This document shows, in pieces, positions 1 to 64,000 of a stretch of DNA of 64,000 bases. Made by a program: the position numbers and the translations under genes. Numbering within the stretch: the stretch's first letter is position 1; every line of letters starts with the position of its first letter. The stretch lies in assembly GCF_002902905.1 (NCBI RefSeq), contig NZ_CP026124.1:4030001-4094000 (forward strand), given 5' to 3'. The notes below the pieces were generated by a model, which worked only from the letters and a program-made list of their open reading frames with translations, did no database searches and was not told the origin of the DNA. Source of the stretch: Achromobacter sp. AONIH1. GTDB taxonomy: Bacteria; Pseudomonadota; Gammaproteobacteria; Burkholderiales; Burkholderiaceae_B.

Positions 1-717
1 GCCCTGAGCCTGGGCCTGGCCGCCTGGACCGCCGGTTCCGCCCACGCGCAGGAAACCATCCGCGCCGTCACCGACGCCACCTTCCCGCCGATGGAATTCG
101 TCAAGGACGGCAAGCGCACCGGCTTCGACATCGAGCTGGTGGAAGCCCTGGCCGGCGCCATGGGCAAGAAGGTCGAATGGATCGACATCGACTTCAAGGG
201 CCTGATTCCCGCCCTGCAGGCCGGCCGCGCCGACATCGCCGTGTCCGCCATCTACATCACGCCCGAGCGCAGCCGCGTGGTCGACTTCACCGACCCGTAC
301 TACGCCGGCGGCCTGGTCGTGCTGACCAAGAAGGACGGCCCGATCAAGACGCTCAAGGACATGGATGGCCGCAAGGTCTCGGTGCAGGTCGGCACCAAGT
401 CGGTCAACTACCTGAAGGAACACTTCCCGTCGGTGCAGCGCGTCGAAGTGGAAAAGAACCAGGAAATGTTCAGCCTGGTGCAGATCGGCCGCGCCGAAGC
501 CGCCGTGACGGGCAAGCCCGCCGCCAAGCTGTTCGCGCAAAGCACGCCGGACCTGACCGTGCTGACCGAGCAGGTCACCACCGAGGAATACGGCATCGCC
601 GTGCCCAAGAACAAGCCCGAGCTGACCCGCGACCTGAACGCCGCGCTGGCCAAGCTCAAGGCTGACGGCAGCTACCAGGCCATCGTCAACAAGTGGTTCG
701 AGGCCCCCGCGAAATGA
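1..717 (+). CDS. Amino-acid ABC transporter substrate-binding protein (5' truncated)
   Basis: The reading frame is already open at base 1, so the true start lies outside the window; 238 residues are visible. The first visible residues are the end of a Sec signal peptide, with a likely cleavage after Ala-His-Ala. The mature part follows the SBP_bac_3 pattern: an early FDIE segment, then the ligand-pocket region around 'RADIAVSAIYITPERS' and 'VDFTDPYY'. It would bind a polar amino acid or small amide in the periplasm and deliver it to the permease encoded next. The stop codon overlaps the next start (ATGA). The formimidoylglutamase at the end of the operon suggests histidine or a histidine breakdown product as substrate, but the sequence alone cannot fix this. 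Confidence 0.9.
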   Translation, partial: ALSLGLAAWTAGSAHAQETIRAVTDATFPPMEFVKDGKRTGFDIELVEALAGAMGKKVEWIDIDFKGLIPALQAGRADIAVSAIYITPERSRVVDFTDPYYAGGLVVLTKKDGPIKTLKDMDGRKVSVQVGTKSVNYLKEHFPSVQRVEVEKNQEMFSLVQIGRAEAAVTGKPAAKLFAQSTPDLTVLTEQVTTEEYGIAVPKNKPELTRDLNAALAKLKADGSYQAIVNKWFEAPAK

Positions 718-1388
718 ACCAGCCTTTGGATTTTTCCGCCGTCTTTGCCGACTTCGACGCGCTGCTGCGCGGCGCGCTGGTCAGCATCGAGGTGACCGCC
801 GGCGCCTTGCTGGTGGGCTGCGTCGTCGGCCTGCTGGTCGGCGTGGGCCGGCTCAACCCGCAGCGCCGCGTGATCTACAACCTGTGCAGCGTCTACCTGC
901 TGCTGTTCCGCGGCACGCCCCTGCTGGTGCAGCTGTTCATCTGGTTCTTCGGCCTGCCCCGGTTCGGCATCACGCTGCCGGCCTTCGTCTGCGGCGTGGT
1001 GGGCCTGGGCATGTACTCCGGCGCCTATGTGTCGGAAATCGTGCGCGGCGCCATCCAGTCGGTGGATCGCGGCCAGACCGAGGCGGCGCGCTCGCTCGGC
1101 ATGTCCTCGGGTCAGGCCATGCGCATCATCATCCTGCCGCAGGCGGTGGTGCGCATGATCCCGCCGCTGGGCAACGAGTTCATCGCGCTGATCAAGAACT
1201 CGGCGCTGGTGTCGCTGCTGACCATCCATGACCTGATGCACGAAGGCCAGAAGATCATCAGCGTGTCGTACCTGGCGCTGGAAACCTATCTGGTGGTGGC
1301 GCTGGTTTATCTGGTCCTGACCACGGTGGCCATGGTGATTCTGCGCAAGATCGAGCAACATCTGCGCGCCGGGGGGATGGTGCAATGA
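714..1388 (+). CDS. Amino-acid ABC transporter permease (HisM/GlnP family)
   Basis: 224 residues, integral inner-membrane permease of the polar amino-acid ABC uptake family. It has several hydrophobic segments, and the EAA-loop region is visible as '[22 protein letters not shown]', the site that docks the ATPase. The start at 714 is chosen because ATG overlaps the upstream stop as ATGA; a longer in-frame start at 693 would run back into the binding-protein gene. It also overlaps the downstream ATPase gene by 4 bases, so the genes are translationally coupled. One permease gene is present, so the channel is presumably a homodimer. Confidence 0.93.
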
Positions 1389-2170
1389 ACACCGCAACCA
1401 TGAATGAAATGATCCGCATCCGCGGCCTGCAGAAATCCTACGGCGACCACGCCGTGCTGCGCGGCATCGACTTCGATGTGCTGCCGTCGCAGGTGGTGGT
1501 GGTGATCGGGCCCAGCGGCTCGGGCAAGAGCACGCTGCTGCGCTGCTGCAACGGGCTGGAAGTGGCGCAGGGCGGCACCGTCCGCATCTGCGGCCAGACC
1601 CTGCAGGACAACGGCAAGATGCTGCCCGAGGCGCAGCTGAACCAGCTGCGCATGCAGGTGGGCATGGTGTTCCAGGGCTTCAACCTGTTCCCGCACCTGT
1701 CGGTGCTGGACAACGTCACGGTCGGTCCGCGCAAGCTGCGCGGCATGGGCCGCGACGAGGCCCACGCGCTGGCCGAGGACCTGCTGACCAAGGTCGGCCT
1801 GAGCCAGAAGATGAACGCCATGCCGGCCAGCCTGTCCGGCGGCCAGAAGCAGCGCGTGGCCATCGCCCGCGCGCTGGCCATGCAGCCCAAGGTCATGCTG
1901 TTCGACGAGCCGACTTCGGCGCTGGACCCGGAACTGGTGGGCGAAGTGCTGCAGGTCATGAAGCTGCTGGCCCGCGAGGGCATGACCATGATGGTGGTCA
2001 CGCACGAAATGGGCTTCGCGCGCGACGTGGCCGACGTGGTGGCGGTGATGGACGGCGGCGTGATCCTGGAATCCGGCTCGCCCGACGTGATCTTCACCCA
2101 GCCGCGCGAGGCGCGCACCCGCGCCTTCCTGCAGGCCGTGCTGAACAACGGCCAGGGAGAGCAGGCATGA
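1385..2170 (+). CDS. Amino-acid ABC transporter ATP-binding protein (GlnQ/HisP family)
   Basis: 261 residues. Walker A is GPSGSGKST (about residues 42-50), the ABC signature is LSGGQKQR (about 150-157), Walker B is VMLFDEP (about 170-176), and the switch histidine lies in VVTHEMG. This is the cytoplasmic ATPase of the import complex made with the two genes upstream. The first ATG (1385) overlaps the permease stop; an internal ATG six codons on is possible but less well placed. It overlaps the following hutG-like gene by 4 bases, which places the hydrolase in the same transcript. Confidence 0.95.
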
Positions 2171-3114
2171 GCACGCCGCAACTGGACGCCAGCGTCTGGG
2201 TGGCGCGCGACGACAGCGCCGAGCGCGGCGACACGCGCCGCCTGGCGCACATCGTGCGCGCCTACGACGGCCAGGCCAAGGCGGGCGAGGGCGTATTGCT
2301 GGGCTTCGCCTGCGACGCCGGCGTGGCCCGCAACCAGGGCCGCGTGGGCGCGGCGGCCGGCCCGGCCGGCATCCGCAAGTTCCTGGCCGGCCTGCCGGCC
2401 CATGGGCTGACGCGGCTGCTGGACGCCGGCGACGTGGCCTGCGAGGGCGACGCGCTGGAAGCGGCGCAGGACGCGCTGGGCCAGCGCGTGGCCGCGCTGC
2501 TGGGGCAGGGCGCCCGCCCGCTGGTGCTGGGCGGCGGCCATGAGATCGCCTGGGGCAGCTTCCAGGGCCTGGCGCGCTGGCTGGAGTCGCGCGGCGACGA
2601 CGGCGCCGTGCTGGTGCTGAACCTGGACGCGCACTTCGACCTGCGCACCGGCCGGCCCGGCAGCTCGGGCACGCCGTTCGACCAGATCGCCAGCTACTGC
2701 CAGGAACGCGGCCGCAAGCTGCAGTACGCCTGCCTGGGCGTGTCGCGGCTGGCCAATACGCCGGCGCTGTTCGCGCGCGCCGACGAAGTGGGCGCGGTCT
2801 GGGTCGAGGACCGCGACATGGGCGAACGTCACCTGCCGGAGCGCCTGGCGCAGCTGGACAGCCTGCTGGCGGCGGCCAGCCATGTGTACCTGACCATCGA
2901 CCTGGACGTGCTGCCCGCGGCGGTCATGCCCGGCGTGTCGGCGCCCGCGCCTTACGGCGTGCCGATGGCGGTGGTCGAGGAAATCGCGTTGCGCGTGAAG
3001 GCCAGCGGCAAGCTCCGGCTGGCCGATATGGCCGAGTACAACCCGCGTTTCGACGTGGACGGCCACGGCGCCCGCGCGGCGGCGCGGCTGGCCTGGCAGC
3101 TGCTGTCGGCCTGA
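2167..3114 (+). CDS. hutG: Formimidoylglutamase (HutG-type, arginase/ureohydrolase family)
   Basis: 315 residues with the manganese-binding signatures of the arginase fold: GGGHE (about residues 120-124), DAHFDLR (about 154-160) and the late IDLDVLP block. Family members hydrolyse N-formimino-L-glutamate to glutamate and formamide in histidine breakdown; related enzymes are agmatinase and arginase. The N-terminal region '[20 protein letters not shown]' is typical of formimidoylglutamases. Its start overlaps the ABC ATPase stop (ATGA), so uptake and hydrolysis are probably coupled. No other hut gene lies in the window, so the specific substrate is inferred. A rho-independent terminator follows. 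Confidence 0.85.
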
Positions 3115-3142
3115 GCGTTAGCGGGACCGCCTGAAAAGGCAA

Positions 3143-3175
3143 GGGCGGCCGCTGCGCGAGCAGGCCGCCCTTTTT
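3143..3175 (+). terminator. Rho-independent terminator of the ABC-hutG operon
   Basis: An 8-bp stem GGGCGGCC / GGCCGCCC (3143-3150 and 3163-3170) with a 12-base loop, followed at once by TTTTTCTT. It lies 28 bases after the hutG stop. Confidence 0.85.
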
Positions 3176-3231
3176 CTTGTGCGCGGCGCGCGGAGCCGGC
3201 AGGTTGCGCGCGCCGTTCCCGTCTCAGCCCG

Positions 3232-4899
3232 TCAGACCGGCGGCGTCAGCGGAATCGACATCTGGTGATGGAACAGATTGTCGGGATCCACCGAGCGCTT
3301 GGTCGCGATCAGCTGGTTGACCTTGTTGCCGTAGTACAGGTGCAGCCAGCCCGGATCGATCTGCGCGTGGGTCTGGTTGGTGTACTTCATATCCACGTCC
3401 GGGTAGTTGATGTAGCACCCTTCGAACGGGGAGCCGGGCTGATAGACGGGCTTGCCGCCATACTGCCCGAAGTACTCGTCGTACAGGTCCGAGATCCACT
3501 TCAGATAGAACGCATCGTCGGCTGGATCGGTCCAGTAGACCTGGAACTGCGACTTCAGCAGCGAGGAACGCTGCGGGACGCTGGTGGGGTTGAGCGTTTC
3601 GTCGTTGCGGTTGATGCGGCCGCCATACGAATCGATCTGCACCAGAGCCTGGTTCAGGCGCGGGTCGGCCGTGCCGTTCAGGTACTCCCACATGGCGGTG
3701 ATTTCCACGTCGGTGAAGTTGGCGCGGTGGTACGCGGACTTGTACTTGCCGCGCTGGTTGCTGCCCGAGCCGTTGATGTTCTGCGTCAGCCACAGCCAGT
3801 CCATCAGCCGCGCGTCCTGCACCGGGTGGGACAGGTCCAGCGGCGCTTCGGTCAGGCGCCGCGTCGGTCCGAGCCAGTTGGCCTCGATGTTGATGCTGGG
3901 CACCGTGGCGGCGGCCGCGTTCATCGCGTTGACGAAGTTGATGAAGGGCTGGTCGCGCGCGCCGCCGACCTTGCCGTCCGTGCCGGTGTACTGGATGTTG
4001 AGCACGATGTCGCCGGTGGAGCGGTGCTGCACCTTCAGCAGCGTGAACAGTCCGCCGTTGGCCTTGGCCGGGTCGGAGCTGTTCCAGTCGGCGTCATTGT
4101 CCGCGAACCACTGGTAGTAGGCCTTCATGAAGCGGCCGAAGGCGGCCTTGCCGGTGGCGCCCGTGCCGAACGAGGCCCAGGGATACGACAGCGACAGCCA
4201 GTAGGCCTGTTGCGGCGCGACGGGCAGTTCCGCGAAGTAGTAATTCAGGATGATGCCGTAGTTGCCGCCACCGCCGCCACGGCACGCGATGAACAGGTCG
4301 CGGTCGGTGCCGACGCTGGCCAGGTTGACGTGCTTGGCGACCAGGGCGTTCTGGCCCGGGCCCTTGGGCACCAGGATGTCCACGCCCGACAGCCAATCGA
4401 CCGTCAGGCCCTGCAGGCGCGACAGCAGGCCATAGCCGCCGCCGACGATGTGGCCGCCAGCGCCCACCGAATAGCACGAGCCGCCGGGCAGGGTCCGGTT
4501 GGCCGACTTGTACAGATTGACGTAGCCGTCCCAGTTCTGGTTGCCGGCGGCGGCCGAGAACTTGTAGCGCGCCGAAGCGTTCCAGGGCGAGGATACGTCG
4601 CCGGCCTCGCTGTAGCGCAGGCCCGTCACCAGGCCGATGTCGATGATGGCAAGGGACTTGCCGTGGTCCTCGGGCAGCTTGTTCGCCACGAAGCCTTCGT
4701 AGCAATGGCCGCCGCTGCGCACCGTGATGCGGCAGCCCTTGGCCAGCGCGTCGTTGGCGGCAGCCAGGACCGATTGCGCATCGTGGCAGACATAGATCGC
4801 GTCCGCACCCTCGCCGGTGGTGGGGAAACGCAGGTTGAAACCCTTTTGCAGGGTTCGGTAGCGCTGGTCATCGTTATTGACAAAGACAAAATCCGACAT
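3232..4899 (-). CDS. FAD-linked oxidase of the berberine-bridge-enzyme family
   Basis: 555 residues. The N-terminal FAD-binding domain contains RSGGHCYEG, whose His is the usual 8-alpha-histidyl attachment site, and a later GGSCYSVGAGGH segment with the Cys expected for the second (6-S-cysteinyl) bond, so a bicovalent flavin is likely. The C-terminus has the BBE-type NYPD-VDMKYTNQ...YYG...L region. Such enzymes oxidise sugars, alcohols or aromatic compounds using oxygen. No signal peptide is seen. The start at 4899 has a GAGG ribosome site six bases upstream. It stands alone, divergent from gdhA, with tandem repeats just upstream. The substrate cannot be told from sequence. Confidence 0.85.
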   Translation of the reverse strand: MSDFVFVNNDDQRYRTLQKGFNLRFPTTGEGADAIYVCHDAQSVLAAANDALAKGCRITVRSGGHCYEGFVANKLPEDHGKSLAIIDIGLVTGLRYSEAGDVSSPWNASARYKFSAAAGNQNWDGYVNLYKSANRTLPGGSCYSVGAGGHIVGGGYGLLSRLQGLTVDWLSGVDILVPKGPGQNALVAKHVNLASVGTDRDLFIACRGGGGGNYGIILNYYFAELPVAPQQAYWLSLSYPWASFGTGATGKAAFGRFMKAYYQWFADNDADWNSSDPAKANGGLFTLLKVQHRSTGDIVLNIQYTGTDGKVGGARDQPFINFVNAMNAAAATVPSINIEANWLGPTRRLTEAPLDLSHPVQDARLMDWLWLTQNINGSGSNQRGKYKSAYHRANFTDVEITAMWEYLNGTADPRLNQALVQIDSYGGRINRNDETLNPTSVPQRSSLLKSQFQVYWTDPADDAFYLKWISDLYDEYFGQYGGKPVYQPGSPFEGCYINYPDVDMKYTNQTHAQIDPGWLHLYYGNKVNQLIATKRSVDPDNLFHHQMSIPLTPPV

Positions 4900-4927
4900 G
4901 AGATCCTCTATGTTTTAAGGGTTCATA

Positions 4928-4972
4928 AGGGTCTTCAGACGCTAGGTCTTCACATGCAAGGTCTTCACATGC
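4928..4972. repeat. Tandem 14-bp direct repeats upstream of the flavin oxidase
   Basis: AGGTCTTCACATGC occurs exactly at 4944-4957 and 4959-4972, with a diverged third copy (AGGGTCTTCAGACGC) starting near 4928. The period is about 15 bases. They lie 29-73 bases upstream of the oxidase start codon, so they could be a regulator-binding array or a slippage product. Confidence 0.6.
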
Positions 4973-5203
4973 GACCGGACTCCCGCCTGGCGGCGGAATG
5001 ACTCGCACACGCTATCCCCAGCCGGTCGCCGGGGACCTGCGCATTGTGCGGGATCAGGGTGACGGATTCAACGCTGTGCGACATGCCTGCGGAGGATGGA
5101 CGCTGGCGCCGCCGCGCACTAGGATAGGCAGGGCGGGAAGCCGCCTGAGGGCAGGCGCGGGACGGACGCGGGTCCGCCTTTCGGAAGGCTCCGATTTACA
5201 TAT

Positions 5204-5239
5204 GTCCCCATTTAAAATATTTTCATTAAAAATGGGGAC
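5204..5239. promoter_or_regulatory. Inverted repeat upstream of gdhA, possible operator
   Basis: Perfect 10-bp arms GTCCCCATTT (5204-5213) and AAATGGGGAC (5230-5239) around a 16-base AT-rich spacer. The repeat ends 51 bases before the gdhA start. There is no T-run, so an operator or a 5' leader stem is more likely than a terminator. Confidence 0.5.
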
Positions 5240-5290
5240 GATATAAGTTTCGTGGATAAAATGGCGCAACTTTGTCAGGAGAGCCAGCTC

Positions 5291-6580
<1,290 letters not shown>

Positions 6581-6663
6581 TACCCGAACTGGCGGGACGC
6601 CGTCAGGCGCCCCGCCGGGGAGCAGGAGGAAGACAATAAGGAGATCGCCCCGCAATGAACTGA

Positions 6664-6703
6664 CCCCCGAAAGTTGGACGAACTCCAACCTTCGGGGGTT
6701 TTT
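6664..6703 (+). terminator. Terminator-like hairpin in the left IS end, upstream of orfA
   Basis: A 15-bp stem with one mismatch (6664-6678 with 6684-6698) and a 5-base loop is followed by TTTTT (6699-6703); the orfA ATG is at 6706. It can stop transcription entering from gdhA. Its 3' arm GGGGG also covers the region where a ribosome site for orfA would lie, so external transcripts would translate orfA poorly. Confidence 0.7.
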
Positions 6704-6705
6704 AC

Positions 6706-7236
6706 ATGACGAAATACGAAGCGGGTTTCAAGCTCAAGATCGTCAAGCAGTATCTGTCAGGGCCGCTGGGTTTGAAGGCGTTGGCGGCTGAGCATGGTGT
6801 GGGCCATGGGACGGTCAGGAGCTGGGTGAATAGTTACCGGGCGCACGGTCTGCCAGGGTTGCGCCGCAAGAGCGCGAGTTATGACGAGGCGTTCAAGCTG
6901 AAGGTACTCAAGCGGATGTGGCGCGAGCAGTGGTCACAGACGCAGACGGCGGCGGCATTCGACATACGCTGCGCGGCGCATATTGGTAAGTGGGCACGCC
7001 AGTATCATGCTGGAGGTATCGACGCGCTGCGTCGCCTTCGTACAGGCCGTCCCAAGACCATGAGCAACAAGCCACCCCAGCCCCAAGCTCCAGCCGCCGA
7101 CCTGGACGATAAGCAGATCATTGCCCGGCAGAATCAGGAGTTGATTGAACTGCGCGCCGAGGTCGCGTACTTAAAAAAACTCGATGCCTTGATCCAGGAA
7201 AAGCGTGCGGCTGCGCGCAAAAAGCGCAAGCCGTGA
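6706..7236 (+). CDS. IS3-family transposase OrfA
   Basis: 176 residues with two successive helix-turn-helix segments (about residues 5-45 and 55-105), then a Pro/Gln linker and a C-terminal leucine-zipper-like helix ending in a basic tail. This is the DNA-binding and dimerising part of the transposase. A run of seven A (7173-7179) lies near the end; a -1 slip there leads into the orfB frame, which is open from the slip site to the orfB start, so an OrfAB fusion transposase can be made. The stop overlaps the orfB GTG start as GTGA. Confidence 0.93.
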   Translation: MTKYEAGFKLKIVKQYLSGPLGLKALAAEHGVGHGTVRSWVNSYRAHGLPGLRRKSASYDEAFKLKVLKRMWREQWSQTQTAAAFDIRCAAHIGKWARQYHAGGIDALRRLRTGRPKTMSNKPPQPQAPAADLDDKQIIARQNQELIELRAEVAYLKKLDALIQEKRAAARKKRKP

Positions 7237-8069
7237 CTGGGTTGAGGCCACAGTACCCGTTGGCGGCCTTGCTCAAGGCGTCGGGCTTGGCGCGCAGCAC
7301 GTATTACTACCAGGCCAGGCAGGCCCAGGCCGCTGACAAGCATGCCGAACTCAAAGGCAGAATCGGGGCTGTCTACGCGCATCACAAGGGGCGCTATGGC
7401 TACCGGCGCATCACCGCGACCTTGCGCCAGGCAGGCCAGTGCGTGAATCACAAGACGGTGCAGAAGCTGATGCAGGTGCTCGGGCTGAAATCCTTGGTAC
7501 GCCCGAAGAAATATCGCTCGTATCGAGGCGGCCCTGCCCTAATGGCACCGAATCTGTTGGCGCGCCAGTTCGTGGCCGACAGGCCGAACCAGAAATGGGT
7601 AACCGATGTGACCGAGTTCAACGTTCGCGGCCAAAAACTCTATCTGTCACCGGTGATGGATCTGTACAACGGTGAGATCCTGGCCTACGAAACCAGTCGT
7701 CGACCGATGTTCAAGCTCGTGGGGGCTATGCTCAAGAAAGCGCTCGCTCGGCTCAGCCCCACCGACAGACCCGTCTTGCACTCCGATCAGGGCTGGCAGT
7801 ATCAGCAGTTCAACTACCGTCAGATGCTGGAGGCCCGATCGATAACGCAGAGCATGTCACGCAAGGGAAACTGCCTGGACAACGCGGCCATGGAAAGTTT
7901 CTTCGGCACCCTCAAGGCGGAGTTCTTCCATTTGAATCGCTTCGACAATATCGACCAATTGGAAGCCGGTATCCGGCGATACATCAGGTACTACAACCAC
8001 GACCGCATCAAGCTCAAGCTAAAAGGCCTGAGCCCGGTGCAATACCGAACTCAGGCCTTCGGGCTTTAG
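7233..8069 (+). CDS. IS3-family transposase OrfB (DDE catalytic domain)
   Basis: 278 residues. After an HTH_21-like N-terminal region (about residues 40-95) comes the retroviral-type integrase core. The three acidic residues are in TDVTEF, HSDQG and MESFFGTLK, with exactly 35 residues between the second Asp and the Glu (DD35E). The start is a GTG overlapping the OrfA stop, but the functional product is expected to be the frameshifted OrfAB. No truncation or stop is seen. Confidence 0.95.
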   Translation: MTGLRPQYPLAALLKASGLARSTYYYQARQAQAADKHAELKGRIGAVYAHHKGRYGYRRITATLRQAGQCVNHKTVQKLMQVLGLKSLVRPKKYRSYRGGPALMAPNLLARQFVADRPNQKWVTDVTEFNVRGQKLYLSPVMDLYNGEILAYETSRRPMFKLVGAMLKKALARLSPTDRPVLHSDQGWQYQQFNYRQMLEARSITQSMSRKGNCLDNAAMESFFGTLKAEFFHLNRFDNIDQLEAGIRRYIRYYNHDRIKLKLKGLSPVQYRTQAFGL

Positions 8070-8199
8070 CTGACCGTCCAACTTCTGGGGGTCAGTTCAC
8101 AAGGGGCGATCTTCATTTGGGCGGCCGGCGCGCTTGCGTCGGCCCGTCCGCCGGCGCCGCCTCGGGGGCTCAGGCCGGCGCGTCGGCCGGCCGGCGCGA

Positions 8200-9012
8200 T
8201 CAGGACGCCGGCAGCAGCTCGGGCTTGAGGATGCCGCGCAGTTCCGAGTATGGAATGCTGATCTCCGGTTCGCCCTGCGCGTAAGGCGCGATCGAATAGG
8301 CCGGATACTTGATGACCATGCCGTCGCGGGTCAGCGCGTAGTTGTCGTTCTCCTGGAACGGCCACATCTTGTCGTAGGCCGCCGGGTCGCGGCGGGCCTC
8401 GGCGTTGCCCTGCAGCCATTTGGCGTGGGCCCGGCGCAGCGCGGCCACGTATTCGGCGCGGCGGCCGGGAATCAGCGCCTCGTCCAGCGCCATCACGCGG
8501 CCTCGCCCCAGCTCCCAGTTCAGGAACTGGGTGGCGGGAATGCCGTGGGCCGAACCCGTCAGGAACTGCTCGGTGTGCAGCTCGATGGCGACGACGCCGC
8601 CGACCGTGTCGCGCACGCGCGCCTTGAAGTAGGTGGCATCGCGCGGACGCGCGGTCTGCCAGAAATACTGCGTGTATTCCGACAGCGTTTCATAGGGGCC
8701 GCGGCGCTGGGCGTCGGTGCCGGTCATGTAGGCCAGCACGTGGTCGACCAGCGCCGTCAGCTTGGGTATGCCGGGGAAGGCCACGCTGTCGATCTCGATG
8801 CGCGGGCAGTCGCCCTTGCAGTCGGGCTTGTTGGACGCCCACTTGATGCGCTCGGTGGCCAGGTCGCCCACTTTCTCCGGGGTTGAAGACGTAGCGGCGG
8901 GCGCGGCCAGCGTGATGTTGGCGGGCGGCGAACTGCCGCAGCCCGCCAGCCCCAGCGCGGCGGCCAGGGACAGGACGCCAGCCGCGCCTCGGTGCGTGAA
9001 CGTGCGACGCAT
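8200..9012 (-). CDS. Lipoprotein with RsiV-like DUF3298 domain
   Basis: 270 residues from 9012, chosen because a GGAGG ribosome site precedes it by nine bases; a start 23 codons earlier lacks a signal peptide. The N-terminus is a lipoprotein signal ending in LAGC (lipobox), so the protein is probably membrane-anchored in the periplasm. The body shows the DUF4163/DUF3298 pattern, including 'TGSAHG' and a late 'MVIKYPAYSIAPYAQG' block ending in a Tyr-Ser-Glu-Leu segment. RsiV binds lysozyme, but many DUF3298 proteins have no known role and I assign none. It converges on gdhA across the split terminator. Confidence 0.75.
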   Translation of the reverse strand: MRRTFTHRGAAGVLSLAAALGLAGCGSSPPANITLAAPAATSSTPEKVGDLATERIKWASNKPDCKGDCPRIEIDSVAFPGIPKLTALVDHVLAYMTGTDAQRRGPYETLSEYTQYFWQTARPRDATYFKARVRDTVGGVVAIELHTEQFLTGSAHGIPATQFLNWELGRGRVMALDEALIPGRRAEYVAALRRAHAKWLQGNAEARRDPAAYDKMWPFQENDNYALTRDGMVIKYPAYSIAPYAQGEPEISIPYSELRGILKPELLPAS

Positions 9013-9059
9013 AGACAGGAACCTCCAGGTAAAACGGGGCAATACCAAGGCGACCGCGC

Positions 9060-9842
9060 TCAGGGCACGACCGCCGTCCACTCGGCCGTCGAGAACTTCT
9101 CGTCGGCCTGGGCCTGCGCGCGCGCCAGCGTCGCCTCGCCGATCTGGCCGGGGCTCAGGCGGTGCAGGCCGGCGAAGGTGTCCACCATGCGCTGGATCAC
9201 ATCGGCGCGCGCCAGGCCCGTCTGCGTGCGCAGCGGGTCGACGCGCTTCTTCGCGCTGGTGGTGCCTTTGTCCGACAGCTTCTCGCGGCCGATGCGCAGG
9301 ACCTCCACCATTTTATCGGCGTCGATGTCATAGGCCATGGTGACGTGGTGCAGCACCGCGCCGGAACGCCGCGCCTGCGCCGCGCCGCCGATCTTGCCCA
9401 GGTCCGAGGCGATGTCGTTCAGCGGCTGATACCAGGCCTTGATGCCCAGGCTCTTCAGCGCTTCCAGCACCCAGGCGTCCAGGAAGGCATAGGACTCCTG
9501 GAAGCTCATGCCCTGCACCAGCGCCTGCGGCACGCTCAGGGAATAGGTGATGGAATTGCCCGGCTCCATGAACATGGCGCCGCCGCCGCTGACCCGCCGC
9601 ACCACGGTGATGCCGTGGCGCTGCGCGCCGTCGGGGTCGACCTCGTTCTTGAGCGACTGGAAGCGGCCGATGACGACGGCCGGCTCGGCCCATTCCCAGA
9701 TGCGCAGCGTGGGCGGGCGCAGCCCGGCGCCGACCTCGTCGGTGATGGCCGCGTCCAGCGCCATGTGCAGCGCCGGCGGCTGCGGGCCTTCATGGATCAG
9801 CTGCCAGTCGTAGTCGTTCCAGTCGCTGCGGTTCGCGCTCAT
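9060..9842 (-). CDS. lplA: Lipoate-protein ligase A family, catalytic domain
   Basis: 260 residues. The BPL/LplA catalytic fold is shown by RRVSGGGAMF (about residues 86-95), the acyl-binding loop of this family, followed by 'NSITYSL' and a 'GKIGGAAQARRSGAVLHH' block with the lysine that contacts the adenylate. It should attach lipoate (or an analogue) to a carrier lysine. The usual C-terminal accessory domain is absent from this chain and is encoded by the gene just upstream, which overlaps it by 4 bases. The start at 9842 uses this ATGA overlap. Confidence 0.82.
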   Translation of the reverse strand: MSANRSDWNDYDWQLIHEGPQPPALHMALDAAITDEVGAGLRPPTLRIWEWAEPAVVIGRFQSLKNEVDPDGAQRHGITVVRRVSGGGAMFMEPGNSITYSLSVPQALVQGMSFQESYAFLDAWVLEALKSLGIKAWYQPLNDIASDLGKIGGAAQARRSGAVLHHVTMAYDIDADKMVEVLRIGREKLSDKGTTSAKKRVDPLRTQTGLARADVIQRMVDTFAGLHRLSPGQIGEATLARAQAQADEKFSTAEWTAVVP

Positions 9843-10114
9843 GCCAGGGCCCGCCGCAAGGTCACGGCCACGGCCTCGGCCGAGAAGCCGAACATCTCGG
9901 CGTCGGAGGGCAGGGCCGACTGCACCGCCAGCGCCAGCTCCAGCTCGCCGGCGTCGGCCGGCATGCCGGTCAGGCCGCGATTGATCGCTTCCAGCGCCTC
10001 GGGCGGCTCCAGGAAGAAGTCTCCGCTGATGCGCACGTCGGCCAGCCGGCCATCGCGCACCTCCACGTCCGCCACGACCAGCTTGCCGCCGGGGACCTTG
10101 TATTCGCCATGCAT
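9839..10114 (-). CDS. Lipoate ligase accessory domain (LplB-like)
   Basis: 91 residues, starting at an ATG with an AAAGGAG ribosome site. The opening 'GEYKVPGGKLVVADVEV' followed by 'ISGDFFLEPPEALEAIN' matches the small accessory domain that forms the C-terminus of E. coli LplA, and is a separate LplB subunit in Thermoplasma. It is needed there for the adenylation half-reaction. The gene overlaps the ligase gene by 4 bases and precedes it, consistent with a two-subunit enzyme. Identification is by recognised motif, not alignment. Confidence 0.72.
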   Translation of the reverse strand: MHGEYKVPGGKLVVADVEVRDGRLADVRISGDFFLEPPEALEAINRGLTGMPADAGELELALAVQSALPSDAEMFGFSAEAVAVTLRRALA

Positions 10115-10126
10115 GGGCGCTCCTTT

Positions 10127-10597
10127 CTAATGCTCTAGATTCAGTTTCATGCCGTCGTGGCTGGCCGCGAAGCCCAGGCTCTCGTAGAACCGGCGCGCGT
10201 CCGGCCGCGCGCGGTCGGTGGTCAGCTGCACCAGGCCGCAGCCGCGCTCGCGGCACTGCGCGATTGCCCATTCGAACATGGCGCGGCCCAGGCCGGCTCC
10301 ACGCAGTCCGGCGGCGATGCGCACGCTTTCGATCTGCCCGCGCCACAACCCCAGGCGCGACAGGCCGGGGATGAACGATAACTGCAAACAGCCGGCAATG
10401 CTTGAATCCAGCTCAACCACGGCCAGGAACTGGTTGGGATCGCGGTCGATGGCGGCGAACGCGTCCTGGTAGCGGGCGTTGACGGGCAGCGAGGGATCCT
10501 CGCGCGTGGCGCCCAGCGCGTCGTCGGCCAGCAGGGCGACGATGGCGGGCAGGTCATCGGCGCGCGCGCGGCGGAACTGCGGGGTTGGAATGGACAT
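10127..10597 (-). CDS. GNAT-family N-acetyltransferase
   Basis: 156 residues. The acetyl-CoA-binding motif A is visible as 'VRIAAGLRGAGLGRAMFEWA' (R/Q-x-x-G-x-G/A), followed by 'LVQLTTDRARPDARRFYESLGF', the classic end of the GNAT fold. The substrate is unknown. It lies 10 bases after the glutathione transferase gene and 12 before the LplB-like gene, so it is part of the same minus-strand run. A GAGGGG ribosome site precedes the start. Confidence 0.88.
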   Translation of the reverse strand: MSIPTPQFRRARADDLPAIVALLADDALGATREDPSLPVNARYQDAFAAIDRDPNQFLAVVELDSSIAGCLQLSFIPGLSRLGLWRGQIESVRIAAGLRGAGLGRAMFEWAIAQCRERGCGLVQLTTDRARPDARRFYESLGFAASHDGMKLNLEH

Positions 10598-10607
10598 CGC
10601 GAACCCC

Positions 10608-11309
10608 TCAGCGCGCTACGTTCTGCGCGGTCTGGCCGAACAGGATGCGGCGCGATTCCTCGTCGCCGACCGAGGGCGCGGTATTGATCTGGTCGGCCAG
10701 CGCATAGGCGCGCCGGGTCGCCGGACGCGCGGCGATGGCGTCGAACCAGCGCTTCAGGTGCGGGAAGTCGTTCAGGTCCTGGCCCTGCTTGGCGTGCGGC
10801 ACGATCCAGGGATAGGCGGCCATGTCGGCGATCGAATAGTCGCCGGCCACGAATTCGCGGTCGGCCAGGCGCTTGTTCAGCACGCCGTACAGGCGGTTGG
10901 TTTCCTTGACGTAGCGTTCGATGGCATAGGGAATGCGCTCGGGCGCATAGCCCGAGAAATGGTGGTTCTGCCCGGCCATGGGGCCCAGCCCGCCCATCTG
11001 CCAGAACAGCCATTGCGACACTTCCTGGCGGCCGCGCAGGTCGGCGGGCAGGAAGCGGCCGGTCTTCTCGGCCAGGTACAGCAGGATGGCGCCGGATTCG
11101 AACAGCGACAGCGGACCGCCGCCGTCGGCCGGCGCCTGGTCCACGATGGCGGGGATGCGGTTGTTCGGCGCGATGGCCAGGAACTCGGGCTTGAACTGGT
11201 CGCCCTTGCTGATGTTCACCGGATGGATGCGGTACGGCAGGCCGGTTTCCTCGAGGAACAGCGTGATCTTGTGGCCGTTGGGGGTGGTCCAGTAATAGAG
11301 ATCGATCAT
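10608..11309 (-). CDS. Glutathione S-transferase family protein (YfcG-like)
   Basis: 233 residues. The N-terminal thioredoxin-like domain carries 'YYWTTPNGHKITLFLEE' and the glutathione-binding 'FESGAILLYLAEKTG' (ESxAI motif). The C-terminal helical domain contains 'GDYSIADMAAYPW'. The TPNGHK active-site region without Cys, and the overall length, are typical of the Nu-class disulfide-reducing enzymes YfcG/YghU. It is cytoplasmic and likely reduces disulfides with glutathione. First gene of the minus-strand run 11309 to 9060. Confidence 0.88.
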   Translation of the reverse strand: MIDLYYWTTPNGHKITLFLEETGLPYRIHPVNISKGDQFKPEFLAIAPNNRIPAIVDQAPADGGGPLSLFESGAILLYLAEKTGRFLPADLRGRQEVSQWLFWQMGGLGPMAGQNHHFSGYAPERIPYAIERYVKETNRLYGVLNKRLADREFVAGDYSIADMAAYPWIVPHAKQGQDLNDFPHLKRWFDAIAARPATRRAYALADQINTAPSVGDEESRRILFGQTAQNVAR

Positions 11310-11451
11310 GGCGGGTGTCCTTTGCGGTCAGGGCGCGGTGCGCCCTGGGCCCCGCCGGTGATGGCCGGCGGGTGGGGAAGGCCATGATAGCGGGGACGCG
11401 CAGGCCCGCGCCCCAATAACCGGGGGGCGCGCGCGGTTATGGGGCGGCCCC

Positions 11452-12360
11452 TCAGGAAGCGGCGCCGTGGCCGGCGCGGCCGCGCGGCAGGCGCCAGCTC
11501 CAGTTCAGGCTGACGCCGGCGGCGGCCAGGAAGATCAGCGCCACGCCGGCGATCTGCGCCATGTCCATGCGATGGCCGTACACCAGCAGGTCCAGCAGGA
11601 TGGCCACGGCCGGATAGATGAAGCTGAGCGCGGCGGTGGACGTGGTCGGCAGCTTCTGGATGGCGGAATACATCAGGATGTACATCAGGCAGGTATGGAC
11701 CAGCCCCAGCGCGACCAGGTAGCTCCATTGCAGCGGCGAGGCGGGCAGGGCGCTGAAATCGGCCATGGGCAGCAGCATGACGGCGCCCAGCGTCACCTGC
11801 GTCAGCGCCAGCACCTGCGGCGGTATCGCCTTCAGGCGCTTGACGATGACGGCGGTGACGCCATACAGCGCGGCCGCGCCCAGGCCCAGAGCCAGCCCGG
11901 CCAGGTAGTCGCCGCCGTCGGCGCGCGCGTCCCACAGTCGCAGCACCAGCAGCAGGCCGGCGAAGGCCACCAGCGACCAGGCCAGCTTGCCGGCGCTGGG
12001 CCGCTCGCCCAGGAACAGCACGCCCAGCCCGATCAGGAAGAAGGGCTGCACGTTGTAGACCGCCGTGGCCAGCGAGATCGAGGCCAGCCGGTAGGCCGAG
12101 AACAACAGCACCCAGTTCAGCACCAGCGCGGCGCCGGCCGCCAGCGCCAGGGCCAGCGTGCGGCGCGTGTACAGTCCGGGCCGCAGCAGGCCGCGCGCCC
12201 AGCAATACGCCAGCAGCGACAGCGCGCCGAACAGGCAACGGAAGAACACCACGTTCCAGGCGCTCTGCCCGGACTCCAGCACGAACACGCCCAAGGTGCC
12301 CGACAGGGTCATGGCCGCGGCCATCTGCGCCAGGCCCACGCGTTCGGAATTCGGGTTCAT
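11452..12360 (-). CDS. EamA/DMT-family transporter
   Basis: 302 residues with about ten hydrophobic segments in two repeated halves, as in the 10-TMS drug/metabolite exporter family. No soluble domain. It is divergently transcribed from an Lrp/AsnC-type regulator starting 130 bases away, a common arrangement for exporters of amino acids or related metabolites that the regulator senses. The substrate is not visible from sequence. Confidence 0.88.
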   Translation of the reverse strand: MNPNSERVGLAQMAAAMTLSGTLGVFVLESGQSAWNVVFFRCLFGALSLLAYCWARGLLRPGLYTRRTLALALAAGAALVLNWVLLFSAYRLASISLATAVYNVQPFFLIGLGVLFLGERPSAGKLAWSLVAFAGLLLVLRLWDARADGGDYLAGLALGLGAAALYGVTAVIVKRLKAIPPQVLALTQVTLGAVMLLPMADFSALPASPLQWSYLVALGLVHTCLMYILMYSAIQKLPTTSTAALSFIYPAVAILLDLLVYGHRMDMAQIAGVALIFLAAAGVSLNWSWRLPRGRAGHGAAS

Positions 12361-12489
12361 GATGATCTCTCCAGCCGGACAGGGCGCCGGCGCTGATGTT
12401 TGATGGAGAAATTATCCCAGGCAGATAAAGCTGGTTATATGATGAGGTTTCGGCATTTTTATTTTCCAACCTTCTTTTAGGTGGAATAT
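12361..12489. promoter_or_regulatory. Divergent promoter region, EamA exporter / Lrp regulator
   Basis: 129 bases with an AT-rich centre (about 12405-12480) between two divergent genes. An AGGTGG ribosome site stands just before the regulator ATG at 12490. The regulator would be expected to bind here; no clean palindrome was picked out. Confidence 0.5.
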
Positions 12490-12957
12490 ATGCAAAACGA
12501 CCTAAAGAATGAAAACCCGGTCCTGGACGGTATCGACCGCCGCCTGGTGGAGATGCTGTCGGCCAATGCCCGCACCACCACCGCCGACCTCGCGCGCCAG
12601 GTCGGCATGTCGGCGCCCAGCGTGGCGGACCGGCTGCGGCGCCTGGAAGATTCCGGCGTGATCCGCGCCTATACCGTCGACGTGGACCCGGTCGCGCTGG
12701 GCTACACGCTGGAAGCCATCGTCCGCATCCGCCCCTTGCCGGGCCAGCTGCGGCACGTGGAAGGGCTGATCCAGGAGATCCCGGATTTCATCGAATGCGA
12801 CAAGGTCACGGGCGACGACTGCTTCATCGCCCGGCTGGTGCTGCGCTCGATCTCGCACCTGGACGGGATCCTGGAGCGGGTGACGGAATACGCCGAGACC
12901 AACACGTCCATCGTCAAGGCGCGCACGGTGCGGCGCAGGTTGCCGCCGTTGCGGTGA
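12490..12957 (+). CDS. Lrp/AsnC-family transcriptional regulator
   Basis: 155 residues. The N-terminal winged helix-turn-helix is visible in 'IDRRLVEMLSANARTTTADLARQVGMSAPSVADRLRRLEDSGVI', and the C-terminal RAM ligand-binding domain in 'VEGLIQEIPDFIECDKVTGDDCFIARLVL'. The start at 12490 is preferred over a GTG three codons earlier because AGGTGG is correctly spaced. It is divergent from an exporter gene, which it probably controls; the NCS1 and nitrilase genes follow on the same strand about 220 bases downstream. Confidence 0.92.
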   Translation: MQNDLKNENPVLDGIDRRLVEMLSANARTTTADLARQVGMSAPSVADRLRRLEDSGVIRAYTVDVDPVALGYTLEAIVRIRPLPGQLRHVEGLIQEIPDFIECDKVTGDDCFIARLVLRSISHLDGILERVTEYAETNTSIVKARTVRRRLPPLR

Positions 12958-13177
12958 TGGCGGCTGGCCCGTCTGCCGGCACGCCGGCCGGTCCCTGGCG
13001 CCAGGGAGCGAGCCATTTCGGATGCAAAGTCCGACAAATCCTGCCTGTGAATTCGAAAATATCCCATGGCCTGTCCGTTGCGATGGGCCTAGGGTAATGC
13101 CGACCACTGCCTCTGCCCGCAAACCGAATCGTCGGCGAGCCCGGTCAGAGCGCTTCCTGGCCAGGACATTGCCCAAC

Positions 13178-14674
13178 ATGGATGCACCACACAGCGCGAG
13201 CCTCGCCGGCCCGGAATCGGGGCGCGGGATAGAAAGCCGATCGATCGACTACATCCCCGGGCACGAGCGGCGCGCAAAGCTGCGCAGCCAGGGGCCGTTC
13301 TGGTTTCTGGGAAACCTTCATTTCTTCACGATCTCGATCGGCTTCGTCGGGCCGGGCATGGGCCTGTCGGCGGCGTGGACCGCGCTTGCCGGCGCGCTGG
13401 GCGTCATGTTCGGCACGGTCTTCATGGCATTCCATGGATCGCAGGGGCCGGAGATGGGGCTGCCGCAGATGATCCAGTCGCGCGCGCAGTTCGGCTACCG
13501 AGGCGTCGCGCTGGCGCTGGCGGCCACGCTGTTCGTATTCGTCGGCTTCAATGTGGTCAACGTCTCGCTCATCATGGGCGGCCTGAATCTGGTCTTCGGA
13601 CTGGATCCCGCCGCCGTGGCGATCGCCGTCGTCGTCGCGGGCGGCCTGCTGGCGATCTACGGGCACGACCTGATGCACCGCGCATTCAAGTGGGCGCTGA
13701 TGGCCGCGCTGCCGCTGTATGCGCTGGCGACCGTCGCGCTGGCCCTGGGCGTCGGCCACGGCCCGGCGGCCGCGCCGGCGTATCCCGGATTCAGCTGGGT
13801 GGCGTTCCTGACGCAGTTCGCGATCAGCGCCAGCTACAACATCTCGTATGCGCCCTACGTGTCCGACTACTCGCGCTATCTGCCCCGGGATACCCGCCGG
13901 GCAAGGCTGATCGCCGCGATCTTCCTGGGGGCGTCGCTGTCCGGCGCCTGGATGATCGGCCTGGGCGCCTGGCTCGCGCAACGGCTGCAAGCGTCGGATG
14001 CCCTGGTGGCGTTGAATGATGTGGGCTCGGCCCTGTATCCCGGCCTGGGCCGGGTTTTCGTCATCGTGTCGGTGGCGGGCTTCCTGCCGGTGATCGCGCT
14101 GAACACATACAGCGCGATGCTGACGCTGTTGACCGCCGTGGATTCGTTCCGCAGGATCCGGCCGACCCGAGGCGCGCGCGTTGCGGCGGTACTGGCCATC
14201 AGCGGCGTCCTGCTTGCCTGCGCGCTGCTGGCCCGGGGCAATGGCATCGCGCTGCTGAGCACGTTCCTCGTGCTGCTGCTTTATTTCCTGGTGCCCTGGA
14301 CGGCGGTGAACCTGGTCGACTATTTCCTGGTCCGCAAGGGACGCTATGCGATCCCGCATTTCTTCACGCCGAAGGGCATTTATGGCGCCTGGCAGGCGCG
14401 CGGCATCGCCGCCTATCTGATCGGCTTCGCCAGCATGGTGCCGTTCTTCCATATCGTCGATGCCGCGTCGGGGCAGGCCATTTTCGTGGGGTATTTCGCG
14501 CAACGGATGCACGGCGTGGATATCGCCTGGCTGGTCGGCCTGCTCGTCGCCGGATCGGTCTACCTCGCGCTGGGTCGTTCCATCGACCTGCGCGCGGAAG
14601 AGCGCGTCATCGCGGGCATCCGCGACAGCGACCTGGCGTCGATGGCCCAACACATCGCGGAGATCGAGCAATGA
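13178..14674 (+). CDS. NCS1-family (cytosine/purine/allantoin permease-like) transporter
   Basis: 498 residues with about twelve hydrophobic segments. The N-terminal 'WFLGNLHFFTISIG' and 'GSQGPEMGLPQMIQSRAQFGYRG' blocks are signatures of NCS1 proton/sodium symporters for nucleobases and related compounds, as is 'NISYAPYVSDYSRYLP' in the middle. The chosen ATG gives the usual N-terminal length; the frame is open upstream to about 13022 without transporter-like sequence. Its stop overlaps the nitrilase start (ATGA), so import and hydrolysis are coupled. Confidence 0.9.
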   Translation: MDAPHSASLAGPESGRGIESRSIDYIPGHERRAKLRSQGPFWFLGNLHFFTISIGFVGPGMGLSAAWTALAGALGVMFGTVFMAFHGSQGPEMGLPQMIQSRAQFGYRGVALALAATLFVFVGFNVVNVSLIMGGLNLVFGLDPAAVAIAVVVAGGLLAIYGHDLMHRAFKWALMAALPLYALATVALALGVGHGPAAAPAYPGFSWVAFLTQFAISASYNISYAPYVSDYSRYLPRDTRRARLIAAIFLGASLSGAWMIGLGAWLAQRLQASDALVALNDVGSALYPGLGRVFVIVSVAGFLPVIALNTYSAMLTLLTAVDSFRRIRPTRGARVAAVLAISGVLLACALLARGNGIALLSTFLVLLLYFLVPWTAVNLVDYFLVRKGRYAIPHFFTPKGIYGAWQARGIAAYLIGFASMVPFFHIVDAASGQAIFVGYFAQRMHGVDIAWLVGLLVAGSVYLALGRSIDLRAEERVIAGIRDSDLASMAQHIAEIEQ

Positions 14675-15465
14675 ACGGGCCTCGCATCCGCCTGATCCAG
14701 TCGACCCTGGGCGATGGCGACGTCGCCGCCAATCTGAATCAGGCGCTCGCCCTCATCGCGCAGTGCGCCGGTCAGGTGGATCTGGTGGTCTTCTCCGAAA
14801 CATACATCCCGGGCTTTCCCACGCCGCAGAACGTGGCCCGGCTGGCGGAGCCGCTGGATGGGCCATCCCTTTCCGCGCTGCGGGACGCCGCCCGGCAGGC
14901 CGGCGTCAGCGCGGCGATCGGGCTGGCCGAACGCGACGGCGAGCGTTTCTACAATACCGCCGTGCTGATCGATCACGAGGGCGGGCTGCTTCTCAGCTAC
15001 CGCAAGACGCACCTTTATGAGTCCGACCTTGGGGTGTTCAAGCCCGGCGCCGAGTTTCCCGTATGCCGCTGGAACGGCATCCGCGTGGGCCTGCTGATCT
15101 GCTTCGACATCGAATTCCCCGAGACCGCGCGCATGCTGGCGAACAAGGGCGCTGAAATCATCCTCGTGCTGGACGGCATGATGAAGCCCCATGGGCATGT
15201 GCACCGTCGCGTCGTTCCGGTCCGGGCCCTGGAAAACCAGGTCTATGTGCTCATGGCCAATCGGGTGGGCGCGGGCGACCGGTACACGTTCAGCGGCGAA
15301 AGCCAGGTGGCCGATCCGTTCGGGCGCGTGCTCGCGATCGCCAGCACGGAGCAGCCGCAGGCCCTGACCGTCACGCTGGACATGGACGCGGTCGACCGGG
15401 CCCGGTCCGAGTTCCGGTATGTGGACCTTGCCGCCATCGCGCTCGATCCCGCCAGACGCGGCTGA
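14671..15465 (+). CDS. Carbon-nitrogen hydrolase (nitrilase superfamily)
   Basis: 264 residues with the complete catalytic triad: Glu in VFSETYIPGF, Lys in YRKTHLY, Cys in LLICFDIEFPE. This superfamily hydrolyses amides, N-carbamoyl compounds or nitriles. It is translationally coupled to the NCS1 carrier, so it probably acts on the imported compound, for example a carbamoyl or amide product of nucleobase or hydantoin breakdown. That last step is inference. It converges on the glutathione peroxidase gene, with a GC-rich hairpin between them. Confidence 0.87.
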   Translation: MNGPRIRLIQSTLGDGDVAANLNQALALIAQCAGQVDLVVFSETYIPGFPTPQNVARLAEPLDGPSLSALRDAARQAGVSAAIGLAERDGERFYNTAVLIDHEGGLLLSYRKTHLYESDLGVFKPGAEFPVCRWNGIRVGLLICFDIEFPETARMLANKGAEIILVLDGMMKPHGHVHRRVVPVRALENQVYVLMANRVGAGDRYTFSGESQVADPFGRVLAIASTEQPQALTVTLDMDAVDRARSEFRYVDLAAIALDPARRG

Positions 15466-15504
15466 CGCCGGCTCTGGCCGGCTTGCGTCGAGGATCTGGC
15501 GATC

Positions 15505-15999
15505 TCAGCCCGCCGGCGCGGCCAGCGCCCGCAGGATGTCCTTCTCGATCCCGGCCGGCGTGTCCGTGGGCGCGTATCGCCGGATCACCTGGCCATCGCG
15601 GCCCACCAGGAATTTGGTGAAGTTCCACTTGATGCCCTCGGTGCCGAAGACGCCGGGCTTCTCGCCCTTGAGCCAGCGGTACAGCGGGTGCGCGTTGGCG
15701 CCGTTGACCTCGATCTTGGCGTGCAGCGGGAAGCTGACGTCGTACTTGGTGGAGCAGAAGGCGCGGATCTCTTCCTCGGAGCCCGGCTCCTGGTGGCCGA
15801 ACTGGTCGCAGGGAAAGCCCAGCACCGTCAGGCCGGCGTCGCGGTGCGCCTGGTACAGCGTTTCCAGGCCGGCGTACTGCGGCGTGAAACCGCACTTGGA
15901 CGCCACGTTCACGACCAGCAGCACGCGGCCTCGATACTGGTCCAACGCTTGCTCGGTGCCGTCGATGCCGCGGGCGGAGAAATCGTAGATCGTGCTCAT
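15505..15999 (-). CDS. Glutathione peroxidase (thiol peroxidase, Cys type)
   Basis: 164 residues. 'NVASKCGFTPQYAGLE' carries the peroxidatic Cys where animal enzymes have selenocysteine, followed by 'VLGFPCDQFGHQEPG' with the conserved Gln and a second Cys, and 'KWNFTKFLV' with the conserved Trp-Asn. Bacterial Cys-type members usually take electrons from thioredoxin. Cytoplasmic, no signal peptide. It lies 12 bases downstream of the MFS gene on the same strand. Confidence 0.93.
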   Translation of the reverse strand: MSTIYDFSARGIDGTEQALDQYRGRVLLVVNVASKCGFTPQYAGLETLYQAHRDAGLTVLGFPCDQFGHQEPGSEEEIRAFCSTKYDVSFPLHAKIEVNGANAHPLYRWLKGEKPGVFGTEGIKWNFTKFLVGRDGQVIRRYAPTDTPAGIEKDILRALAAPAG

Positions 16000-16011
16000 G
16001 GGGACTCCTGG

Positions 16012-17214
16012 TCAGGCGTTCGAGCGCAGCGGCAGGGCTTCGCCGCCGGCTTGTCCGGCCAGTGTAGCCGCGCGGCGGCCGTGGCGGCGGGTGCCCCACA
16101 GCGTCAGCAGCAGCGCCGCCATGGCGATGGCGGCGGACATCCAGGGCAGGCCGGTCAGCGGCAGGCCGCTGCCCAGCGCCATGCTGCCCAGCCAGGCGCC
16201 GCCGGCGTTGCCCAGGTTGAACGCGCCCTGGTTCAGCGTGGACGCCAGGTTGGGCGCTTCGGCCGCCTGGTCCACGATCAGCGTCTGCAGCAGCGGCACC
16301 AGCGCGAAGCCCAGCGTGCCCCAGACGAACACCAGCGCCAGCATGGGCGCCAGCGCGTGCACCGCCTGCGACAGCGCCAGGAACACCAGCACCAGCCCCG
16401 CGAACATGCGCGTCAGCCAGAATTCCAGGTTGCGGTCGCCCAGCCGGCCGCCCAGAGTGCTGCCCACGGTCAGCGCCACGCCGAACAGCAGCAGCACGCC
16501 GGTGACGCCGCGCTCGGACACGCCGGTCACGTCGCGCAGTAGCGGCGCGATATAGGTCAGCACGCAGAACAGGGCGGCCGAGGCCAGCACGCTGGCGGCC
16601 AGCGGCCATAGCACGCGCGGATCGCGCAGCACCTTGAATTCGCGCAGGATGTTGCCGGGCTGCATCGGGATGCGGGCCGGCAGCCAGGCCGCCAGCGCCG
16701 CCACCGCGAGCAGGCCGATGCCGCTGACCACCCAGAAGGTCGAGCGCCAGCCGGCGGCCTGGCCCAGTGCCGTGCCCAGCGGCACGCCCAGCACATTGGC
16801 CAGCGTCAGGCCGGTGAACATCAGCGCGATGGCGCTGGAGCGCTGGTTGCGCGGCACAAGGTCGGCGGCCACCACCGCGCCGATGCCGAAGAAGGCGCCG
16901 TGGCAGAAGGCCGTGAACACGCGCGCCGCCATCAACGTGGCGTAGCCGGGCGCCAGCGCGCACAGCAGGTTGCCGATCACGAAGGTGCTGGCCAGCCCGA
17001 TCAGCGTGGTCTTGCGCGGCAGCCGGGCGGTGATGATGGCCATGATGGGCGCGCCGATCACCACGCCCATGGCGTAGCCGGTGATCAAGAGGCCGGTAAT
17101 GTCGATCGACACGCCCAGGTCGGCGGCCACGTCGGGCAGCAGGCCCATGATGACGAATTCGCTGGTGCCGATGCCGAAAGCGGCGGCGGCCAGCGCGATG
17201 AGGTGCAAGGGCAT
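16012..17214 (-). CDS. MFS transporter, AraJ/sugar-efflux type
   Basis: 400 residues with twelve predicted membrane segments. The start 'MPLHLIALAAAAFGIGTSEF' followed by 'VIMGLLPDVA' closely follows the AraJ/YdhP drug and sugar efflux subfamily, so I place the start at 17214; an ATG at 17262 adds 16 residues and neither has a clear ribosome site. The loop 2-3 signature is visible at 'ARLPRKTTL'. Probable proton-driven efflux at the inner membrane; substrate unknown. Confidence 0.88.
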   Translation of the reverse strand: MPLHLIALAAAAFGIGTSEFVIMGLLPDVAADLGVSIDITGLLITGYAMGVVIGAPIMAIITARLPRKTTLIGLASTFVIGNLLCALAPGYATLMAARVFTAFCHGAFFGIGAVVAADLVPRNQRSSAIALMFTGLTLANVLGVPLGTALGQAAGWRSTFWVVSGIGLLAVAALAAWLPARIPMQPGNILREFKVLRDPRVLWPLAASVLASAALFCVLTYIAPLLRDVTGVSERGVTGVLLLFGVALTVGSTLGGRLGDRNLEFWLTRMFAGLVLVFLALSQAVHALAPMLALVFVWGTLGFALVPLLQTLIVDQAAEAPNLASTLNQGAFNLGNAGGAWLGSMALGSGLPLTGLPWMSAAIAMAALLLTLWGTRRHGRRAATLAGQAGGEALPLRSNA

Positions 17215-17373
17215 GGAAAGAGCCGGGAAGGGCGCGGCCCTGGGAAAGGGGCCTGGCGGCATGGGAAACCCACGAATTCTAGAACAAGGCGTCGCCGCGT
17301 CGCGAGCAATGCCCTGTCGGCATCGTGGAAATCAGCCTTTGTCCCGGCCGGGCTGGCGGGCTTGCGGCCGCGT

Positions 17374-18573
17374 TCAGACCAGTTTCAGGTCCAGCGGCCG
17401 CACGCCCGGAAACACCTGCGCCAGCCGCGCCGCGTCCAGTCCGTACAGGCGCGCGAACAGGCCGGCGAAGACGGCGCGGTACTCGTTCAGCACCGGGTAG
17501 TCGCGGTCCTGGAACAGCGTGTCGCGGCGCACCTCGACCTGGCGGCCGGCGATGCGCCCGCCGCGCACCGCGCCGCCCATCACCCAGTACACGGTGCCGT
17601 GGCCATGGTCGGTGCCCTTGTTGCCGTTCTCGCGGAAGGTGCGGCCGAATTCGCTGATGACCACCACCGTGGTCCGCTTCCAGGCATCGCCCATGGCGTC
17701 GGCGTAGGCCGCCAGCGCGCGTCCCAGCTGGCCCAGCCGCGTGGCCAGCGCGCCGCTGGCGCCGCCCTGGCCCACGTGGGTGTCCCAGCCGCCCACGTCG
17801 ACGAAGCCCAGGTTGTATTGGTCGCGCATGAAGCGGGCGATGCGTCGCGCCTCCTGTTCGAGCCGGTCGGCCGACACGGCGTTGCCGTTGGCGGCCTGCA
17901 TCTCCGCGTCCATTTCCTGGCGCGCCGCGCTCATGATGCGCTGGCCCTCGGCCACGGTCGCGTTCAGCTCGGTGCGCCGGTACATGGACGCGATGGCCTG
18001 GTTGTCCTTGTCGTTCAGCCGCGACTGGCGGCTGGCGCCGCCCAGGTCCACGTTGGGCACGTGGGCCGCGCCCCGGCAGATCTGCGGCACGTCCTCGGTG
18101 AAGGCGGCGGCCTGTCCGCGCCCATCGCCCAGCACGCCCGCCAGCCGGTTCAGAAAGCCCGAGCCGTAGCCTGCGCCGCCCTTGTCCAACCCCTGGCCCA
18201 GCTCGATGCGGTTCTGCGTCTCGAAATGGCTGCGGCTGGTGTCCTCGGTGCCGGCGAAGGGCAGGAAGGCCAGCTCGCGGCGCTGGTAGAACGGCATCAG
18301 GCTGGCGGCCAGCGCGGGATGCAGCGCCCAGCCGTCGGCCAGCGGCAGCGCGGCGTCGGCGCCGCTGCCGGGGCGGGGGATGGCGATGGTGGGCCGCGAC
18401 TCGTAATAGAAGTCGCTGGCGGCCGGCACCAGCAGGCTGGCGGCGTCGTAGGCGCCGCGCATGAATACGACCAGCAGCCGGTTGTCCCGCGCGGCCGGCG
18501 CGGCGTAGAGGCGGCCGGCGCCCAGCGCGAAGGGGGCGGCGGCCATGAGTTGGAGCAGGTGGCGACGGTGCAT
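17374..18573 (-). CDS. DUF1501 domain protein, exported
   Basis: 399 residues. The N-terminus has a twin-arginine (MHRRHLLQL) followed by a hydrophobic stretch and an Ala-rich cleavage region, so export by Tat or Sec is likely. DUF1501 hallmarks are 'LLVVFMRGAYDAASLLVP', 'WALHPAL', 'SHFETQNRIE' and 'FGRTFRENGNKGTDHGHG'. The family belongs to the alkaline-phosphatase/sulfatase-like fold, with no assigned substrate. It follows a DUF1800 gene by 43 bases, the standard pairing of these two families. A GGAG ribosome site precedes 18573. Confidence 0.88.
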   Translation of the reverse strand: MHRRHLLQLMAAAPFALGAGRLYAAPAARDNRLLVVFMRGAYDAASLLVPAASDFYYESRPTIAIPRPGSGADAALPLADGWALHPALAASLMPFYQRRELAFLPFAGTEDTSRSHFETQNRIELGQGLDKGGAGYGSGFLNRLAGVLGDGRGQAAAFTEDVPQICRGAAHVPNVDLGGASRQSRLNDKDNQAIASMYRRTELNATVAEGQRIMSAARQEMDAEMQAANGNAVSADRLEQEARRIARFMRDQYNLGFVDVGGWDTHVGQGGASGALATRLGQLGRALAAYADAMGDAWKRTTVVVISEFGRTFRENGNKGTDHGHGTVYWVMGGAVRGGRIAGRQVEVRRDTLFQDRDYPVLNEYRAVFAGLFARLYGLDAARLAQVFPGVRPLDLKLV

Positions 18574-18616
18574 GAGGATCTCCGGGGCGGACGGGGCCGT
18601 GTTGTGCGGGCGGGGA

Positions 18617-20224
<1,608 letters not shown>

Positions 20225-20466
20225 GGACGGACACCAGGAAAAGGGCGCGCGATCAAGCATATGACGCGATCATCGCCCGGACATTCCCGTTTCGCCGCGA
20301 CTTGAAACGCACGGAAACGGATGGTTGTCGCCGGGCCGGCAGGGCGCGGGCAGGGCTGTCCGGCCGACGCGCTATCCCTGTATCAAGCGGGGCCATTGCC
20401 GATTTATCCGCGCCGCCCGCCTATGATGTCGCTGACGCCACCGCCGCACGCACAAGGAGCCCGACC

Positions 20467-20787
20467 ATGCAAGGAATGACCGAACGCCTGGAGGCCATGC
20501 TGGCCAAGGGTACGGACAACATGCTGCTGCGCTTCTCGCTGGGCAAGGCCTACGCCGAGCAGGACTGCTACGGCGACGCCGAAAGGCATCTGCGCGTGGC
20601 GCTGGAATTCGATCCCGACTATTCGGTGGCCTGGAAGTGGCTGGGCAAGGCCTGCCTGGGGCAGGGCGACAAGGCCGGCGCGCGCGCGGCCTGGGAGTCC
20701 GGCCTGGAAGCGGCGCGGGCGCGCGGCGACCAGCAGGTGGTGAAGGAACTGCAGGTCTTCATGAAGCGGCTGGACAAGCAAGCCTAG
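20467..20787 (+). CDS. Small TPR-repeat protein
   Basis: 106 residues. Two tetratricopeptide-like helical repeats are visible: 'LLRFSLGKAYAEQDCYGDAERHLRVALEFDPDY' and 'AWKWLGKACLGQGDKAGARAAWESGLEAA'. Such proteins mediate protein contacts; homologues are annotated only as TPR proteins. The start has an AAGGAG ribosome site. Its 3' end overlaps the convergent candidate-effector gene by 4 bases. Confidence 0.85.
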   Translation: MQGMTERLEAMLAKGTDNMLLRFSLGKAYAEQDCYGDAERHLRVALEFDPDYSVAWKWLGKACLGQGDKAGARAAWESGLEAARARGDQQVVKELQVFMKRLDKQA

Positions 20788-21431
20788 ACCGGGCCGCCGA
20801 ACGCGTCGTCGAGCGTCGCGCCCGCGCGCGCCAGCTGCCGCGTCTGGTTGAGATAGCGTGAATAGCCCTGCGGATCCTTCGCGATGGTGTCGACGGCATC
20901 CATGCCCAGGTTCAGCGTCAGCATGGCGAACGGGCTGCCCTTGGTCAGCACGTGCGCGCCCAGTTTCACGCTGCTCAGCGCGACCTGCTTCAGGTCGTTC
21001 TGTTGCACGCCCTTGCCGATATCCACGATCATTTCCACCGAGTCGGCGATCAAGCCGAACTTGATGCCCGGCGGCTTCTTGGGCGTGGACACATCCAGCG
21101 TCTCTTTCATTGCGTCCGTCAGCGGACCCTTGACGATTCCGCTGGCCAGGGTGGAGCCAGAGGAGATCACGGCGCCCGCGTCTCCTTCCTGGCAGCCCTT
21201 GACGAAGCCGAGCGTGGCGCTGCCGATGCCGAGCTGGCGCTGCACGAGGCCGAAGAGATGTTTCGGCGTGTCCTTGTGCACGAACGCTTCGCCGACCGCA
21301 TTCATTGCGCTGGCCGAATCGCTGAGCGTCTTTTGCGCGTCGCCCGCGCCGCGCTGCGATTCGGTCGCGCTGGCGTGGGTATTGAACACGGGGATGAGGC
21401 TGGCGCCTATATTGTTGAACGGCGTGCTCAT
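20784..21431 (-). CDS. Unknown protein, candidate type III secreted substrate
   Basis: 215 residues, no family recognised. The first 20 residues are rich in Ser, Thr, Asn and Pro and lack charge, as in many type III secretion signals. The middle has Gly/Ser-rich, moderately hydrophobic segments ('GIGSATLGFVKG', 'VISSGSTLASGIVKG'), and the C-terminus is helical. It is 15 bases downstream of a CesT-like chaperone gene, the usual place for a cognate effector. No type III apparatus lies in the window, so this is inferred from neighbourhood and composition only. Confidence 0.55.
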   Translation of the reverse strand: MSTPFNNIGASLIPVFNTHASATESQRGAGDAQKTLSDSASAMNAVGEAFVHKDTPKHLFGLVQRQLGIGSATLGFVKGCQEGDAGAVISSGSTLASGIVKGPLTDAMKETLDVSTPKKPPGIKFGLIADSVEMIVDIGKGVQQNDLKQVALSSVKLGAHVLTKGSPFAMLTLNLGMDAVDTIAKDPQGYSRYLNQTRQLARAGATLDDAFGGPV

Positions 21432-21446
21432 ATCGCGTTTCCCCGA

Positions 21447-21935
21447 TCAAATGAACTGCTGGACTTCGTCAGACAAGGCCGGCTCAGGCAGATCTGCCGC
21501 CTGCGCGAGCAGGCTCTCGATCTGGCGGCTGGCGATGGCGCCGGCCAGCGCATCGACCTGCATGCCAAAGGCCGCAAGCAGCTCAAGAAAGGCCTCGCCC
21601 CGCCAATCGTCCTGCGCCGGCGCCCACAGCAGGCGCAGTATCAGGGTCTGTTCCGCAGGATGCAGCCCGATGCTGCTGGGATAGGCCATGCCGGGCACTA
21701 CGTTGGCCGCGAGCAAGGCCCGGAACAGGTTGGCGGACATGGTCTCGTCGGTTTCCGACAAGGCGCCCGTCAGCACCAATGCCGGCTGCCCGCGCACCGG
21801 CTCGATCAAGATGGCGCGGTCGCCGCGCGTATACAGGCTGAACGCCCCTTCGTCGGTGGCGCTGATGATGACTCCCAGCGCGGATTCGATCTGCCCGATC
21901 CAGTCCCTCAGCTCGGTGGCGGCGTTGGCTTGCAT
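21447..21935 (-). CDS. CesT/Tir-type type III secretion chaperone family protein
   Basis: 162 residues, acidic and without signal peptide. The layout follows CesT chaperones: an N-terminal helix, beta strands around 'LYTRGDRAILIEPV' and 'ALVLTGALSETD', then the diagnostic 'LFRALLAANVVPG...IGLHPAEQTLILRLLW' block, then a C-terminal helix 'FLELLAAFGMQVDALAGAI'. Such dimers keep an effector secretion-competent. It lies just upstream of an unknown 215-residue protein that would be its client. A CGGAG ribosome site precedes 21935. Confidence 0.7.
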   Translation of the reverse strand: MQANAATELRDWIGQIESALGVIISATDEGAFSLYTRGDRAILIEPVRGQPALVLTGALSETDETMSANLFRALLAANVVPGMAYPSSIGLHPAEQTLILRLLWAPAQDDWRGEAFLELLAAFGMQVDALAGAIASRQIESLLAQAADLPEPALSDEVQQFI

Positions 21936-21995
21936 GTCACGCTCCGGGGTAAAGAGCGTGGGTAACGGGCGGCGGGCGAAGGTTCCCGCCTGTTT

Positions 21996-23678
21996 TCAGG
22001 GCAGCTGCCGTTCCAGCAGCGGAATCTGCCTGCGCGGCGAGGGCAGGGGCTCGGCCTGCGCAATGGGACGCCTGGGCATGGCGCCCTGGGCGCCGGCAAC
22101 CCTGAACACCTCGATGGCATGGCGCAAGTGCGCGCCGCGCGTGCGCAGATTGTCCACCGCCAGGCTGGCCTGTTCCACCCGCGCCGCGTTGCGCTGCGCC
22201 GCGGTGTCGGTCTCGGAAATGGTGCGGCTGACGTTGTCGATGCCGGTGTGCTGCTCGGACGAGATGGCGGCGATCTCGTTGACGATCTGCGTCACCTGCT
22301 TCACGGATGTCTCGATGTCCAGCATGGCGTCGCCGGCGCGCTCCACGTGGCGCACGCCTTCGGCCACCCGCTGGTTGGATGTCTCGATCAGTTCCTTGAT
22401 CTCGCGCGCCGCCGTGCCGCTTTTCTGCGCCAGGCTGCGCACCTCGGCCGCCACCACCGCGAAACCCTTGCCGGCGCCGCCGGCCCGGGCGGCCTCCACG
22501 GCGGCATTGAGCGCCAGGATGTTGGTCTGGAAGGCGATGCCGTCGATGATGCCGACGATCTCCGAAATCCTTGACGTGCTCTGCACGATGCCCTGCATGG
22601 CCTGGACCGCGTCGCCCACCACCTCGCCGCCGCGCCGCGCCACGTCGGTGGCCTGGCCGGCCTTCTGGTCGGCCTCGAAGGCGCTGGACGCGTTCTGCTT
22701 CACGGTGGACGCCAGCTGCGCCATGCTGGCGGCGGCTTCTTCCAGCGAGGCCGCCTGGCGCTGCGTGTGCGCCGACAGGTCGGCGTTGCCGTCGGCGATC
22801 TCGGCGGCCGAATGCAGCGCGCTCTCGATGCCCTGGTGCACGTCGCGGGTGATGCTGACCAGGCTCTTGCGCATCACTTCCAGCGAGAACTTCAGCGCGC
22901 CGATCTCGTCGCGCAGGCTGGCCGGCGGCAGCGGCGTGCTGAGATTGCCCGCCGCGATCTGCCGGGTGAAATCGGTGGCCGTGACCAGCAGGCCGGTGAT
23001 GGAGCGCGCGAAGCCCCACCCCGAGGCGAAGATCAGCGCCACGCCGGCGGCCAGCAGCGCGCCGGCGGCGGCCAGCTCGCGCGTGTCCATGCTGTCATAC
23101 AGCGCGGCGATGGCCACGCCGGACGCGCCCAGGAACAGCGCGCAGGCCAGGCAGGCCCAGGCCAGCATGCGCGAGCGCACGCCCGTCAGGCGCCACAGCA
23201 TCAGCCGCGCCAGCAGGCCGCGCAGCCCGGTGGGCTTGGGCTGGCCCGCGCTCAGGCGAACGCCGCGCGCGCCGCTGCGCAGCCGCGCATAGACCGCCTC
23301 GGCGGCCTCGACCTGCTCGCGCGTGGGCTTGACGCGCACCGAGGCGTAGCAGATGGTCTCGCCGCGCTCCATGATGGGCGTGACGTTGGCCAGCACCCAG
23401 TAATAGCCGCCGTCCTTGCGCCGGTTCTTGACCACGCCGGTCCACGAATCGCCGCGCTGGATGGTGCGCCAGAGGTCGGCGAAGGCCTCTTCCGGCATGT
23501 CGGGATGGCGCACGATGTTGTGGGCCGAGCCCACCAGCTCTTCGCGCGAGAAACCGCTGACCTCAACGAACGCCGGGTTGGCGTAGATGATGCGGCCGCG
23601 CGCATCCGTGCGGGAAATCAGATACTGCTCATCGTGCAGCGTGTATTCCTGGTCGTACACCGGCTGGTTGTTGCGCAT
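21996..23678 (-). CDS. Aer-like PAS-containing methyl-accepting chemotaxis receptor
   Basis: 560 residues. An N-terminal PAS domain (about 15-120) contains 'NPAFVEVSGFSREELVGSAHNIVRHPDMP' and 'GYYWVLANVTPI', as in Aer. Two hydrophobic segments follow (about 168-192 and 200-220), then a HAMP-like region and the MCP signalling domain with the conserved hairpin tip 'IDGIAFQTNILALNAAVEAARAGG'. There is no periplasmic sensing domain, so it senses redox or energy state inside the cell through PAS-bound flavin. An FNR-type palindrome lies about 70 bases upstream of the start. Confidence 0.9.
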   Translation of the reverse strand: MRNNQPVYDQEYTLHDEQYLISRTDARGRIIYANPAFVEVSGFSREELVGSAHNIVRHPDMPEEAFADLWRTIQRGDSWTGVVKNRRKDGGYYWVLANVTPIMERGETICYASVRVKPTREQVEAAEAVYARLRSGARGVRLSAGQPKPTGLRGLLARLMLWRLTGVRSRMLAWACLACALFLGASGVAIAALYDSMDTRELAAAGALLAAGVALIFASGWGFARSITGLLVTATDFTRQIAAGNLSTPLPPASLRDEIGALKFSLEVMRKSLVSITRDVHQGIESALHSAAEIADGNADLSAHTQRQAASLEEAAASMAQLASTVKQNASSAFEADQKAGQATDVARRGGEVVGDAVQAMQGIVQSTSRISEIVGIIDGIAFQTNILALNAAVEAARAGGAGKGFAVVAAEVRSLAQKSGTAAREIKELIETSNQRVAEGVRHVERAGDAMLDIETSVKQVTQIVNEIAAISSEQHTGIDNVSRTISETDTAAQRNAARVEQASLAVDNLRTRGAHLRHAIEVFRVAGAQGAMPRRPIAQAEPLPSPRRQIPLLERQLP

Positions 23679-23745
23679 GCGTCTGTCGTCCTGTGATGGG
23701 CGTTGGCGAGTTGCAGCCGGATCATCGGGGACGGACGCCAGGGCG

Positions 23746-23765
23746 ATCTTGATTTAGGTCAAGAT
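23746..23765. promoter_or_regulatory. FNR/ANR-type box upstream of the Aer-like receptor
   Basis: ATCTTGA-TTTAGG-TCAAGAT has perfect 7-bp arms and matches the FNR consensus TTGATNNNNATCAA at 9 of 10 positions (TTGAT TTAG GTCAA, 23749-23762). It is about 70 bases upstream of the receptor start on the minus strand. The opposite side faces no recognised gene. Confidence 0.6.
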
Positions 23766-23912
23766 ATTTGAAAATTATGCAAAACGTAAATGCGCGGAGC
23801 GAGGCGCGGCGTGATGTGATGGTCGGCTTTGGGTGCGCGGCAAGGGGCGCGTCCCGGCGGCGCGGTATTGGCGCGCCTCGGACCCTGGAACCGGCGCGCG
23901 ATGCCCGCCGGT

Positions 23913-25331
23913 TCAGGCGCGCGGCAGATTGCCGAACGCTTCCAGCGCGCGCAGCCGGCTGCCGGCCAGGTCCACGATGGGCGCGGGGTAGCCGGCGGCC
24001 GCGCGCTCCATCGGGCTGGGGTCGTGGATGGCGTCGCCGGGCAGGTGCGCCAGCTCGGGCAGCCATTCGCGCAGGAACACGCCGTCCGGATCGAACTTGC
24101 GCGATTGCGACAGCGGATTGAACACGCGGAAGTAGGGCACCGCGTCGGCGCCGGTGGACGCGCTCCATTGCCAGCCGCCGTTGTTGGCGGCCAGGTCGCC
24201 GTCCACCAGATGCGCCATGAACCAGGCTTCGCCCAGGCGCCAGTCGATCAGCAGGTTCTTGGACAGGAACATCGCCGTCACCATGCGCAGCCGGTTGTGC
24301 ATCCAGCCCAGCGCCAGCAGCTGGCGCATGGCGGCGTCGACGATGGGGATGCCGGTCCTGCCTTCCTGCCAGGCGAGCAGGTCCTCGGGCGCGTCGCGCC
24401 ACGGCACGTGGGCGGTTTCCGGCTTCATGGGCCGGTGCATCGACAGCTCGGGATAGGCGGCCAGCAGGTGCTGGTAGAACTCGCGCCACAGCAGTTCATT
24501 GATCCAGGTGGCGATGCCGGCCTTGCCGCTGTCCAGCTCGCCCAGGTTCGCCGCCTGCGCCGCGCGCAGCGCCTGGCCGGCCGACAGCACGCCGGCGGCC
24601 AGATAGGGCGACAGGCAACTCGTGCCGGGTCGCGACGGGAAGTCGCGGTCGCCCTGGTAGGACTCGATGGCCTCGTCGACAAAGCCGGCCAGCCGCTCGC
24701 CGGCGGCATCCTCGCCGGCGGGCCAGAGCGCGCGCACCGCGTCCGAAGGCGGGTCGAAGCCGTCGAAGCGGTTCGGCAGCGCGTCCGCGCTCCAGGCCGG
24801 CGGCGTCTGCGGACGGGGCGCGGCGACTGCCGCCAGCGGCGCGCTGCGCAGCTTCTCGCGGCAGGCGCGCGCATAGGGCGTGTAGACGCGGTAGCACTCG
24901 CCCTTGCCGGTCAGCACCGAGCCCGGCGGCAGCAGCGTGCCGCCCTGGTGCAGGGTCCATTCCACGTCGGCTTCGCCCAGCGCGGCGGCCACGGCCTCGT
25001 CGCGGCGGCGTTCGTTCAGGCCCCACTCCGCGTTGGCGTGGACCCGCGCGATGCCGTGGTCCGCGCAGAAGCGCGCGATGGCATCCGGCGCCTCGCGCCA
25101 GTCGTTCACCGTCAACAGCTTCAGGGGGATGCCCCGGGCCTGCAGGTCGCGCGACAGCGCATGCAGGTTGCGCAGCCAGAAGTCGACCTTGGCCGGCGCG
25201 TCGCCATGCAGTTTCCATTGTCCGGGCGCTGCGAGGAACAGCGCTGTGACCGTGCCGTCACGCGCGGCGGCGGCCAGGGCGGGATTGTCGTGCGCGCGCA
25301 GATCGGTGCGCAGCCAGAACAGCGTATGCAT
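23913..25331 (-). CDS. phrB: Deoxyribodipyrimidine photolyase
   Basis: 472 residues from 25331, where the canonical start 'MHTLFWLRTDLRAHDNPAL' of the antenna-binding domain begins; the frame is open further upstream without photolyase-like sequence. The FAD-binding C-terminal half has 'LSPYLAAGVLS', 'WINELLWREFYQHLL', 'GIPIVDAAMRQLLALGWMHNRLRMVTAMFLSK' and 'QWSASTGADAVPYFRVFNP'. It splits cyclobutane pyrimidine dimers using light. Class I CPD type by length and motifs. Confidence 0.94.
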   Translation of the reverse strand: MHTLFWLRTDLRAHDNPALAAAARDGTVTALFLAAPGQWKLHGDAPAKVDFWLRNLHALSRDLQARGIPLKLLTVNDWREAPDAIARFCADHGIARVHANAEWGLNERRRDEAVAAALGEADVEWTLHQGGTLLPPGSVLTGKGECYRVYTPYARACREKLRSAPLAAVAAPRPQTPPAWSADALPNRFDGFDPPSDAVRALWPAGEDAAGERLAGFVDEAIESYQGDRDFPSRPGTSCLSPYLAAGVLSAGQALRAAQAANLGELDSGKAGIATWINELLWREFYQHLLAAYPELSMHRPMKPETAHVPWRDAPEDLLAWQEGRTGIPIVDAAMRQLLALGWMHNRLRMVTAMFLSKNLLIDWRLGEAWFMAHLVDGDLAANNGGWQWSASTGADAVPYFRVFNPLSQSRKFDPDGVFLREWLPELAHLPGDAIHDPSPMERAAAGYPAPIVDLAGSRLRALEAFGNLPRA

Positions 25332-25588
25332 GGGACGTTCCAGGGCGTAGGGGCGTGGGTTCATGCCGGTCTGCGGCAAGGCTGGCATTCTATCCCGCGC
25401 GCTTCGGTCCGCGCGCCGGCGCGGCTGCCTGGCAGCCGATGTAAAAACTACGAGCAGATGTGACCGGCCGATCGGGCGCGATGCACGCGGGCGGCGGTAT
25501 CTGGTCAAACCATGAAACACGCTCGCGCCGTTCGCGTATTGACGGACCGGACCTTGGGCAATGTAATCGGAACGACGACCACCGCAAG

Positions 25589-27049
25589 ATGACTGACGCC
25601 ATGGGAAATCTGATGGACCTCCGCCCGTCCTTCCTGAAGGGACGCTCCTCCTCCGGCACCACATCGCGCAATGTCCTGCAGGCGCTCTGGCAAGCGGCCG
25701 GCATGCCCGATGAAGCGCTGGCGCAGGTGTCGCTGACCGGCGCCGATCCCGTCCTGCCTTCGTCCTTCGCCGTCGGACAGGCGGCGCAAACCAGCATGGC
25801 TGCCGCCGCGCTGGCCGCCGCCGAGATCTGGCATCTGCGCGGCGGCGCGCGTCAGCAGGTCAGCGTCGACATGCTGCACGCGGCCCAGGAATGCCGCAGC
25901 TACTTTCGCATCAACGGCGTCACGCTCGATCCGTTCGATCCGATCACGGGCGCCTATCGCTGCGGCGACGGCGGCTGGGTCCGCATCCACGCCAACTTCC
26001 CCCACCACCGCGACGGCGCGCTTGCCCTGCTGGGCTGCCCGCCGGGCGAAGGCACGACCCGCGCGGCCGTCGAGCGGGCGCTGGCGCGCTGGACCGCCGT
26101 CGACTTCGAACAGGCCGCCGCCGACGCCGGCATGGTGGTCGCCGCCATGCGCAGCTTCGATGAATGGGATCATCATCCGCAAGGGCAGGCCGTTGCCGCG
26201 CAGCCGCTGTTCACGCTGGAACGCATCGGCGAGGCCGATCCGCGTCCCTTGCCCAAGTATGGTCAGGATCCGCGTCCGCTCACGGACATCCGCGTGCTCG
26301 ACCTGACCCGCATCATCGCCGGCCCGGTCTGCGGCCGCGCGCTGGCCGCCTATGGCGCCGACGTGATGCTGGTGAATTCCCCGAATCTGCCGAACATCGA
26401 CAACATCATCGACACCAGCCGGGGCAAGCTGTCCGTGTTCGCCGACCTGGACACGGCCGATGGCCGCATCGCGCTGGGCAACCTGCTGCGCAGCGCGCAC
26501 GTGTTCGTGCAGGGCTACCGGCCCGGCGCCATGGCGGCGCAGGGCTTCGGCCCGCAGGACGCGGCGCGCATCCGGCCGGGCATCGTCTATGTGTCGCTGT
26601 CGGCCTACGGCGAGCATGGCCCCTGGGCCAGGCGCAGGGGCTTCGACTCATTGGTGCAGACCGCGTCCGGCTTCAATCATGCCGAAGCCCAGGCCGCCGG
26701 GCAGCCGACGCCCAAGCCGCTGCCCATGCAGATCCTGGACCACGCTTCCGGCTATCTGATGGCCTTCGCCGCGCAGGCCGCGCTGGCGCGTCAGGCCACC
26801 GAGGGCGGCAGCTGGCATGTGCGCGTGTCGCTGGCGCAGACCGCGCACTGGCTGCGCGGCCTGGGTCGCATCGAGGGCGGGCTGGCCACGCCCATGCCGG
26901 CCATCGATGCCTACCTGCAAACGGAAGCGTCGGGCTTCGGCGAACTGGTCGCCTTGCGCCACGCCGCGCAGTTCTCGCGGACGCCGGCGCGTTGGACCCG
27001 GCCGTCCTGTCCGCCGGGCACGCATCCCACGGTCTGGCCCTGGGCCTAG
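25589..27049 (+). CDS. CaiB/BaiF family III CoA-transferase
   Basis: About 486 residues; several nearby ATGs (25589, 25601, 25613) are possible and none has a clear ribosome site. The core 'DIRVLDLTRIIAGPVCGRALAAYGADVM' and 'SRGKLSVFADLDTADGR...FVQGYRPGAMAAQGFGP' is typical of family III CoA-transferases, which move CoA between carboxylic acids. The N-terminal part resembles the other half of the CaiB fold, so this looks like a circularly arranged or two-half member. Substrate unknown. It converges on a peroxiredoxin gene across a strong hairpin. Confidence 0.85.
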   Translation: MTDAMGNLMDLRPSFLKGRSSSGTTSRNVLQALWQAAGMPDEALAQVSLTGADPVLPSSFAVGQAAQTSMAAAALAAAEIWHLRGGARQQVSVDMLHAAQECRSYFRINGVTLDPFDPITGAYRCGDGGWVRIHANFPHHRDGALALLGCPPGEGTTRAAVERALARWTAVDFEQAAADAGMVVAAMRSFDEWDHHPQGQAVAAQPLFTLERIGEADPRPLPKYGQDPRPLTDIRVLDLTRIIAGPVCGRALAAYGADVMLVNSPNLPNIDNIIDTSRGKLSVFADLDTADGRIALGNLLRSAHVFVQGYRPGAMAAQGFGPQDAARIRPGIVYVSLSAYGEHGPWARRRGFDSLVQTASGFNHAEAQAAGQPTPKPLPMQILDHASGYLMAFAAQAALARQATEGGSWHVRVSLAQTAHWLRGLGRIEGGLATPMPAIDAYLQTEASGFGELVALRHAAQFSRTPARWTRPSCPPGTHPTVWPWA

Positions 27050-27060
27050 CCTGACCGCAC

Positions 27061-27083
27061 GCCGCCGCTTGCCTTGCGGCGGC
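27061..27083. terminator. Bidirectional hairpin between convergent genes
   Basis: Perfect 8-bp GC stem GCCGCCGC / GCGGCGGC (27061-27068, 27076-27083) with loop TTGCCTT, in the 43-base gap between the CoA-transferase and peroxiredoxin genes. No long T-run on either side. Confidence 0.55.
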
Positions 27084-27092
27084 CAGATGCGC

Positions 27093-27632
27093 TCAGAGCT
27101 TGCCGGCCTTCCACTCGCGCAACGCGCGCAGCGTGTTGGCGACATGGTGTTCGGGACTCATGTCGGTGTACGAATACAGCACCTTGCCGGCCGGCGAAAT
27201 CACATAGGACACGCGCTGGGCCATCTCGGGCCGGCGGTCGTGCACCGCGTCGTAGGATTTCATGATCTTGCCGTCGCCATCGGCGGCCACCGCGAACTTG
27301 CCCCGGCATTCGCTGACCGAGAACTTGTTCAGCGTGTCGATGTTGTCGGTGGACACGCCGATCACCGTCGCGCCCAGCGCCTTGTATTCATCGGTCGCCT
27401 CGGCGAAGTTGTGCGCCTCGATCGTGCAGCCCTGCGTGAAAGCGGCGGGGAAGAAATACAGCACCACCGGCCCCTGCTTGAGCGCTTCGTTCAGCTTGAA
27501 GGCATAGACCTGTCCGCCCAGCGAGGCCTGCGTGCTGAAGTCCGGCGCGGGCGCGCCGGCGGGCAGCGCGGCGTGGACGGCGGGGCTGGCGAGTAAGCCG
27601 CAAAGCAGCAGGCGGGCGACGAGGCGATTCAT
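27093..27632 (-). CDS. Peroxiredoxin (Bcp/PrxQ type) with signal peptide
   Basis: 179 residues from 27632, chosen for its CCGGAG ribosome site and because it begins a clean Sec signal peptide (cleavage near VHA-AL). The AhpC/TSA core has 'YFFPAAFTQGCTIEAHNF' with the peroxidatic Cys and, about 40 residues on, 'SVSECRGKFAVA' with a possible resolving Cys. A periplasmic Bcp-like enzyme would reduce hydroperoxides outside the cytoplasm, which is less usual than the cytosolic form. Confidence 0.87.
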   Translation of the reverse strand: MNRLVARLLLCGLLASPAVHAALPAGAPAPDFSTQASLGGQVYAFKLNEALKQGPVVLYFFPAAFTQGCTIEAHNFAEATDEYKALGATVIGVSTDNIDTLNKFSVSECRGKFAVAADGDGKIMKSYDAVHDRRPEMAQRVSYVISPAGKVLYSYTDMSPEHHVANTLRALREWKAGKL

Positions 27633-27747
27633 GGCGAACTCCGGAAGCAGGATGTAAGGAAGGGGCGCGTCGAGCACGGCGAGCCGGAGTCACTGTAGCG
27701 TCGCGCGCGGCCAGGGTCCAGCGCCTGGCCGCGAAGCCGGACGGGGC

Positions 27748-29055
27748 TTACTCCCTGCCGCGCCGTTCGCCGCCGCCGCGTTCCTCGCCGTGCCGTTGTT
27801 CCGGCGGCCTGGATGGATGCGGCGCGCTGGCCGCCGGCTGCGGACGGGGCGCTTCCATGCGCGCGGGCGGCGGACGGGGGGCTTCGACGCGCGCCGGCTG
27901 CGGGCGATCGTGGCGCACGGGTTGCGCCAGATTGTCGGGGCCGTGCTCGGGCCGCTGCATGCGCGGCGATGCCCCGGGCGCGCCCTGGGCTTGCGGGGCG
28001 GCCGCCGGCGCCTGGAACTGCGGCCGGGGATTGGGCGAGGCCGCCGGTCCCTGCGCGGGGCGCTCGTTGTTGTGCAAGCCTGGTTGGCCGTTGCCGCCTG
28101 GGTGCTGCGCAGGGGCGGCGGGCCCCTGGTTGAAGCCGGCGGCGTTCAGGCCGGCCGGATTGGGCCGGCCGGCTTGCGGCGCGCCGGGGTTCGGTCCGCC
28201 TCGATTCGGCCCGCCCGCATTCGGCCCTCCAGCATTCGGCCCGCCCATGGGGCGCTGTCCCGGGCCGGCATTCGGCGCGCCGCCGGGACGCGGTCCCGCG
28301 CCCGGCGCCGGGCCATGGTCCACGAAGGCCTGCGGCGGGCGGCCCTGGTTGTGCTGGAAGAACTGCCCTCGGTCGGCGCCCGCCGAGCGCGCGAAGCTGC
28401 GCTGCGCGGCGGTGGGCGGAATGTGGGCTTCGTTGCGCGCGGCGGCCTCGCGCGGGTCGGCCATGCGCCGGATGCCGTTCGGACCGCCGTTGTAGCTGAT
28501 GCGGCGGTTGTCGATGTTGTTGACCACCACATTGTGCGTATACACATTGGTGATGTGGGTGACGTTCACATTGGTCACGGCCCGGTTGTAGAAGTAGCGG
28601 TCGTGATCCCAGTAGCCGCCCACGAAACCGATGCCGATATAACCGAAGCCGTAGTTGATGCCGCCGTAGAAGCCGATGTGCGGCCCCCAGTAGCCGGCGT
28701 GCCACAGATAGATGCCGTCGACGAAACCCCAGTAGCCCGGCGTCCACAGCGCGCCGGTGTACGGCGCCAGCACCCAGGCGCCCGGCACCCAGAAGTAGCC
28801 GTTGCGGTTCAGGCTCCAGTAGCCGGGCACCCAGATATAGCCGTCGGCGGGCGGCGGCGGCTGGGTGTAGACGGGCAGGGGCGGCGGCGGGGTGGGACTG
28901 CGGTCCACCGGCGCCAGGTTGGCGTTGGCGGGGTCCGACGCGTCATAGGCGGGGGCGGGCGGCGGCGCATAGGTTTGCGCCTGGGCCGCGCCCGTGGCGA
29001 ACAGGACGGCCGCGGCCAGGGGCCGCAGGAAGGAAAAGCCGATAGGGCGTGTCAT
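27748..29055 (-). CDS. YXWGXW repeat-containing exported protein with Pro/Gly/Gln-rich tail
   Basis: 435 residues with a Sec signal peptide (cleavage after AAQAQ). A Pro-rich linker leads to a Trp/Tyr/Gly-rich region of tandem YxWGxW-like repeats ('YIWVPGYWSLNRNGYFWVPGAW...LWTPGYWGFV'), then a low-complexity tail of NAGGPN-type and PRPQP repeats with a charged end. The YXWGXW family is of unknown function and probably cell-envelope associated. A GGAGG ribosome site precedes 29055. A small Tyr-rich lipoprotein gene lies just upstream on the same strand. Confidence 0.82.
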   Translation of the reverse strand: MTRPIGFSFLRPLAAAVLFATGAAQAQTYAPPPAPAYDASDPANANLAPVDRSPTPPPPLPVYTQPPPPADGYIWVPGYWSLNRNGYFWVPGAWVLAPYTGALWTPGYWGFVDGIYLWHAGYWGPHIGFYGGINYGFGYIGIGFVGGYWDHDRYFYNRAVTNVNVTHITNVYTHNVVVNNIDNRRISYNGGPNGIRRMADPREAAARNEAHIPPTAAQRSFARSAGADRGQFFQHNQGRPPQAFVDHGPAPGAGPRPGGAPNAGPGQRPMGGPNAGGPNAGGPNRGGPNPGAPQAGRPNPAGLNAAGFNQGPAAPAQHPGGNGQPGLHNNERPAQGPAASPNPRPQFQAPAAAPQAQGAPGASPRMQRPEHGPDNLAQPVRHDRPQPARVEAPRPPPARMEAPRPQPAASAPHPSRPPEQRHGEERGGGERRGRE

Positions 29056-29086
29056 GATCGCCTCCGGGGTGAGCGCGGGACGCGGT

Positions 29087-29242
29087 TCAATAGCCGTGAC
29101 GATAATAGTAGTGCGGCCCGGGGTAGGCGGGGTAATAGTAGTAATTCGGCGCCGGACGGTAGTAGGCCGGCCGCGCCGGCACCACCACGCATCCGCCCAG
29201 CATGCTGGCCAGGGCAAGCACCAGCACCAGGCGCTTCTTCAT
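29087..29242 (-). CDS. Small Tyr/Pro-rich lipoprotein
   Basis: 51 residues from 29242: a basic start, a Leu-rich core and lipobox MLGGC, then a mature part of about 30 residues rich in Tyr and Pro with YYYYP and HYYY runs. This start makes a proper lipoprotein signal but has no clear ribosome site. A longer start at 29341 has AGGAG but adds 33 residues before the signal, so the start is open. It ends 32 bases upstream of the YXWGXW gene and shares its aromatic composition. Confidence 0.65.
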   Translation of the reverse strand: MKKRLVLVLALASMLGGCVVVPARPAYYRPAPNYYYYPAYPGPHYYYRHGY

Positions 29243-29605
29243 GGAGGGGCGGGTTTCCGTGGGCGCAAGACGGTCTCCCTCGGCGGGGCGGCACGCGTGC
29301 CCGATATGCGCGGTGTGCGGGGTGTGGGAGAGGGTTTCCATGTTCGTGGCTCCTGCGAGCGTCCGGCGCGCGAGCGGCGCCGGTTCTTGCGCTCACAGGA
29401 ATTAGGCCATCTTCCCCGAAGGATGTTCGGCGCTGTAATCGTTCCGAAACAGCTTTCGCGTGACCGATGTTTGCGCGCTGGTGACCGGCCGTATCGGGCG
29501 TTGCCGGGTGTGCGCGGATGACGATATTTGTGACCTTGTGTCGATTCCAGGGCAGTTGATTCGTCGTGACAGAGGGCCCGTCGGGCCCGCCAACCGGAGA
29601 ACAGC

Positions 29606-30235
29606 ATGCGCAAGCTCGTCGTTTCGACTTTCATCAGCCTGGACGGCGTGGTCCAGGCTCCCGGCGGATCGCAGGAAGACACCAGCGGCGGCTTCCCCTA
29701 TGGCGGCTGGATGGTGCCCTACGCCGACGAGACCATCGGCAGCCATGTGCGGAACCTGATGGCGGCTCCGTTCGAGCTGCTGCTGGGCCGTCGGACCTAC
29801 GACATCTTCGCGGGCCACTGGCCGCACATCCCGGCCGATTCCCCCACCCGCCATCTGGCCGACCGCTTGAACGGCGCGACCAAGCGCGTGGCCACGCACC
29901 GCCCCGACTCGCTGGCCTGGCGCAACAGCCAGGCGCTGCCAGGCGATCTGGTCGACGCGGTGCGCGCGCTGCAGCGCCAGGACGGCCCCGACCTGCTGAC
30001 CTTCGGCAGCGGCGACATGGTGCGCCAGCTGCTGGCGGCAGGCCTGGTGGACGATCTGTGGCTGCTGGTCTATCCGGTCATGTTCGGACGCGGACGGCGC
30101 ATGTTCGGCGACGATGCGCAGCCATCGGCGTTCAGGCTGGCGCACGCGGCCAGCACGCCGGGCGGCGTGGTGTTGACGCGCTATCTGCGCGAGGGCCAGC
30201 CGCCGCGCACGGGGTCGTTCAACGCAGCAGCCTGA
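29606..30235 (+). CDS. Dihydrofolate reductase-like (RibD C-terminal) family protein
   Basis: 209 residues. 'MRKLVVSTFISLDGVVQAPGG' and 'PFELLLGRRTYDIFAGHWPH' followed by a late 'LLVYPVMFGRGRRMFG' are typical of the RibD C-terminal/YyaP-YwjB dihydrofolate-reductase-like group, predicted NADPH-dependent reductases of unknown substrate. The start has a CCGGAG ribosome site. It converges on the hydrolase gene with a 4-base gap. Confidence 0.88.
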   Translation: MRKLVVSTFISLDGVVQAPGGSQEDTSGGFPYGGWMVPYADETIGSHVRNLMAAPFELLLGRRTYDIFAGHWPHIPADSPTRHLADRLNGATKRVATHRPDSLAWRNSQALPGDLVDAVRALQRQDGPDLLTFGSGDMVRQLLAAGLVDDLWLLVYPVMFGRGRRMFGDDAQPSAFRLAHAASTPGGVVLTRYLREGQPPRTGSFNAAA

Positions 30236-30239
30236 CGGC

Positions 30240-30809
30240 TCAGGCAAAGCGGCCGAGCAGCGCCTCGGCCGTGACCACCATGCAGTATTCGCCGTCCAGG
30301 TTGGCCAGCGACATGGCATGCACCTCGTCCGCGCCGCGTGGCGCGCCGTTCCAGTCCTTGCGCCCGAAGGTGAAACAGCCGTCGGCCACCAGCCAGGTCT
30401 GAAAACCCAGGTTGCCCGCCATGCGCACCGTGGCCTCGACCGAGTTGTTCGTGATGACGCCGGCGACGACCAGGGCGTCGTGGCCCGCGTCGCGCAGCCG
30501 CTGTTCCAGGCCGGTGCCGATAAAGGCGTTGTTGGTCTGCTTGCCGATGACCGGCTCGCCGGCCGCCGGCAAGGCTTCCGGCTTGAAGGCATGCCCCGGC
30601 TGGCCCGGCCGGTAGTGCGATTGCGGATGCGTGGAATCATGGCGCACATGCCACACCGGCCAGCCCTGGCCGCGCCAGTGCGCCAGCAGACGCGCGATCT
30701 GCGCCTCGGCCTGGGGATTGTTGCGCTGGCCCCAGCTGGGATGATCGATGGCCTGCTGCAGGTCGATCAGCAGCAGCACGGCGCCGGGCGCGGGAAGCGA
30801 GGACGACAT
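30240..30809 (-). CDS. Isochorismatase-family hydrolase, Ser at the nucleophile position
   Basis: 189 residues. 'VLLLIDLQQAI' holds the catalytic Asp and 'GEPVIGKQTNNAFIGTGLE' the catalytic Lys. At the usual Cys position the sequence is 'GVITNNSVEATVRMAGNLGF', with Ser instead. Family members hydrolyse amides or vinyl ethers; EntB-type isochorismatases also lack the Cys, so absence need not mean inactivity. It lies 8 bases downstream of the PIG-L gene on the same strand. No strong ribosome site. Confidence 0.8.
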   Translation of the reverse strand: MSSSLPAPGAVLLLIDLQQAIDHPSWGQRNNPQAEAQIARLLAHWRGQGWPVWHVRHDSTHPQSHYRPGQPGHAFKPEALPAAGEPVIGKQTNNAFIGTGLEQRLRDAGHDALVVAGVITNNSVEATVRMAGNLGFQTWLVADGCFTFGRKDWNGAPRGADEVHAMSLANLDGEYCMVVTAEALLGRFA

Positions 30810-30817
30810 GGGCGGAC

Positions 30818-32899
30818 TCAGTTGGTGGAAGTGGGTTCGGCCGTGCGCGAGGCCTGGCTGGGCATGCGCTCGACGGCCAGCGTGCCGGGGCGGTCCGGGG
30901 AAGGGCGCAGCACCACCGCATGGTTCGGCCCGCCCGCGCCCAGGTTGGGCAGGTCGGCCGGCCGCGCCGCCACGGCCTTGAAAGGGCCGCCGCCGCTGGC
31001 GGGCACGCCGTCCAGCGTCAGGTTGGCCGCCCACGCGCCGCCGTGGCGCGACAGCACCTGGTAACGCTGCGGCGCGCCGGCGGCGCGGGCGACGATGTAC
31101 ACCGTGTCGCCGATCACGCTCATCGCGGGCGGCGATGCGGCCAGGGCGTCCAGCTTCGCCGGCTTGCCGCGCTCGACCAGCCAGAGCGCGCCCCCGGGTC
31201 GTTCCAGAATCGCCAGCATGACATTGCCCCGCGCGTCCACGCCCACGGCCGGGCGGCCGATATACGGCACGCCCAGGTCGGCCGGCTCGCTCCAGTCCAT
31301 GTTCGTATCGCTGGTGTCGCCGGCCTCCACCAGCCGGATCAGATGATTGTCGCCACGCTGCCGGAAATACAGCTCGACGCGCCGCTCATGGTCGCGGATC
31401 GCCGCCAGCCCGCCCGCCGCCTGCGGCGCCGGCACGCGCCGCCAGTCCTGCCACGCGGGCGCCTTGCCCTTGGCGGCCGGCAGTTGGCGCGTGTAGTACA
31501 GCGCGCCCGCCGAGGTGGCGGCCAGGATCACATAGCGCCCGTCGGCGGCGCGCGCCGCGGCCGGCGAGCCGGTCACGCCGTCCAGCGCCGGCAGGGCCTG
31601 CCACGAACCCCAGCTGCCGTCGATGCCCGACGGCGCGATCCAGTGCAGTTGGTCGTCGTAGCCCAGCGCCACGGCGGCCGCGTCGCCCTGCGGCGCCACC
31701 ACCGGAATCTGCGCCACGCGCATGCCGCCCAGCGCCTGCCAGCCTTGCCAGGTGCCGTCATGGCGCTGCTTGTTGGCCCACACGCCGCCCAGCGGATCGC
31801 GCGCCATCAGGCCCGCCGTGCCGTCGGCATGGGTATAGCTGACCAGCGGCCCGTTGGTGCGGCCGCCCAGGCTCTGCCAGCGGCGCTGGCCCGAGTCCCA
31901 GCGATTGACGGCCGCATTGGTCTCGCCGGCGGCGAACACCACCAGCCCGCCGCGCCCGTCGGCGTAAAGCTGCGGCGTGATGTCCTGGCGCGATACGTAA
32001 TAGGCGCGCTGCACCCAGGCGGCGGCCGGGCCGGCCGGCTCCTTGCAGCCGCTGGGGCCGGCGCAGTAGTGGTAGTCGTTCCAGGCGTAGTGCTGGAAGA
32101 TCACCGACTTGCCGGCGATCTCGGCCGGGTCCAGGTTGCTGGCGCGTTCCTGGCTGGGGTAGTCGATATAGCCGGCCTCGGCGTAATTGCCGGGCACGCG
32201 CAGCATGGCCTCGCGCACCAGCCGCGCGCTGGCGATATGGTCGGGATGGCCGTGTCCCGCGCAGCGCCAGCACAGCTGCGTGTAGGGCACGCTGATGGTG
32301 TCGTCCAGGTGGCGCACCGTGGTCGGCGCGTACTGGCGGATCAGGTCGGCCAGCGTGTCGACCAGATCGGGGCGGGTGTAGCGTTCGGCATGCGGGCCCA
32401 GCGTGTCGGCGCTCTGGCCGGGCTCGGACTCGACGCGGCTCAGCGGCGTCAGGCTGCCCCAGCCCTGGCCCAGCCAGGGATCCTTCAGGCGCATGTGCCA
32501 CAGCTGCACGCGCGGGTTGCCCTTGAGCGTGAAACGCGCGATCGTGTGCCCGCCGGCCACGGCCGTGTCTTCCTTCCATTCATCGGGCTGATGCGCCATG
32601 TAGGCATAGGCCGCGCGCACGCCGCGCTCGCGGCCCAGCATGTAGCCGTCGCCCTCGCCGGCGTCGCTGGCGGTCAGGTAGACCAGCCGCACGCAGCCGC
32701 CCGCCTCGATGTTCGAGGCGATATCCGGGTTCATGAACAGCAGGTCGTCGTCCAGGTGCGCGACAAAGGCCAGGTCCTTGATGCCATGGCATTGCGCCAG
32801 CGTGGGCGGGGCGGCCGGCGCGGCCAGCGGCAGCAGGCAGGCCAGCGCGCACAGCAGGGCGCGGGCGGCGCGTATTGGCCAGGCCATCGTTGCGGGCAT
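30818..32899 (-). CDS. Exported PIG-L family deacetylase with C-terminal propeller-like domain
   Basis: 693 residues from 32899 (AAGGA upstream), with a signal peptide ending near APAAP. The LmbE/PIG-L zinc site is visible as 'AHLDDDLLF' (AHPDDE-like) and 'GHGHPDHIAS' (HxxH), within about residues 35-300. The second half is made of repeated Trp- and Gly-rich blocks ('WDSGQRRWQSLGG', 'DGTWQGWQALGG', 'DGSWGSWQALPA', 'AWQDWRRVPAP'), like the PLL-type beta-propeller lectins. An exported deacetylase acting on N-acetylated glycans, bound by the propeller, is the best reading, but the substrate is inferred. Confidence 0.82.
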   Translation of the reverse strand: MPATMAWPIRAARALLCALACLLPLAAPAAPPTLAQCHGIKDLAFVAHLDDDLLFMNPDIASNIEAGGCVRLVYLTASDAGEGDGYMLGRERGVRAAYAYMAHQPDEWKEDTAVAGGHTIARFTLKGNPRVQLWHMRLKDPWLGQGWGSLTPLSRVESEPGQSADTLGPHAERYTRPDLVDTLADLIRQYAPTTVRHLDDTISVPYTQLCWRCAGHGHPDHIASARLVREAMLRVPGNYAEAGYIDYPSQERASNLDPAEIAGKSVIFQHYAWNDYHYCAGPSGCKEPAGPAAAWVQRAYYVSRQDITPQLYADGRGGLVVFAAGETNAAVNRWDSGQRRWQSLGGRTNGPLVSYTHADGTAGLMARDPLGGVWANKQRHDGTWQGWQALGGMRVAQIPVVAPQGDAAAVALGYDDQLHWIAPSGIDGSWGSWQALPALDGVTGSPAAARAADGRYVILAATSAGALYYTRQLPAAKGKAPAWQDWRRVPAPQAAGGLAAIRDHERRVELYFRQRGDNHLIRLVEAGDTSDTNMDWSEPADLGVPYIGRPAVGVDARGNVMLAILERPGGALWLVERGKPAKLDALAASPPAMSVIGDTVYIVARAAGAPQRYQVLSRHGGAWAANLTLDGVPASGGGPFKAVAARPADLPNLGAGGPNHAVVLRPSPDRPGTLAVERMPSQASRTAEPTSTN

Positions 32900-33187
32900 A
32901 TCAGTCCTTGCGTGACAGGCGGCGCGTGTCCGAAGCGCGTCGGGATCGGCGGACGCCGGGCTGGGGTCGAAGTGGGGAATTGTAGTGCGGCCGGATGACG
33001 GGCCCGTGCGGGAAGCGCCTGCACAACGATCCTGGCGGCAGAGCAGGGCGCGCATTGCGCGACCGAGGCCGGACTGCAAGTCCTGGCCCGTGCGGCAAGT
33101 CGTGCCGCGCCGGGCGTCCATCCAAGCGCTCGAATGGGTTCTTGCCTACCGTGGGAAAACCCCGAGTCCGCAATGCTTGCGCGGAAT

Positions 33188-33221
33188 ATTCTCGAATCCG
33201 ATAATTTTCTTATTCGAGAAT
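33188..33221. promoter_or_regulatory. Inverted repeat ATTCTCGAAT / ATTCGAGAAT
   Basis: Perfect 10-bp arms (33188-33197 and 33212-33221) around a 14-base spacer in an AT-rich island inside GC-rich DNA, 235 bases upstream of the YkvI-like start. Possible operator or promoter element; no regulator identified. Confidence 0.45.
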
Positions 33222-33409
33222 TATTGCGTCGTACCCGTGCAAGGACCGCAGGCCCGCTTCCGCGTGCCTGCGTGCCACGAGCCGCGCCCAGGCGCCGACG
33301 CATGCCCGCGAGCCGTGCCGAACCGGCGTCTGCGCGCCATCCGTAGACAACGGATAGCACGCAAACCCCGGGGACCGCCCGCCACGCTCGCAGGCGCCCG
33401 CAGCGCATC

Positions 33410-33445
33410 AGTACATACCTATAAGTACATACACAAGTACAAACC
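33410..33445. repeat. Three direct repeats AGTACATAC just upstream of the YkvI-like gene
   Basis: AGTACATAC at 33410-33418 and 33424-33432, and AGTACAAAC at 33437-33445, spaced 14 and 13 bases. They end 10 bases before the start codon, overlapping the leader and next to the CCGGAGA ribosome site. Confidence 0.6.
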
Positions 33446-33455
33446 GGAGACATGC

Positions 33456-34523
33456 ATGAGCGCGTTCAAGGAAATCAGCAAGATAGCCGGCGCCTTCGTC
33501 GGCGTGATCGTCGGCGCGGGCTTCGCCTCGGGCCAGGAGATCCTGCAATTCTTCACCAGCTTCGGCGTCTACGGCCTGATCGGCTGCGTGGTCGCGGGCC
33601 TGACCTTCGTTTTCCTGTCCATGGTCTTCTCGACCCTGGGCCAGCGCCTGCGGGCGCAATCGCACAAGGAAGTCGTCCAGGCCCTGCTGGGCCGGCACCT
33701 GGGCATGGTGTTCGACCTGCTCATCACCTTCTTCCTGTTCGCCATCACGGTCGTGATGCTGGCCGGCGCCGGCTCGCTGTTGCAGCAGTGGCTGGACCTG
33801 CCTGAAGTCTGGGGCAGCGTGCTGGCCACCATCGCCACCGTGCTGATCGTGTGCCTGGACGTGCGTCAGGTCATCGCCTTCATCGGCGCCGTCACGCCGC
33901 TGCTGGTGTTCCTGACCGTCGTGGTCGCCGCCTATGTCGTCAGCACCCCGCACGCCAGCCACGACGTGCTGCTGGCCGCCGCGCAACAGCAGCCGCGCGG
34001 CGCCAGCCAGTGGCTGGTGGCCGCCTTCCTGTACGTGTCCTACAACATCGTCGCCGGCATGCCGTTCCTGGTCATCATGGGCGGACAGGCCAGCTCGCGC
34101 CGCAACGCGCTGTGGGGCGGCGTCCTGGGCGGCGTGCTGCTCGGCATCCTGATGCTGTTGATCGGCGCCGCCATGTACCTGCGCATCGACACCCTGGGCG
34201 ACGTGTCCATGCCCATGCTGGCGCTGGCCACGCAAATCTCGCCGGGACTGGGCCACCTGATGTCCCTGGCCATCTTCGGCATGATCCTGAACACCGCCGT
34301 CGGAATGCTGTACGCCTTCGTCGCCCGTATCCTGCCGGCCGGCGGCACGCCGTTTCGCCTGGGCACCAGCGTCGCGGGCATCGCCGCGCTGGCCGGCAGC
34401 TTCGTCGGCTTCATCAAGCTGGTCGGCGTGGTCTATCCCATCTACGGCTACATCGGCTTTCTGCTGATGGGCTGCACGCTGGTGTGCTGGCTGCGCTCGG
34501 CGCGGCCGCGCGCCATTGCATGA
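33456..34523 (+). CDS. YkvI-family membrane transporter
   Basis: 355 residues with about ten membrane segments. 'ISKIAGAFVGVIVGAGFASGQEILQFF' at the N-terminus, with the broken-helix GAGFASG motif, is typical of YkvI-like members of the APC/LeuT-fold superfamily, where it forms the substrate site. The transported compound is unknown. The start at 33456 has a CCGGAGA ribosome site; an ATG four bases earlier is out of frame. Single gene, repeats in the leader. Confidence 0.85.
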   Translation: MSAFKEISKIAGAFVGVIVGAGFASGQEILQFFTSFGVYGLIGCVVAGLTFVFLSMVFSTLGQRLRAQSHKEVVQALLGRHLGMVFDLLITFFLFAITVVMLAGAGSLLQQWLDLPEVWGSVLATIATVLIVCLDVRQVIAFIGAVTPLLVFLTVVVAAYVVSTPHASHDVLLAAAQQQPRGASQWLVAAFLYVSYNIVAGMPFLVIMGGQASSRRNALWGGVLGGVLLGILMLLIGAAMYLRIDTLGDVSMPMLALATQISPGLGHLMSLAIFGMILNTAVGMLYAFVARILPAGGTPFRLGTSVAGIAALAGSFVGFIKLVGVVYPIYGYIGFLLMGCTLVCWLRSARPRAIA

Positions 34524-34670
34524 GGCAGGCAGGGGCCCCGTCCGCCCGACAGGCCCCGGCAAGCCCCGGCCGGCCATACGGTGTTCGATACCCCTGCGCG
34601 CGCGGACCGGGTATCGTCATGGCGCACAAGATCGCATAGCCACCGTATTCAACCGACCAAGGAACGCAAG

Positions 34671-35084
34671 ATGCTTCGTCCCGGAATCACCCTGGATAAT
34701 TTCCTCGAACGCCAGCGCGGCACGCTGCCCGACACCTATGGCGTGCGGCCGCTGGCCCTGTCCGAAGGACGCATGAGCATGGAAATGACCGTCGCGCCCT
34801 GGATGATGGCGCCCAACGGCTACCTGCACGCCGCCAGCCTGGTCATGCTGGCCGACACCTGCGCCGGCTACGCCACCATGGCGCACCTGCCCGAAGGCGC
34901 CAAGGGCTTCACCACGCTGGAACTGAAATCCAACTTCCTTGGCACCGCCCGCGAAGGCGTGCTGAGCGTGGAAGCCATCGCCGACCACATGGGCCGCACC
35001 ACGCAAATTTGGTCCGCCAACGTGATCGACGCCACCGGCCGCAAGCTGGCGCTGTTCCGCTGCTCGCAGGTCATACTCTGGTGA
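34671..35084 (+). CDS. PaaI/YdiI-type hotdog thioesterase
   Basis: 137 residues. The hotdog-fold pattern 'PWMMAPNGYLHAASLVMLADTCAGYATM' contains the HG/A-G loop and the catalytic Asp/Glu region (N-G-x-L-H-A-A-x-x-x-x-L-A-D). The C-terminal strands 'GFTTLELKSNFLGTAREGVL' and 'IWSANVIDATGRKLALFRCSQVIL' complete it. It hydrolyses an acyl-CoA, substrate undefined. An AAGGAACG ribosome site precedes 34671. Confidence 0.87.
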   Translation: MLRPGITLDNFLERQRGTLPDTYGVRPLALSEGRMSMEMTVAPWMMAPNGYLHAASLVMLADTCAGYATMAHLPEGAKGFTTLELKSNFLGTAREGVLSVEAIADHMGRTTQIWSANVIDATGRKLALFRCSQVILW

Positions 35085-35211
35085 TCGTTGGATAATGCAG
35101 TCCGTGGGCGACGCGCCGAATGACGCCGCGCCGCCCGCCACCATCGACGATCACGATTCCCGGCACACGGCGCGTGCCGCAAGTCCGCCCGGGAACACAG
35201 GAGCGCAAGGC

Positions 35212-35652
35212 ATGACGCTGAAAAAGAAAGGGAAGTTCTGGTACGGCACGACGCAGGAAGACCTGCGGACGGAAATGCGCCGCTACAGCGCCGACAACGT
35301 CTACGAGGCCACCCGCTACGCCGCCTCGGCCTGCGCCTGCGGCGGCAAGACCTTCACGCTGGACACCGACGAAGACGCCGGCGTCGCGCTGCGCACCTGC
35401 ACGGCCTGCGGCAACGAACACTACATGGGTGATAGCGCCAGCTACGCGGACGAGGCCGAGCCGGCACGCCACCCCTGCGTGTGCGACGGCGAAGTGTTTG
35501 AACTGCTGTCGGGCGTCGCCCTGTATGAAGACAGCAACGACGTGCGCTGGTACTACATCGGCTGCCGCTGCGCGCAGTGCGATCTGGTCGGCGTCTTTGC
35601 CGACTGGAAATGCGAGGCAGGGGACGCCGACGCCTTCCTGGCGGCGGTCTGA
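35212..35652 (+). CDS. Unknown protein with two pairs of zinc-knuckle cysteines
   Basis: 146 residues, no family recognised. The N-terminal basic stretch 'MTLKKKGKFWYGTTQEDL' is followed by Cys pairs: CAC + CTAC, then CVC + CRCAQC, spaced as in two zinc ribbons (about residues 45-70 and 95-125). The rest is acidic. It may be a small cytoplasmic metal-binding protein. The start at 35212 has a CAGGAG ribosome site; an upstream in-frame ATG at 35095 adds a low-complexity extension. Confidence 0.7.
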   Translation: MTLKKKGKFWYGTTQEDLRTEMRRYSADNVYEATRYAASACACGGKTFTLDTDEDAGVALRTCTACGNEHYMGDSASYADEAEPARHPCVCDGEVFELLSGVALYEDSNDVRWYYIGCRCAQCDLVGVFADWKCEAGDADAFLAAV

Positions 35653-35674
35653 CGCGCAGCCGCCGCCGCGCCGC

Positions 35675-36118
35675 TCAATGAAGCTGGTCTGAGCCTTCGG
35701 GCTGCAATCCCGACAGGGCGTTCCAGTCGGGATCCTTGTACGTGCGCAGCTGCAGGGGATAGGCCGGATGGCCCGCCAGGCAGGCGTTGAACGCATCCAG
35801 GAACGCCTCGACGTCGTGGGTGTAGTAACGCCATTCCTTTTGGTGATTGCCGGTCAGGCACGCCACCTGCACGCCGATGGGGGAGTCCTCGAAGCCCTTT
35901 TCGATGGCCTCTTCGAAATTGTTGGTGTGCTGCTTGTCTTCCTCATTGGGCATGCCGGATTCGACGCCCTGGTACGGCCAGGAGATGATGATCAGGTTGT
36001 CATTGGCCTGACGCGTGGGGGCCGACGGCAGCCCGGTACGAAAACGAACGATGACCGACAGGCCGTCGATCCGGGCTTCGCCCACCGACCACAGATCGCC
36101 TGGAAAAATGCTGCTCAT
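35675..36118 (-). CDS. Hypothetical protein, DUF695-like
   Basis: 147 residues, soluble and acidic, without signal peptide. The layout 'GLSVIVRFRTGLP...NLIIISWPYQ...EAIEKGFEDSPIGVQVACLTGNHQKEWRYYTHDVEAFLDAFNACLAG' resembles DUF695 proteins, where the YYTHD-type block is conserved. Function unknown; the family is often found beside small hypothetical or immunity-like genes. It converges on the zinc-knuckle gene. Confidence 0.65.
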   Translation of the reverse strand: MSSIFPGDLWSVGEARIDGLSVIVRFRTGLPSAPTRQANDNLIIISWPYQGVESGMPNEEDKQHTNNFEEAIEKGFEDSPIGVQVACLTGNHQKEWRYYTHDVEAFLDAFNACLAGHPAYPLQLRTYKDPDWNALSGLQPEGSDQLH

Positions 36119-36519
36119 GAAGAAGATTCCTGTGTGGATGCCGGACCGATGTGGAGCGGCGGTTGTTGCTGGGACAAGTTTGCGCGGATGGTCTTGAGGG
36201 CGGGGCAGGGCGTATGCAGGGCCGGTTTTCGCGGCGTCTCGACGCGGCGTTCGGTGGATGGCGCTCTCAAGGAAAGCCAGTGCCGTCCTGCGGAATGAGC
36301 GTCGCGATATCGCCCGCCATTTCTACCGTCGTCCGGGACCTGGGCGTAGCTTGTCTTCAAATGTCGAACAACGCGAGAGTCTATCGCATGCAGGTTGCGA
36401 TGATGGATGCGCGGCAGGCTTGATGCGCCGGAACAGGGCGCGGGTTGGGTGTGCGATTGATTGCCTGCCGGCAATCTGGCTAGGGATACCGGCAGGCGTT
36501 TGCTACGACTAGGCGGGTC
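36119..36519. other. Gene-free stretch with a 9-bp inverted repeat
   Basis: About 400 bases. Open frames on both strands have poor composition and no ribosome sites, so none is called. Near its end is the inverted repeat listed at 36463-36497. Confidence 0.5.
36463..36497 (-). terminator. Candidate terminator of the 110-residue gene
   Basis: Perfect 9-bp arms GCCTGCCGG (36463-36471) and CCGGCAGGC (36489-36497), 17-base loop, just beyond the minus-strand stop at 36520. It is followed by AATCAATC rather than a T-run, so it is a weak or factor-assisted candidate. Confidence 0.4.
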
Positions 36520-36852
36520 TTATTGAATGACCGCGGGCGCGGCATGCTGCGCCGCGCCGGGCTCCGTGGCTGCTTCGATCGCGCGGGCCTGTTCCAGCAT
36601 GGTTTCGGTCAGGACGCCCAGGTGCTCGCACAGGCATTCCACGCCGCCCATCAATGAGGCGACGGTCCACGCGTCCAGAGGCTGCGCGCCGGTGGCGTCG
36701 GGCTCGGCCGCGCTATTGCCGACCATGCGGGCGATGGTCTCGATGGCGCTGCGGGCGCGGTCGATGTGGTGGAGCGGGGCGAGGGGGATCAGGCCGAGTT
36801 CGGGGTCGGTGGGGATGGACCAGGGGTTTTGAGTGAGGGGGTGGGATTGCAT
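36520..36852 (-). CDS. Small hypothetical protein
   Basis: 110 residues with a CCGGAG ribosome site before 36852. A Pro-rich N-terminal part ('NPWSIPTDPELGLIPLAPLHHID') is followed by helices ('ARSAIETIARMVG', 'GVECLCEHLGVLTETMLEQARAIEAA'). No family recognised. The leader carries a hairpin-T5 structure (36928-36948) that may attenuate it. Confidence 0.6.
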   Translation of the reverse strand: MQSHPLTQNPWSIPTDPELGLIPLAPLHHIDRARSAIETIARMVGNSAAEPDATGAQPLDAWTVASLMGGVECLCEHLGVLTETMLEQARAIEAATEPGAAQHAAPAVIQ

Positions 36853-37284
36853 GACAAGCTCCGGTAGTGCTTGGAGTCCGCTATGCCTGGGGCCGTCCTT
36901 GGGGACGTGCGGAGACAAGCGGACATGAAAAAGCCGCCATTTGGCGGCCGTCCACCTGTGGCCTTTCCGGCTTCCATCCCGGACTACCGGTTTGTGCGGT
37001 AGTGGGGGGAGTATAGGGGAGGTGGGGTGGGGGATTGGAGGAATCAGACGAGATTACTTTTTTTGGGCGAGGCGCTCTTGCATCACATCTCTGACCTACA
37101 GATGCGAGTTTTGCGGTTAGATTTCGGAAATCAGCAATCTGCGTAGCGCTTTCTTTCGCGAATAAAGTCAAATTTTTCGGCCAATTGCTTGAGGTCGTCT
37201 GATACATGCATTCACTATATTCCCTGCCGTAAACTAGCAGTGTCCGAAACAATGGGATGAGTGCATTCCGATAGGAGCCAGTAG
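36853..37284. other. Leader of the small gene and promoter region of the STAND gene
   Basis: 432 bases. On the minus side there are two hairpins (36928-36948 and 36983-37003). From about 37050 the DNA becomes clearly AT-richer and leads into the 1522-codon gene, marking the left edge of a compositionally foreign segment. No att site or integrase seen. Confidence 0.5.
36928..36948 (-). terminator. Terminator-like hairpin in the leader of the 110-residue gene
   Basis: In minus-strand direction: stem GCCGCCA / TGGCGGC with a 2-base loop, then TTTTT (complement of 36928-36932), directly followed by an ATG at 36926. It is upstream of the gene at 36520-36852, so it could attenuate that gene or end an unseen upstream transcript. 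Confidence 0.5.
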
Positions 37285-40200
37285 ATGAGCATCGCGGGCG
37301 TACGCTCCAACCGAGGTGATGGCTATCAGACACTGGTGGCATTTGAGTGGGCATTGACAGTTCTATCCGATCCAGAATGTCTTTGGCTGGAGATCGATTC
37401 GATCACGTATTCTGTGGACGATGTGGTAGTCGGCAAAGCCGACGGTACTGTCATTGCTTGCCAGTGCAAGAAAAATCAGCCTGGTTTCAAGGCTTGGTCA
37501 ATCTCCGATCTTGCGGACGAATTGGATAAAGCATCCGGCTTGTTGATAAATAACCAGAATGCTGAGGTGCGATTCTATTCGCGTAACAATTTTGGCGCCC
37601 TCGGAAAATTAAGAGAGCACAGTACGACTCAGAATGACGAGGCGAGTTATTACGCAAGTTTAGACACCGAGAATCAAGCAACAGATGTGGCTTTGAAGGG
37701 ACGGCTCGCTACGTCAGCGCCCAGTCTTTCATCTTTCGAATTTTTGCGCCGCACAAGCTTTGAGATTAGTAAAGAATTGAACGGCATGCGCGATCTGTTA
37801 CGCGAACGCCTGCGTATTATCGCAAGCAATCCGGAAGCCGCATTTAATGCTATCTGGCGGCATCTTGATCAACTTGGGGCGCGTATCGGGGAGGATGGGA
37901 CATCTGCTGCTTGGCACCGATTGACCAAAGATGATCTCAAAGCCATTCTGCATGAGGCTGGAGCTATGCTGGTTCCTCCTATGGATCTTGCAGAGGTGCG
38001 TTTGTCGTTTGCAGATACCTCCGGTATCGGCAGATCATGGCGCAGAGACATTGCTGGGCAGAGGATTTTTAGTCCGACCGTGAAAGAACTGCTTGCCGCA
38101 ATTGATGCAAAGAAGAGGGCTATCTTGCTCACAGGCCTCCCTGGTTCCGGAAAAACCTGTGTGATGCTCGCTTTACAGGATGCTTTGGAGCAACGAGCAA
38201 AAACTTGCTCAGATATTGCACCACTTTTCATTCAGTCGCGTGAATTTGCTGACTTGCCCACAGCACAAGATCGACAATCCCAAGGGTTGCCTGAAAAATG
38301 GGTAGAAAAGGTCGCCCGTTTGGCTGAAAATACGCATGTCATTGTGGTGATGGATTCACTTGATGTTTTGTCCATCGCTCGAGACCATCGCGTGCTTAGC
38401 TACTTTCTGGCGCAGATAGACCGTTTGCTGTTGGTTCCAAATGTCACTGTAGTTACTGCTTGCCGCGATTTTGACAGGCATTACGACCGTCGAATTGCTG
38501 AAAGGAAATGGGACTGCGAATTGAAGTGTCAGTCTTTGGATTGGGATGGTGAAATATCGCCGCTGCTGGATAAACTCGGAATTGCAACGGTCTCCATTGA
38601 CTCGGCTACACGCGAGTTAATAAAAAATCCGCGCGAACTAGCCTTGTTTGTCGAGTTGGCGGAGCGGGAGGGCAGCTTCAATGTGGTGACTGGCCAAGCC
38701 TTGGCGCAACGTTATCTCGATACTATCGTGCGGGCCAATAATGCACTGGGGGATGCGGCAATACAAGCGATAGAAGCGATTGCCTCAGATATGTTGAGGT
38801 CACGCAGTCTAGCTGTGTCATATCAACGATTCGGCGCATCGCAGGAAATCCTTCGGGCACTTTGCAGCCTTAATGTGATTCAAGAAAGCCAAGACGGGAA
38901 GCTGGTGTTCGGGCATCAAACTTTGTTAGATGTATTGGTCATCAGTGGAGCGGTGCGCAGTGGCGTTACGCTGAATGACTTTCTTCAAAGTCTGCCTCCG
39001 GTTCCTTTCGTTCGTCCCAGTATTCGCAGTTTTGTCGCCCAATTAGCGCTCGGTGAACGCCGGGAATTCAGGAAGCAGCTACGGACCGTATTGACGGGTA
39101 GTACAGCTTTCCACATCAGGCGTTTGGTAGCAGAATCATTTGCTGAGCAGAAACCCCAGGATGATGACTGGCCATTGATACGCGACTTGCGTGAGAAGCA
39201 CCGTGATGTGTTTCAGGTGATCTATGGCGCTAGGGAAATTGAATGGCACCATTTCTGGTTAAAGCACCTTGTTCCCGAGTTAAGGAAAGCACGGGATGCT
39301 GACGGGATGGTAAGACATGTTTATTGGGTGGGGCAATGGGCAGATACAGACACTTCCGGCGTGATGACGTTGTGGAGAGAGGCGCTATCACTGGACTGGT
39401 TGGATGAAAGAAGTCTTGGAGAACAACTTGGATATCATCTATCCAAGATCAAATCTGACAATGTCGCACTGATTGTTCCGCTGCTTGAGCGATTGCTCGA
39501 TTTGCCTCGCTCCGAGCACAGCTCACTTGGGAGAGCCATTGCGCATTGCGTGGCGGCAGGGGGGGCGGATGATTTTCTATTATGGCGCTATATCGCAGAT
39601 GATGTTACTGACGAGGATCTAGCTGAGTTCAGATTCGATAAAAAACTGCGCTGTAATTCTCATGATTTTGGCGATAGCGATAAAAATTTTTTCCGCCAAC
39701 GTATGGAGCAGTCTACGACGCTGCTGGACTTGGTCGTGGAATCAATTGAGCGCTGGAGTGATGTTCGCGAATCACGCTATAGCGAAAAGTGCATTAGATA
39801 TAGGTATGGTTTTTTGGGAGAAACATCATACGATGATGCGCACAGTCAGAGAGATACGCAGTACGCAGATAGTCTGGAGATTCTGTTTGATGTGCTTGAG
39901 TCGGCCATAATTTATCACGCGAAAATAGATTCGAAATGGTGGAAAAATAACCGTGAACGCCTACTTTTTAGTCGAGAGGGGGCGCTAGTCTATTTTGCCG
40001 TCCTGGCGTGCACCGCCTCCCCTGAAGCCAACATCGATTTGATAGGGCGCATGCTGTGCGATAAGACTCTTTTGTGGTCGGAGCTTTCCTATGAATTTGG
40101 AACGTTGATTCATTCTGCATTCAATTACCTCGATTCTCTCACGCAAGATACGTTGATTGCAAATATTATAAATATGCGGAGTGAATATGCTCCGGATGAA

Positions 40201-41853
40201 TCGAGAGAGCTGTGGAGGTTGAGAGGGCAGGCTGAATTTATCGTCACTATTCCGTGCTATCAGCGCTCACCAGAATTGCAAGAATTATTAATCATATATG
40301 AGAAAAATTATGGTGTGCTGATTCGGCAACCACATATACGTCTGCGTGGTGGCTGGGTGCGTGCCCCGTTTTCATATGAAGTATTCCTCCGCGCATGTGA
40401 TGCCGGGGTACTGTGCCTGTTGTCGCACTACGCTGGATATGAACGTAGATTCGACGATTTTATGGTCGGTGGTGAGGATGAGGTTGGTTGGCAACTGCGT
40501 GAGGCTGCTTCCCGTCATCCTTCGCGATTTTTGGATTTGTTGCCTAAATATTGGGTGAATATTCAAAATCGATATCGAGATGACATCATGGATGGTGTTG
40601 TCGCCTTCATGAATCATCGTTATGGAAATTTGCAGATCAACGGCACGTGGACGCCTCTTGAAGAGCTCGATGGTCCTGTCTTGGCGGGGCTGATTCTTGA
40701 TGAACTAGAAAGGCACCCGGAGCATTGGCAACGCCGGCGCTCCGCAGCCGACGCGCTAAAAGCCTGTTCGAACGTCATATACGATAAAAATAGTGCTGAA
40801 CGGTTAAGTTTTCTTGCCATAGGATTTGAAGGTCTTAATGAGGCAGATCCGATAAAGGGAAATAATGTCGGGATCGTCACCATAGGTATCAATATGGTGA
40901 AGGGGAGGGTCGTCGAAGCCTTAATGATTTTGGCGAATAATATTCGTGAAAATAGGAGTGAATTTCCCGAGTTTTTAGGCCCTGCTTTGAGTCGCTTTGC
41001 CAGTGATGAGAGTCCGGCGATTCGCTCGCTGATCCTGCGCCGCTTGCCATACTTGCAAGGCAAAGATCTTGATTTTGGTTGGAAATTGTTCAACTTGGCC
41101 ATGAGTAATTCGCAGGGGTTGTGGGAGATCGCAGAGCCTTGCCTATATTATGCATATGACAATCACTTTGAAATAGTGAGACCTTTGCTAGTGCGTCTTC
41201 GTGATGAGGGTGGGGGCAAAGATCCAGAAGTATGGGGGCGAATTTCAGCGCTCGCGACGATGGCTCGAAAGATAGAGTTTTCTGAATTCTTGGCTGACTT
41301 GGCAGCGCTTAATAATGTGGATGCTTGGCGAGGAGCAGCTACTGTTTGGACAAACCTTGAAAATATCGAGCAACACCGGGATCAATGTCTTGCGGGTTTG
41401 GGCGCAGGTTTAAATTCTTGCGCTATCCATGCTGAGGCTGTCGCAGATCAGGTGGGGCATCTTTTCTATGAAAAATCAACGGTGGTTTCTCTTCCAATAG
41501 GGCTAATTCGAAGATATTTTGATGTGTTGAAAAACGATAGCAATGAAGAGAAAAAGCATCACCGTCTTACCGGGTTTCATGAATGGCTAAATTCGACCTC
41601 GCAGCGTGATCCTGAGCACGCTTTGGAAGCGACGGAAAGTTATTTGGCCTATGTCATTCATTGCAAGCCATATTTGTATGATCATAAAGATAGCCTTACC
41701 CAGTTAATGACCCGTCTCTTTGCTGAAGCAGAAGAACGAGAAGAGTCCGATTGTGGTGTGATGCTGCAGCGTGTGGTTGTCGCACAAGACACGCTACTTT
41801 CACTGGGGGTCAATGGTGTGGCCGATTGGTTGAAGGCCGCCGAGCGTCCTTGA
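37285..41853 (+). CDS. Giant nuclease-STAND NTPase, candidate Avs-like antiphage sensor
   Basis: 1522 residues, AGGAG ribosome site 8 bases before the ATG. The N-terminal domain (about 1-235) opens 'SNRGDGYQTLVAFEWAL' and has E36, D45-D46 and Q60-C61-K62, a PD-(D/E)xK nuclease pattern as in DUF4297/Cap4-type effectors. Next is a NACHT/STAND ATPase: Walker A GLPGSGKT (284-291), Walker B VVMDSLD (about 354-360), sensor 'TVVTACRDFD', and 'IKNPRELALFVEL', the winged-helix start. The remaining 1000 or so residues are helical and repetitive in feel, as in the alpha-solenoid sensors of Avs proteins. GC is visibly lower than in the flanks, indicating recent transfer. By analogy it would degrade DNA on sensing a phage protein. 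The family assignment is inference. Confidence 0.75.
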   Translation: MSIAGVRSNRGDGYQTLVAFEWALTVLSDPECLWLEIDSITYSVDDVVVGKADGTVIACQCKKNQPGFKAWSISDLADELDKASGLLINNQNAEVRFYSRNNFGALGKLREHSTTQNDEASYYASLDTENQATDVALKGRLATSAPSLSSFEFLRRTSFEISKELNGMRDLLRERLRIIASNPEAAFNAIWRHLDQLGARIGEDGTSAAWHRLTKDDLKAILHEAGAMLVPPMDLAEVRLSFADTSGIGRSWRRDIAGQRIFSPTVKELLAAIDAKKRAILLTGLPGSGKTCVMLALQDALEQRAKTCSDIAPLFIQSREFADLPTAQDRQSQGLPEKWVEKVARLAENTHVIVVMDSLDVLSIARDHRVLSYFLAQIDRLLLVPNVTVVTACRDFDRHYDRRIAERKWDCELKCQSLDWDGEISPLLDKLGIATVSIDSATRELIKNPRELALFVELAEREGSFNVVTGQALAQRYLDTIVRANNALGDAAIQAIEAIASDMLRSRSLAVSYQRFGASQEILRALCSLNVIQESQDGKLVFGHQTLLDVLVISGAVRSGVTLNDFLQSLPPVPFVRPSIRSFVAQLALGERREFRKQLRTVLTGSTAFHIRRLVAESFAEQKPQDDDWPLIRDLREKHRDVFQVIYGAREIEWHHFWLKHLVPELRKARDADGMVRHVYWVGQWADTDTSGVMTLWREALSLDWLDERSLGEQLGYHLSKIKSDNVALIVPLLERLLDLPRSEHSSLGRAIAHCVAAGGADDFLLWRYIADDVTDEDLAEFRFDKKLRCNSHDFGDSDKNFFRQRMEQSTTLLDLVVESIERWSDVRESRYSEKCIRYRYGFLGETSYDDAHSQRDTQYADSLEILFDVLESAIIYHAKIDSKWWKNNRERLLFSREGALVYFAVLACTASPEANIDLIGRMLCDKTLLWSELSYEFGTLIHSAFNYLDSLTQDTLIANIINMRSEYAPDESRELWRLRGQAEFIVTIPCYQRSPELQELLIIYEKNYGVLIRQPHIRLRGGWVRAPFSYEVFLRACDAGVLCLLSHYAGYERRFDDFMVGGEDEVGWQLREAASRHPSRFLDLLPKYWVNIQNRYRDDIMDGVVAFMNHRYGNLQINGTWTPLEELDGPVLAGLILDELERHPEHWQRRRSAADALKACSNVIYDKNSAERLSFLAIGFEGLNEADPIKGNNVGIVTIGINMVKGRVVEALMILANNIRENRSEFPEFLGPALSRFASDESPAIRSLILRRLPYLQGKDLDFGWKLFNLAMSNSQGLWEIAEPCLYYAYDNHFEIVRPLLVRLRDEGGGKDPEVWGRISALATMARKIEFSEFLADLAALNNVDAWRGAATVWTNLENIEQHRDQCLAGLGAGLNSCAIHAEAVADQVGHLFYEKSTVVSLPIGLIRRYFDVLKNDSNEEKKHHRLTGFHEWLNSTSQRDPEHALEATESYLAYVIHCKPYLYDHKDSLTQLMTRLFAEAEEREESDCGVMLQRVVVAQDTLLSLGVNGVADWLKAAERP

Positions 41854-41924
41854 ACTCAAAGTTAATGGGATTATTTCTCCGATGGGGATTTTTGATAAAA
41901 AGGGGATTAATAAAGGTATTTGAA

Positions 41925-42323
41925 ATGCAGTGGAGTACGGATTTCAAGGGACTCTTAACCGTGATAATGACACGCTTGTTGGAATTGGAAACGACGCTGG
42001 ACGCCATAGGATGGCGTCTAATCAACGCGAACGCCGACAAGTTCAACGTACACATGAACGCCATCGCTTGGACCTTTCAGTACCGGAACACCGAGCTGAA
42101 AGCGGACGCTTTCATCTACCTGGCCAGCGGGCTCACTGGCGTCACGAACGACCTAGCGGACCTGCTCCATCTAGAAATCCGCCACACAGGCGAAACGTTC
42201 TACTTCGAAAAGATCAAGTACCCGGCGTGGAAAGCATTCCTCAAGGACGTACGCACCGCATTCTCAAAGCTAGCCTCGGACCACGTATACGCGGGCAAAG
42301 CCGGAGCCCCCACCGCGCCATAG
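41925..42323 (+). CDS. Hypothetical protein downstream of the STAND gene
   Basis: 132 residues, start with AAAGG eight bases upstream. Mostly helical ('LLTVIMTRLLELETTLDAIGWRLI', 'FIYLASGLTGVTNDLADLLHLEI'), soluble, no signal peptide, no family recognised. It starts 71 bases after the STAND gene, same strand, but its GC is higher, so it may belong to the immunity-like cluster rather than the defence gene. Confidence 0.55.
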   Translation: MQWSTDFKGLLTVIMTRLLELETTLDAIGWRLINANADKFNVHMNAIAWTFQYRNTELKADAFIYLASGLTGVTNDLADLLHLEIRHTGETFYFEKIKYPAWKAFLKDVRTAFSKLASDHVYAGKAGAPTAP

Positions 42324-42377
42324 CCCAACAGCTATCGCCCAACACAGGCCCCTCCTCAAGCCCAAGCGCCCACCAAG

Positions 42378-42815
42378 ATGACCGCATTCTTCCTCTATTT
42401 CGAAACCAAGAACGAATCATCAACGGACTACCGTTCCTTCGCCAACGTCGGCGCCTTCGTCGTCCCGAAGACGATCGATTCCGGAAAAATGCCCATCCTC
42501 CTCCACGGCAAGCCTCTCGCAGCCCGCATGATTTCCGACGGCAGCAATCACGGCATTGCCGACTACTTCACAGGCAGCGACAAGCAACAGATCAGGGACA
42601 TGCTGTTAGCCTTCATCCATGCCCGAGTGCAAAACGACGCGGTGGTCGCGAACCTCATGAAGTTCATCTACAACAACCAGGAAACGCTGACGCTCGATGG
42701 CGGCGACCCCGTCGATCTCGCCTATGCCGAATTCGAGCAGCGCTTTGACCCGTCGCTGTTCGAGCGCGACCGCCGCGTCCGGGTGACCTTGCGAGGATTC
42801 GGAAGCCAGCCGTGA
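42378..42815 (+). CDS. Hypothetical protein, part of immunity-like cluster
   Basis: 145 residues, soluble, alpha/beta. 'FFLYFETKNESSTDYRSFANVGAFVVPK' at the N-terminus and 'DLAYAEFEQRFDPSLFERDRRVRVTL' at the end. No family recognised. Its TGA overlaps the GTG start of the Imm8-like gene (GTGA), so the two were a coupled pair. No clear ribosome site. Confidence 0.55.
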   Translation: MTAFFLYFETKNESSTDYRSFANVGAFVVPKTIDSGKMPILLHGKPLAARMISDGSNHGIADYFTGSDKQQIRDMLLAFIHARVQNDAVVANLMKFIYNNQETLTLDGGDPVDLAYAEFEQRFDPSLFERDRRVRVTLRGFGSQP

Positions 42816-43181
42816 AAAAGCTCGCGGTTCCCCTGGGAAATCAAGGACTTTGCTTCCTCGAACCTCGACGCCTTGCCATCATGGCGGCCAGACAGCCGGG
42901 AACAGGTATTCCTAGGCCTGGACCTGGAGATCGGCTTGCGGGGCGAGCGCGCTTCCAATATGTTCCATGTCCGCGTCGCCACGCCCGAGGCCTTGCGGCT
43001 GCATGGCGGCGGCTTTTGCATGGTGAAGCACCGCACGCTAGTGATTGCCGATTTCGACTGGAAGCAGCTGAGCGCCTTGCTGGACGACATCGTGCGCGAT
43101 TGCGCGAGGGGCAACTGGGAAGAATCCTGCGCGGTGCTGCAGAGGTACTTCAACCGGGAGTATGAAGACTATTCCACGTAA
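42812..43181 (+). pseudogene. Imm8-like immunity protein gene with a 1-base frameshift
   Basis: From the GTG overlapping the previous stop, the frame runs six codons and is then lost. If one C of the CCCC run at 42830-42833 is removed, it continues without break to 43181 as a protein of about 122 residues. The downstream part 'FLGLDLEIGLRGERASNMFHVRVATPEAL' and 'LVIADFDWKQLSALLDDIV...WEESCAVLQRYFNREYEDY' follows the Imm8 immunity family. Otherwise a TTG start at 42873 would give 102 residues. Either the gene is broken or phase-variable, or the base call is wrong. Confidence 0.6.
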
Positions 43182-43217
43182 GGCCAGGCTTCAACGACCA
43201 CCATTCAGAAAAACCAA

Positions 43218-43682
43218 ATGTTGATCGACAGGGAAATCAAGCCGGGCGTCTCGCTGGGCGGCATCAAGCTGGGTGAGAGCGTGGACCTCTACCTGGACAA
43301 GCTGTCCACGCATTATCTAGTGCGTGATGACCGGGAGGCGTCATGGGCGTTTGTGGGTGACGACCTGATATCCATCGCGTATGACGCGGACAGATTGATT
43401 ACTACGGTCTGTGCCAACTCCAGGTTCCAGGGCAGCTACGCTGGACTGATCTGGCCCGGCATGACCGTATTGCAGGTGATCCAGAACACCCACGCCCAAA
43501 CCGAGTATGCCGGGTGCATCGTGATCAACGGCATCGACGGCGTGGGGCTGCCCTTGCCGGCAGAACATGATGATTTCGAGAACCTGGGGCAATCGATTCC
43601 TGACGAGACCGTGCTGGAGTACATCAGCGTGTTCCAGGAAACCTGGGGCAAGAAGCGGCGCAAGAAGCAGCGCGGGAAGTAG
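43218..43682 (+). CDS. Hypothetical protein, possible immunity-type
   Basis: 154 residues, soluble. 'EIKPGVSLGGIKLGESVDLYLDKL' at the start and 'GLIWPGMTVLQVIQNTHAQTEYAGCIVINGIDGVGLPLP' later form a repeated 'G-x-x-x-G-I/M-x-L/V' pattern seen in small proteins next to toxin systems; the family was not firmly recognised. The C-terminus is a basic tail (KKRRKKQRGK). It starts 36 bases after the Imm8-like frame. Confidence 0.5.
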   Translation: MLIDREIKPGVSLGGIKLGESVDLYLDKLSTHYLVRDDREASWAFVGDDLISIAYDADRLITTVCANSRFQGSYAGLIWPGMTVLQVIQNTHAQTEYAGCIVINGIDGVGLPLPAEHDDFENLGQSIPDETVLEYISVFQETWGKKRRKKQRGK

Positions 43683-43710
43683 GGCAGGAGGCGGGGGGAG
43701 CGCAGACCCG

Positions 43711-44166
43711 TCAGGCTCGCGCGCCAGCGCGCCGCGCCAATACGCCGCTTTCGATCAGGCGCGACAGCAAGCGCGCATAACTCGGATGGGGATCGGCGGC
43801 GTTGTAGGCCAGGACCGCCGTCAGGCGGGCGTCGGACGGATCGACGCGCTGGTAATGGCTGCCGCCATCGAACCCGGCCGGCTGGAATGCCGCGCACAGA
43901 TCGACGATGGCCTGATACTCGGCCAGCCGCAGCCTGTCCAGCTCGCGCGCGGCCATCATGTCGGAGCTCCAGCCCGTTGCCTGATCCGCCGCCGTCAGAT
44001 AGGCGGCCAGGTCGTAGACCGGCATCCAGGCGGGGCCGATGAGGCCGGCTCCTGTTTGGAATAGATCGGCCAGGGTGATGGGTGCAGGTGGCATGGGCGT
44101 TACGCCGTCTGGGCTGGTGGAATGAAAGGCTATGAGGCCTCGACAACCGGTTGCGCCGTCAAGCAT
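43711..44166 (-). CDS. Hypothetical protein
   Basis: 151 residues. The start at 44166 is well supported by CAGGAG five bases upstream and by an 8-base overlap with the end of the preceding minus-strand gene, so it is translationally coupled. Helical, Ala-rich, with 'PAWMPVYDLAAYLTAADQATGWSSDMMAARELDRLRLAEYQAIVDLCAAFQ'. No family recognised. Confidence 0.6.
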   Translation of the reverse strand: MLDGATGCRGLIAFHSTSPDGVTPMPPAPITLADLFQTGAGLIGPAWMPVYDLAAYLTAADQATGWSSDMMAARELDRLRLAEYQAIVDLCAAFQPAGFDGGSHYQRVDPSDARLTAVLAYNAADPHPSYARLLSRLIESGVLARRAGARA

Positions 44167-44530
44167 TCATCTCCTGGAATACCTTCAGCACTAATGCGCC
44201 CCATCCCAGGCCGGTTCCACGGTTGTGGTGATTGAAATCCTGGGCAGCGGTCACGTCTTCCCAACGCTCGACTTGAATACGGTCGGAGCTGGCAATCTCG
44301 AATGCGATGAAGCGCTGGTCCTGTGTAACCAGCGTGCCGAACAATTCGGGCATGCCAGGAAAATCGACCTCAAGGTGTACAACAATCGACCGGTTCCAAT
44401 CGATGCCTTGCGCACTCCCGACAAGCGAGAGCGCTTCAGGGACGCCGTGCTCTTTCCAATAGGCCACTCTCCTGCGAATCGAATGCTCGGATTTGTCGTT
44501 CTGCTGTTGGACGTTGCGCTGTAGCGCCAT
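44159..44530 (-). CDS. Hypothetical protein
   Basis: 123 residues from 44530; the frame is open further upstream but without good composition. 'WNRSIVVHLEVDFPGMPELFGTLVTQDQRFIAFEI' and 'FNHHNRGTGLGWGALVLKVFQEM' suggest a small alpha/beta protein, similar in style to orphan immunity proteins. It overlaps the next gene by 8 bases as a two-gene unit. Only a weak ribosome site. Confidence 0.55.
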   Translation of the reverse strand: MALQRNVQQQNDKSEHSIRRRVAYWKEHGVPEALSLVGSAQGIDWNRSIVVHLEVDFPGMPELFGTLVTQDQRFIAFEIASSDRIQVERWEDVTAAQDFNHHNRGTGLGWGALVLKVFQEMNA

Positions 44531-44701
44531 ATCTGTCTCAGGTCTGTGTGATAGCGGCGATTGGCTGGCGCCGGTGTTGCGCGAAAAAGCGGGTTCTGAG
44601 AACTCAGGATCCGAATTGATGTCGGCTAGCGGCGAAACGGAAAGCGTGCCGGGCCATCTGGCCCGCCCCGGCAAGCATACCGGATCGATTCCGCGGATTC
44701 C

Positions 44702-45319
44702 CTACCGATGCGCCAGCGCCATGAACCCCGCCGCCAGCAGAATCATCCCGCCAGCCGTCCCATCGATCAAACGCCGCCGCAACTCGCTCAGGCTGCCGCC
44801 GCCAAGTCGGCCAAACCCGACGCATACCGCCGAATACACCACCGCGCACCAGAACATGAACGCCGCCGACAGCAGCAGCGCCTGCACGGTGGTATTGCCC
44901 TGCTGCCGATCCATGAATTGCGGCAGGATCGCCAGGTAGACCAGCATCCCCTTCGGGTTGAGCAGCGAGGTCAGGAAGCCCTTGTACAGCTGATCCTTGA
45001 CCCGCTCGCGTGAGGCTTGCAGGCCGCCGGGGCGCATGGAGGCCCGCACCAGCTTGGCGGCCAGGAAGACCAGATAGCTGATGCCGGTCCAGCGGATGAT
45101 CTCGAACAGCAGCGGCGACGCCGCGACGACGGCGGCGAGCCCTAGCGCCACCAGCAGCGAGTGGACGCAATAGCCCAGGATGATGCCCGCCGTGGCGCGA
45201 AACCCCGCCGCGGTGCCGGTGGACACCGCCTGCGAGGCGACGAAAAGAATATCGGGTCCAGGGGTGCAAACCAGCGGAATGACGGTGGCCGAAAACAGAA
45301 GAAGCGTAGAAATATCCAT
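44702..45319 (-). CDS. LysE/RhtB-family amino-acid exporter
   Basis: 205 residues, six membrane segments. 'IPLVCTPGPDILFVASQAVSTG' carries the P-G-P-x signature of the RhtB/LysE family, and 'LNPKGMLVYLAILPQF' is the second conserved block. It exports an amino acid or derivative. It is divergent from an Lrp-type regulator 81 bases away, with a palindrome between them, the standard control arrangement for such exporters. Confidence 0.93.
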   Translation of the reverse strand: MDISTLLLFSATVIPLVCTPGPDILFVASQAVSTGTAAGFRATAGIILGYCVHSLLVALGLAAVVAASPLLFEIIRWTGISYLVFLAAKLVRASMRPGGLQASRERVKDQLYKGFLTSLLNPKGMLVYLAILPQFMDRQQGNTTVQALLLSAAFMFWCAVVYSAVCVGFGRLGGGSLSELRRRLIDGTAGGMILLAAGFMALAHR

Positions 45320-45342
45320 GGCGCAAGCTTATCGGGACTCGC

Positions 45343-45357
45343 CTGGAAGGTGCTTCC
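45343..45357. promoter_or_regulatory. Palindrome TGGAAG-GTG-CTTCCA between exporter and Lrp gene
   Basis: Perfect 6-bp arms with a 3-base centre, in the 81-base divergent region between the LysE-type exporter and the Lrp-type regulator. Size and place fit an Lrp/AsnC half-site pair. Confidence 0.5.
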
Positions 45358-45400
45358 AAGGTCTTGCAGGGAATCCTGTATTTAAGGCAATATTTCTCGC

Positions 45401-45853
45401 ATGGACGATATAGACAGAAAGATTCTTGCGGAGCTGCAGCGCGACGGGCGGCTTTCTCTCACGGACCTGGGCGAGCGGATCGGGTTGAGCCTGTCTCCTT
45501 GCCACCGGCGGGTTCGCGCTCTGGAAGAGGCGGGGGTGATCGCGGACTATCGGGCGAACCTGAATCCCTCGGCGGTGGGATTGAATTTTTCCGCGATCGT
45601 GTTCGTGACCTTGCGCGTCACGGACCGGGCCGCCGTGCAGGCCTTCGAGGACGCGGTCCCGCAGATTCCGGAAATCATCCAGGCGCAGCGGCTGTTCGGC
45701 GATCCGGATTTCCTGCTGCACGTGGTCACGACGGATTTGGCGGCGTATCAGAAGTTGTATGACTACAGCTTGTCGACCTTGCCGAGCGTGCAGCGGCTGA
45801 CGTCGACCTTGGTGATGAGGAATGTGGTGCAAAATCGGGCCTTGCCGATTTGA
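45401..45853 (+). CDS. Lrp/AsnC-family transcriptional regulator
   Basis: 150 residues. HTH in 'DIDRKILAELQRDGRLSLTDLGERIGLSLSPCHRRVRALEEAGVI' and RAM effector domain in 'FEDAVPQIPEIIQAQRLFGDPDFLLHVVTTDLAAYQKLYD'. It probably activates the divergent LysE-type exporter when its amino acid accumulates. Start at 45401 is the first residue of a canonical N-terminus. Confidence 0.93.
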   Translation: MDDIDRKILAELQRDGRLSLTDLGERIGLSLSPCHRRVRALEEAGVIADYRANLNPSAVGLNFSAIVFVTLRVTDRAAVQAFEDAVPQIPEIIQAQRLFGDPDFLLHVVTTDLAAYQKLYDYSLSTLPSVQRLTSTLVMRNVVQNRALPI

Positions 45854-46009
45854 TCGGGCGTTTTGATCGGGGAATTCGGATCGGGCGTGAATGCTATCCT
45901 GCTCGCGTCCGCTCCCGTCCGACCGTTGTCGCGCGAAAACTCCCGGTGTCGATGCGCAATCGATGCCGTGGTCGCGACAGCCCCGATCCCGTTTTCAAGT
46001 AGCAAGAAT

Positions 46010-46528
46010 ATGCCCACCCGCCTGCGAGCCATCCGTTCCGATATCACGAAGCTTCAAGTCGACGCCATCGTCAACGCGGCGAACTCTTCATTGCTGGGCG
46101 GCGGCGGTGTCGATGGCGCGATCCATCGCGCCGCCGGGCCAGAACTGGTGCATGAATGCAGGCTATTGGGTGGCTGCAAGACCGGCGAGGCCAAGGTGAC
46201 CAAGGCCTATCGTCTGTCCGCGCAGTACATCATTCATACGGTGGGGCCGGTATGGCGGGGCGGTGATAACGGGGAGCCGGGCTTGCTGTCCAGCTGCTAT
46301 CGCCGGTGCATCGAACTGGCGCAGGACAGGGCGCTTGCGTCGATTGCGTTTCCCAGCATCAGCACGGGCATCTATGGCTATCCCATTGAATTGGCGGCTC
46401 AGGAAGCGGTCCAGAGCGTTCGTGCAAGCCTGTCTGTGGAATCGTCGATTCAGGAAGTGCTCTTCTGCTGTTTTTCGCAGGAGGACTTGCTTCAATATGA
46501 GCGCGTCCTGAATGGACTGCCTGCCTGA
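46010..46528 (+). CDS. Macrodomain O-acetyl-ADP-ribose deacetylase (YmdB-type)
   Basis: 172 residues from 46010. '[29 protein letters not shown]' and '[18 protein letters not shown]' are the two ADP-ribose-binding loops of the macroD class, with the conserved Asn-Ala-Ala-Asn and catalytic Asp. It removes acetyl or ADP-ribosyl ester groups. It may act on ADP-ribosylated targets, including those made by toxins. The frame upstream to 45863 has no domain and is not counted. Confidence 0.93.
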
Positions 46529-46544
46529 TCGGTGCTGGGAAATA

Positions 46545-46567
46545 GCCGCCGGGCCGCAAGCGGCGGC
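46545..46567. terminator. Hairpin between convergent genes
   Basis: GCCGCC (46545-46550) and GGCGGC (46562-46567) around an 11-base loop, in the 56-base gap between the macrodomain gene and the hypothetical gene on the other strand. No T-run. Confidence 0.4.
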
Positions 46568-46584
46568 CTTCAACAAGGCGGCAA

Positions 46585-47010
46585 TCAAACGTCCGTGGCG
46601 TACACCCGATCGGATCCCGCCAGGTAGCAGACCGTCGATTCCGGGCAGACAATCTCGCCGGATGCGACGGCCTGATCAAACGCCGCCTTCACGGCTTCGG
46701 GCGTCTCGAACCCATATGCAGCCAGGTTCGGCATGGCGAACTGCGCGATACGCCCGCGATTGAATCCGTCCGCCTCACCGTGTTCGCCAAAGTCGAAATC
46801 CACGGCGCCTGACGGCAGCCAGACCGCGAACCCGATGCCGTGCTTGTAGTACCGAATGCCGTCCTCGAGCACGCCAGGTAGCGGGAGGTCCATCCCGGCC
46901 CAATCCATGGCTGAAGTCGGCATCCTGATGCCAGAGGCTCGCAGCTTCTGGAGGGCCATGTGAACGCTGGCCTGGTAGTCACGGATCAGGCGGTGTAGGT
47001 GGGGGTTCAT
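46585..47010 (-). CDS. Hypothetical protein, DUF6896-like
   Basis: 141 residues from 47010. 'HLHRLIRDYQASVHMALQKLRASG' is an amphipathic N-terminal helix; 'RYYKHGIGFAVWLPSGAVDFDFGEHGEADGFN' is the distinctive central block with His-Gly and DFDFGEHG, as I recall in DUF6896 proteins. No known function; typical of accessory regions rich in immunity genes. The start choice is not backed by a strong ribosome site. Confidence 0.6.
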   Translation of the reverse strand: MNPHLHRLIRDYQASVHMALQKLRASGIRMPTSAMDWAGMDLPLPGVLEDGIRYYKHGIGFAVWLPSGAVDFDFGEHGEADGFNRGRIAQFAMPNLAAYGFETPEAVKAAFDQAVASGEIVCPESTVCYLAGSDRVYATDV

Positions 47011-47104
47011 ACGCTCATCTTTTGCCGAATAGCCGCTTTCGACCCACAACGGTCACTCGAGCCTGTGCCAACCGGACATTCAGTTCGGCCTCCATGCGTG
47101 ACCA

Positions 47105-48508
47105 CTAGCTTCCGATATCTGTGGCGGGCGTAGTGATTTCAGTCAGGCGCTGCCCGTCGTTGCCATCCTCGACTCTCCAGCCTCGGGTGCTTAACATCTT
47201 CCGTATTTCATCGGCTTTTGCCCAGTTCTTTGCCTCTCGGGCTTGAGCGCGCTCACCGAGCAGCACCCGAATGCGTTCCGGAATGTCAGGCGCAACTGGG
47301 TTCCAATCGCGTAGCCCGAGGCCCAGTACAGAATCAAAGCTGTCCACAGTCGCTTTCAAGGTCGCAGGAGGGAGCTCGCTCTTGACGAGTTCCCATAGCA
47401 CGGCCAATGCCCTCGGCAGATTCAGGTCATTATTCAATTCGGCATTGAAGCGCGCGACGAAATCCGGATCGATGTGGCCACCGTCCGACCAACCGGAATA
47501 GAGATGCCGCAGCCGGTTCAAGGCTGTCTGCGCAGCACCAAGAGACGCCCAGCTGAAATGCAGCTTGCTCCGGTAATGAGCTGTCATGCACAGGTAACGG
47601 TAGGCAAGCGGATCGATGTTCCGACTGCGCAAGGTCTGCAAGCGAACAAAGTCCCCACTCGACTTCGACATCTTGCTGTCGGCATTGAGTGTTAGAAAAT
47701 GTCCGTGTATCCAGAAGTTCGCAAGACGAGTGCCGTGGGCCGCTTGTGTTTGTGCAATTTCGTTGGTGTGATGCACGGCGATGTGGTCTTCTCCGCCACA
47801 GTGGATGTCGAACCAGATGCCGAGGTACTTCGCCGACATCGCCGAGCACTCAATATGCCAGCCCGGAAATCCACGTCCCCATGGGCTATCCCATTCCATC
47901 TGCCGCGCTACGCCTTCCGGACTGAACTTCCACAGCGCGAAATCCGTGATGTTCTGCTTCGTGCCAAGTGGCACGCGTTTGCCCGCCTGCAGGCCGGCAC
48001 GGTCGAGCCGGGCCAGAAAGCCGTAGTCATCCTGTTTGCTTGTGTCGAAATAGAGACCGTCGTTGGTCCTATACACGTAGCCGGACCGGTCCAGCTCGCC
48101 GATAAACGCGATCTGTTCGGCGATGTGATCTGTCGCGCGGCACCATACCGTCGGTTCCTGCAAGTTGAGGGCATGCCAATCCGCGACAAAGGCCTCGGTG
48201 TAGCGCTGAGCAATAGCGTATGCGGACTCCCCGGTCCGTCTGCTACCTTTTTCCATCTTGTCTTCGCCTTCGTCGGCATCCGAAGTCAGGTGGCCGACGT
48301 CGGTGATATTAACGACGTGACGGACCTCGTAACCGTTGCGAATGAGTACCCGGCGCAGAATGTCTTCAAACACATACGTTCTTAGATTGCCAATATGCGC
48401 ATGGTCGTAGACGGTGGGTCCACAGCAATACATGCCGACGTGATCAGCTTGGATTGGCGTGAACGAGCGCACGGTACGCGACCAAGTGTCATACAACGCA
48501 AGTGGCAT
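47105..48508 (-). CDS. cysS: Cysteinyl-tRNA synthetase, probable second copy under Cys attenuation
   Basis: 467 residues from 48508 (GGAGAG upstream). Class I signature HAHIGN (about 36-41, HIGH box) follows the zinc ligand region CCGPTVYD; further zinc ligands are in 'GWHIECSAMS' and 'HCGGEDHIAVHH'; the KMSKS loop is intact in 'ADSKMSKSSGDF'. It charges tRNA-Cys. GC is lower than in core genes nearby and it sits among accessory genes, so it may be an acquired paralogue; the housekeeping copy would be elsewhere. A Cys-rich leader peptide and terminator precede it. Confidence 0.93.
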   Translation of the reverse strand: MPLALYDTWSRTVRSFTPIQADHVGMYCCGPTVYDHAHIGNLRTYVFEDILRRVLIRNGYEVRHVVNITDVGHLTSDADEGEDKMEKGSRRTGESAYAIAQRYTEAFVADWHALNLQEPTVWCRATDHIAEQIAFIGELDRSGYVYRTNDGLYFDTSKQDDYGFLARLDRAGLQAGKRVPLGTKQNITDFALWKFSPEGVARQMEWDSPWGRGFPGWHIECSAMSAKYLGIWFDIHCGGEDHIAVHHTNEIAQTQAAHGTRLANFWIHGHFLTLNADSKMSKSSGDFVRLQTLRSRNIDPLAYRYLCMTAHYRSKLHFSWASLGAAQTALNRLRHLYSGWSDGGHIDPDFVARFNAELNNDLNLPRALAVLWELVKSELPPATLKATVDSFDSVLGLGLRDWNPVAPDIPERIRVLLGERAQAREAKNWAKADEIRKMLSTRGWRVEDGNDGQRLTEITTPATDIGS

Positions 48509-48543
48509 CAACTCTCTCCATGTCGAAGGGCGCAGGCAAAAAC

Positions 48544-48573
48544 AAAAAAGCCGCCGGTTTTGCAACGGGCGGC
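48544..48573 (-). terminator. Attenuator terminator in the cysS leader
   Basis: Read on the minus strand: stem GCCGCC / GGCGGC with an inner GTT / AAC pairing and a GCAA loop, followed by TTTTTTG and another T5. It lies between the leader-peptide stop and the cysS start, the position of an intrinsic terminator controlled by leader translation. Confidence 0.75.
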
Positions 48574-48605
48574 CAGAGGCGATTGATTCAACGTGTAGCT
48601 AATGG

Positions 48606-48683
48606 CTAGACGCAGTTTTCCCCCGGCACGTTCTGACAACATGCACGGACCAGCGAAAAGAGGGATTTGGAGCGGGTAGCCAT
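48606..48683 (-). CDS. Leader peptide with tandem Cys codons, upstream of cysS
   Basis: 25 residues beginning MATRSKSL and containing R-A-C-C (residues 13-16, codons TGT TGT) and another Cys at residue 24, just before the stop. An AGGA ribosome site lies about eight bases upstream. A terminator hairpin and the cysteinyl-tRNA synthetase gene follow. When charged tRNA-Cys is scarce, a ribosome stalled at the Cys-Cys codons would prevent the terminator and raise synthetase expression. Mechanism inferred from the trp/his attenuator model. Confidence 0.75.
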   Translation of the reverse strand: MATRSKSLFSLVRACCQNVPGENCV

Positions 48684-49129
48684 GACTGCAATCCTAGCGG
48701 CTTGTGGCTGTACAGGTCAATACTGGCGAATGACCGGTTTCTGCGATGTCTTCCGACTGACCGTTCGTGCCCGATAGAGGACAGCCTCGGCCTGGTGCTG
48801 ACGACCTGCCGCAGTCCTTACCTTCGCCGAAGAGCCTTTCCGCATGACGGCCCTTCAGGGGCGGTAGTACACGACGGCTGTGACGCTCGCTCTGCGCACA
48901 ATGCCGGCCACGTACTGATAGCGCCTAGACCGAAAATTTGATACTTGCGAATGCTCATGCTCACGAGCCAGGGGTGACGCGCCATGACATCAAGGAAAGA
49001 CTGCTGGCGTCAACCGGCACACCAGAGCCGCTCGACGATTCGAATGAGAGCATCTGACGCGGCCCGCCCTCAAATCTATCGAACGCCTCAATCAGGGTGT
49101 TCCCGTCCTCAATGGCAACGAAGTCCCTA
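48684..49129. other. Gene-poor stretch upstream of the cysS leader
   Basis: About 445 bases. Plus-strand open frames have no recognisable features. It should hold the minus-strand promoter for the cysS leader; otherwise I see nothing. Confidence 0.5.
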
Positions 49130-49267
49130 CTACGGCGCCTTGATCTCCTTCTCTTTTTCCTTATCCTTTTTTGCGCCGTCGTAGTGCGACTTGATGGCGA
49201 AAAACATGCCCGTTCCCAACACGAGGATCTTGAACGTACCTAAGACTACAGGGACCCAAAAATTCAT
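49130..49267 (-). CDS. Small single-pass membrane protein with charged tail
   Basis: 45 residues from 49267, with GAGG correctly spaced upstream (an adjacent ATG at 49270 is too close to it). One hydrophobic helix of about 20 residues ('FWVPVVLGTFKILVLGTG') is followed by 'MFFAIKSHYDGAKKDKEKEK' and a short end. The N-out/C-in layout with a lysine/glutamate tail is that of small bacterial inner-membrane proteins. Too short for usual gene callers. Function unknown. It is solitary. Confidence 0.6.
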   Translation of the reverse strand: MNFWVPVVLGTFKILVLGTGMFFAIKSHYDGAKKDKEKEKEIKAP

Positions 49268-49700
49268 CATTACCTCAAAACGCTGCTTCGGCAGCTTCAT
49301 TCACGACTCGTGGGCCAGGCAAGGAAAAACGAACGACAGCCGTGAGGACCACGAAAAGCATCAGCCTGATCCCGACGAGTGTGAGATCACGATGATCGAT
49401 TTCATCTTGCGCTTTAGGGAGTGAAGAACGCCGACGCGCCGCATCCAGAAAAGCGCAGCACGGTGAGCGTCATGCTCCTCATAAGCCGTCGAATTCTACC
49501 GCCAAGCAACATACAAATTGTTGAATGATTTGACTTGTATGTCTTTGGGTTTGGCTTGTATGTCTTTTATGGCTTGCGCGAGTTGAAAACATGTTTTGGG
49601 TGCGACTTTGTGTCGCAGGCTCAGGCTGTCGGAATCACCACATTGACCATAAGGGAACAAACGCCTGGAAACTACGACGAGCGATTTTTCCTTTCCCATC
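49268..49700. other. Gene-poor stretch with direct repeats
   Basis: About 430 bases. The AT-rich part near 49500-49570 has two 13-bp direct repeats and an inverted partner. No reliable gene. Confidence 0.5.
49509..49567. repeat. CTTGTATGTCTTT direct repeats with inverted partner ACATACAA
   Basis: CTTGTATGTCTTT at 49534-49546 and 49555-49567 (period 21), and the inverted core ACATACAA at 49510-49517. Together they make alternative stem-loops or an array of binding sites in an AT-rich patch. Confidence 0.55.
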
Positions 49701-49949
49701 CTATGCCATCGCGAATGCGCGATGCCTAAGATGCTGAGAAAACGCGCGCTGGCCAGAGGCCGCGAGGAGCAGGTCGGCGATTTCTTTGTCAACGGGAAGC
49801 CCTGCTTCCAGCCTGGTGAGTGCTAGCTCGGCCCAGTATCCCGTTGGCCACTTGAGGGCAGCTATCACAACCTCTCGCGCTGGAGGGCCTTCATTGGACA
49901 ACTGGTCCATTGGCCGCTCAAGATGGATCACTAGCTCGGATGGATTCAT
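49701..49949 (-). CDS. Small hypothetical protein
   Basis: 82 residues from 49949. 'SELVIHLERPMDQLSNEGPPAREVVIAALKWPTGYWAELALTRLEAGLPVDKEIADLLLAA' is compact and helical, with a conserved-looking WPTGYWAELAL block that reads like a real small protein. No family recognised and no strong ribosome site. The next gene on this strand (50095-50697) is 145 bases upstream. Confidence 0.5.
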   Translation of the reverse strand: MNPSELVIHLERPMDQLSNEGPPAREVVIAALKWPTGYWAELALTRLEAGLPVDKEIADLLLAASGQRAFSQHLRHRAFAMA

Positions 49950-50094
49950 CAATGGTTCGGTGCATGTTGTTCGTGGTCAGGCGAACGGTGACTGGCGCTT
50001 GGAACATGCCAAGGCCGACCGTGTACCAGGCGTTCCCAGCCATTGTCGTATTGGCGCAGGGTGCGGCAAGGCGATGAAGAGTTCGTGGCCGCCC

Positions 50095-50697
50095 TTACTG
50101 ATATACCTTCCCTCGATATAGAAACCACGCGACCTCGGCCCAGGACGGCGGACCGCGTTCGTCGCCACCCTCAAGAACCACCAGCCCGGTATGGAGGAAC
50201 GTCGCGATATCTGCATGCCGCCATCCTAGCGCGCCATCGTATCGATAATTCTCGGGGTCTTCCGCTTCAAGCTTTTGCGCGCGTTCGCGATCTTTTGCCA
50301 GCGCCCGAGCAAATCGCAAGAAGGATTTCCTGTCCGCCACTTCGTCAAGCAGTGCTTCGAGGGACTGCAGTCGAAACCGTAGATGTTCAATGCCAGCTTC
50401 GATCTCGGCGACGATCGCTTTGCTTGCCCTGGGTTTGAGCACTTCCAGTAGGGCTTCGTCCCCGGACTCCCCCGTACATGCCAGGGCCTGAATTGCACTC
50501 CGGAGCAGTTGCGGGTCTTGGCTATCCAGCGTGCGCAGGGCGTGCTCACGTATGTGGCGCGAGATTCCCGGGCAGGCTTCTTCCTCACCTTCCATCCATG
50601 CGTCGTACAGGGCAAGGCCGTCAGGCGCGGGTTCAGCGTACCTTCCGTAGCGTTCAAGCAGCCGCTCCAGACGGGCCTTCTCGAAACTTGTGCTCAT
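50095..50697 (-). CDS. Hypothetical protein with DUF7660-like C-terminus
   Basis: 200 residues. The N-terminal two thirds are helical and charged ('SFEKARLERLLERYGRYAEPAPDGLALYDAWMEG', 'HIREHALRTLDSQDPQLLRSAIQAL'), similar to HEAT-like helices. The last 60 residues, 'DGALGWRHADIATFLHTGLVVLE' then 'PPSWAEVAWFLYRGKVYQ', resemble DUF7660 (recalled, not aligned). No signal peptide. Such proteins are common beside polymorphic toxin and immunity genes. Confidence 0.6.
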   Translation of the reverse strand: MSTSFEKARLERLLERYGRYAEPAPDGLALYDAWMEGEEEACPGISRHIREHALRTLDSQDPQLLRSAIQALACTGESGDEALLEVLKPRASKAIVAEIEAGIEHLRFRLQSLEALLDEVADRKSFLRFARALAKDRERAQKLEAEDPENYRYDGALGWRHADIATFLHTGLVVLEGGDERGPPSWAEVAWFLYRGKVYQ

Positions 50698-50728
50698 GTC
50701 GGCGTTGCGCGATCAATGCGAGTCCGCA

Positions 50729-51352
50729 TCAACCCTGCGCCTCCTTCACCGCCCGCCGCACCGCCTCCCGCTGACCCACCCGTTCCAGATACGCCGTCAG
50801 CTTCGGAAACCGCGTCATGTCCACGCCATCCCCCTCCAGCCAGCTGCCGACGGTATACAGATAGCCATCCACGACGCTGTACCGTTCCCCCGCGACCCAG
50901 GGCCCGACGATCTGCGCTTCCAGATAGGCCGCGCAAACGGTCATGGTCTGCGGCACCTTGGCGCGCATGGCTTCATGGGCGGCGGGATCGTCGGCCCAGC
51001 GGGCGCCGCGGCGCTTGTGGGCGTGGGCGACGTGGGCGGTCGAGGCCAGGTAGCTGGCCAGTTCCTGCATGCGCGCGAAGGCGAAGGGATCATCCAGCGG
51101 CGCGAGTCCGGCCGCCGGAAAGCTCTGCGCCACGAAGGCCAGCAGGGCGGGGGTCTCGGTCAGCACGCCCTGGGGCGTGGCCAGTGCGGGTACGCGGCCC
51201 TTGGGGTTCACGCGCAGGTAGTCCGGGCCTTGCTGCTGCCCGGCGGCGATGTCCAGTTTGACCAGATCGAACTCGGCGCCGGCTTCGTGCAAGGCGATGT
51301 GGGTGGCCAGGGCGCAAGTGCCGGGAGCGGTGTAGAAGGTCCAGCGTGACAT
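50729..51352 (-). CDS. Glutathione S-transferase
   Basis: 207 residues from 51352. 'FYTAPGTCALATHIALHEAGAEFDLVKLD' with the Cys of beta-class GSTs, and 'VNPKGRVPALATPQGVLTETPALLAFVA' with the cis-Pro and TETPALL glutathione site (usual E-S). 'YSVVDGYLYTVGSWLEGDGVDMTRFPKLTAYLERV' ends the helical domain. Cytoplasmic detoxification enzyme; substrate unknown. The frame upstream to 51667 is not part of the fold. Confidence 0.9.
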   Translation of the reverse strand: MSRWTFYTAPGTCALATHIALHEAGAEFDLVKLDIAAGQQQGPDYLRVNPKGRVPALATPQGVLTETPALLAFVAQSFPAAGLAPLDDPFAFARMQELASYLASTAHVAHAHKRRGARWADDPAAHEAMRAKVPQTMTVCAAYLEAQIVGPWVAGERYSVVDGYLYTVGSWLEGDGVDMTRFPKLTAYLERVGQREAVRRAVKEAQG

Positions 51353-51691
51353 CGGCGTTTTCCTTTTGAGTGGAGCGGCTTGAGGGGTGTCGGTCAGCCG
51401 CCTAGGATAATGCGGACAGGGCCGTGGAGAAAGGTGTCGGGGCCTGAATGTCCTGGCGCGGTCGCTTGCTTGCGTTTTGCTGAAGATGGTCGGATGCGCC
51501 GCTGCCGCTTGTGGAGGCCGCTCGCTTGCGAGAGAATCCGCGCAGCGTTCCTGGGGGCGAAGTCCGCTTCGCCAGCTTGCGAGGCGACCTATGAAGCGAT
51601 TCATAGCGACCCGTAAACCAAGCCGACCAGGCGTCATCAACCGGCCCGTCAATTCGTCCGCCAACATTCACCAGGCTTAGACCACACCACC
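51353..51691. other. Divergent intergenic region, GST / DUF1697 gene
   Basis: About 340 bases between divergent genes. No gene, repeat or clear promoter motif was picked out. Confidence 0.5.
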
Positions 51692-52225
51692 ATGAAAACA
51701 ACCATCATCCTGCTGCGCGGCGTGATGCCCACGGGCAAGAACAAGGTGCTGATGGCGCCGCTGCGTACCGCGCTGGAAGAGGCGGGGTTGAGTCAGGTCC
51801 GGACGTACATACAGAGCGGCAACGTGATCGTGTCGACGCGGCTGGGCCTGCCCGCCGTGGAGCGGCTGGTGCACGAGACGATCAAGGAACAGCTGGGCGC
51901 GGAGCTGAAGGTGCTGGCCCGGCATGTACCGTATTTCGAGGAAGTGCTGGCGCGCAATCCGTTCAAGGACGAGGATCCGGCCAAGCTGTATTTCACGCTG
52001 CTGGCGTCCTTGCCCGAAGCGGCGACGCTGGCCGCGTTCCAGGCGCTGGATCATGCGCCGGATCAGGTGCGGGTGGTGGGCGACATGGCCTATGTGCGTT
52101 GCCACACCAAGTACAGCGACGTGAAGGCCAACAACAATTTCATCGAGAAAAAGCTGAAGCTGGCCGCGACGACGCGCAACTTCAATACGATCAGCAAACT
52201 GGTGGCGCTGGGCAACGAGGGGTGA
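51692..52225 (+). CDS. DUF1697 family protein
   Basis: 177 residues. 'IILLRGVMPTGKNKVLMAPLRTALEEAGLSQVRTYIQSGNVIVST' is the standard DUF1697 N-terminus (LLRGINVGGKNK type). The middle 'NPFKDEDPAKLYFTLL' and end 'YSDVKANNNFIEKKLKLAATTRNFNTISKLVAL' fit the rest of the family. Cytoplasmic, function unknown. Single gene, with a strong palindromic terminator after it shared with the autotransporter gene. Confidence 0.92.
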   Translation: MKTTIILLRGVMPTGKNKVLMAPLRTALEEAGLSQVRTYIQSGNVIVSTRLGLPAVERLVHETIKEQLGAELKVLARHVPYFEEVLARNPFKDEDPAKLYFTLLASLPEAATLAAFQALDHAPDQVRVVGDMAYVRCHTKYSDVKANNNFIEKKLKLAATTRNFNTISKLVALGNEG

Positions 52226-52274
52226 CGGGCAGGCAGGGGCCTGCCCGCGCCTTGCAAGCGCCCGCGCTGAAACG

Positions 52275-52306
52275 ACAAGGGGCGCCGCGATCGCGGCGCC
52301 TCTTGT
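52275..52306. terminator. Palindromic bidirectional terminator
   Basis: A perfect 20-bp palindrome GGCGCCGCGATCGCGGCGCC (52281-52300) extended by ACAAG / CTTGT on either side with one mismatch each, between the convergent DUF1697 and autotransporter genes. A short T/C-rich stretch follows on the plus strand. Confidence 0.65.
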
Positions 52307-52322
52307 GCTGGCTACGCCAGGT

Positions 52323-55103
52323 TTAGAAGCGCACGGCCAGCTTCAGCTGCCCCGACTGCTGCCGGTTGCCGCCGCCGAACTGCGCGTCGTAGCCGACGCC
52401 CACCGTGGTGTTGCGCGCGACCGCCATCTCGGCGCCCAGGCCCAGCACCGCCGCGTTGCGCGCGATGGGCACGCCCGTCACCGAGAAGTTGCTGCCGCCG
52501 TCCAGCGCCAGTTCCTGGCGCGGCTTCAGGTCGCCCGAGGCATGGCGCCAGCCCACCGACGCGGTCAGGCGATTGCTGCGTTCGGCGCCAAACTCCCATG
52601 CGCCGCGCAGGCCCAGCGTGCTGCTGGCGACGTCATTGGTGCTGGCCGATCCGCTCAGCGCGGCGCTGCCGCCCGACTCCTTGAAGCCGCGCGTGCGCAG
52701 CTGGTTCCAGGCCAGGCCGGCGTAGGGTTCGATGCTGTAGGCATCGCCCAGCGGCAGCGTGTAGCCGAGTTCGGTGTAGAGCTGCGTCGACGTGGCGCGA
52801 TAGGACGACTTGAGCTGCTGGTTCAGCGTTCCGGCCGCGACATCGCGCTTGGCGTCGATGTTGTGCCAGGTGTAGGCCGCGCCGGCCATGAAGCGCAGCT
52901 GGCCCGGGCCGGCGGCGAAGTTGCGGCCGCCGAAGACGGTCGCCGTGTAGCTGTCGACCTTGGTGCGCGACGCGCTGTCGGAGATCGTGTTGCGGCTGTC
53001 CAGATAGCCCACCGCGCCGCCCACGCGCCAGCCTTTGCCGGCTTCGGTGTCGCCGCCGACGAAGAGTCCGCCGGACGACTGGCTCACGCTGGCCGCGTTG
53101 CCGTCGCCCTTGAACTTGCTCCAGTTGCCGACGACCTGCGTCCAGACCGGATAGGCGCCGCTTTGCGGCAGGGCGTCGGGCGAGGGCGCGCCGCCGGCCT
53201 GGGCCGTCGGGCGTCCGGCGCGCATGGGTGCGTCCAGGTTGCCGCGCAGGCGGTCCAGCGACAGCGTGCGGACGGTGTCGCCCTGGCTCAGCAGCACGCT
53301 GGCGTTGCTGGCGTAGGCTTCGCCGGACAGCTGCTTCAGCGCCGTGCGCGCCTGGTCCTGGGTCATGGTCAGGACCGCTTGCGTGACCTGGCTGGCGCCG
53401 CTGCCCTGGTTCGCGGCGGCGCCGTTGCCGCCGCCGATGCCGACGCCAGACAGGCCGTTGCCGGCGGACGACGAGCCGCTGCCGGTCGAGGGCGGATCCT
53501 GCTTGTCCAGCGCGCCGCCGACGCTGCTCTCGTTGCCCGTGCCGCCGATGCTGCCGATCGGCACGTCGTTGCGCGTCAGCGTCATGTAGACGTTCTTCGG
53601 GTCGTAGCTGAGCGTGGGGGTCAGGAAGGCATAGGTGCTGGACGCGCCGGTGAAGCGGCCCTGCACGCCGCCGTCGGCCGTCAGGATGTTGTAGGTGGTG
53701 CGCGGCGCGTAGTTGCCGTTGGGACCGATGTGTTCCACGGTGCCGTCGAGCGTGGCCACGCCGGTGACGTGGATGCGGTCGCTCGCGGTGCTGGCGGGGT
53801 CGGCGTGCACGCGGTAGATGGTGTTCTGGCCGAAGGTCAGGTTGCCGTTGATCGTGAGCGTGCCGATGGGCGAACCGTCGTTGCCCGGCGCGATGACGGC
53901 GGTGGGGTAAAGCGTGGTGGTGCCCAGCTGGCCGACGCCGGCCAGCACGACTTCGCGGCCGATGTCGACGGGGCCGTTGAGCTTGCCGTCGATCTCCAGC
54001 GCGCCGTCGGCGATCAGGATGGGACCGGACAGGCCGCTGCTGTCGGCGGTCAGGATCACCGAGCCCGGGCCGGTCTTGACGAAGCCCTGCGTGCCTTGCA
54101 GCGGGTTGGTGATGGTGTCGACGTATTGGGCTGAGGCATAGGTGCCGTCGCCAACCACGATGACGGGCTGATTGCCACCGCTGCCGACCAGGGTGATGGG
54201 CGCGCCTTGCACGCGATACCGGTCGCTGGCGAACTGGATGCCGGACACGCGCACCGGGCCGGCGCCGCCGTCGACCGTGACCGTGCCGGCCGCGCCGGTG
54301 AAGATGGCGTAGCCGCCGTCGGGCAGGGCGCCCGTGGCGTTGCCGGGGCTGTTCCAGTTGGCGCTGCTCGCGGTCCAGGTGCCGTCGCCGCCGCCCGCGC
54401 GGGTCGCGGACGCCGCGCCGTTGCCGTTCCACAGGTTGGTGGTGCTGGGGCCCAGGATCAGGTTGATGTGCTTGTCGCCGGTCAGCGTCTGGATGTTGGC
54501 GGCGGGCACGGAGTCGCCGGTGACCGAGCCCAGGGTCAGGCCGTTGCCGCTGAGGTTGCCGGTGTACGACAGGATGCGGTAGTAGCCGGCGTTGACGCCC
54601 AGCGTGTTCACCGAGACGTTCAGCGTGGTGTTGTTCAGGGCCACGTCGCCGCGCACGGTGATGTTGTCGCCGGTGCCGGGTTGCGTGATGGGCAGGCCGG
54701 CGTAGCCGGTCTCGAAGTCGTACACGGCGTTGTTCATCGACAGGTTGCCGTTGACGATGAGGTTGCCGTTGGAGACGCCGGTGGGGGTGCCGACGGGATA
54801 GCCCGGCGCGACGCGCGAGTTGCCCGAGACGTTGAGGTTGCCGTTGATCGCGCCGAAGCCCGAGACGGTGGAGTTCGCGGTCGCATTGACGTTGCCGCCG
54901 AGCGTGACGCCCGCGCCGCCGCCGTTGCCGCCGATCACCAGCGTGCCGCCGTTGACGTCGACGCCGCCGGGGAAGCTGGCCGAGCCGTCGAATACCTGCG
55001 TATTGCCTGGCGCAATCGTCAGGTCGGCGGCCATGACGCCCGCGCAATAGGTCGCGCTAAGCGCGACCGTCGTTGTCAGCCATTTTTTCTTGCCATAGAT
55101 CAA
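52323..55103 (-). CDS. Classical autotransporter (type Va) with beta-helix passenger
   Basis: 926 residues from a TTG at 55103, supported by AAAGGA eight bases upstream. A Sec signal peptide (cleavage after VMA-AD) is followed by a passenger rich in G/N/T repeats ('NGGTLVIGGNGGGAGVTLGGNVNAT', 'NNTTLNVSVNTLG', 'YDPKNVYMTLTRND'), as in PL2-type passenger strands. A Gly/Ser linker leads to the C-terminal beta-barrel of about 280 residues, ending in the terminal Phe. The passenger would be displayed on the surface; possible adhesin or protease, no catalytic motif seen. The promoter region upstream is AT-rich. Confidence 0.92.
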   Translation of the reverse strand: MIYGKKKWLTTTVALSATYCAGVMAADLTIAPGNTQVFDGSASFPGGVDVNGGTLVIGGNGGGAGVTLGGNVNATANSTVSGFGAINGNLNVSGNSRVAPGYPVGTPTGVSNGNLIVNGNLSMNNAVYDFETGYAGLPITQPGTGDNITVRGDVALNNTTLNVSVNTLGVNAGYYRILSYTGNLSGNGLTLGSVTGDSVPAANIQTLTGDKHINLILGPSTTNLWNGNGAASATRAGGGDGTWTASSANWNSPGNATGALPDGGYAIFTGAAGTVTVDGGAGPVRVSGIQFASDRYRVQGAPITLVGSGGNQPVIVVGDGTYASAQYVDTITNPLQGTQGFVKTGPGSVILTADSSGLSGPILIADGALEIDGKLNGPVDIGREVVLAGVGQLGTTTLYPTAVIAPGNDGSPIGTLTINGNLTFGQNTIYRVHADPASTASDRIHVTGVATLDGTVEHIGPNGNYAPRTTYNILTADGGVQGRFTGASSTYAFLTPTLSYDPKNVYMTLTRNDVPIGSIGGTGNESSVGGALDKQDPPSTGSGSSSAGNGLSGVGIGGGNGAAANQGSGASQVTQAVLTMTQDQARTALKQLSGEAYASNASVLLSQGDTVRTLSLDRLRGNLDAPMRAGRPTAQAGGAPSPDALPQSGAYPVWTQVVGNWSKFKGDGNAASVSQSSGGLFVGGDTEAGKGWRVGGAVGYLDSRNTISDSASRTKVDSYTATVFGGRNFAAGPGQLRFMAGAAYTWHNIDAKRDVAAGTLNQQLKSSYRATSTQLYTELGYTLPLGDAYSIEPYAGLAWNQLRTRGFKESGGSAALSGSASTNDVASSTLGLRGAWEFGAERSNRLTASVGWRHASGDLKPRQELALDGGSNFSVTGVPIARNAAVLGLGAEMAVARNTTVGVGYDAQFGGGNRQQSGQLKLAVRF

Positions 55104-55696
55104 AACGTGAGTCCTTTTGGGTCGATTAATAACCTTATGTCCGATCGTTACTGAATCGCTGTGAAAGTGCTGCCAGGGAGGCGATGCAAGGTGCGCGAAC
55201 GGAGCCGGTTATTGAAAAAAGGACGAAATTTAAACCAGTTTTTTTGCAGGGAAAAGAATAAAAAAATGGATACCATCCAGGTTGTGGTATTTGATAAATA
55301 GGGTGCCAGCCATTGTTATAAAAATAGTTCGCTGGATACCATCTTTATGATTAGATTGGCGAAAAATGACAAATTGAATGCTAATGAAATAGCATTGTTT
55401 CACGTTGGGCTTCGTGTGGCCGGGGGGGTTCGGGAACGCCAGGAGGCGCTCAAGGAACTCATGTGATTTCCTTGAGAAAAGGTGGCCATTCCCTTGAAGA
55501 TAACTATTTTGTCAGTGTTTGTTAGATTGCGTGCCAAGAACAGGCGAAGATGGCATCGAAATCAGCGAGGCAAGAGGGGCGTTGTGAAGAGATGCTGGGT
55601 GCCTGGCTGGTGCTGGTTATTTCCGAGGAGAGGTCGTGCTATCTATATTTGTTTATTATTTATTGGAAAATAGAAGTCACGAGAGAGTTGAAAAAT
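55104..55696. other. AT-rich region upstream of the autotransporter
   Basis: About 590 bases, the most AT-rich intergenic stretch in the window. It holds a pair of 11-bp direct repeats and several T/A-rich stretches that could carry promoters. Plus-strand open frames here show no ribosome site or domain. Confidence 0.55.
55267..55343. repeat. TGGATACCATC direct repeats
   Basis: TGGATACCATC at 55267-55277 and 55333-55343, 66 bases apart, about 160-240 bases upstream of the autotransporter start. Such a spacing, about six helical turns, would suit a DNA-looping regulator. Confidence 0.5.
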
Positions 55697-56695
55697 TCAA
55701 AGCAGGGTAACGCCCGTTTCCGTGAGTCGATATCGTTGCAGCTGTATATTGTTTCGCTTTAGGGCGGCGATTAGGTCTGTGGCCAAGCTCTCGTCCGCTG
55801 GCAGCACCAGGGTGCGCAGGCAGTCAACACGTTTGGCGTGAACGGTCAACTGCCCGATGCCGGTGTATATATCGCCGCGCATGGTCGAGGTTTTGACTTC
55901 ATAGGCCTCGACCAGCTCGGTTCCCCTGGATACGCCAAGATCGAGCAATACGGACTTGACGATTTGTTGATTCCTGGCAAGGCCTTTGCGTTGACGCCAT
56001 TCGCTCAGGCTTTTCACTACTTCGCCATGCCTGGATACGTAGTCGATGTCGCGGGCCGAGGCCCGTCCCTTTCTGCGGCCGAAGGATTCATCAAAGTACG
56101 CGCGATACTGGTGTTCCTTTTCCTTGGCGGTCGTGGTCTCCGTCCTGCCCTCCCGGACGGCAGCCTTGAAATCGATGATGGCCTCTACGTAGGCTACGGC
56201 TGCAAGGGCGGCGCCACGCGCAGCGATAGGCATGACGAGCAGACCTTCCTTCTGCGACCCATCGCGGGCATATACCGGATGAGTTTGAAGATCCGACCAG
56301 GCCACGAACGCGTCCTTTTTGACCCCCGTTGCTCCGCCGCCTACTCGTCCGGAATGGAAAAGATAGATCTGTCCGCTGGACGCGTGCTTGGCGAAAAAGC
56401 CTGCAACGGAATCGTTGCGTCCTTCGTAGGGAATATTGATTTCAACGGCGATGGCGACACCGGGGCCTTCATAGATCCGGCCAAACCAATTCAATCGTCG
56501 CGGATTGGATGTGTTCTTGTGATCCTGCGACCAGTACCAGTATTCACCATTCGAGTGCAGCTTCGCGGCCGGCCGTCGGCCGCCTTGCCAGCCGATGTCG
56601 CGAACTTCCTTTATTGAAAATTCGCGGCGTAGCGTTGCTTCGAGTTGAGATTGGGCCCTGCGAATCTCGGCGCGGTCTTCAATCAGAATGAACAT
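55697..56695 (-). CDS. Unknown protein with C-terminal PD-(D/E)xK-like nuclease motif
   Basis: 332 residues, soluble, no signal peptide. No full-length family recognised. The N-terminal half is alpha/beta with 'YWYWSQDHKNTSNPRRLNWFGRIYEG'. The C-terminal third has 'TELVEAYEVKTSTMRGDIYTGIGQLTVHAKRVDCLRTLVLP': E-x-K preceded by acidic residues and followed by a Gln-containing helix, as in restriction-endonuclease-like folds. It follows a lipoprotein gene by 49 bases on the same strand. Possible solitary restriction/repair nuclease. Confidence 0.5.
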   Translation of the reverse strand: MFILIEDRAEIRRAQSQLEATLRREFSIKEVRDIGWQGGRRPAAKLHSNGEYWYWSQDHKNTSNPRRLNWFGRIYEGPGVAIAVEINIPYEGRNDSVAGFFAKHASSGQIYLFHSGRVGGGATGVKKDAFVAWSDLQTHPVYARDGSQKEGLLVMPIAARGAALAAVAYVEAIIDFKAAVREGRTETTTAKEKEHQYRAYFDESFGRRKGRASARDIDYVSRHGEVVKSLSEWRQRKGLARNQQIVKSVLLDLGVSRGTELVEAYEVKTSTMRGDIYTGIGQLTVHAKRVDCLRTLVLPADESLATDLIAALKRNNIQLQRYRLTETGVTLL

Positions 56696-56744
56696 GGCTG
56701 GGGTCGATGTGATGTGGAAACCGGGGAGTTTTCGGGTTCAAGCG

Positions 56745-57611
56745 TTAATACGGTTTCATCGTGTGGATCTGGTTCTTGGCCAGTCGTTGGACGCCGTAGG
56801 CGATGGCTCCGCCGAACACATTGGACTCCATCATTCCGGGAACCCGTGCGATCACGTATTCATCCGTTTCTTCAAGGATCTGCGAGTTGGCGAAGTACAT
56901 GTCTTCCGGCTTGGTATACATCCCCAGCCCGCCCATCTTGCTGCCAAGCAGATGCAGGCTACCGAGATTGACCCGCTTGCCGGTGGCGGGCAAATCGCCC
57001 TTCAGGTCTCGCTTGACGAGGCCTGCGAGCGCAGTTGCCGCAGTGGTGAGCTCTTTCTTGTATTGGTCCAGTTGCCCTTCGGACAATTGGGCCAATTCCT
57101 TCTCGGGGTATACCGATTGCAGATGGTAGGTGTAGCGGCCAGTCCACTTGGTGTTGGCGTTGTCGACATGGAAGACCAGGGCCAGCCTGAATCTCTCGTC
57201 GTCGCAACGCTGCACGAAGACAAATGGCTTGAGATTGAAAGCCGCGGCTTCTCCAGATGCCTTGATGCCGGCGGCTTCCAAGGCGGCAGTCGAGGCTGGC
57301 AGCGGATCAACCTGTATGACCGAGTCCTTGTATTGCTTGGCCATTTCCTGGGACAGACGGGAAACGTTCATGCTGCCAAAAATCGGTCCTAACAGAATGC
57401 TGCCGCCGCCAGTCTGCATAAAGATATAGCGCGTGCCTTCGATGTAGCCTGCCTGATTCGGCAGATACTTTTTCTCAGGCATATTGGCGGAAACAGAGAC
57501 TGCCGACTGCATTCCGGCCTGAACGGCAGGAGGCGTCGTTGTCTTGAGCGCGGGAGCGCAACCAGCTGCAAGAACGGCCATTGTCAAAACCAAAGGCGGC
57601 AAAAGGCGCAT
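56745..57611 (-). CDS. Lipoprotein of unknown function
   Basis: 288 residues. A lipoprotein signal with Leu/Val core and lipobox LAAGC is followed by a mature domain of about 270 residues with 'AGYIEGTRYIFMQTGGGSILLGPIFGSMNVSRLSQEMA' and 'VFVQRCDDERFRLALVFHVDNANTKWTGRYTYHL'. No family recognised. It is probably in the periplasm or outer membrane. It precedes the nuclease-like gene by 49 bases, so they may be one transcript. Confidence 0.7.
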   Translation of the reverse strand: MRLLPPLVLTMAVLAAGCAPALKTTTPPAVQAGMQSAVSVSANMPEKKYLPNQAGYIEGTRYIFMQTGGGSILLGPIFGSMNVSRLSQEMAKQYKDSVIQVDPLPASTAALEAAGIKASGEAAAFNLKPFVFVQRCDDERFRLALVFHVDNANTKWTGRYTYHLQSVYPEKELAQLSEGQLDQYKKELTTAATALAGLVKRDLKGDLPATGKRVNLGSLHLLGSKMGGLGMYTKPEDMYFANSQILEETDEYVIARVPGMMESNVFGGAIAYGVQRLAKNQIHTMKPY

Positions 57612-57928
57612 TTTTTTAATCCGTCAGCGAGGGAGAAGAGGGTCTGATTGGGTGAGGCAATTTAACTCAATCTCGAGACGTTTTGAAAAAATATTTCATA
57701 TTAAGAAACGTCTGACTTGTTTATCGCCATCCAAGACAGGGAGAGCCGGCTCCCGTTCGTTTACTGGTATGTGGAATTGAGGTGGACGAACGGTTGCGAT
57801 CATTCAACGAAACAGGCGTTTCCCTGGAGACCTGATACTGCCGCGCGTTGCGCATTGCGAGTAAGGTGTGGAGATAATCCATGACCATCCGGCACGCCAG
57901 CCCGTGCCACGAGCAGGATCAGAAAATC
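57612..57928. other. Divergent intergenic region between two lipoprotein genes
   Basis: About 317 bases, AT-rich at 57650-57720, with nothing recognisable beyond probable promoters. Confidence 0.45.
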
Positions 57929-58186
57929 ATGAAGACCCTACGCCGGGCATTGCGCCCCGTTCTTGCCGCAGCGGCAGTCGCAGCCGCAACGCTCACCGCC
58001 TGCGCGGATACCCCGCCCCGGCGCGCCGACATGGACTACCGCAGCCGGCCATCTTCCCCGGCACAAAGCCCGAACAGCGCCCCGGCTTCCTCGGACCGGC
58101 GCCTGACCATCCAGTCCGGCGAGGGAGAAAGGCTGAATCTTCCCTGGTTCATCCGGGATACGCAGGACTTCATCAACCGCGACTGA
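57929..58186 (+). CDS. Small lipoprotein
   Basis: 85 residues from 57929: basic start MKTLRRALRP, Ala-rich core, lipobox LTAC, then a Pro/Ser-rich mature part ending 'LNLPWFIRDTQDFINRD'. An in-frame start at 57881 adds 16 residues without signal character. Its 3' end overlaps the convergent methyltransferase gene by 14 bases. Function unknown. Confidence 0.65.
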   Translation: MKTLRRALRPVLAAAAVAAATLTACADTPPRRADMDYRSRPSSPAQSPNSAPASSDRRLTIQSGEGERLNLPWFIRDTQDFINRD

Positions 58187-58871
58187 TCTCGCCCGGGACT
58201 GCCGTGATGCGCGGCTGACGCGTCTCGCCCTCGACGGCGCCGCCACGCCGGGCCAGCCAGACATTCGCGCGGCCGCATTCCTCGTCCCACTCGACATATC
58301 GCACCACTTCGAAACCGTTGGCTTCCAGCAGATCGCGATACTCCTGGCGGTCCAGGCTGCCGTGATACAGCGGCTGTCCTTCGAGTTCCCCGATCGCTTC
58401 CCCCAGTGTGGTCCCGCTGGTGAACATCAGCGGCGCGCCTGGCGCGGCCAGGCGTGCGAAGGTGGCGAACAGGGGCCGCTGGTCTTCGGGCCTCAGGTGA
58501 AAGAGGCTGTGCCAGGCGATCAGGCCGTGGAAGGTCTCGTTCAAGGGCATGCGGCGCATGTCGGCGGCGATCCAGCGGTGATCCGGGAACGCGGCTTGCG
58601 CGCCTGCGAGCAGGGGCAGGGACGTGTCCACGCCCATGATCTCGCAGCCCTGTTCGATCAGGTGGCGGTCGATGGGCACGCCGTTGCCGCAGCCGATGTC
58701 CAGCACGCGCGGTTTGCCGGATGCCGGCAGCAGCGCCAGAAAGCGCGTCAGCCAGCCGCGCTCGAACAGATCCCGGCTTCTCTGCCGCTCAAAGGCGCGG
58801 GCATGTTCCTGGTACAGCGCGACCACGTTGTCGGCGGGAGAGGTCGGCGATTTCTTCATCTGGGAGGTCAT
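58173..58871 (-). CDS. Class I SAM-dependent methyltransferase
   Basis: About 232 residues from 58871; 58859 is an alternative and the frame is open to 58937. Motif I 'RVLDIGCGNGVPIDRHLIEQGCEIMGVD' binds S-adenosylmethionine; 'IAADMRRMPLNETFHGLIAWHSLFHL' is the post-I/II region. The substrate is unknown. Three near-identical direct repeats cover the start and upstream region. The length is normal for the family. Confidence 0.87.
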   Translation of the reverse strand: MTSQMKKSPTSPADNVVALYQEHARAFERQRSRDLFERGWLTRFLALLPASGKPRVLDIGCGNGVPIDRHLIEQGCEIMGVDTSLPLLAGAQAAFPDHRWIAADMRRMPLNETFHGLIAWHSLFHLRPEDQRPLFATFARLAAPGAPLMFTSGTTLGEAIGELEGQPLYHGSLDRQEYRDLLEANGFEVVRYVEWDEECGRANVWLARRGGAVEGETRQPRITAVPGEISRG

Positions 58872-58947
58872 CACTCGGACTGTCCGGGGAGTCATCAATC
58901 GGACGAATATCGGACTGTAACCCCGGGGAATCATCAATCGGACGAAT
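58868..58947. repeat. Three direct repeats TCATCAATCGGACGAAT at the methyltransferase start
   Basis: TCATCAATCGGACGAAT occurs exactly at 58892-58908 and 58931-58947, with a shorter copy TCATCACTCGGAC at 58868-58880, spaced 24 and 39 bases. The copies overlap the start region of the methyltransferase frame. Confidence 0.65.
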
Positions 58948-59000
58948 CTTGAAGAATGGCCGGATCACGATCAAACGCCCAGCGAGCGCGATCCTAAAAG

Positions 59001-59030
59001 AACAAGGGCCGCCTGCCGGCGACCCTTGTT
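59001..59030 (-). terminator. Terminator of the DoxX gene
   Basis: 8-bp arms AACAAGGG (59001-59008) and CCCTTGTT (59023-59030), with an inner GCC/GGC pair. On the minus strand it is followed by CTTTTAGG. It lies 55 bases beyond the DoxX stop. Confidence 0.6.
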
Positions 59031-59085
59031 TCCATCGACCGGCGGCTCGCGCCGTCAGTCTTCATGCCGGACGATCACGCGCGCC

Positions 59086-59493
59086 TCAGTTCCAGCGCCC
59101 GCCATTGCCCGCCAGGCTGAAGCGGCCCGCGCCCATGAAGGCGATGGCCAGCGCCGTGAACAGGAACATGCCTTGCAGTTCCAGCGCCCAGCCGCCGTTG
59201 TTGGTCAGGCTGCCGAGCTGGCCGGTGTGGGCCAGCAGGATGGCGACCACCATGTTGATGGCGATGATCAGGCCGCCCAGGCGGGTGTAGATGCCTACGA
59301 TGATGAGCACCGGGGCCAGGATCTCGCCGATGTAGGCGCCATAGGCCAGAAAGCCCGGCAGGCCGTGCGAGGACAGCATGCCGGCGATGCCGCTGACGCC
59401 GCCGCCCGAGAGCTTGAACAGGCCGTGCAGCAGGATCAGGATGCCCAGGGTCAGGCGCAGGATCAGCTTGCCGGTGTCGTCGGATTTGATCAT
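59086..59493 (-). CDS. DoxX family membrane protein
   Basis: 135 residues with four hydrophobic segments. 'LILRLTLGILILLHGLFKLSGG' opens and 'LPGFLAYGAYIGEILAPVLIIVGIYTRLGGLIIAINMVVAILLAHTGQ' continues the DoxX pattern; the end is a basic tail. Some DoxX proteins take part in quinol oxidation or envelope stress, but the role here is unknown. Single gene with its own terminator. Confidence 0.9.
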   Translation of the reverse strand: MIKSDDTGKLILRLTLGILILLHGLFKLSGGGVSGIAGMLSSHGLPGFLAYGAYIGEILAPVLIIVGIYTRLGGLIIAINMVVAILLAHTGQLGSLTNNGGWALELQGMFLFTALAIAFMGAGRFSLAGNGGRWN

Positions 59494-59664
59494 GTTGGGG
59501 TTCTCTTATTCAGATTGAGAAGAACAGTGGGCTGGTTGGAGCGCACCGCGAGCCTATGGTTCCTCTGTCCGGCCCCCTTTTTCCCCGGGGGTCCGGACAG
59601 GCGCGGCCATTATGGCAAAACCCGAGCAAATCCATCAAGCATTCGGCGGTGTATTAACCAACGC

Positions 59665-61053
59665 TTACAGCTCTTCCAGGTAGCGCATGCGGAAGCGCTT
59701 GCCCTTGATGGCGCTGTTGGACAGGCGCGAGAACGCCTGCTTGGCGATGCGGCGGTCCAGCGCGACGTAGGTGTTGAACTCGGTGACGTTGATCTTGCCG
59801 ACCTGCTCGAACGTCAGGCCGCCGTCGCCGGTCAGCGCGCCCAGCAGGTCGCCGGGCCGCAGCTTGTCCTTCTTGCCGCCCTGGATGCACAGCGTGACCA
59901 TGGGCGCGCGCAGCGGGCGGTCGGCCTTGGGGCGCAGCGATTGCAGGTCGCCCCAGACCAGCGGGACGCCCTGGTACTGCTCGATCAGGGTGGCCCAGCG
60001 CATTTCGTCGGGCGAGCACAGGCTCAGGGCCAGGCCCTTCTGTTCGCCCCGGCCGCTGCGGCCGATGCGATGGACGTGGACCTCGGTGTCCTTGGTCACG
60101 TCCACGTTGATGACGGCGCCCAGGTTCTGGATGTCCAGTCCGCGCGCGGCCACGTCGGTGGCGACCAGCACCGAGCAGCTGTTGTTGGCGAACTGGATCA
60201 GGATCTCGTCGCGCTCGCGCTGTTCCAGGTCGCCGTTCAGCGCCAGGGCGCTGACGCCTTGCTGGTTCAGGGCCTCGACCAGGTCGTGGCTGCGGATCTT
60301 GGTGTTGCAGAAGGCCAGCGTGGACGCCGGCCGGAAATGCGCCAGCAGGCGGGCGACGGCGTCCAGGCGTTCCTCGGGCTTGATCTCGTAGAAGATCTGC
60401 TCGATGCGGCTGGCGTCGTGCTGGGCCTCGACCTTGACCTCGGCCGGATTGCGCAGGAAGCGGGCGGCCAGCTTGCGGATGTTGTCGGGGTAGGTGGCCG
60501 AGAACAGCAGGGTCTGGCGCTTGGTCGGGCAGTGCGAGGCGATGGCGACGATATCGTCGTAGAAGCCCATGTCGACCATGCGGTCGGCCTCGTCCAGCAC
60601 CAGGGTGTTCAGGCCGGCCAGGTCCAGGCTGCCGCGCGCCAGGTGGTCCTGGATGCGGCCCGGCGTGCCGACCACGACGTGGGCGCCGTGGGCCAGCGAC
60701 TCGGCCTGGGGGCGCACCGCCGCGCCGCCGCACAGGGTCAGCACCTTGATGTTGGAGATCTGGCGCGCCAGCCGGCGCAGTTCCTGCGCCACCTGGTCGG
60801 CCAGCTCGCGGGTGGGGCACAGCACCAGGCATTGCGGCGCCAGCCAGGGCGGGTTGATCTTCTGCAGCAGGCCCAGGCCGAAGGCGGCGGTCTTGCCGCT
60901 GCCGGTCTTGGCCTGGGCGATGAGGTCGCGGCCTTCCAGGATCAGGGGCAGGCTCTGCGCCTGGATGGGAGTCATCTGCGTGAAGCCCAGGCTTTCCAGG
61001 TTCTGGAGCAGGGCGGGGGCCAGGGGCAGGGAGGAGAAGGCGGTTTCGGTCAC
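59665..61053 (-). CDS. dbpA: ATP-dependent RNA helicase DbpA
   Basis: 462 residues. Full DEAD-box motif set: Q motif 'FTQMTPIQAQSLP', Walker A AKTGSGKT, VLDEAD, SAT (FSATYP), and 'HRIGRSGRG'. The C-terminal 70 residues, 'TLCIQGGKKDKLRPGDLLGALTGDGGLTFEQVGKINVTEFNTYVALDR...KGKRFRMRYLEEL', are the DbpA-type RNA-binding domain that recognises hairpin 92 of 23S rRNA. It acts in large-subunit assembly. Confidence 0.96.
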   Translation of the reverse strand: MTETAFSSLPLAPALLQNLESLGFTQMTPIQAQSLPLILEGRDLIAQAKTGSGKTAAFGLGLLQKINPPWLAPQCLVLCPTRELADQVAQELRRLARQISNIKVLTLCGGAAVRPQAESLAHGAHVVVGTPGRIQDHLARGSLDLAGLNTLVLDEADRMVDMGFYDDIVAIASHCPTKRQTLLFSATYPDNIRKLAARFLRNPAEVKVEAQHDASRIEQIFYEIKPEERLDAVARLLAHFRPASTLAFCNTKIRSHDLVEALNQQGVSALALNGDLEQRERDEILIQFANNSCSVLVATDVAARGLDIQNLGAVINVDVTKDTEVHVHRIGRSGRGEQKGLALSLCSPDEMRWATLIEQYQGVPLVWGDLQSLRPKADRPLRAPMVTLCIQGGKKDKLRPGDLLGALTGDGGLTFEQVGKINVTEFNTYVALDRRIAKQAFSRLSNSAIKGKRFRMRYLEEL

Positions 61054-61079
61054 GATATTGGTCCGGTCACGGATGGAGG

Positions 61080-61499
61080 CTAGGACGCGTCCCAGGGATT
61101 GATGACGGCAATGCCCGCTGCCTGGAAGGGCGCGGCGTCGCGGGTGGCGACGGCGTATCCCCGGGCGGCGGCGATGGCGGCAATATAACCGTCCGCCATT
61201 GGCAGGCCCTTGCCGGCGGCGCGCGCCTTGATGGCCAGCGCCGCGTAGTGATGGGCGGCGTCGGCGTCGAAGGCCAGCACGCGCTCGCCGAACAGCGCGA
61301 CGATGCCGTCGAAGACCATGCCCAGGCCGCGCTTGCGCCGGCCTTCGGGCAGGGCGCCGATGCCGTACATCATCTCGGCGAGCGTGACGCTGGACAGGTA
61401 CAGGGTCTCGGCCACCTGGTCGTTCAACCAGGTCTTGACCGCCGGATGCGGCTCGGGCTTCATCGCTTCGGAGACGACGTTGGTGTCCAGGACGATCAT
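61080..61499 (-). CDS. vapC: PIN-domain toxin (VapC/FitB type)
   Basis: 139 residues. The PIN acidic residues are in 'MIVLDTNVVSE', 'LAEMMYG' and 'MADGYIAAIAAARGYAVATRD', as expected for a Mg-dependent ribonuclease. It overlaps the antitoxin gene by 4 bases on the minus strand, the standard toxin-antitoxin layout. FitB-type members cleave specific RNAs; the target here is unknown. Confidence 0.92.
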   Translation of the reverse strand: MIVLDTNVVSEAMKPEPHPAVKTWLNDQVAETLYLSSVTLAEMMYGIGALPEGRRKRGLGMVFDGIVALFGERVLAFDADAAHHYAALAIKARAAGKGLPMADGYIAAIAAARGYAVATRDAAPFQAAGIAVINPWDAS

Positions 61500-61750
61500 G
61501 CGATTTTCATCGGCTTGGCGGGTTTGCGGTCGCGCGTGTCTTCCAGGACGGCGAAGTCCTCGTTGCGCAGGCCGGCCTTGCGGCCGAGTTCCGCCAGCAG
61601 GTCGCCCAGGCGCGGGCGCTGCTCGGCCTTCACCGCGTGTTCCAGGATCTCGCGCACTTCGGCCTCGGTGCTGCGGCCGTGGTTGGCCGCGCGCAGGCGC
61701 AGGGCGCGGTGGACTTCGTCGGGCACGTTTCGGACGGTCAGGATCGCCAT
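61496..61750 (-). CDS. FitA-type ribbon-helix-helix antitoxin
   Basis: 84 residues from the ATG at 61750. 'LTVRNVPDEVHRALRLRAANHGRSTEAEVREILEHAV' is the FitA/Arc ribbon-helix-helix domain that binds DNA as a dimer; the C-terminal part would bind and neutralise the PIN toxin. Three GTCAAT repeats lie just upstream (61753-61787) and may be operator sites. It overlaps the toxin gene. Confidence 0.9.
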   Translation of the reverse strand: MAILTVRNVPDEVHRALRLRAANHGRSTEAEVREILEHAVKAEQRPRLGDLLAELGRKAGLRNEDFAVLEDTRDRKPAKPMKIA

Positions 61751-61854
61751 TGTCAATCGCTTGAGATTGCAGTCAATGCTGTCAATTTTATGTTGATGCA
61801 GTCATCCAGGGCAAATCGGCTTCTGACAGGGCCGGGTTCGAGACAGGGGCGCGT

Positions 61855-62628
61855 TCAATCGCCCGGCATCTGCGCATCCGCCTCGTACGTCCGCGCCAGC
61901 GCCGCCGCCGCCTGCTGCATGCGCGGCAGCCAGGCGCGGGCCGCGTCGATGGACAGGCGCGCCAGCGGCGCGTGCAGCGCCACGGCGGCCACGGCGCGGT
62001 TGCCGTGCAGGATCGGCACGGCCATGCAGACGATGCCCAGCAGGTACTCCTCGCGGTCGAAGCTGGCGCCTTCCTTGCGGATGCTGCGGAATTCGGGATC
62101 CAGCGCCTGCATGTCGCACAAGGTGTTGGGCGTGTAGCGCGGCAGCGGCGCGGCGGCCAGCAGGCGTTCGCGCGCCTCGCGCCGCATGTGGGCCAGGAAC
62201 AGCTTGCCGCTGGCGCTGCAGTGCAGCGGCACGCGCGAGCCGGGCTGCAGGTTGACGCGCAGCGGCCAGGCGGTTTCGACGCGGTCCAGGTAGACGACCT
62301 CGTCGCCGTCCAGCATGGTGCAGTTGCAGGTCTCGCCGATCTCGTCGACCAGGCTGTCCAGGATGCGGTGGCGCTCGCCGCGCAGCGGCGAGTTGATCAT
62401 GGCGTCGCGCGCCAGCGCGGCCAGCCGGGGGCCGCTGACGTAGCTCTTGCTGGCGGGCTCGCGCAGCAGCATGCCGGCGTCGGCCAGCCGCGACAGGATG
62501 CGCAGCACGGACGGCTTGGGCAGGCCGGAGGCCTCGGTCAGGGCGGCCAGCGACACCGGGCGTTCGGATTGCGCCACGAGTTCCAGCAGGGTGAGCGCGC
62601 GCAGCGCGGCGGAGGATTCGTCTTTCAT
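61855..62628 (-). CDS. IclR-family transcriptional regulator
   Basis: 257 residues. The N-terminal winged HTH 'RALTLLELVAQSERPVSLAALTEASGLPKPSVLRILSRLADAGML' and the C-terminal IclR ligand domain 'CNCTMLDGDEVVYLDRVETAWPLRVNLQPGSRVPLHCSASGKLFLA' are complete. It is divergent from xsc, so it probably controls sulfonate degradation with a small organic acid as effector. A near-palindrome overlaps its start codon. Confidence 0.93.
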   Translation of the reverse strand: MKDESSAALRALTLLELVAQSERPVSLAALTEASGLPKPSVLRILSRLADAGMLLREPASKSYVSGPRLAALARDAMINSPLRGERHRILDSLVDEIGETCNCTMLDGDEVVYLDRVETAWPLRVNLQPGSRVPLHCSASGKLFLAHMRREARERLLAAAPLPRYTPNTLCDMQALDPEFRSIRKEGASFDREEYLLGIVCMAVPILHGNRAVAAVALHAPLARLSIDAARAWLPRMQQAAAALARTYEADAQMPGD

Positions 62629-62646
62629 CTTTCAAAAAATGAAGAT
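62627..62646. promoter_or_regulatory. Near-palindrome at the IclR start, possible operator
   Basis: ATCTTTCA-AAAAA-TGAAGAT, imperfect by one base, overlapping the IclR start codon (62626-62628) in the 171-base region shared with xsc. Typical place for autoregulation. Confidence 0.45.
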
Positions 62647-62799
62647 CTGGCCTGTGGCGGTCCGCCCCGTGACGGATTTTGCGGAAAGTGGAACGAGGCG
62701 GGATGGGAATGACGGCGCTTCGGGTGCAGTATCGGCGTAGCCCGGCCGATATGCAATCCAGAATCCACCCGTCCAGCGCCGGCCCGCCAGGAGATAGAC

Positions 62800-64000
62800 A
62801 TGAGCAGCAAGCAACACATGACCCCCAGCGAAGCGTTTGTGGAAACCCTGGTCGCCCAGGGCGTGAAGGACGTCTTCGGCATCGTCGGCTCGGCCTTCAT
62901 GGACGCGCTCGACCTGTTTCCGGCGGCGGGCATCCGCTTCGTGCCGACGGTGCACGAGCAGGGCGCGGCGCACATGGCCGACGGCTATTCGCGGGTGACG
63001 GGCCGGCACGGCGTCTGCATCGCGCAGAACGGCCCGGGCATCACCAATTTTGTCACGGGCGTGGCGGCGGCCTACTGGGCGCACAGCCCGGTGGTGGCGA
63101 TCACGCCCGAGACCGGCACGTCCGGCATGGGCCTGGGCGGCTTCCAGGAAACCGAGCAACTGCCGATCTTCTCGCGCATCACCAAGTACCAGGCGCATGT
63201 GAACCGCGCCGACCGCATGGCCGAGTTCACGGCCAAGGCTTTCGACAACGCCATGGCCGAGCGCGGCCCGGCGCAGCTGAACATTCCGCGCGACTATTTC
63301 TACGGCGAGATCGACGTGGCGATTCCCGAGCCGCGCCGCGTGCGTCGCGGCCCGGGCGCCGAGGAAGACCTGGAGGCGGCGGCCAGGTTGCTGGCCGAGG
63401 CGCGCTTCCCGGTGATCGTGGCCGGCGGCGGCGTGCTGTTCTCGGACGGGCAGGCCGAGTGCGTGGCGCTGGCCGAGCTGCTGGGCGCACCGGTGGTGAC
63501 CAGCTATCTGCACAACGACGCCTTTCCGTCGCGCCATCCGCTGTGGTGCGGCCCGCTGGGCTACCAGGGCGCCAAGGCCGGCATGAAGCTCCTGTCCGAG
63601 GCCGACGTGGTGCTGGCGCTGGGCACGCGGCTGGGGCCCTTCGGCACCTTGCCGCAGCACGGGCTGGATTACTGGCCCAAGAACGCCCGCATCATCCAGG
63701 TGGACGCCGACCATCGCATGCTGGGGCTGGTGCGCCCGGTGTCGGTGGGCATCTGCGGCGACGCCAAGCCGGCGGCCGCCGCGCTGGCGGCCAAGCTGGC
63801 CGCGCGCGAGCTGGCCTGCTCGGCCACGCTGAGCGCGCGCGCCGACCGCATCATTTCCGAGAAGAGCGCCTGGGAAAAGGAACTGGACGGCTGGTCGCAC
63901 GAGCGCGACGACTGGAGCCTGGACATCATCAGCCGGGGCGGCGGCCGCATGCATCCGCGCCGCATGCTGCGCGAGCTGGAACTGGCCATGCCCAAGCATG
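62800..64000 (+). CDS. xsc: Sulfoacetaldehyde acetyltransferase (3' truncated by window end)
   Basis: 400 codons are visible of an expected total near 600. The start is well supported by CAGGAGATAGAC. The opening 'HMTPSEAFVETLVAQGVKDVFG' and 'HEQGAAHMADGYSRVTGRHGVCIAQNGPGITNFVTG' (with the thiamin-activating Glu) match Xsc, a thiamin-diphosphate enzyme that turns sulfoacetaldehyde and phosphate into acetyl phosphate and sulfite in taurine and isethionate breakdown. The C-terminal cofactor domain lies outside. The divergent IclR gene is the likely regulator. Confidence 0.93.
   Translation, partial: MSSKQHMTPSEAFVETLVAQGVKDVFGIVGSAFMDALDLFPAAGIRFVPTVHEQGAAHMADGYSRVTGRHGVCIAQNGPGITNFVTGVAAAYWAHSPVVAITPETGTSGMGLGGFQETEQLPIFSRITKYQAHVNRADRMAEFTAKAFDNAMAERGPAQLNIPRDYFYGEIDVAIPEPRRVRRGPGAEEDLEAAARLLAEARFPVIVAGGGVLFSDGQAECVALAELLGAPVVTSYLHNDAFPSRHPLWCGPLGYQGAKAGMKLLSEADVVLALGTRLGPFGTLPQHGLDYWPKNARIIQVDADHRMLGLVRPVSVGICGDAKPAAAALAAKLAARELACSATLSARADRIISEKSAWEKELDGWSHERDDWSLDIISRGGGRMHPRRMLRELELAMPKH

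Follow-up and report, generated by a model that had tools for sequence, protein, structure and literature searches.

A predicted Avs-like STAND immune sensor in Achromobacter sp. AONIH1 and the exchange of effector domains among its relatives

Positions 37285..41853 (plus strand) of the window, the stretch of 64,000 nucleotides from Achromobacter sp. AONIH1 analysed here (contig NZ_CP026124.1, positions 4,030,001 to 4,094,000), encode what is probably a single-gene STAND (NLR-like) immune sensor of Avs-like type that acts by abortive infection. We put the likelihood of this reading at about 80%, and defence against phages is the presumed function. Sequence comparison and structure prediction provided the gene, its domains, folds and motifs, the lack of a recurring partner, a mobile distribution and an exchange of effectors within the family.

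We infer that in the resting cell the ATPase would keep the protein inactive. The C-terminal solenoid would then bind an infection-specific, probably phage-made protein, with a conserved phage protein as the likely trigger. The NACHT/AAA module would bind ATP, oligomerise and so gather the N-terminal Cap4-type nuclease domains, and the gathered nucleases would cut DNA non-specifically and end the replication of phage and host alike.

RESULTS

The gene

The gene is one intact ORF of 1522 codons, which starts with ATG, runs without interruption to its stop codon (1522 aa plus stop) and encodes effector, STAND NTPase and solenoid sensor in this order. A probable ribosome-binding site, AGGAG (37273..37277, plus strand), can be read in the sequence 7 nt 5′ of the ATG. 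A consensus scan found a terminator-like hairpin with a T run 23 nt past the stop (41876..41888, plus strand); this call is weak because the stretch contains 7 such sites, against 4.9 (sd 2.3) in shuffles. The frame is open and the motifs are intact, and a pseudogene was rejected for this reason. The length of the frame, together with full-length relatives of near-constant length, means that the ORF did not arise by chance. The low-GC block described in the original prediction is apparent from the base composition: GC is 0.47-0.50 in the 1-kb bins from 37 to 42 kb, whereas the four bins on the left of the gene have 0.65-0.68 and the five on its right 0.59-0.62.

Effector domain

The effector, residues 1-228 (37285..37968, plus strand), is predicted to be a Cap4/DUF4297/LmuA-type PD-(D/E)xK nuclease. 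In a fold search with the predicted model, residues 4-228 matched Cap4, DUF4297 (HerA-DUF), LmuA and a Hachiman chain, and in the PADLOC scan the LmuA profile matched the window protein. A Cap4/DUF4297-type nuclease fold is thus predicted for about residues 1-228, the part on whose fold the original prediction depended. For nucleases of the Cap4/DUF4297/LmuA type, control elsewhere lies with a SAVED domain or with partner proteins, whereas here the nuclease is fused to a STAND switch.

Two motifs mark the domain. D45-D46 (37417..37422, plus strand) are D and D in 227 of 227 aligned rows, and in Q60-x-K62 (37462..37470, plus strand) the glutamine is present in 226 and the lysine in all 227 of them. 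The four residues are kept jointly in 226 of the 227 nuclease-type rows, in which the window protein enters twice (as Q and as P0001). We take this DD...QxK pattern to be the Cap4-type catalytic motif. The originally proposed PD-(D/E)xK motif stands in these four residues and fails in its glutamate, E36: residue 36 is E in 131, Q in 86 and another residue or a gap in 10 of the 227 rows. Judged from this alignment, E36 is no conserved catalytic residue of the family.

NTPase and solenoid

The NACHT/AAA-type STAND NTPase core comprises about residues 229-440 (37969..38604, plus strand). A Walker A motif at residues 284-291 and a Walker B motif near residue 357 had been predicted, and both could be read. 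Walker A is GLPGSGKT (38134..38157, plus strand), with K290 and T291 in 76 of 76 lettered rows (79 in total), and Walker B is VIVVMDSLD, residues 352-360 (38338..38364, plus strand), with D357 and D360 kept in 75 of 75 lettered rows (79 in total). The core is followed by a helical/winged-helix-like regulatory STAND part, residues about 441-560 (38605..38964, plus strand; boundary approximate). This part contains H544 (38914-38916, plus strand), which is H in 75 of 75 lettered rows (79 in total) and is presumably the nucleotide-sensing histidine of STAND proteins. According to the fold prediction, residues of about 229-560 form a NACHT/AAA-type STAND switch with the effector on one side and the repeat sensor on the other. 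The window protein missed the Pfam gathering score for NACHT (19.7 bits, 26.7 required), and a GT4-type relative scored 26.5 bits against the same threshold.

The remainder, residues 561-1522 (38965..41850, plus strand), is predicted to be an all-helical solenoid and is the putative sensor, in agreement with the roughly 1000 residues of helical repeats first noticed in the sequence. The AlphaFold2 model of residues 567-1522 has 54 helices of at least four residues and no strand, with a mean pLDDT of 78.6; this model and that of the residues 1-620 region are of middling confidence (pTM 0.56 and 0.47, respectively). Among the 50 rows listed, the fold matches of the solenoid were generic HEAT/karyopherin/armadillo-like proteins. 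Its conservation is highest at residues 561-640, where 65 rows average 78% identity to the window protein, and lowest at residues 1361-1440 (44%, 62 rows).

Distribution

The homology search kept 942 proteins. The best 120 of these are all at least 67% identical to the window protein, and all but one of the 120 have a length of 1501-1533 aa. A scan of one genome per species found 103 relatives, and the 80 best of them served as loci. The gene is single-copy in its own 6.65-Mb genome and was not found in the 100 relative genomes searched, of which 20 listed ones belong to the host genus. Among 369 genomes of the class any match was obtained in four, the genome of origin and three in which the match was partial or interrupted. 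The gene is sporadic and probably acquired, and its presence in one of 101 genomes of the relatives set (its own genome included), together with horizontal spread of the family, suits the antiphage candidate that it was originally predicted to be.

The labels in a sensor tree of 87 rows are Pseudomonadota, Nitrospirota, Chlorobiota, Cyanobacteriota, Ignavibacteriota, Thermodesulfobacteriota, Myxococcota and one Minisyncoccota bin; several of them belong to metagenome bins, in which contigs may be misplaced. The phylum labels are intermixed on the tree, a pattern expected from horizontal spread. A protein of genome G391, 32% identical across residues 1-587, sits at a contig end. The phage records searched gave no match. 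For E. coli, neither megablast with the gene of Klebsiella grimontii nor blastn with a 3993-base part of the Pectobacterium gene gave any. The flanks of the window gene match relatives in scattered pieces only, and no clean empty site was read.

Three copies of the gene are on viral contigs, and two of them stand among phage genes. In the first (L095:8994-15250) the gene is carried as cargo, flanked by an endolysin gene and an antitermination-Q-like gene that are both on the other strand, and the contig also carries portal, head protease, replication and repressor genes. The second copy comes after genes for the phage tail and for a phage-type DNA polymerase. At the third locus the one protein scanned had no match. 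Relatives at about 30-32% identity also occur on cyanobacterial plasmids, some of them typed conjugative, which would be in keeping with a sensor of plasmids, other invading elements or host damage, having the same effector chemistry and another trigger. We consider such a sensor unlikely, as the Avs-like layout and the prophage position would fit superinfection exclusion better.

Neighbouring genes

The original prediction saw no partner gene in the window, and the same is true of the family: among 545 neighbouring ORFs no neighbour family was present in more than 4 of 77 loci. The locus genes are longest-ORF picks made by a script, and L079, which has no ORF in the family set, was left out. 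With 4 of 77 loci as the largest share of a common neighbour family, a two-gene system was rejected. An ordinary restriction enzyme was also rejected, on account of the STAND layout and the lack of a recurring methyltransferase neighbour.

Some of the recurring neighbours resemble integrases and UmuC, and Pfam assigned four Integrase_1 and two IMS proteins among the 146 nearest neighbours. At E<=1e-10 these 146 proteins match 147 PADLOC models, as against 4 models (mad2, mad3, mad8 and AriA) matched by 121 control proteins, a difference that is a tendency and not a rate because the models overlap, models and not proteins were counted, and the control is not species-matched. The control keeps 121 of 149 picked proteins, 28 having been dropped for the residue limit; they lie in 20-kb stretches of the host genus at two fixed positions, eight stretches of ten being represented. 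GajA, KwaB, AbiEii, type IIG restriction and type I methyltransferase are among the models matched by the nearest neighbours, and each of the 25 models listed was matched by one or two of the 146 proteins. Ordinary genes such as gyrase B and FGAR amidotransferase are also found there. At distances above 6.5 kb, 112 proteins had matches to 116 PADLOC models, DndD, PbeC and DrmMI included. The neighbourhoods of the homologues thus tend to hold more defence models than the control, and the homologues do not stand consistently in non-defence contexts.

In the window itself, PADLOC had no match in the five close ORFs scanned, and Pfam assigned DUF695 and Imm8 among six close neighbours, leaving four without assignment. 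The Imm8 immunity protein (42873-43181, plus strand; 69 bits) is possibly the product of an orphan immunity gene, since none of the scanned neighbours could be recognised as a toxin. Just upstream of the family gene a hypothetical protein is encoded at 36520-36918 (minus strand); the DNA of this stretch matches many of 31 genus genomes, sometimes in more than one place each, and may belong to a multi-copy family. Other genes of the window code for a Macro-domain protein about 4 kb downstream (45863-46528, plus strand), a cysteinyl-tRNA synthetase-like protein of 486 aa (47105-48565, minus strand) and an autotransporter beta-domain protein of 926 aa (52323-55103, minus strand). At two closely related loci a large upstream ORF, 1304-1310 aa in length, precedes the gene (L059:4987-8919 and L062:4949-8863). 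Two neighbours in the set matched nSTAND1, possibly these large ORFs.

Relation to known systems

According to PMC12931631, STAND proteins consist of an effector, an NTPase and a sensor, and Avs1-Avs4 are systems with a nuclease, which detect terminase, portal or Ksap1. The window protein has the three-part Avs layout described there, with a nuclease-fold effector of predicted activity. In Foldseek with residues 1-620 the three best rows were Avs3 and Avs4 chains (TM by query length 0.40-0.49), and with a nuclease fold, a STAND NTPase and a helical solenoid in place the Avs-like layout of the original prediction is upheld. The likeness to Avs3 (8dgc) and Avs4 (8dgf) consists in an N-terminal effector, a STAND NTPase and a long C-terminal sensor in one chain. 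The difference is that the window family has no detected profile-level sequence relation to them. A profile made from 15 relatives matched neither Avs3 nor Avs4 among PDB chains at E<=10 (hmmsearch, 14 sequences listed), and both structures were confirmed members of the PDB collection used; the same profile matched 9n00 with 2645.5 bits and, weakly, Pch2 (E 1.1e-4). No Avs-named model was matched in PADLOC or NCBIfam, whatever Avs models those libraries contain. The 50 rows listed from the solenoid search include no Avs C-terminal domain, which excludes nothing.

The three-part layout, the nuclease effector and the top Foldseek matches would also be expected of a true member of Avs1-Avs4 that senses large terminase or portal, and the outcome of the profile search (for Avs3 and Avs4) and of the two model libraries makes such membership very improbable. 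On the best reading of the sequence, the protein would work like an Avs, and membership in Avs3 or Avs4 is unsupported.

The closest solved protein is an 'AAA family ATPase' of 1523 aa (PDB 9n00, 9n01 and 9yix), matched with 2224.6 bits across window residues 1-1522. It is of the same protein family, with full-length homology and a different sequence. The window family is already under study, since this full-length relative was solved. The 'new' of the original prediction was therefore too strong in view of the three PDB entries. 9n00 was absent among the rows listed by the fold searches of both models, and a full-text search of the open-licence literature for the codes found no paper naming 9n00, 9n01 or 9yix. 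With T7 portal, T7 terminase (376 aa part) and T7 capsid as queries, to see whether 9n01 might contain such a protein, the PDB entries listed (at most 8 codes per row) did not include these three, from which nothing firm follows.

Two other leads were followed. The PADLOC candidate PDC-M54A matched weakly (28.4 bits, best stretch residues 440-549); on the evidence of about 110 residues in the best stretch, out of a profile of 1621 positions, it is not the same family. GiPD474 was dropped as a family lead because its gene spans only 1086 bases in PMC12724215.

Exchange of effectors

The N-terminal effectors of 271 listed relatives are a nuclease in 226, a GT4-conflict glycosyltransferase in 20, a caspase in 14, a trypsin-like domain in four and SEFIR/TIR in one, and six have no N-terminus. 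These counts are not frequencies because the lists hold the best 120 of 942, of 434 and of 175 matches, and they exclude the GT4 proteins P0153-P0242, which have other sensors.

The L043 protein (label: Rhodoferax ferrireducens) has GT4-conflict (PF20706, 269.5 bits, residues 10-416) in place of the nuclease, and aligns to residues 169-1522 of the window protein at 60% identity. A homology search with it listed, in the best 120 of 434, 20 more proteins of the same make-up, one of which (P0130) is missing part of the N-terminus. In three GT4 relatives examined, the alignment to the window protein starts at residues 191, 223 and 230, approximately where the nuclease domain ends. GT4-conflict proteins with TPR repeats have this domain in common with the 20 listed relatives but differ in the sensor, most of rows P0153-P0242 carrying TPR-type Pfam families. 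In those rows the domain is often found with nSTAND5 and TPR-type families, which makes the glycosyltransferase common to several sensor types.

Pfam detected the caspase domain in relatives of about 31% identity, several of them from named cyanobacteria. The trypsin-like domain is present in four relatives and SEFIR/TIR with EAD7 in one; the Pfam rescan covered three of these four and the SEFIR/TIR protein. E-x7-E is intact in 20 of 20 GT4 forms, H and GFSGAP in 4 of 4 trypsin-like forms, and GHG in 14 and D[CS]C in 13 of 14 caspase forms. We assume that these are the catalytic motifs of the respective effectors. The caspase forms L002/L083 (one record) and L003 have a decayed nuclease remnant, in which D45 and D46 are both N, and the caspase form L082 has kept most of the nuclease domain. 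In L082:9107-14623 and P0246 the caspase stands ahead of a nuclease domain that can still be recognised, and such forms may be intermediates in the exchange.

A FastTree of 261 sensors requires at least 14 effector changes, which is the parsimony minimum on this one tree. It leaves out 10 of the 271 rows, 7 incomplete ones and 3 more without an N-terminus. Both sensor trees were made with FastTree and have some weak forks. In the 261-row tree the nearest kin of the trypsin-like, the SEFIR and some caspase forms are nuclease forms (support 96-100). In the 87-row tree 3 of 21 GT4 rows are nested in a nuclease group (support 96-97). The two trees attach the GT4 forms differently and so do not tell whether the nuclease gave way to GT4 or the reverse.

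DISCUSSION

Effectors are swapped on a kept switch and sensor, which suggests that selection keeps the sensor and not one effector chemistry. We see about even odds that the NTPase and sensor, some 1290 residues found in loci that carry the labels of eight bacterial phyla, detect one conserved infection signal and have been combined in evolution with five or more effectors of different chemistry (Cap4-type nuclease, GT4, caspase, trypsin-like and SEFIR/TIR), so that in some forms a glycosyltransferase would do the killing for an intracellular alarm protein. Domains of the GT4, protease and TIR types are also known from conflict systems for which an action on phages has not been demonstrated. 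We found no earlier description of effector swaps on this sensor in the open-licence literature.

If the window gene is an Avs-like immune sensor, it belongs to a widespread sensor family, and a further conserved phage pattern may be what triggers it, because no sequence relation to Avs3 and Avs4 was detected. If the exchange of effectors on a constant sensor is real, the swaps would allow one to ask what the GT4-conflict domain does to the cell while the trigger is held constant, with the nuclease form as the reference.
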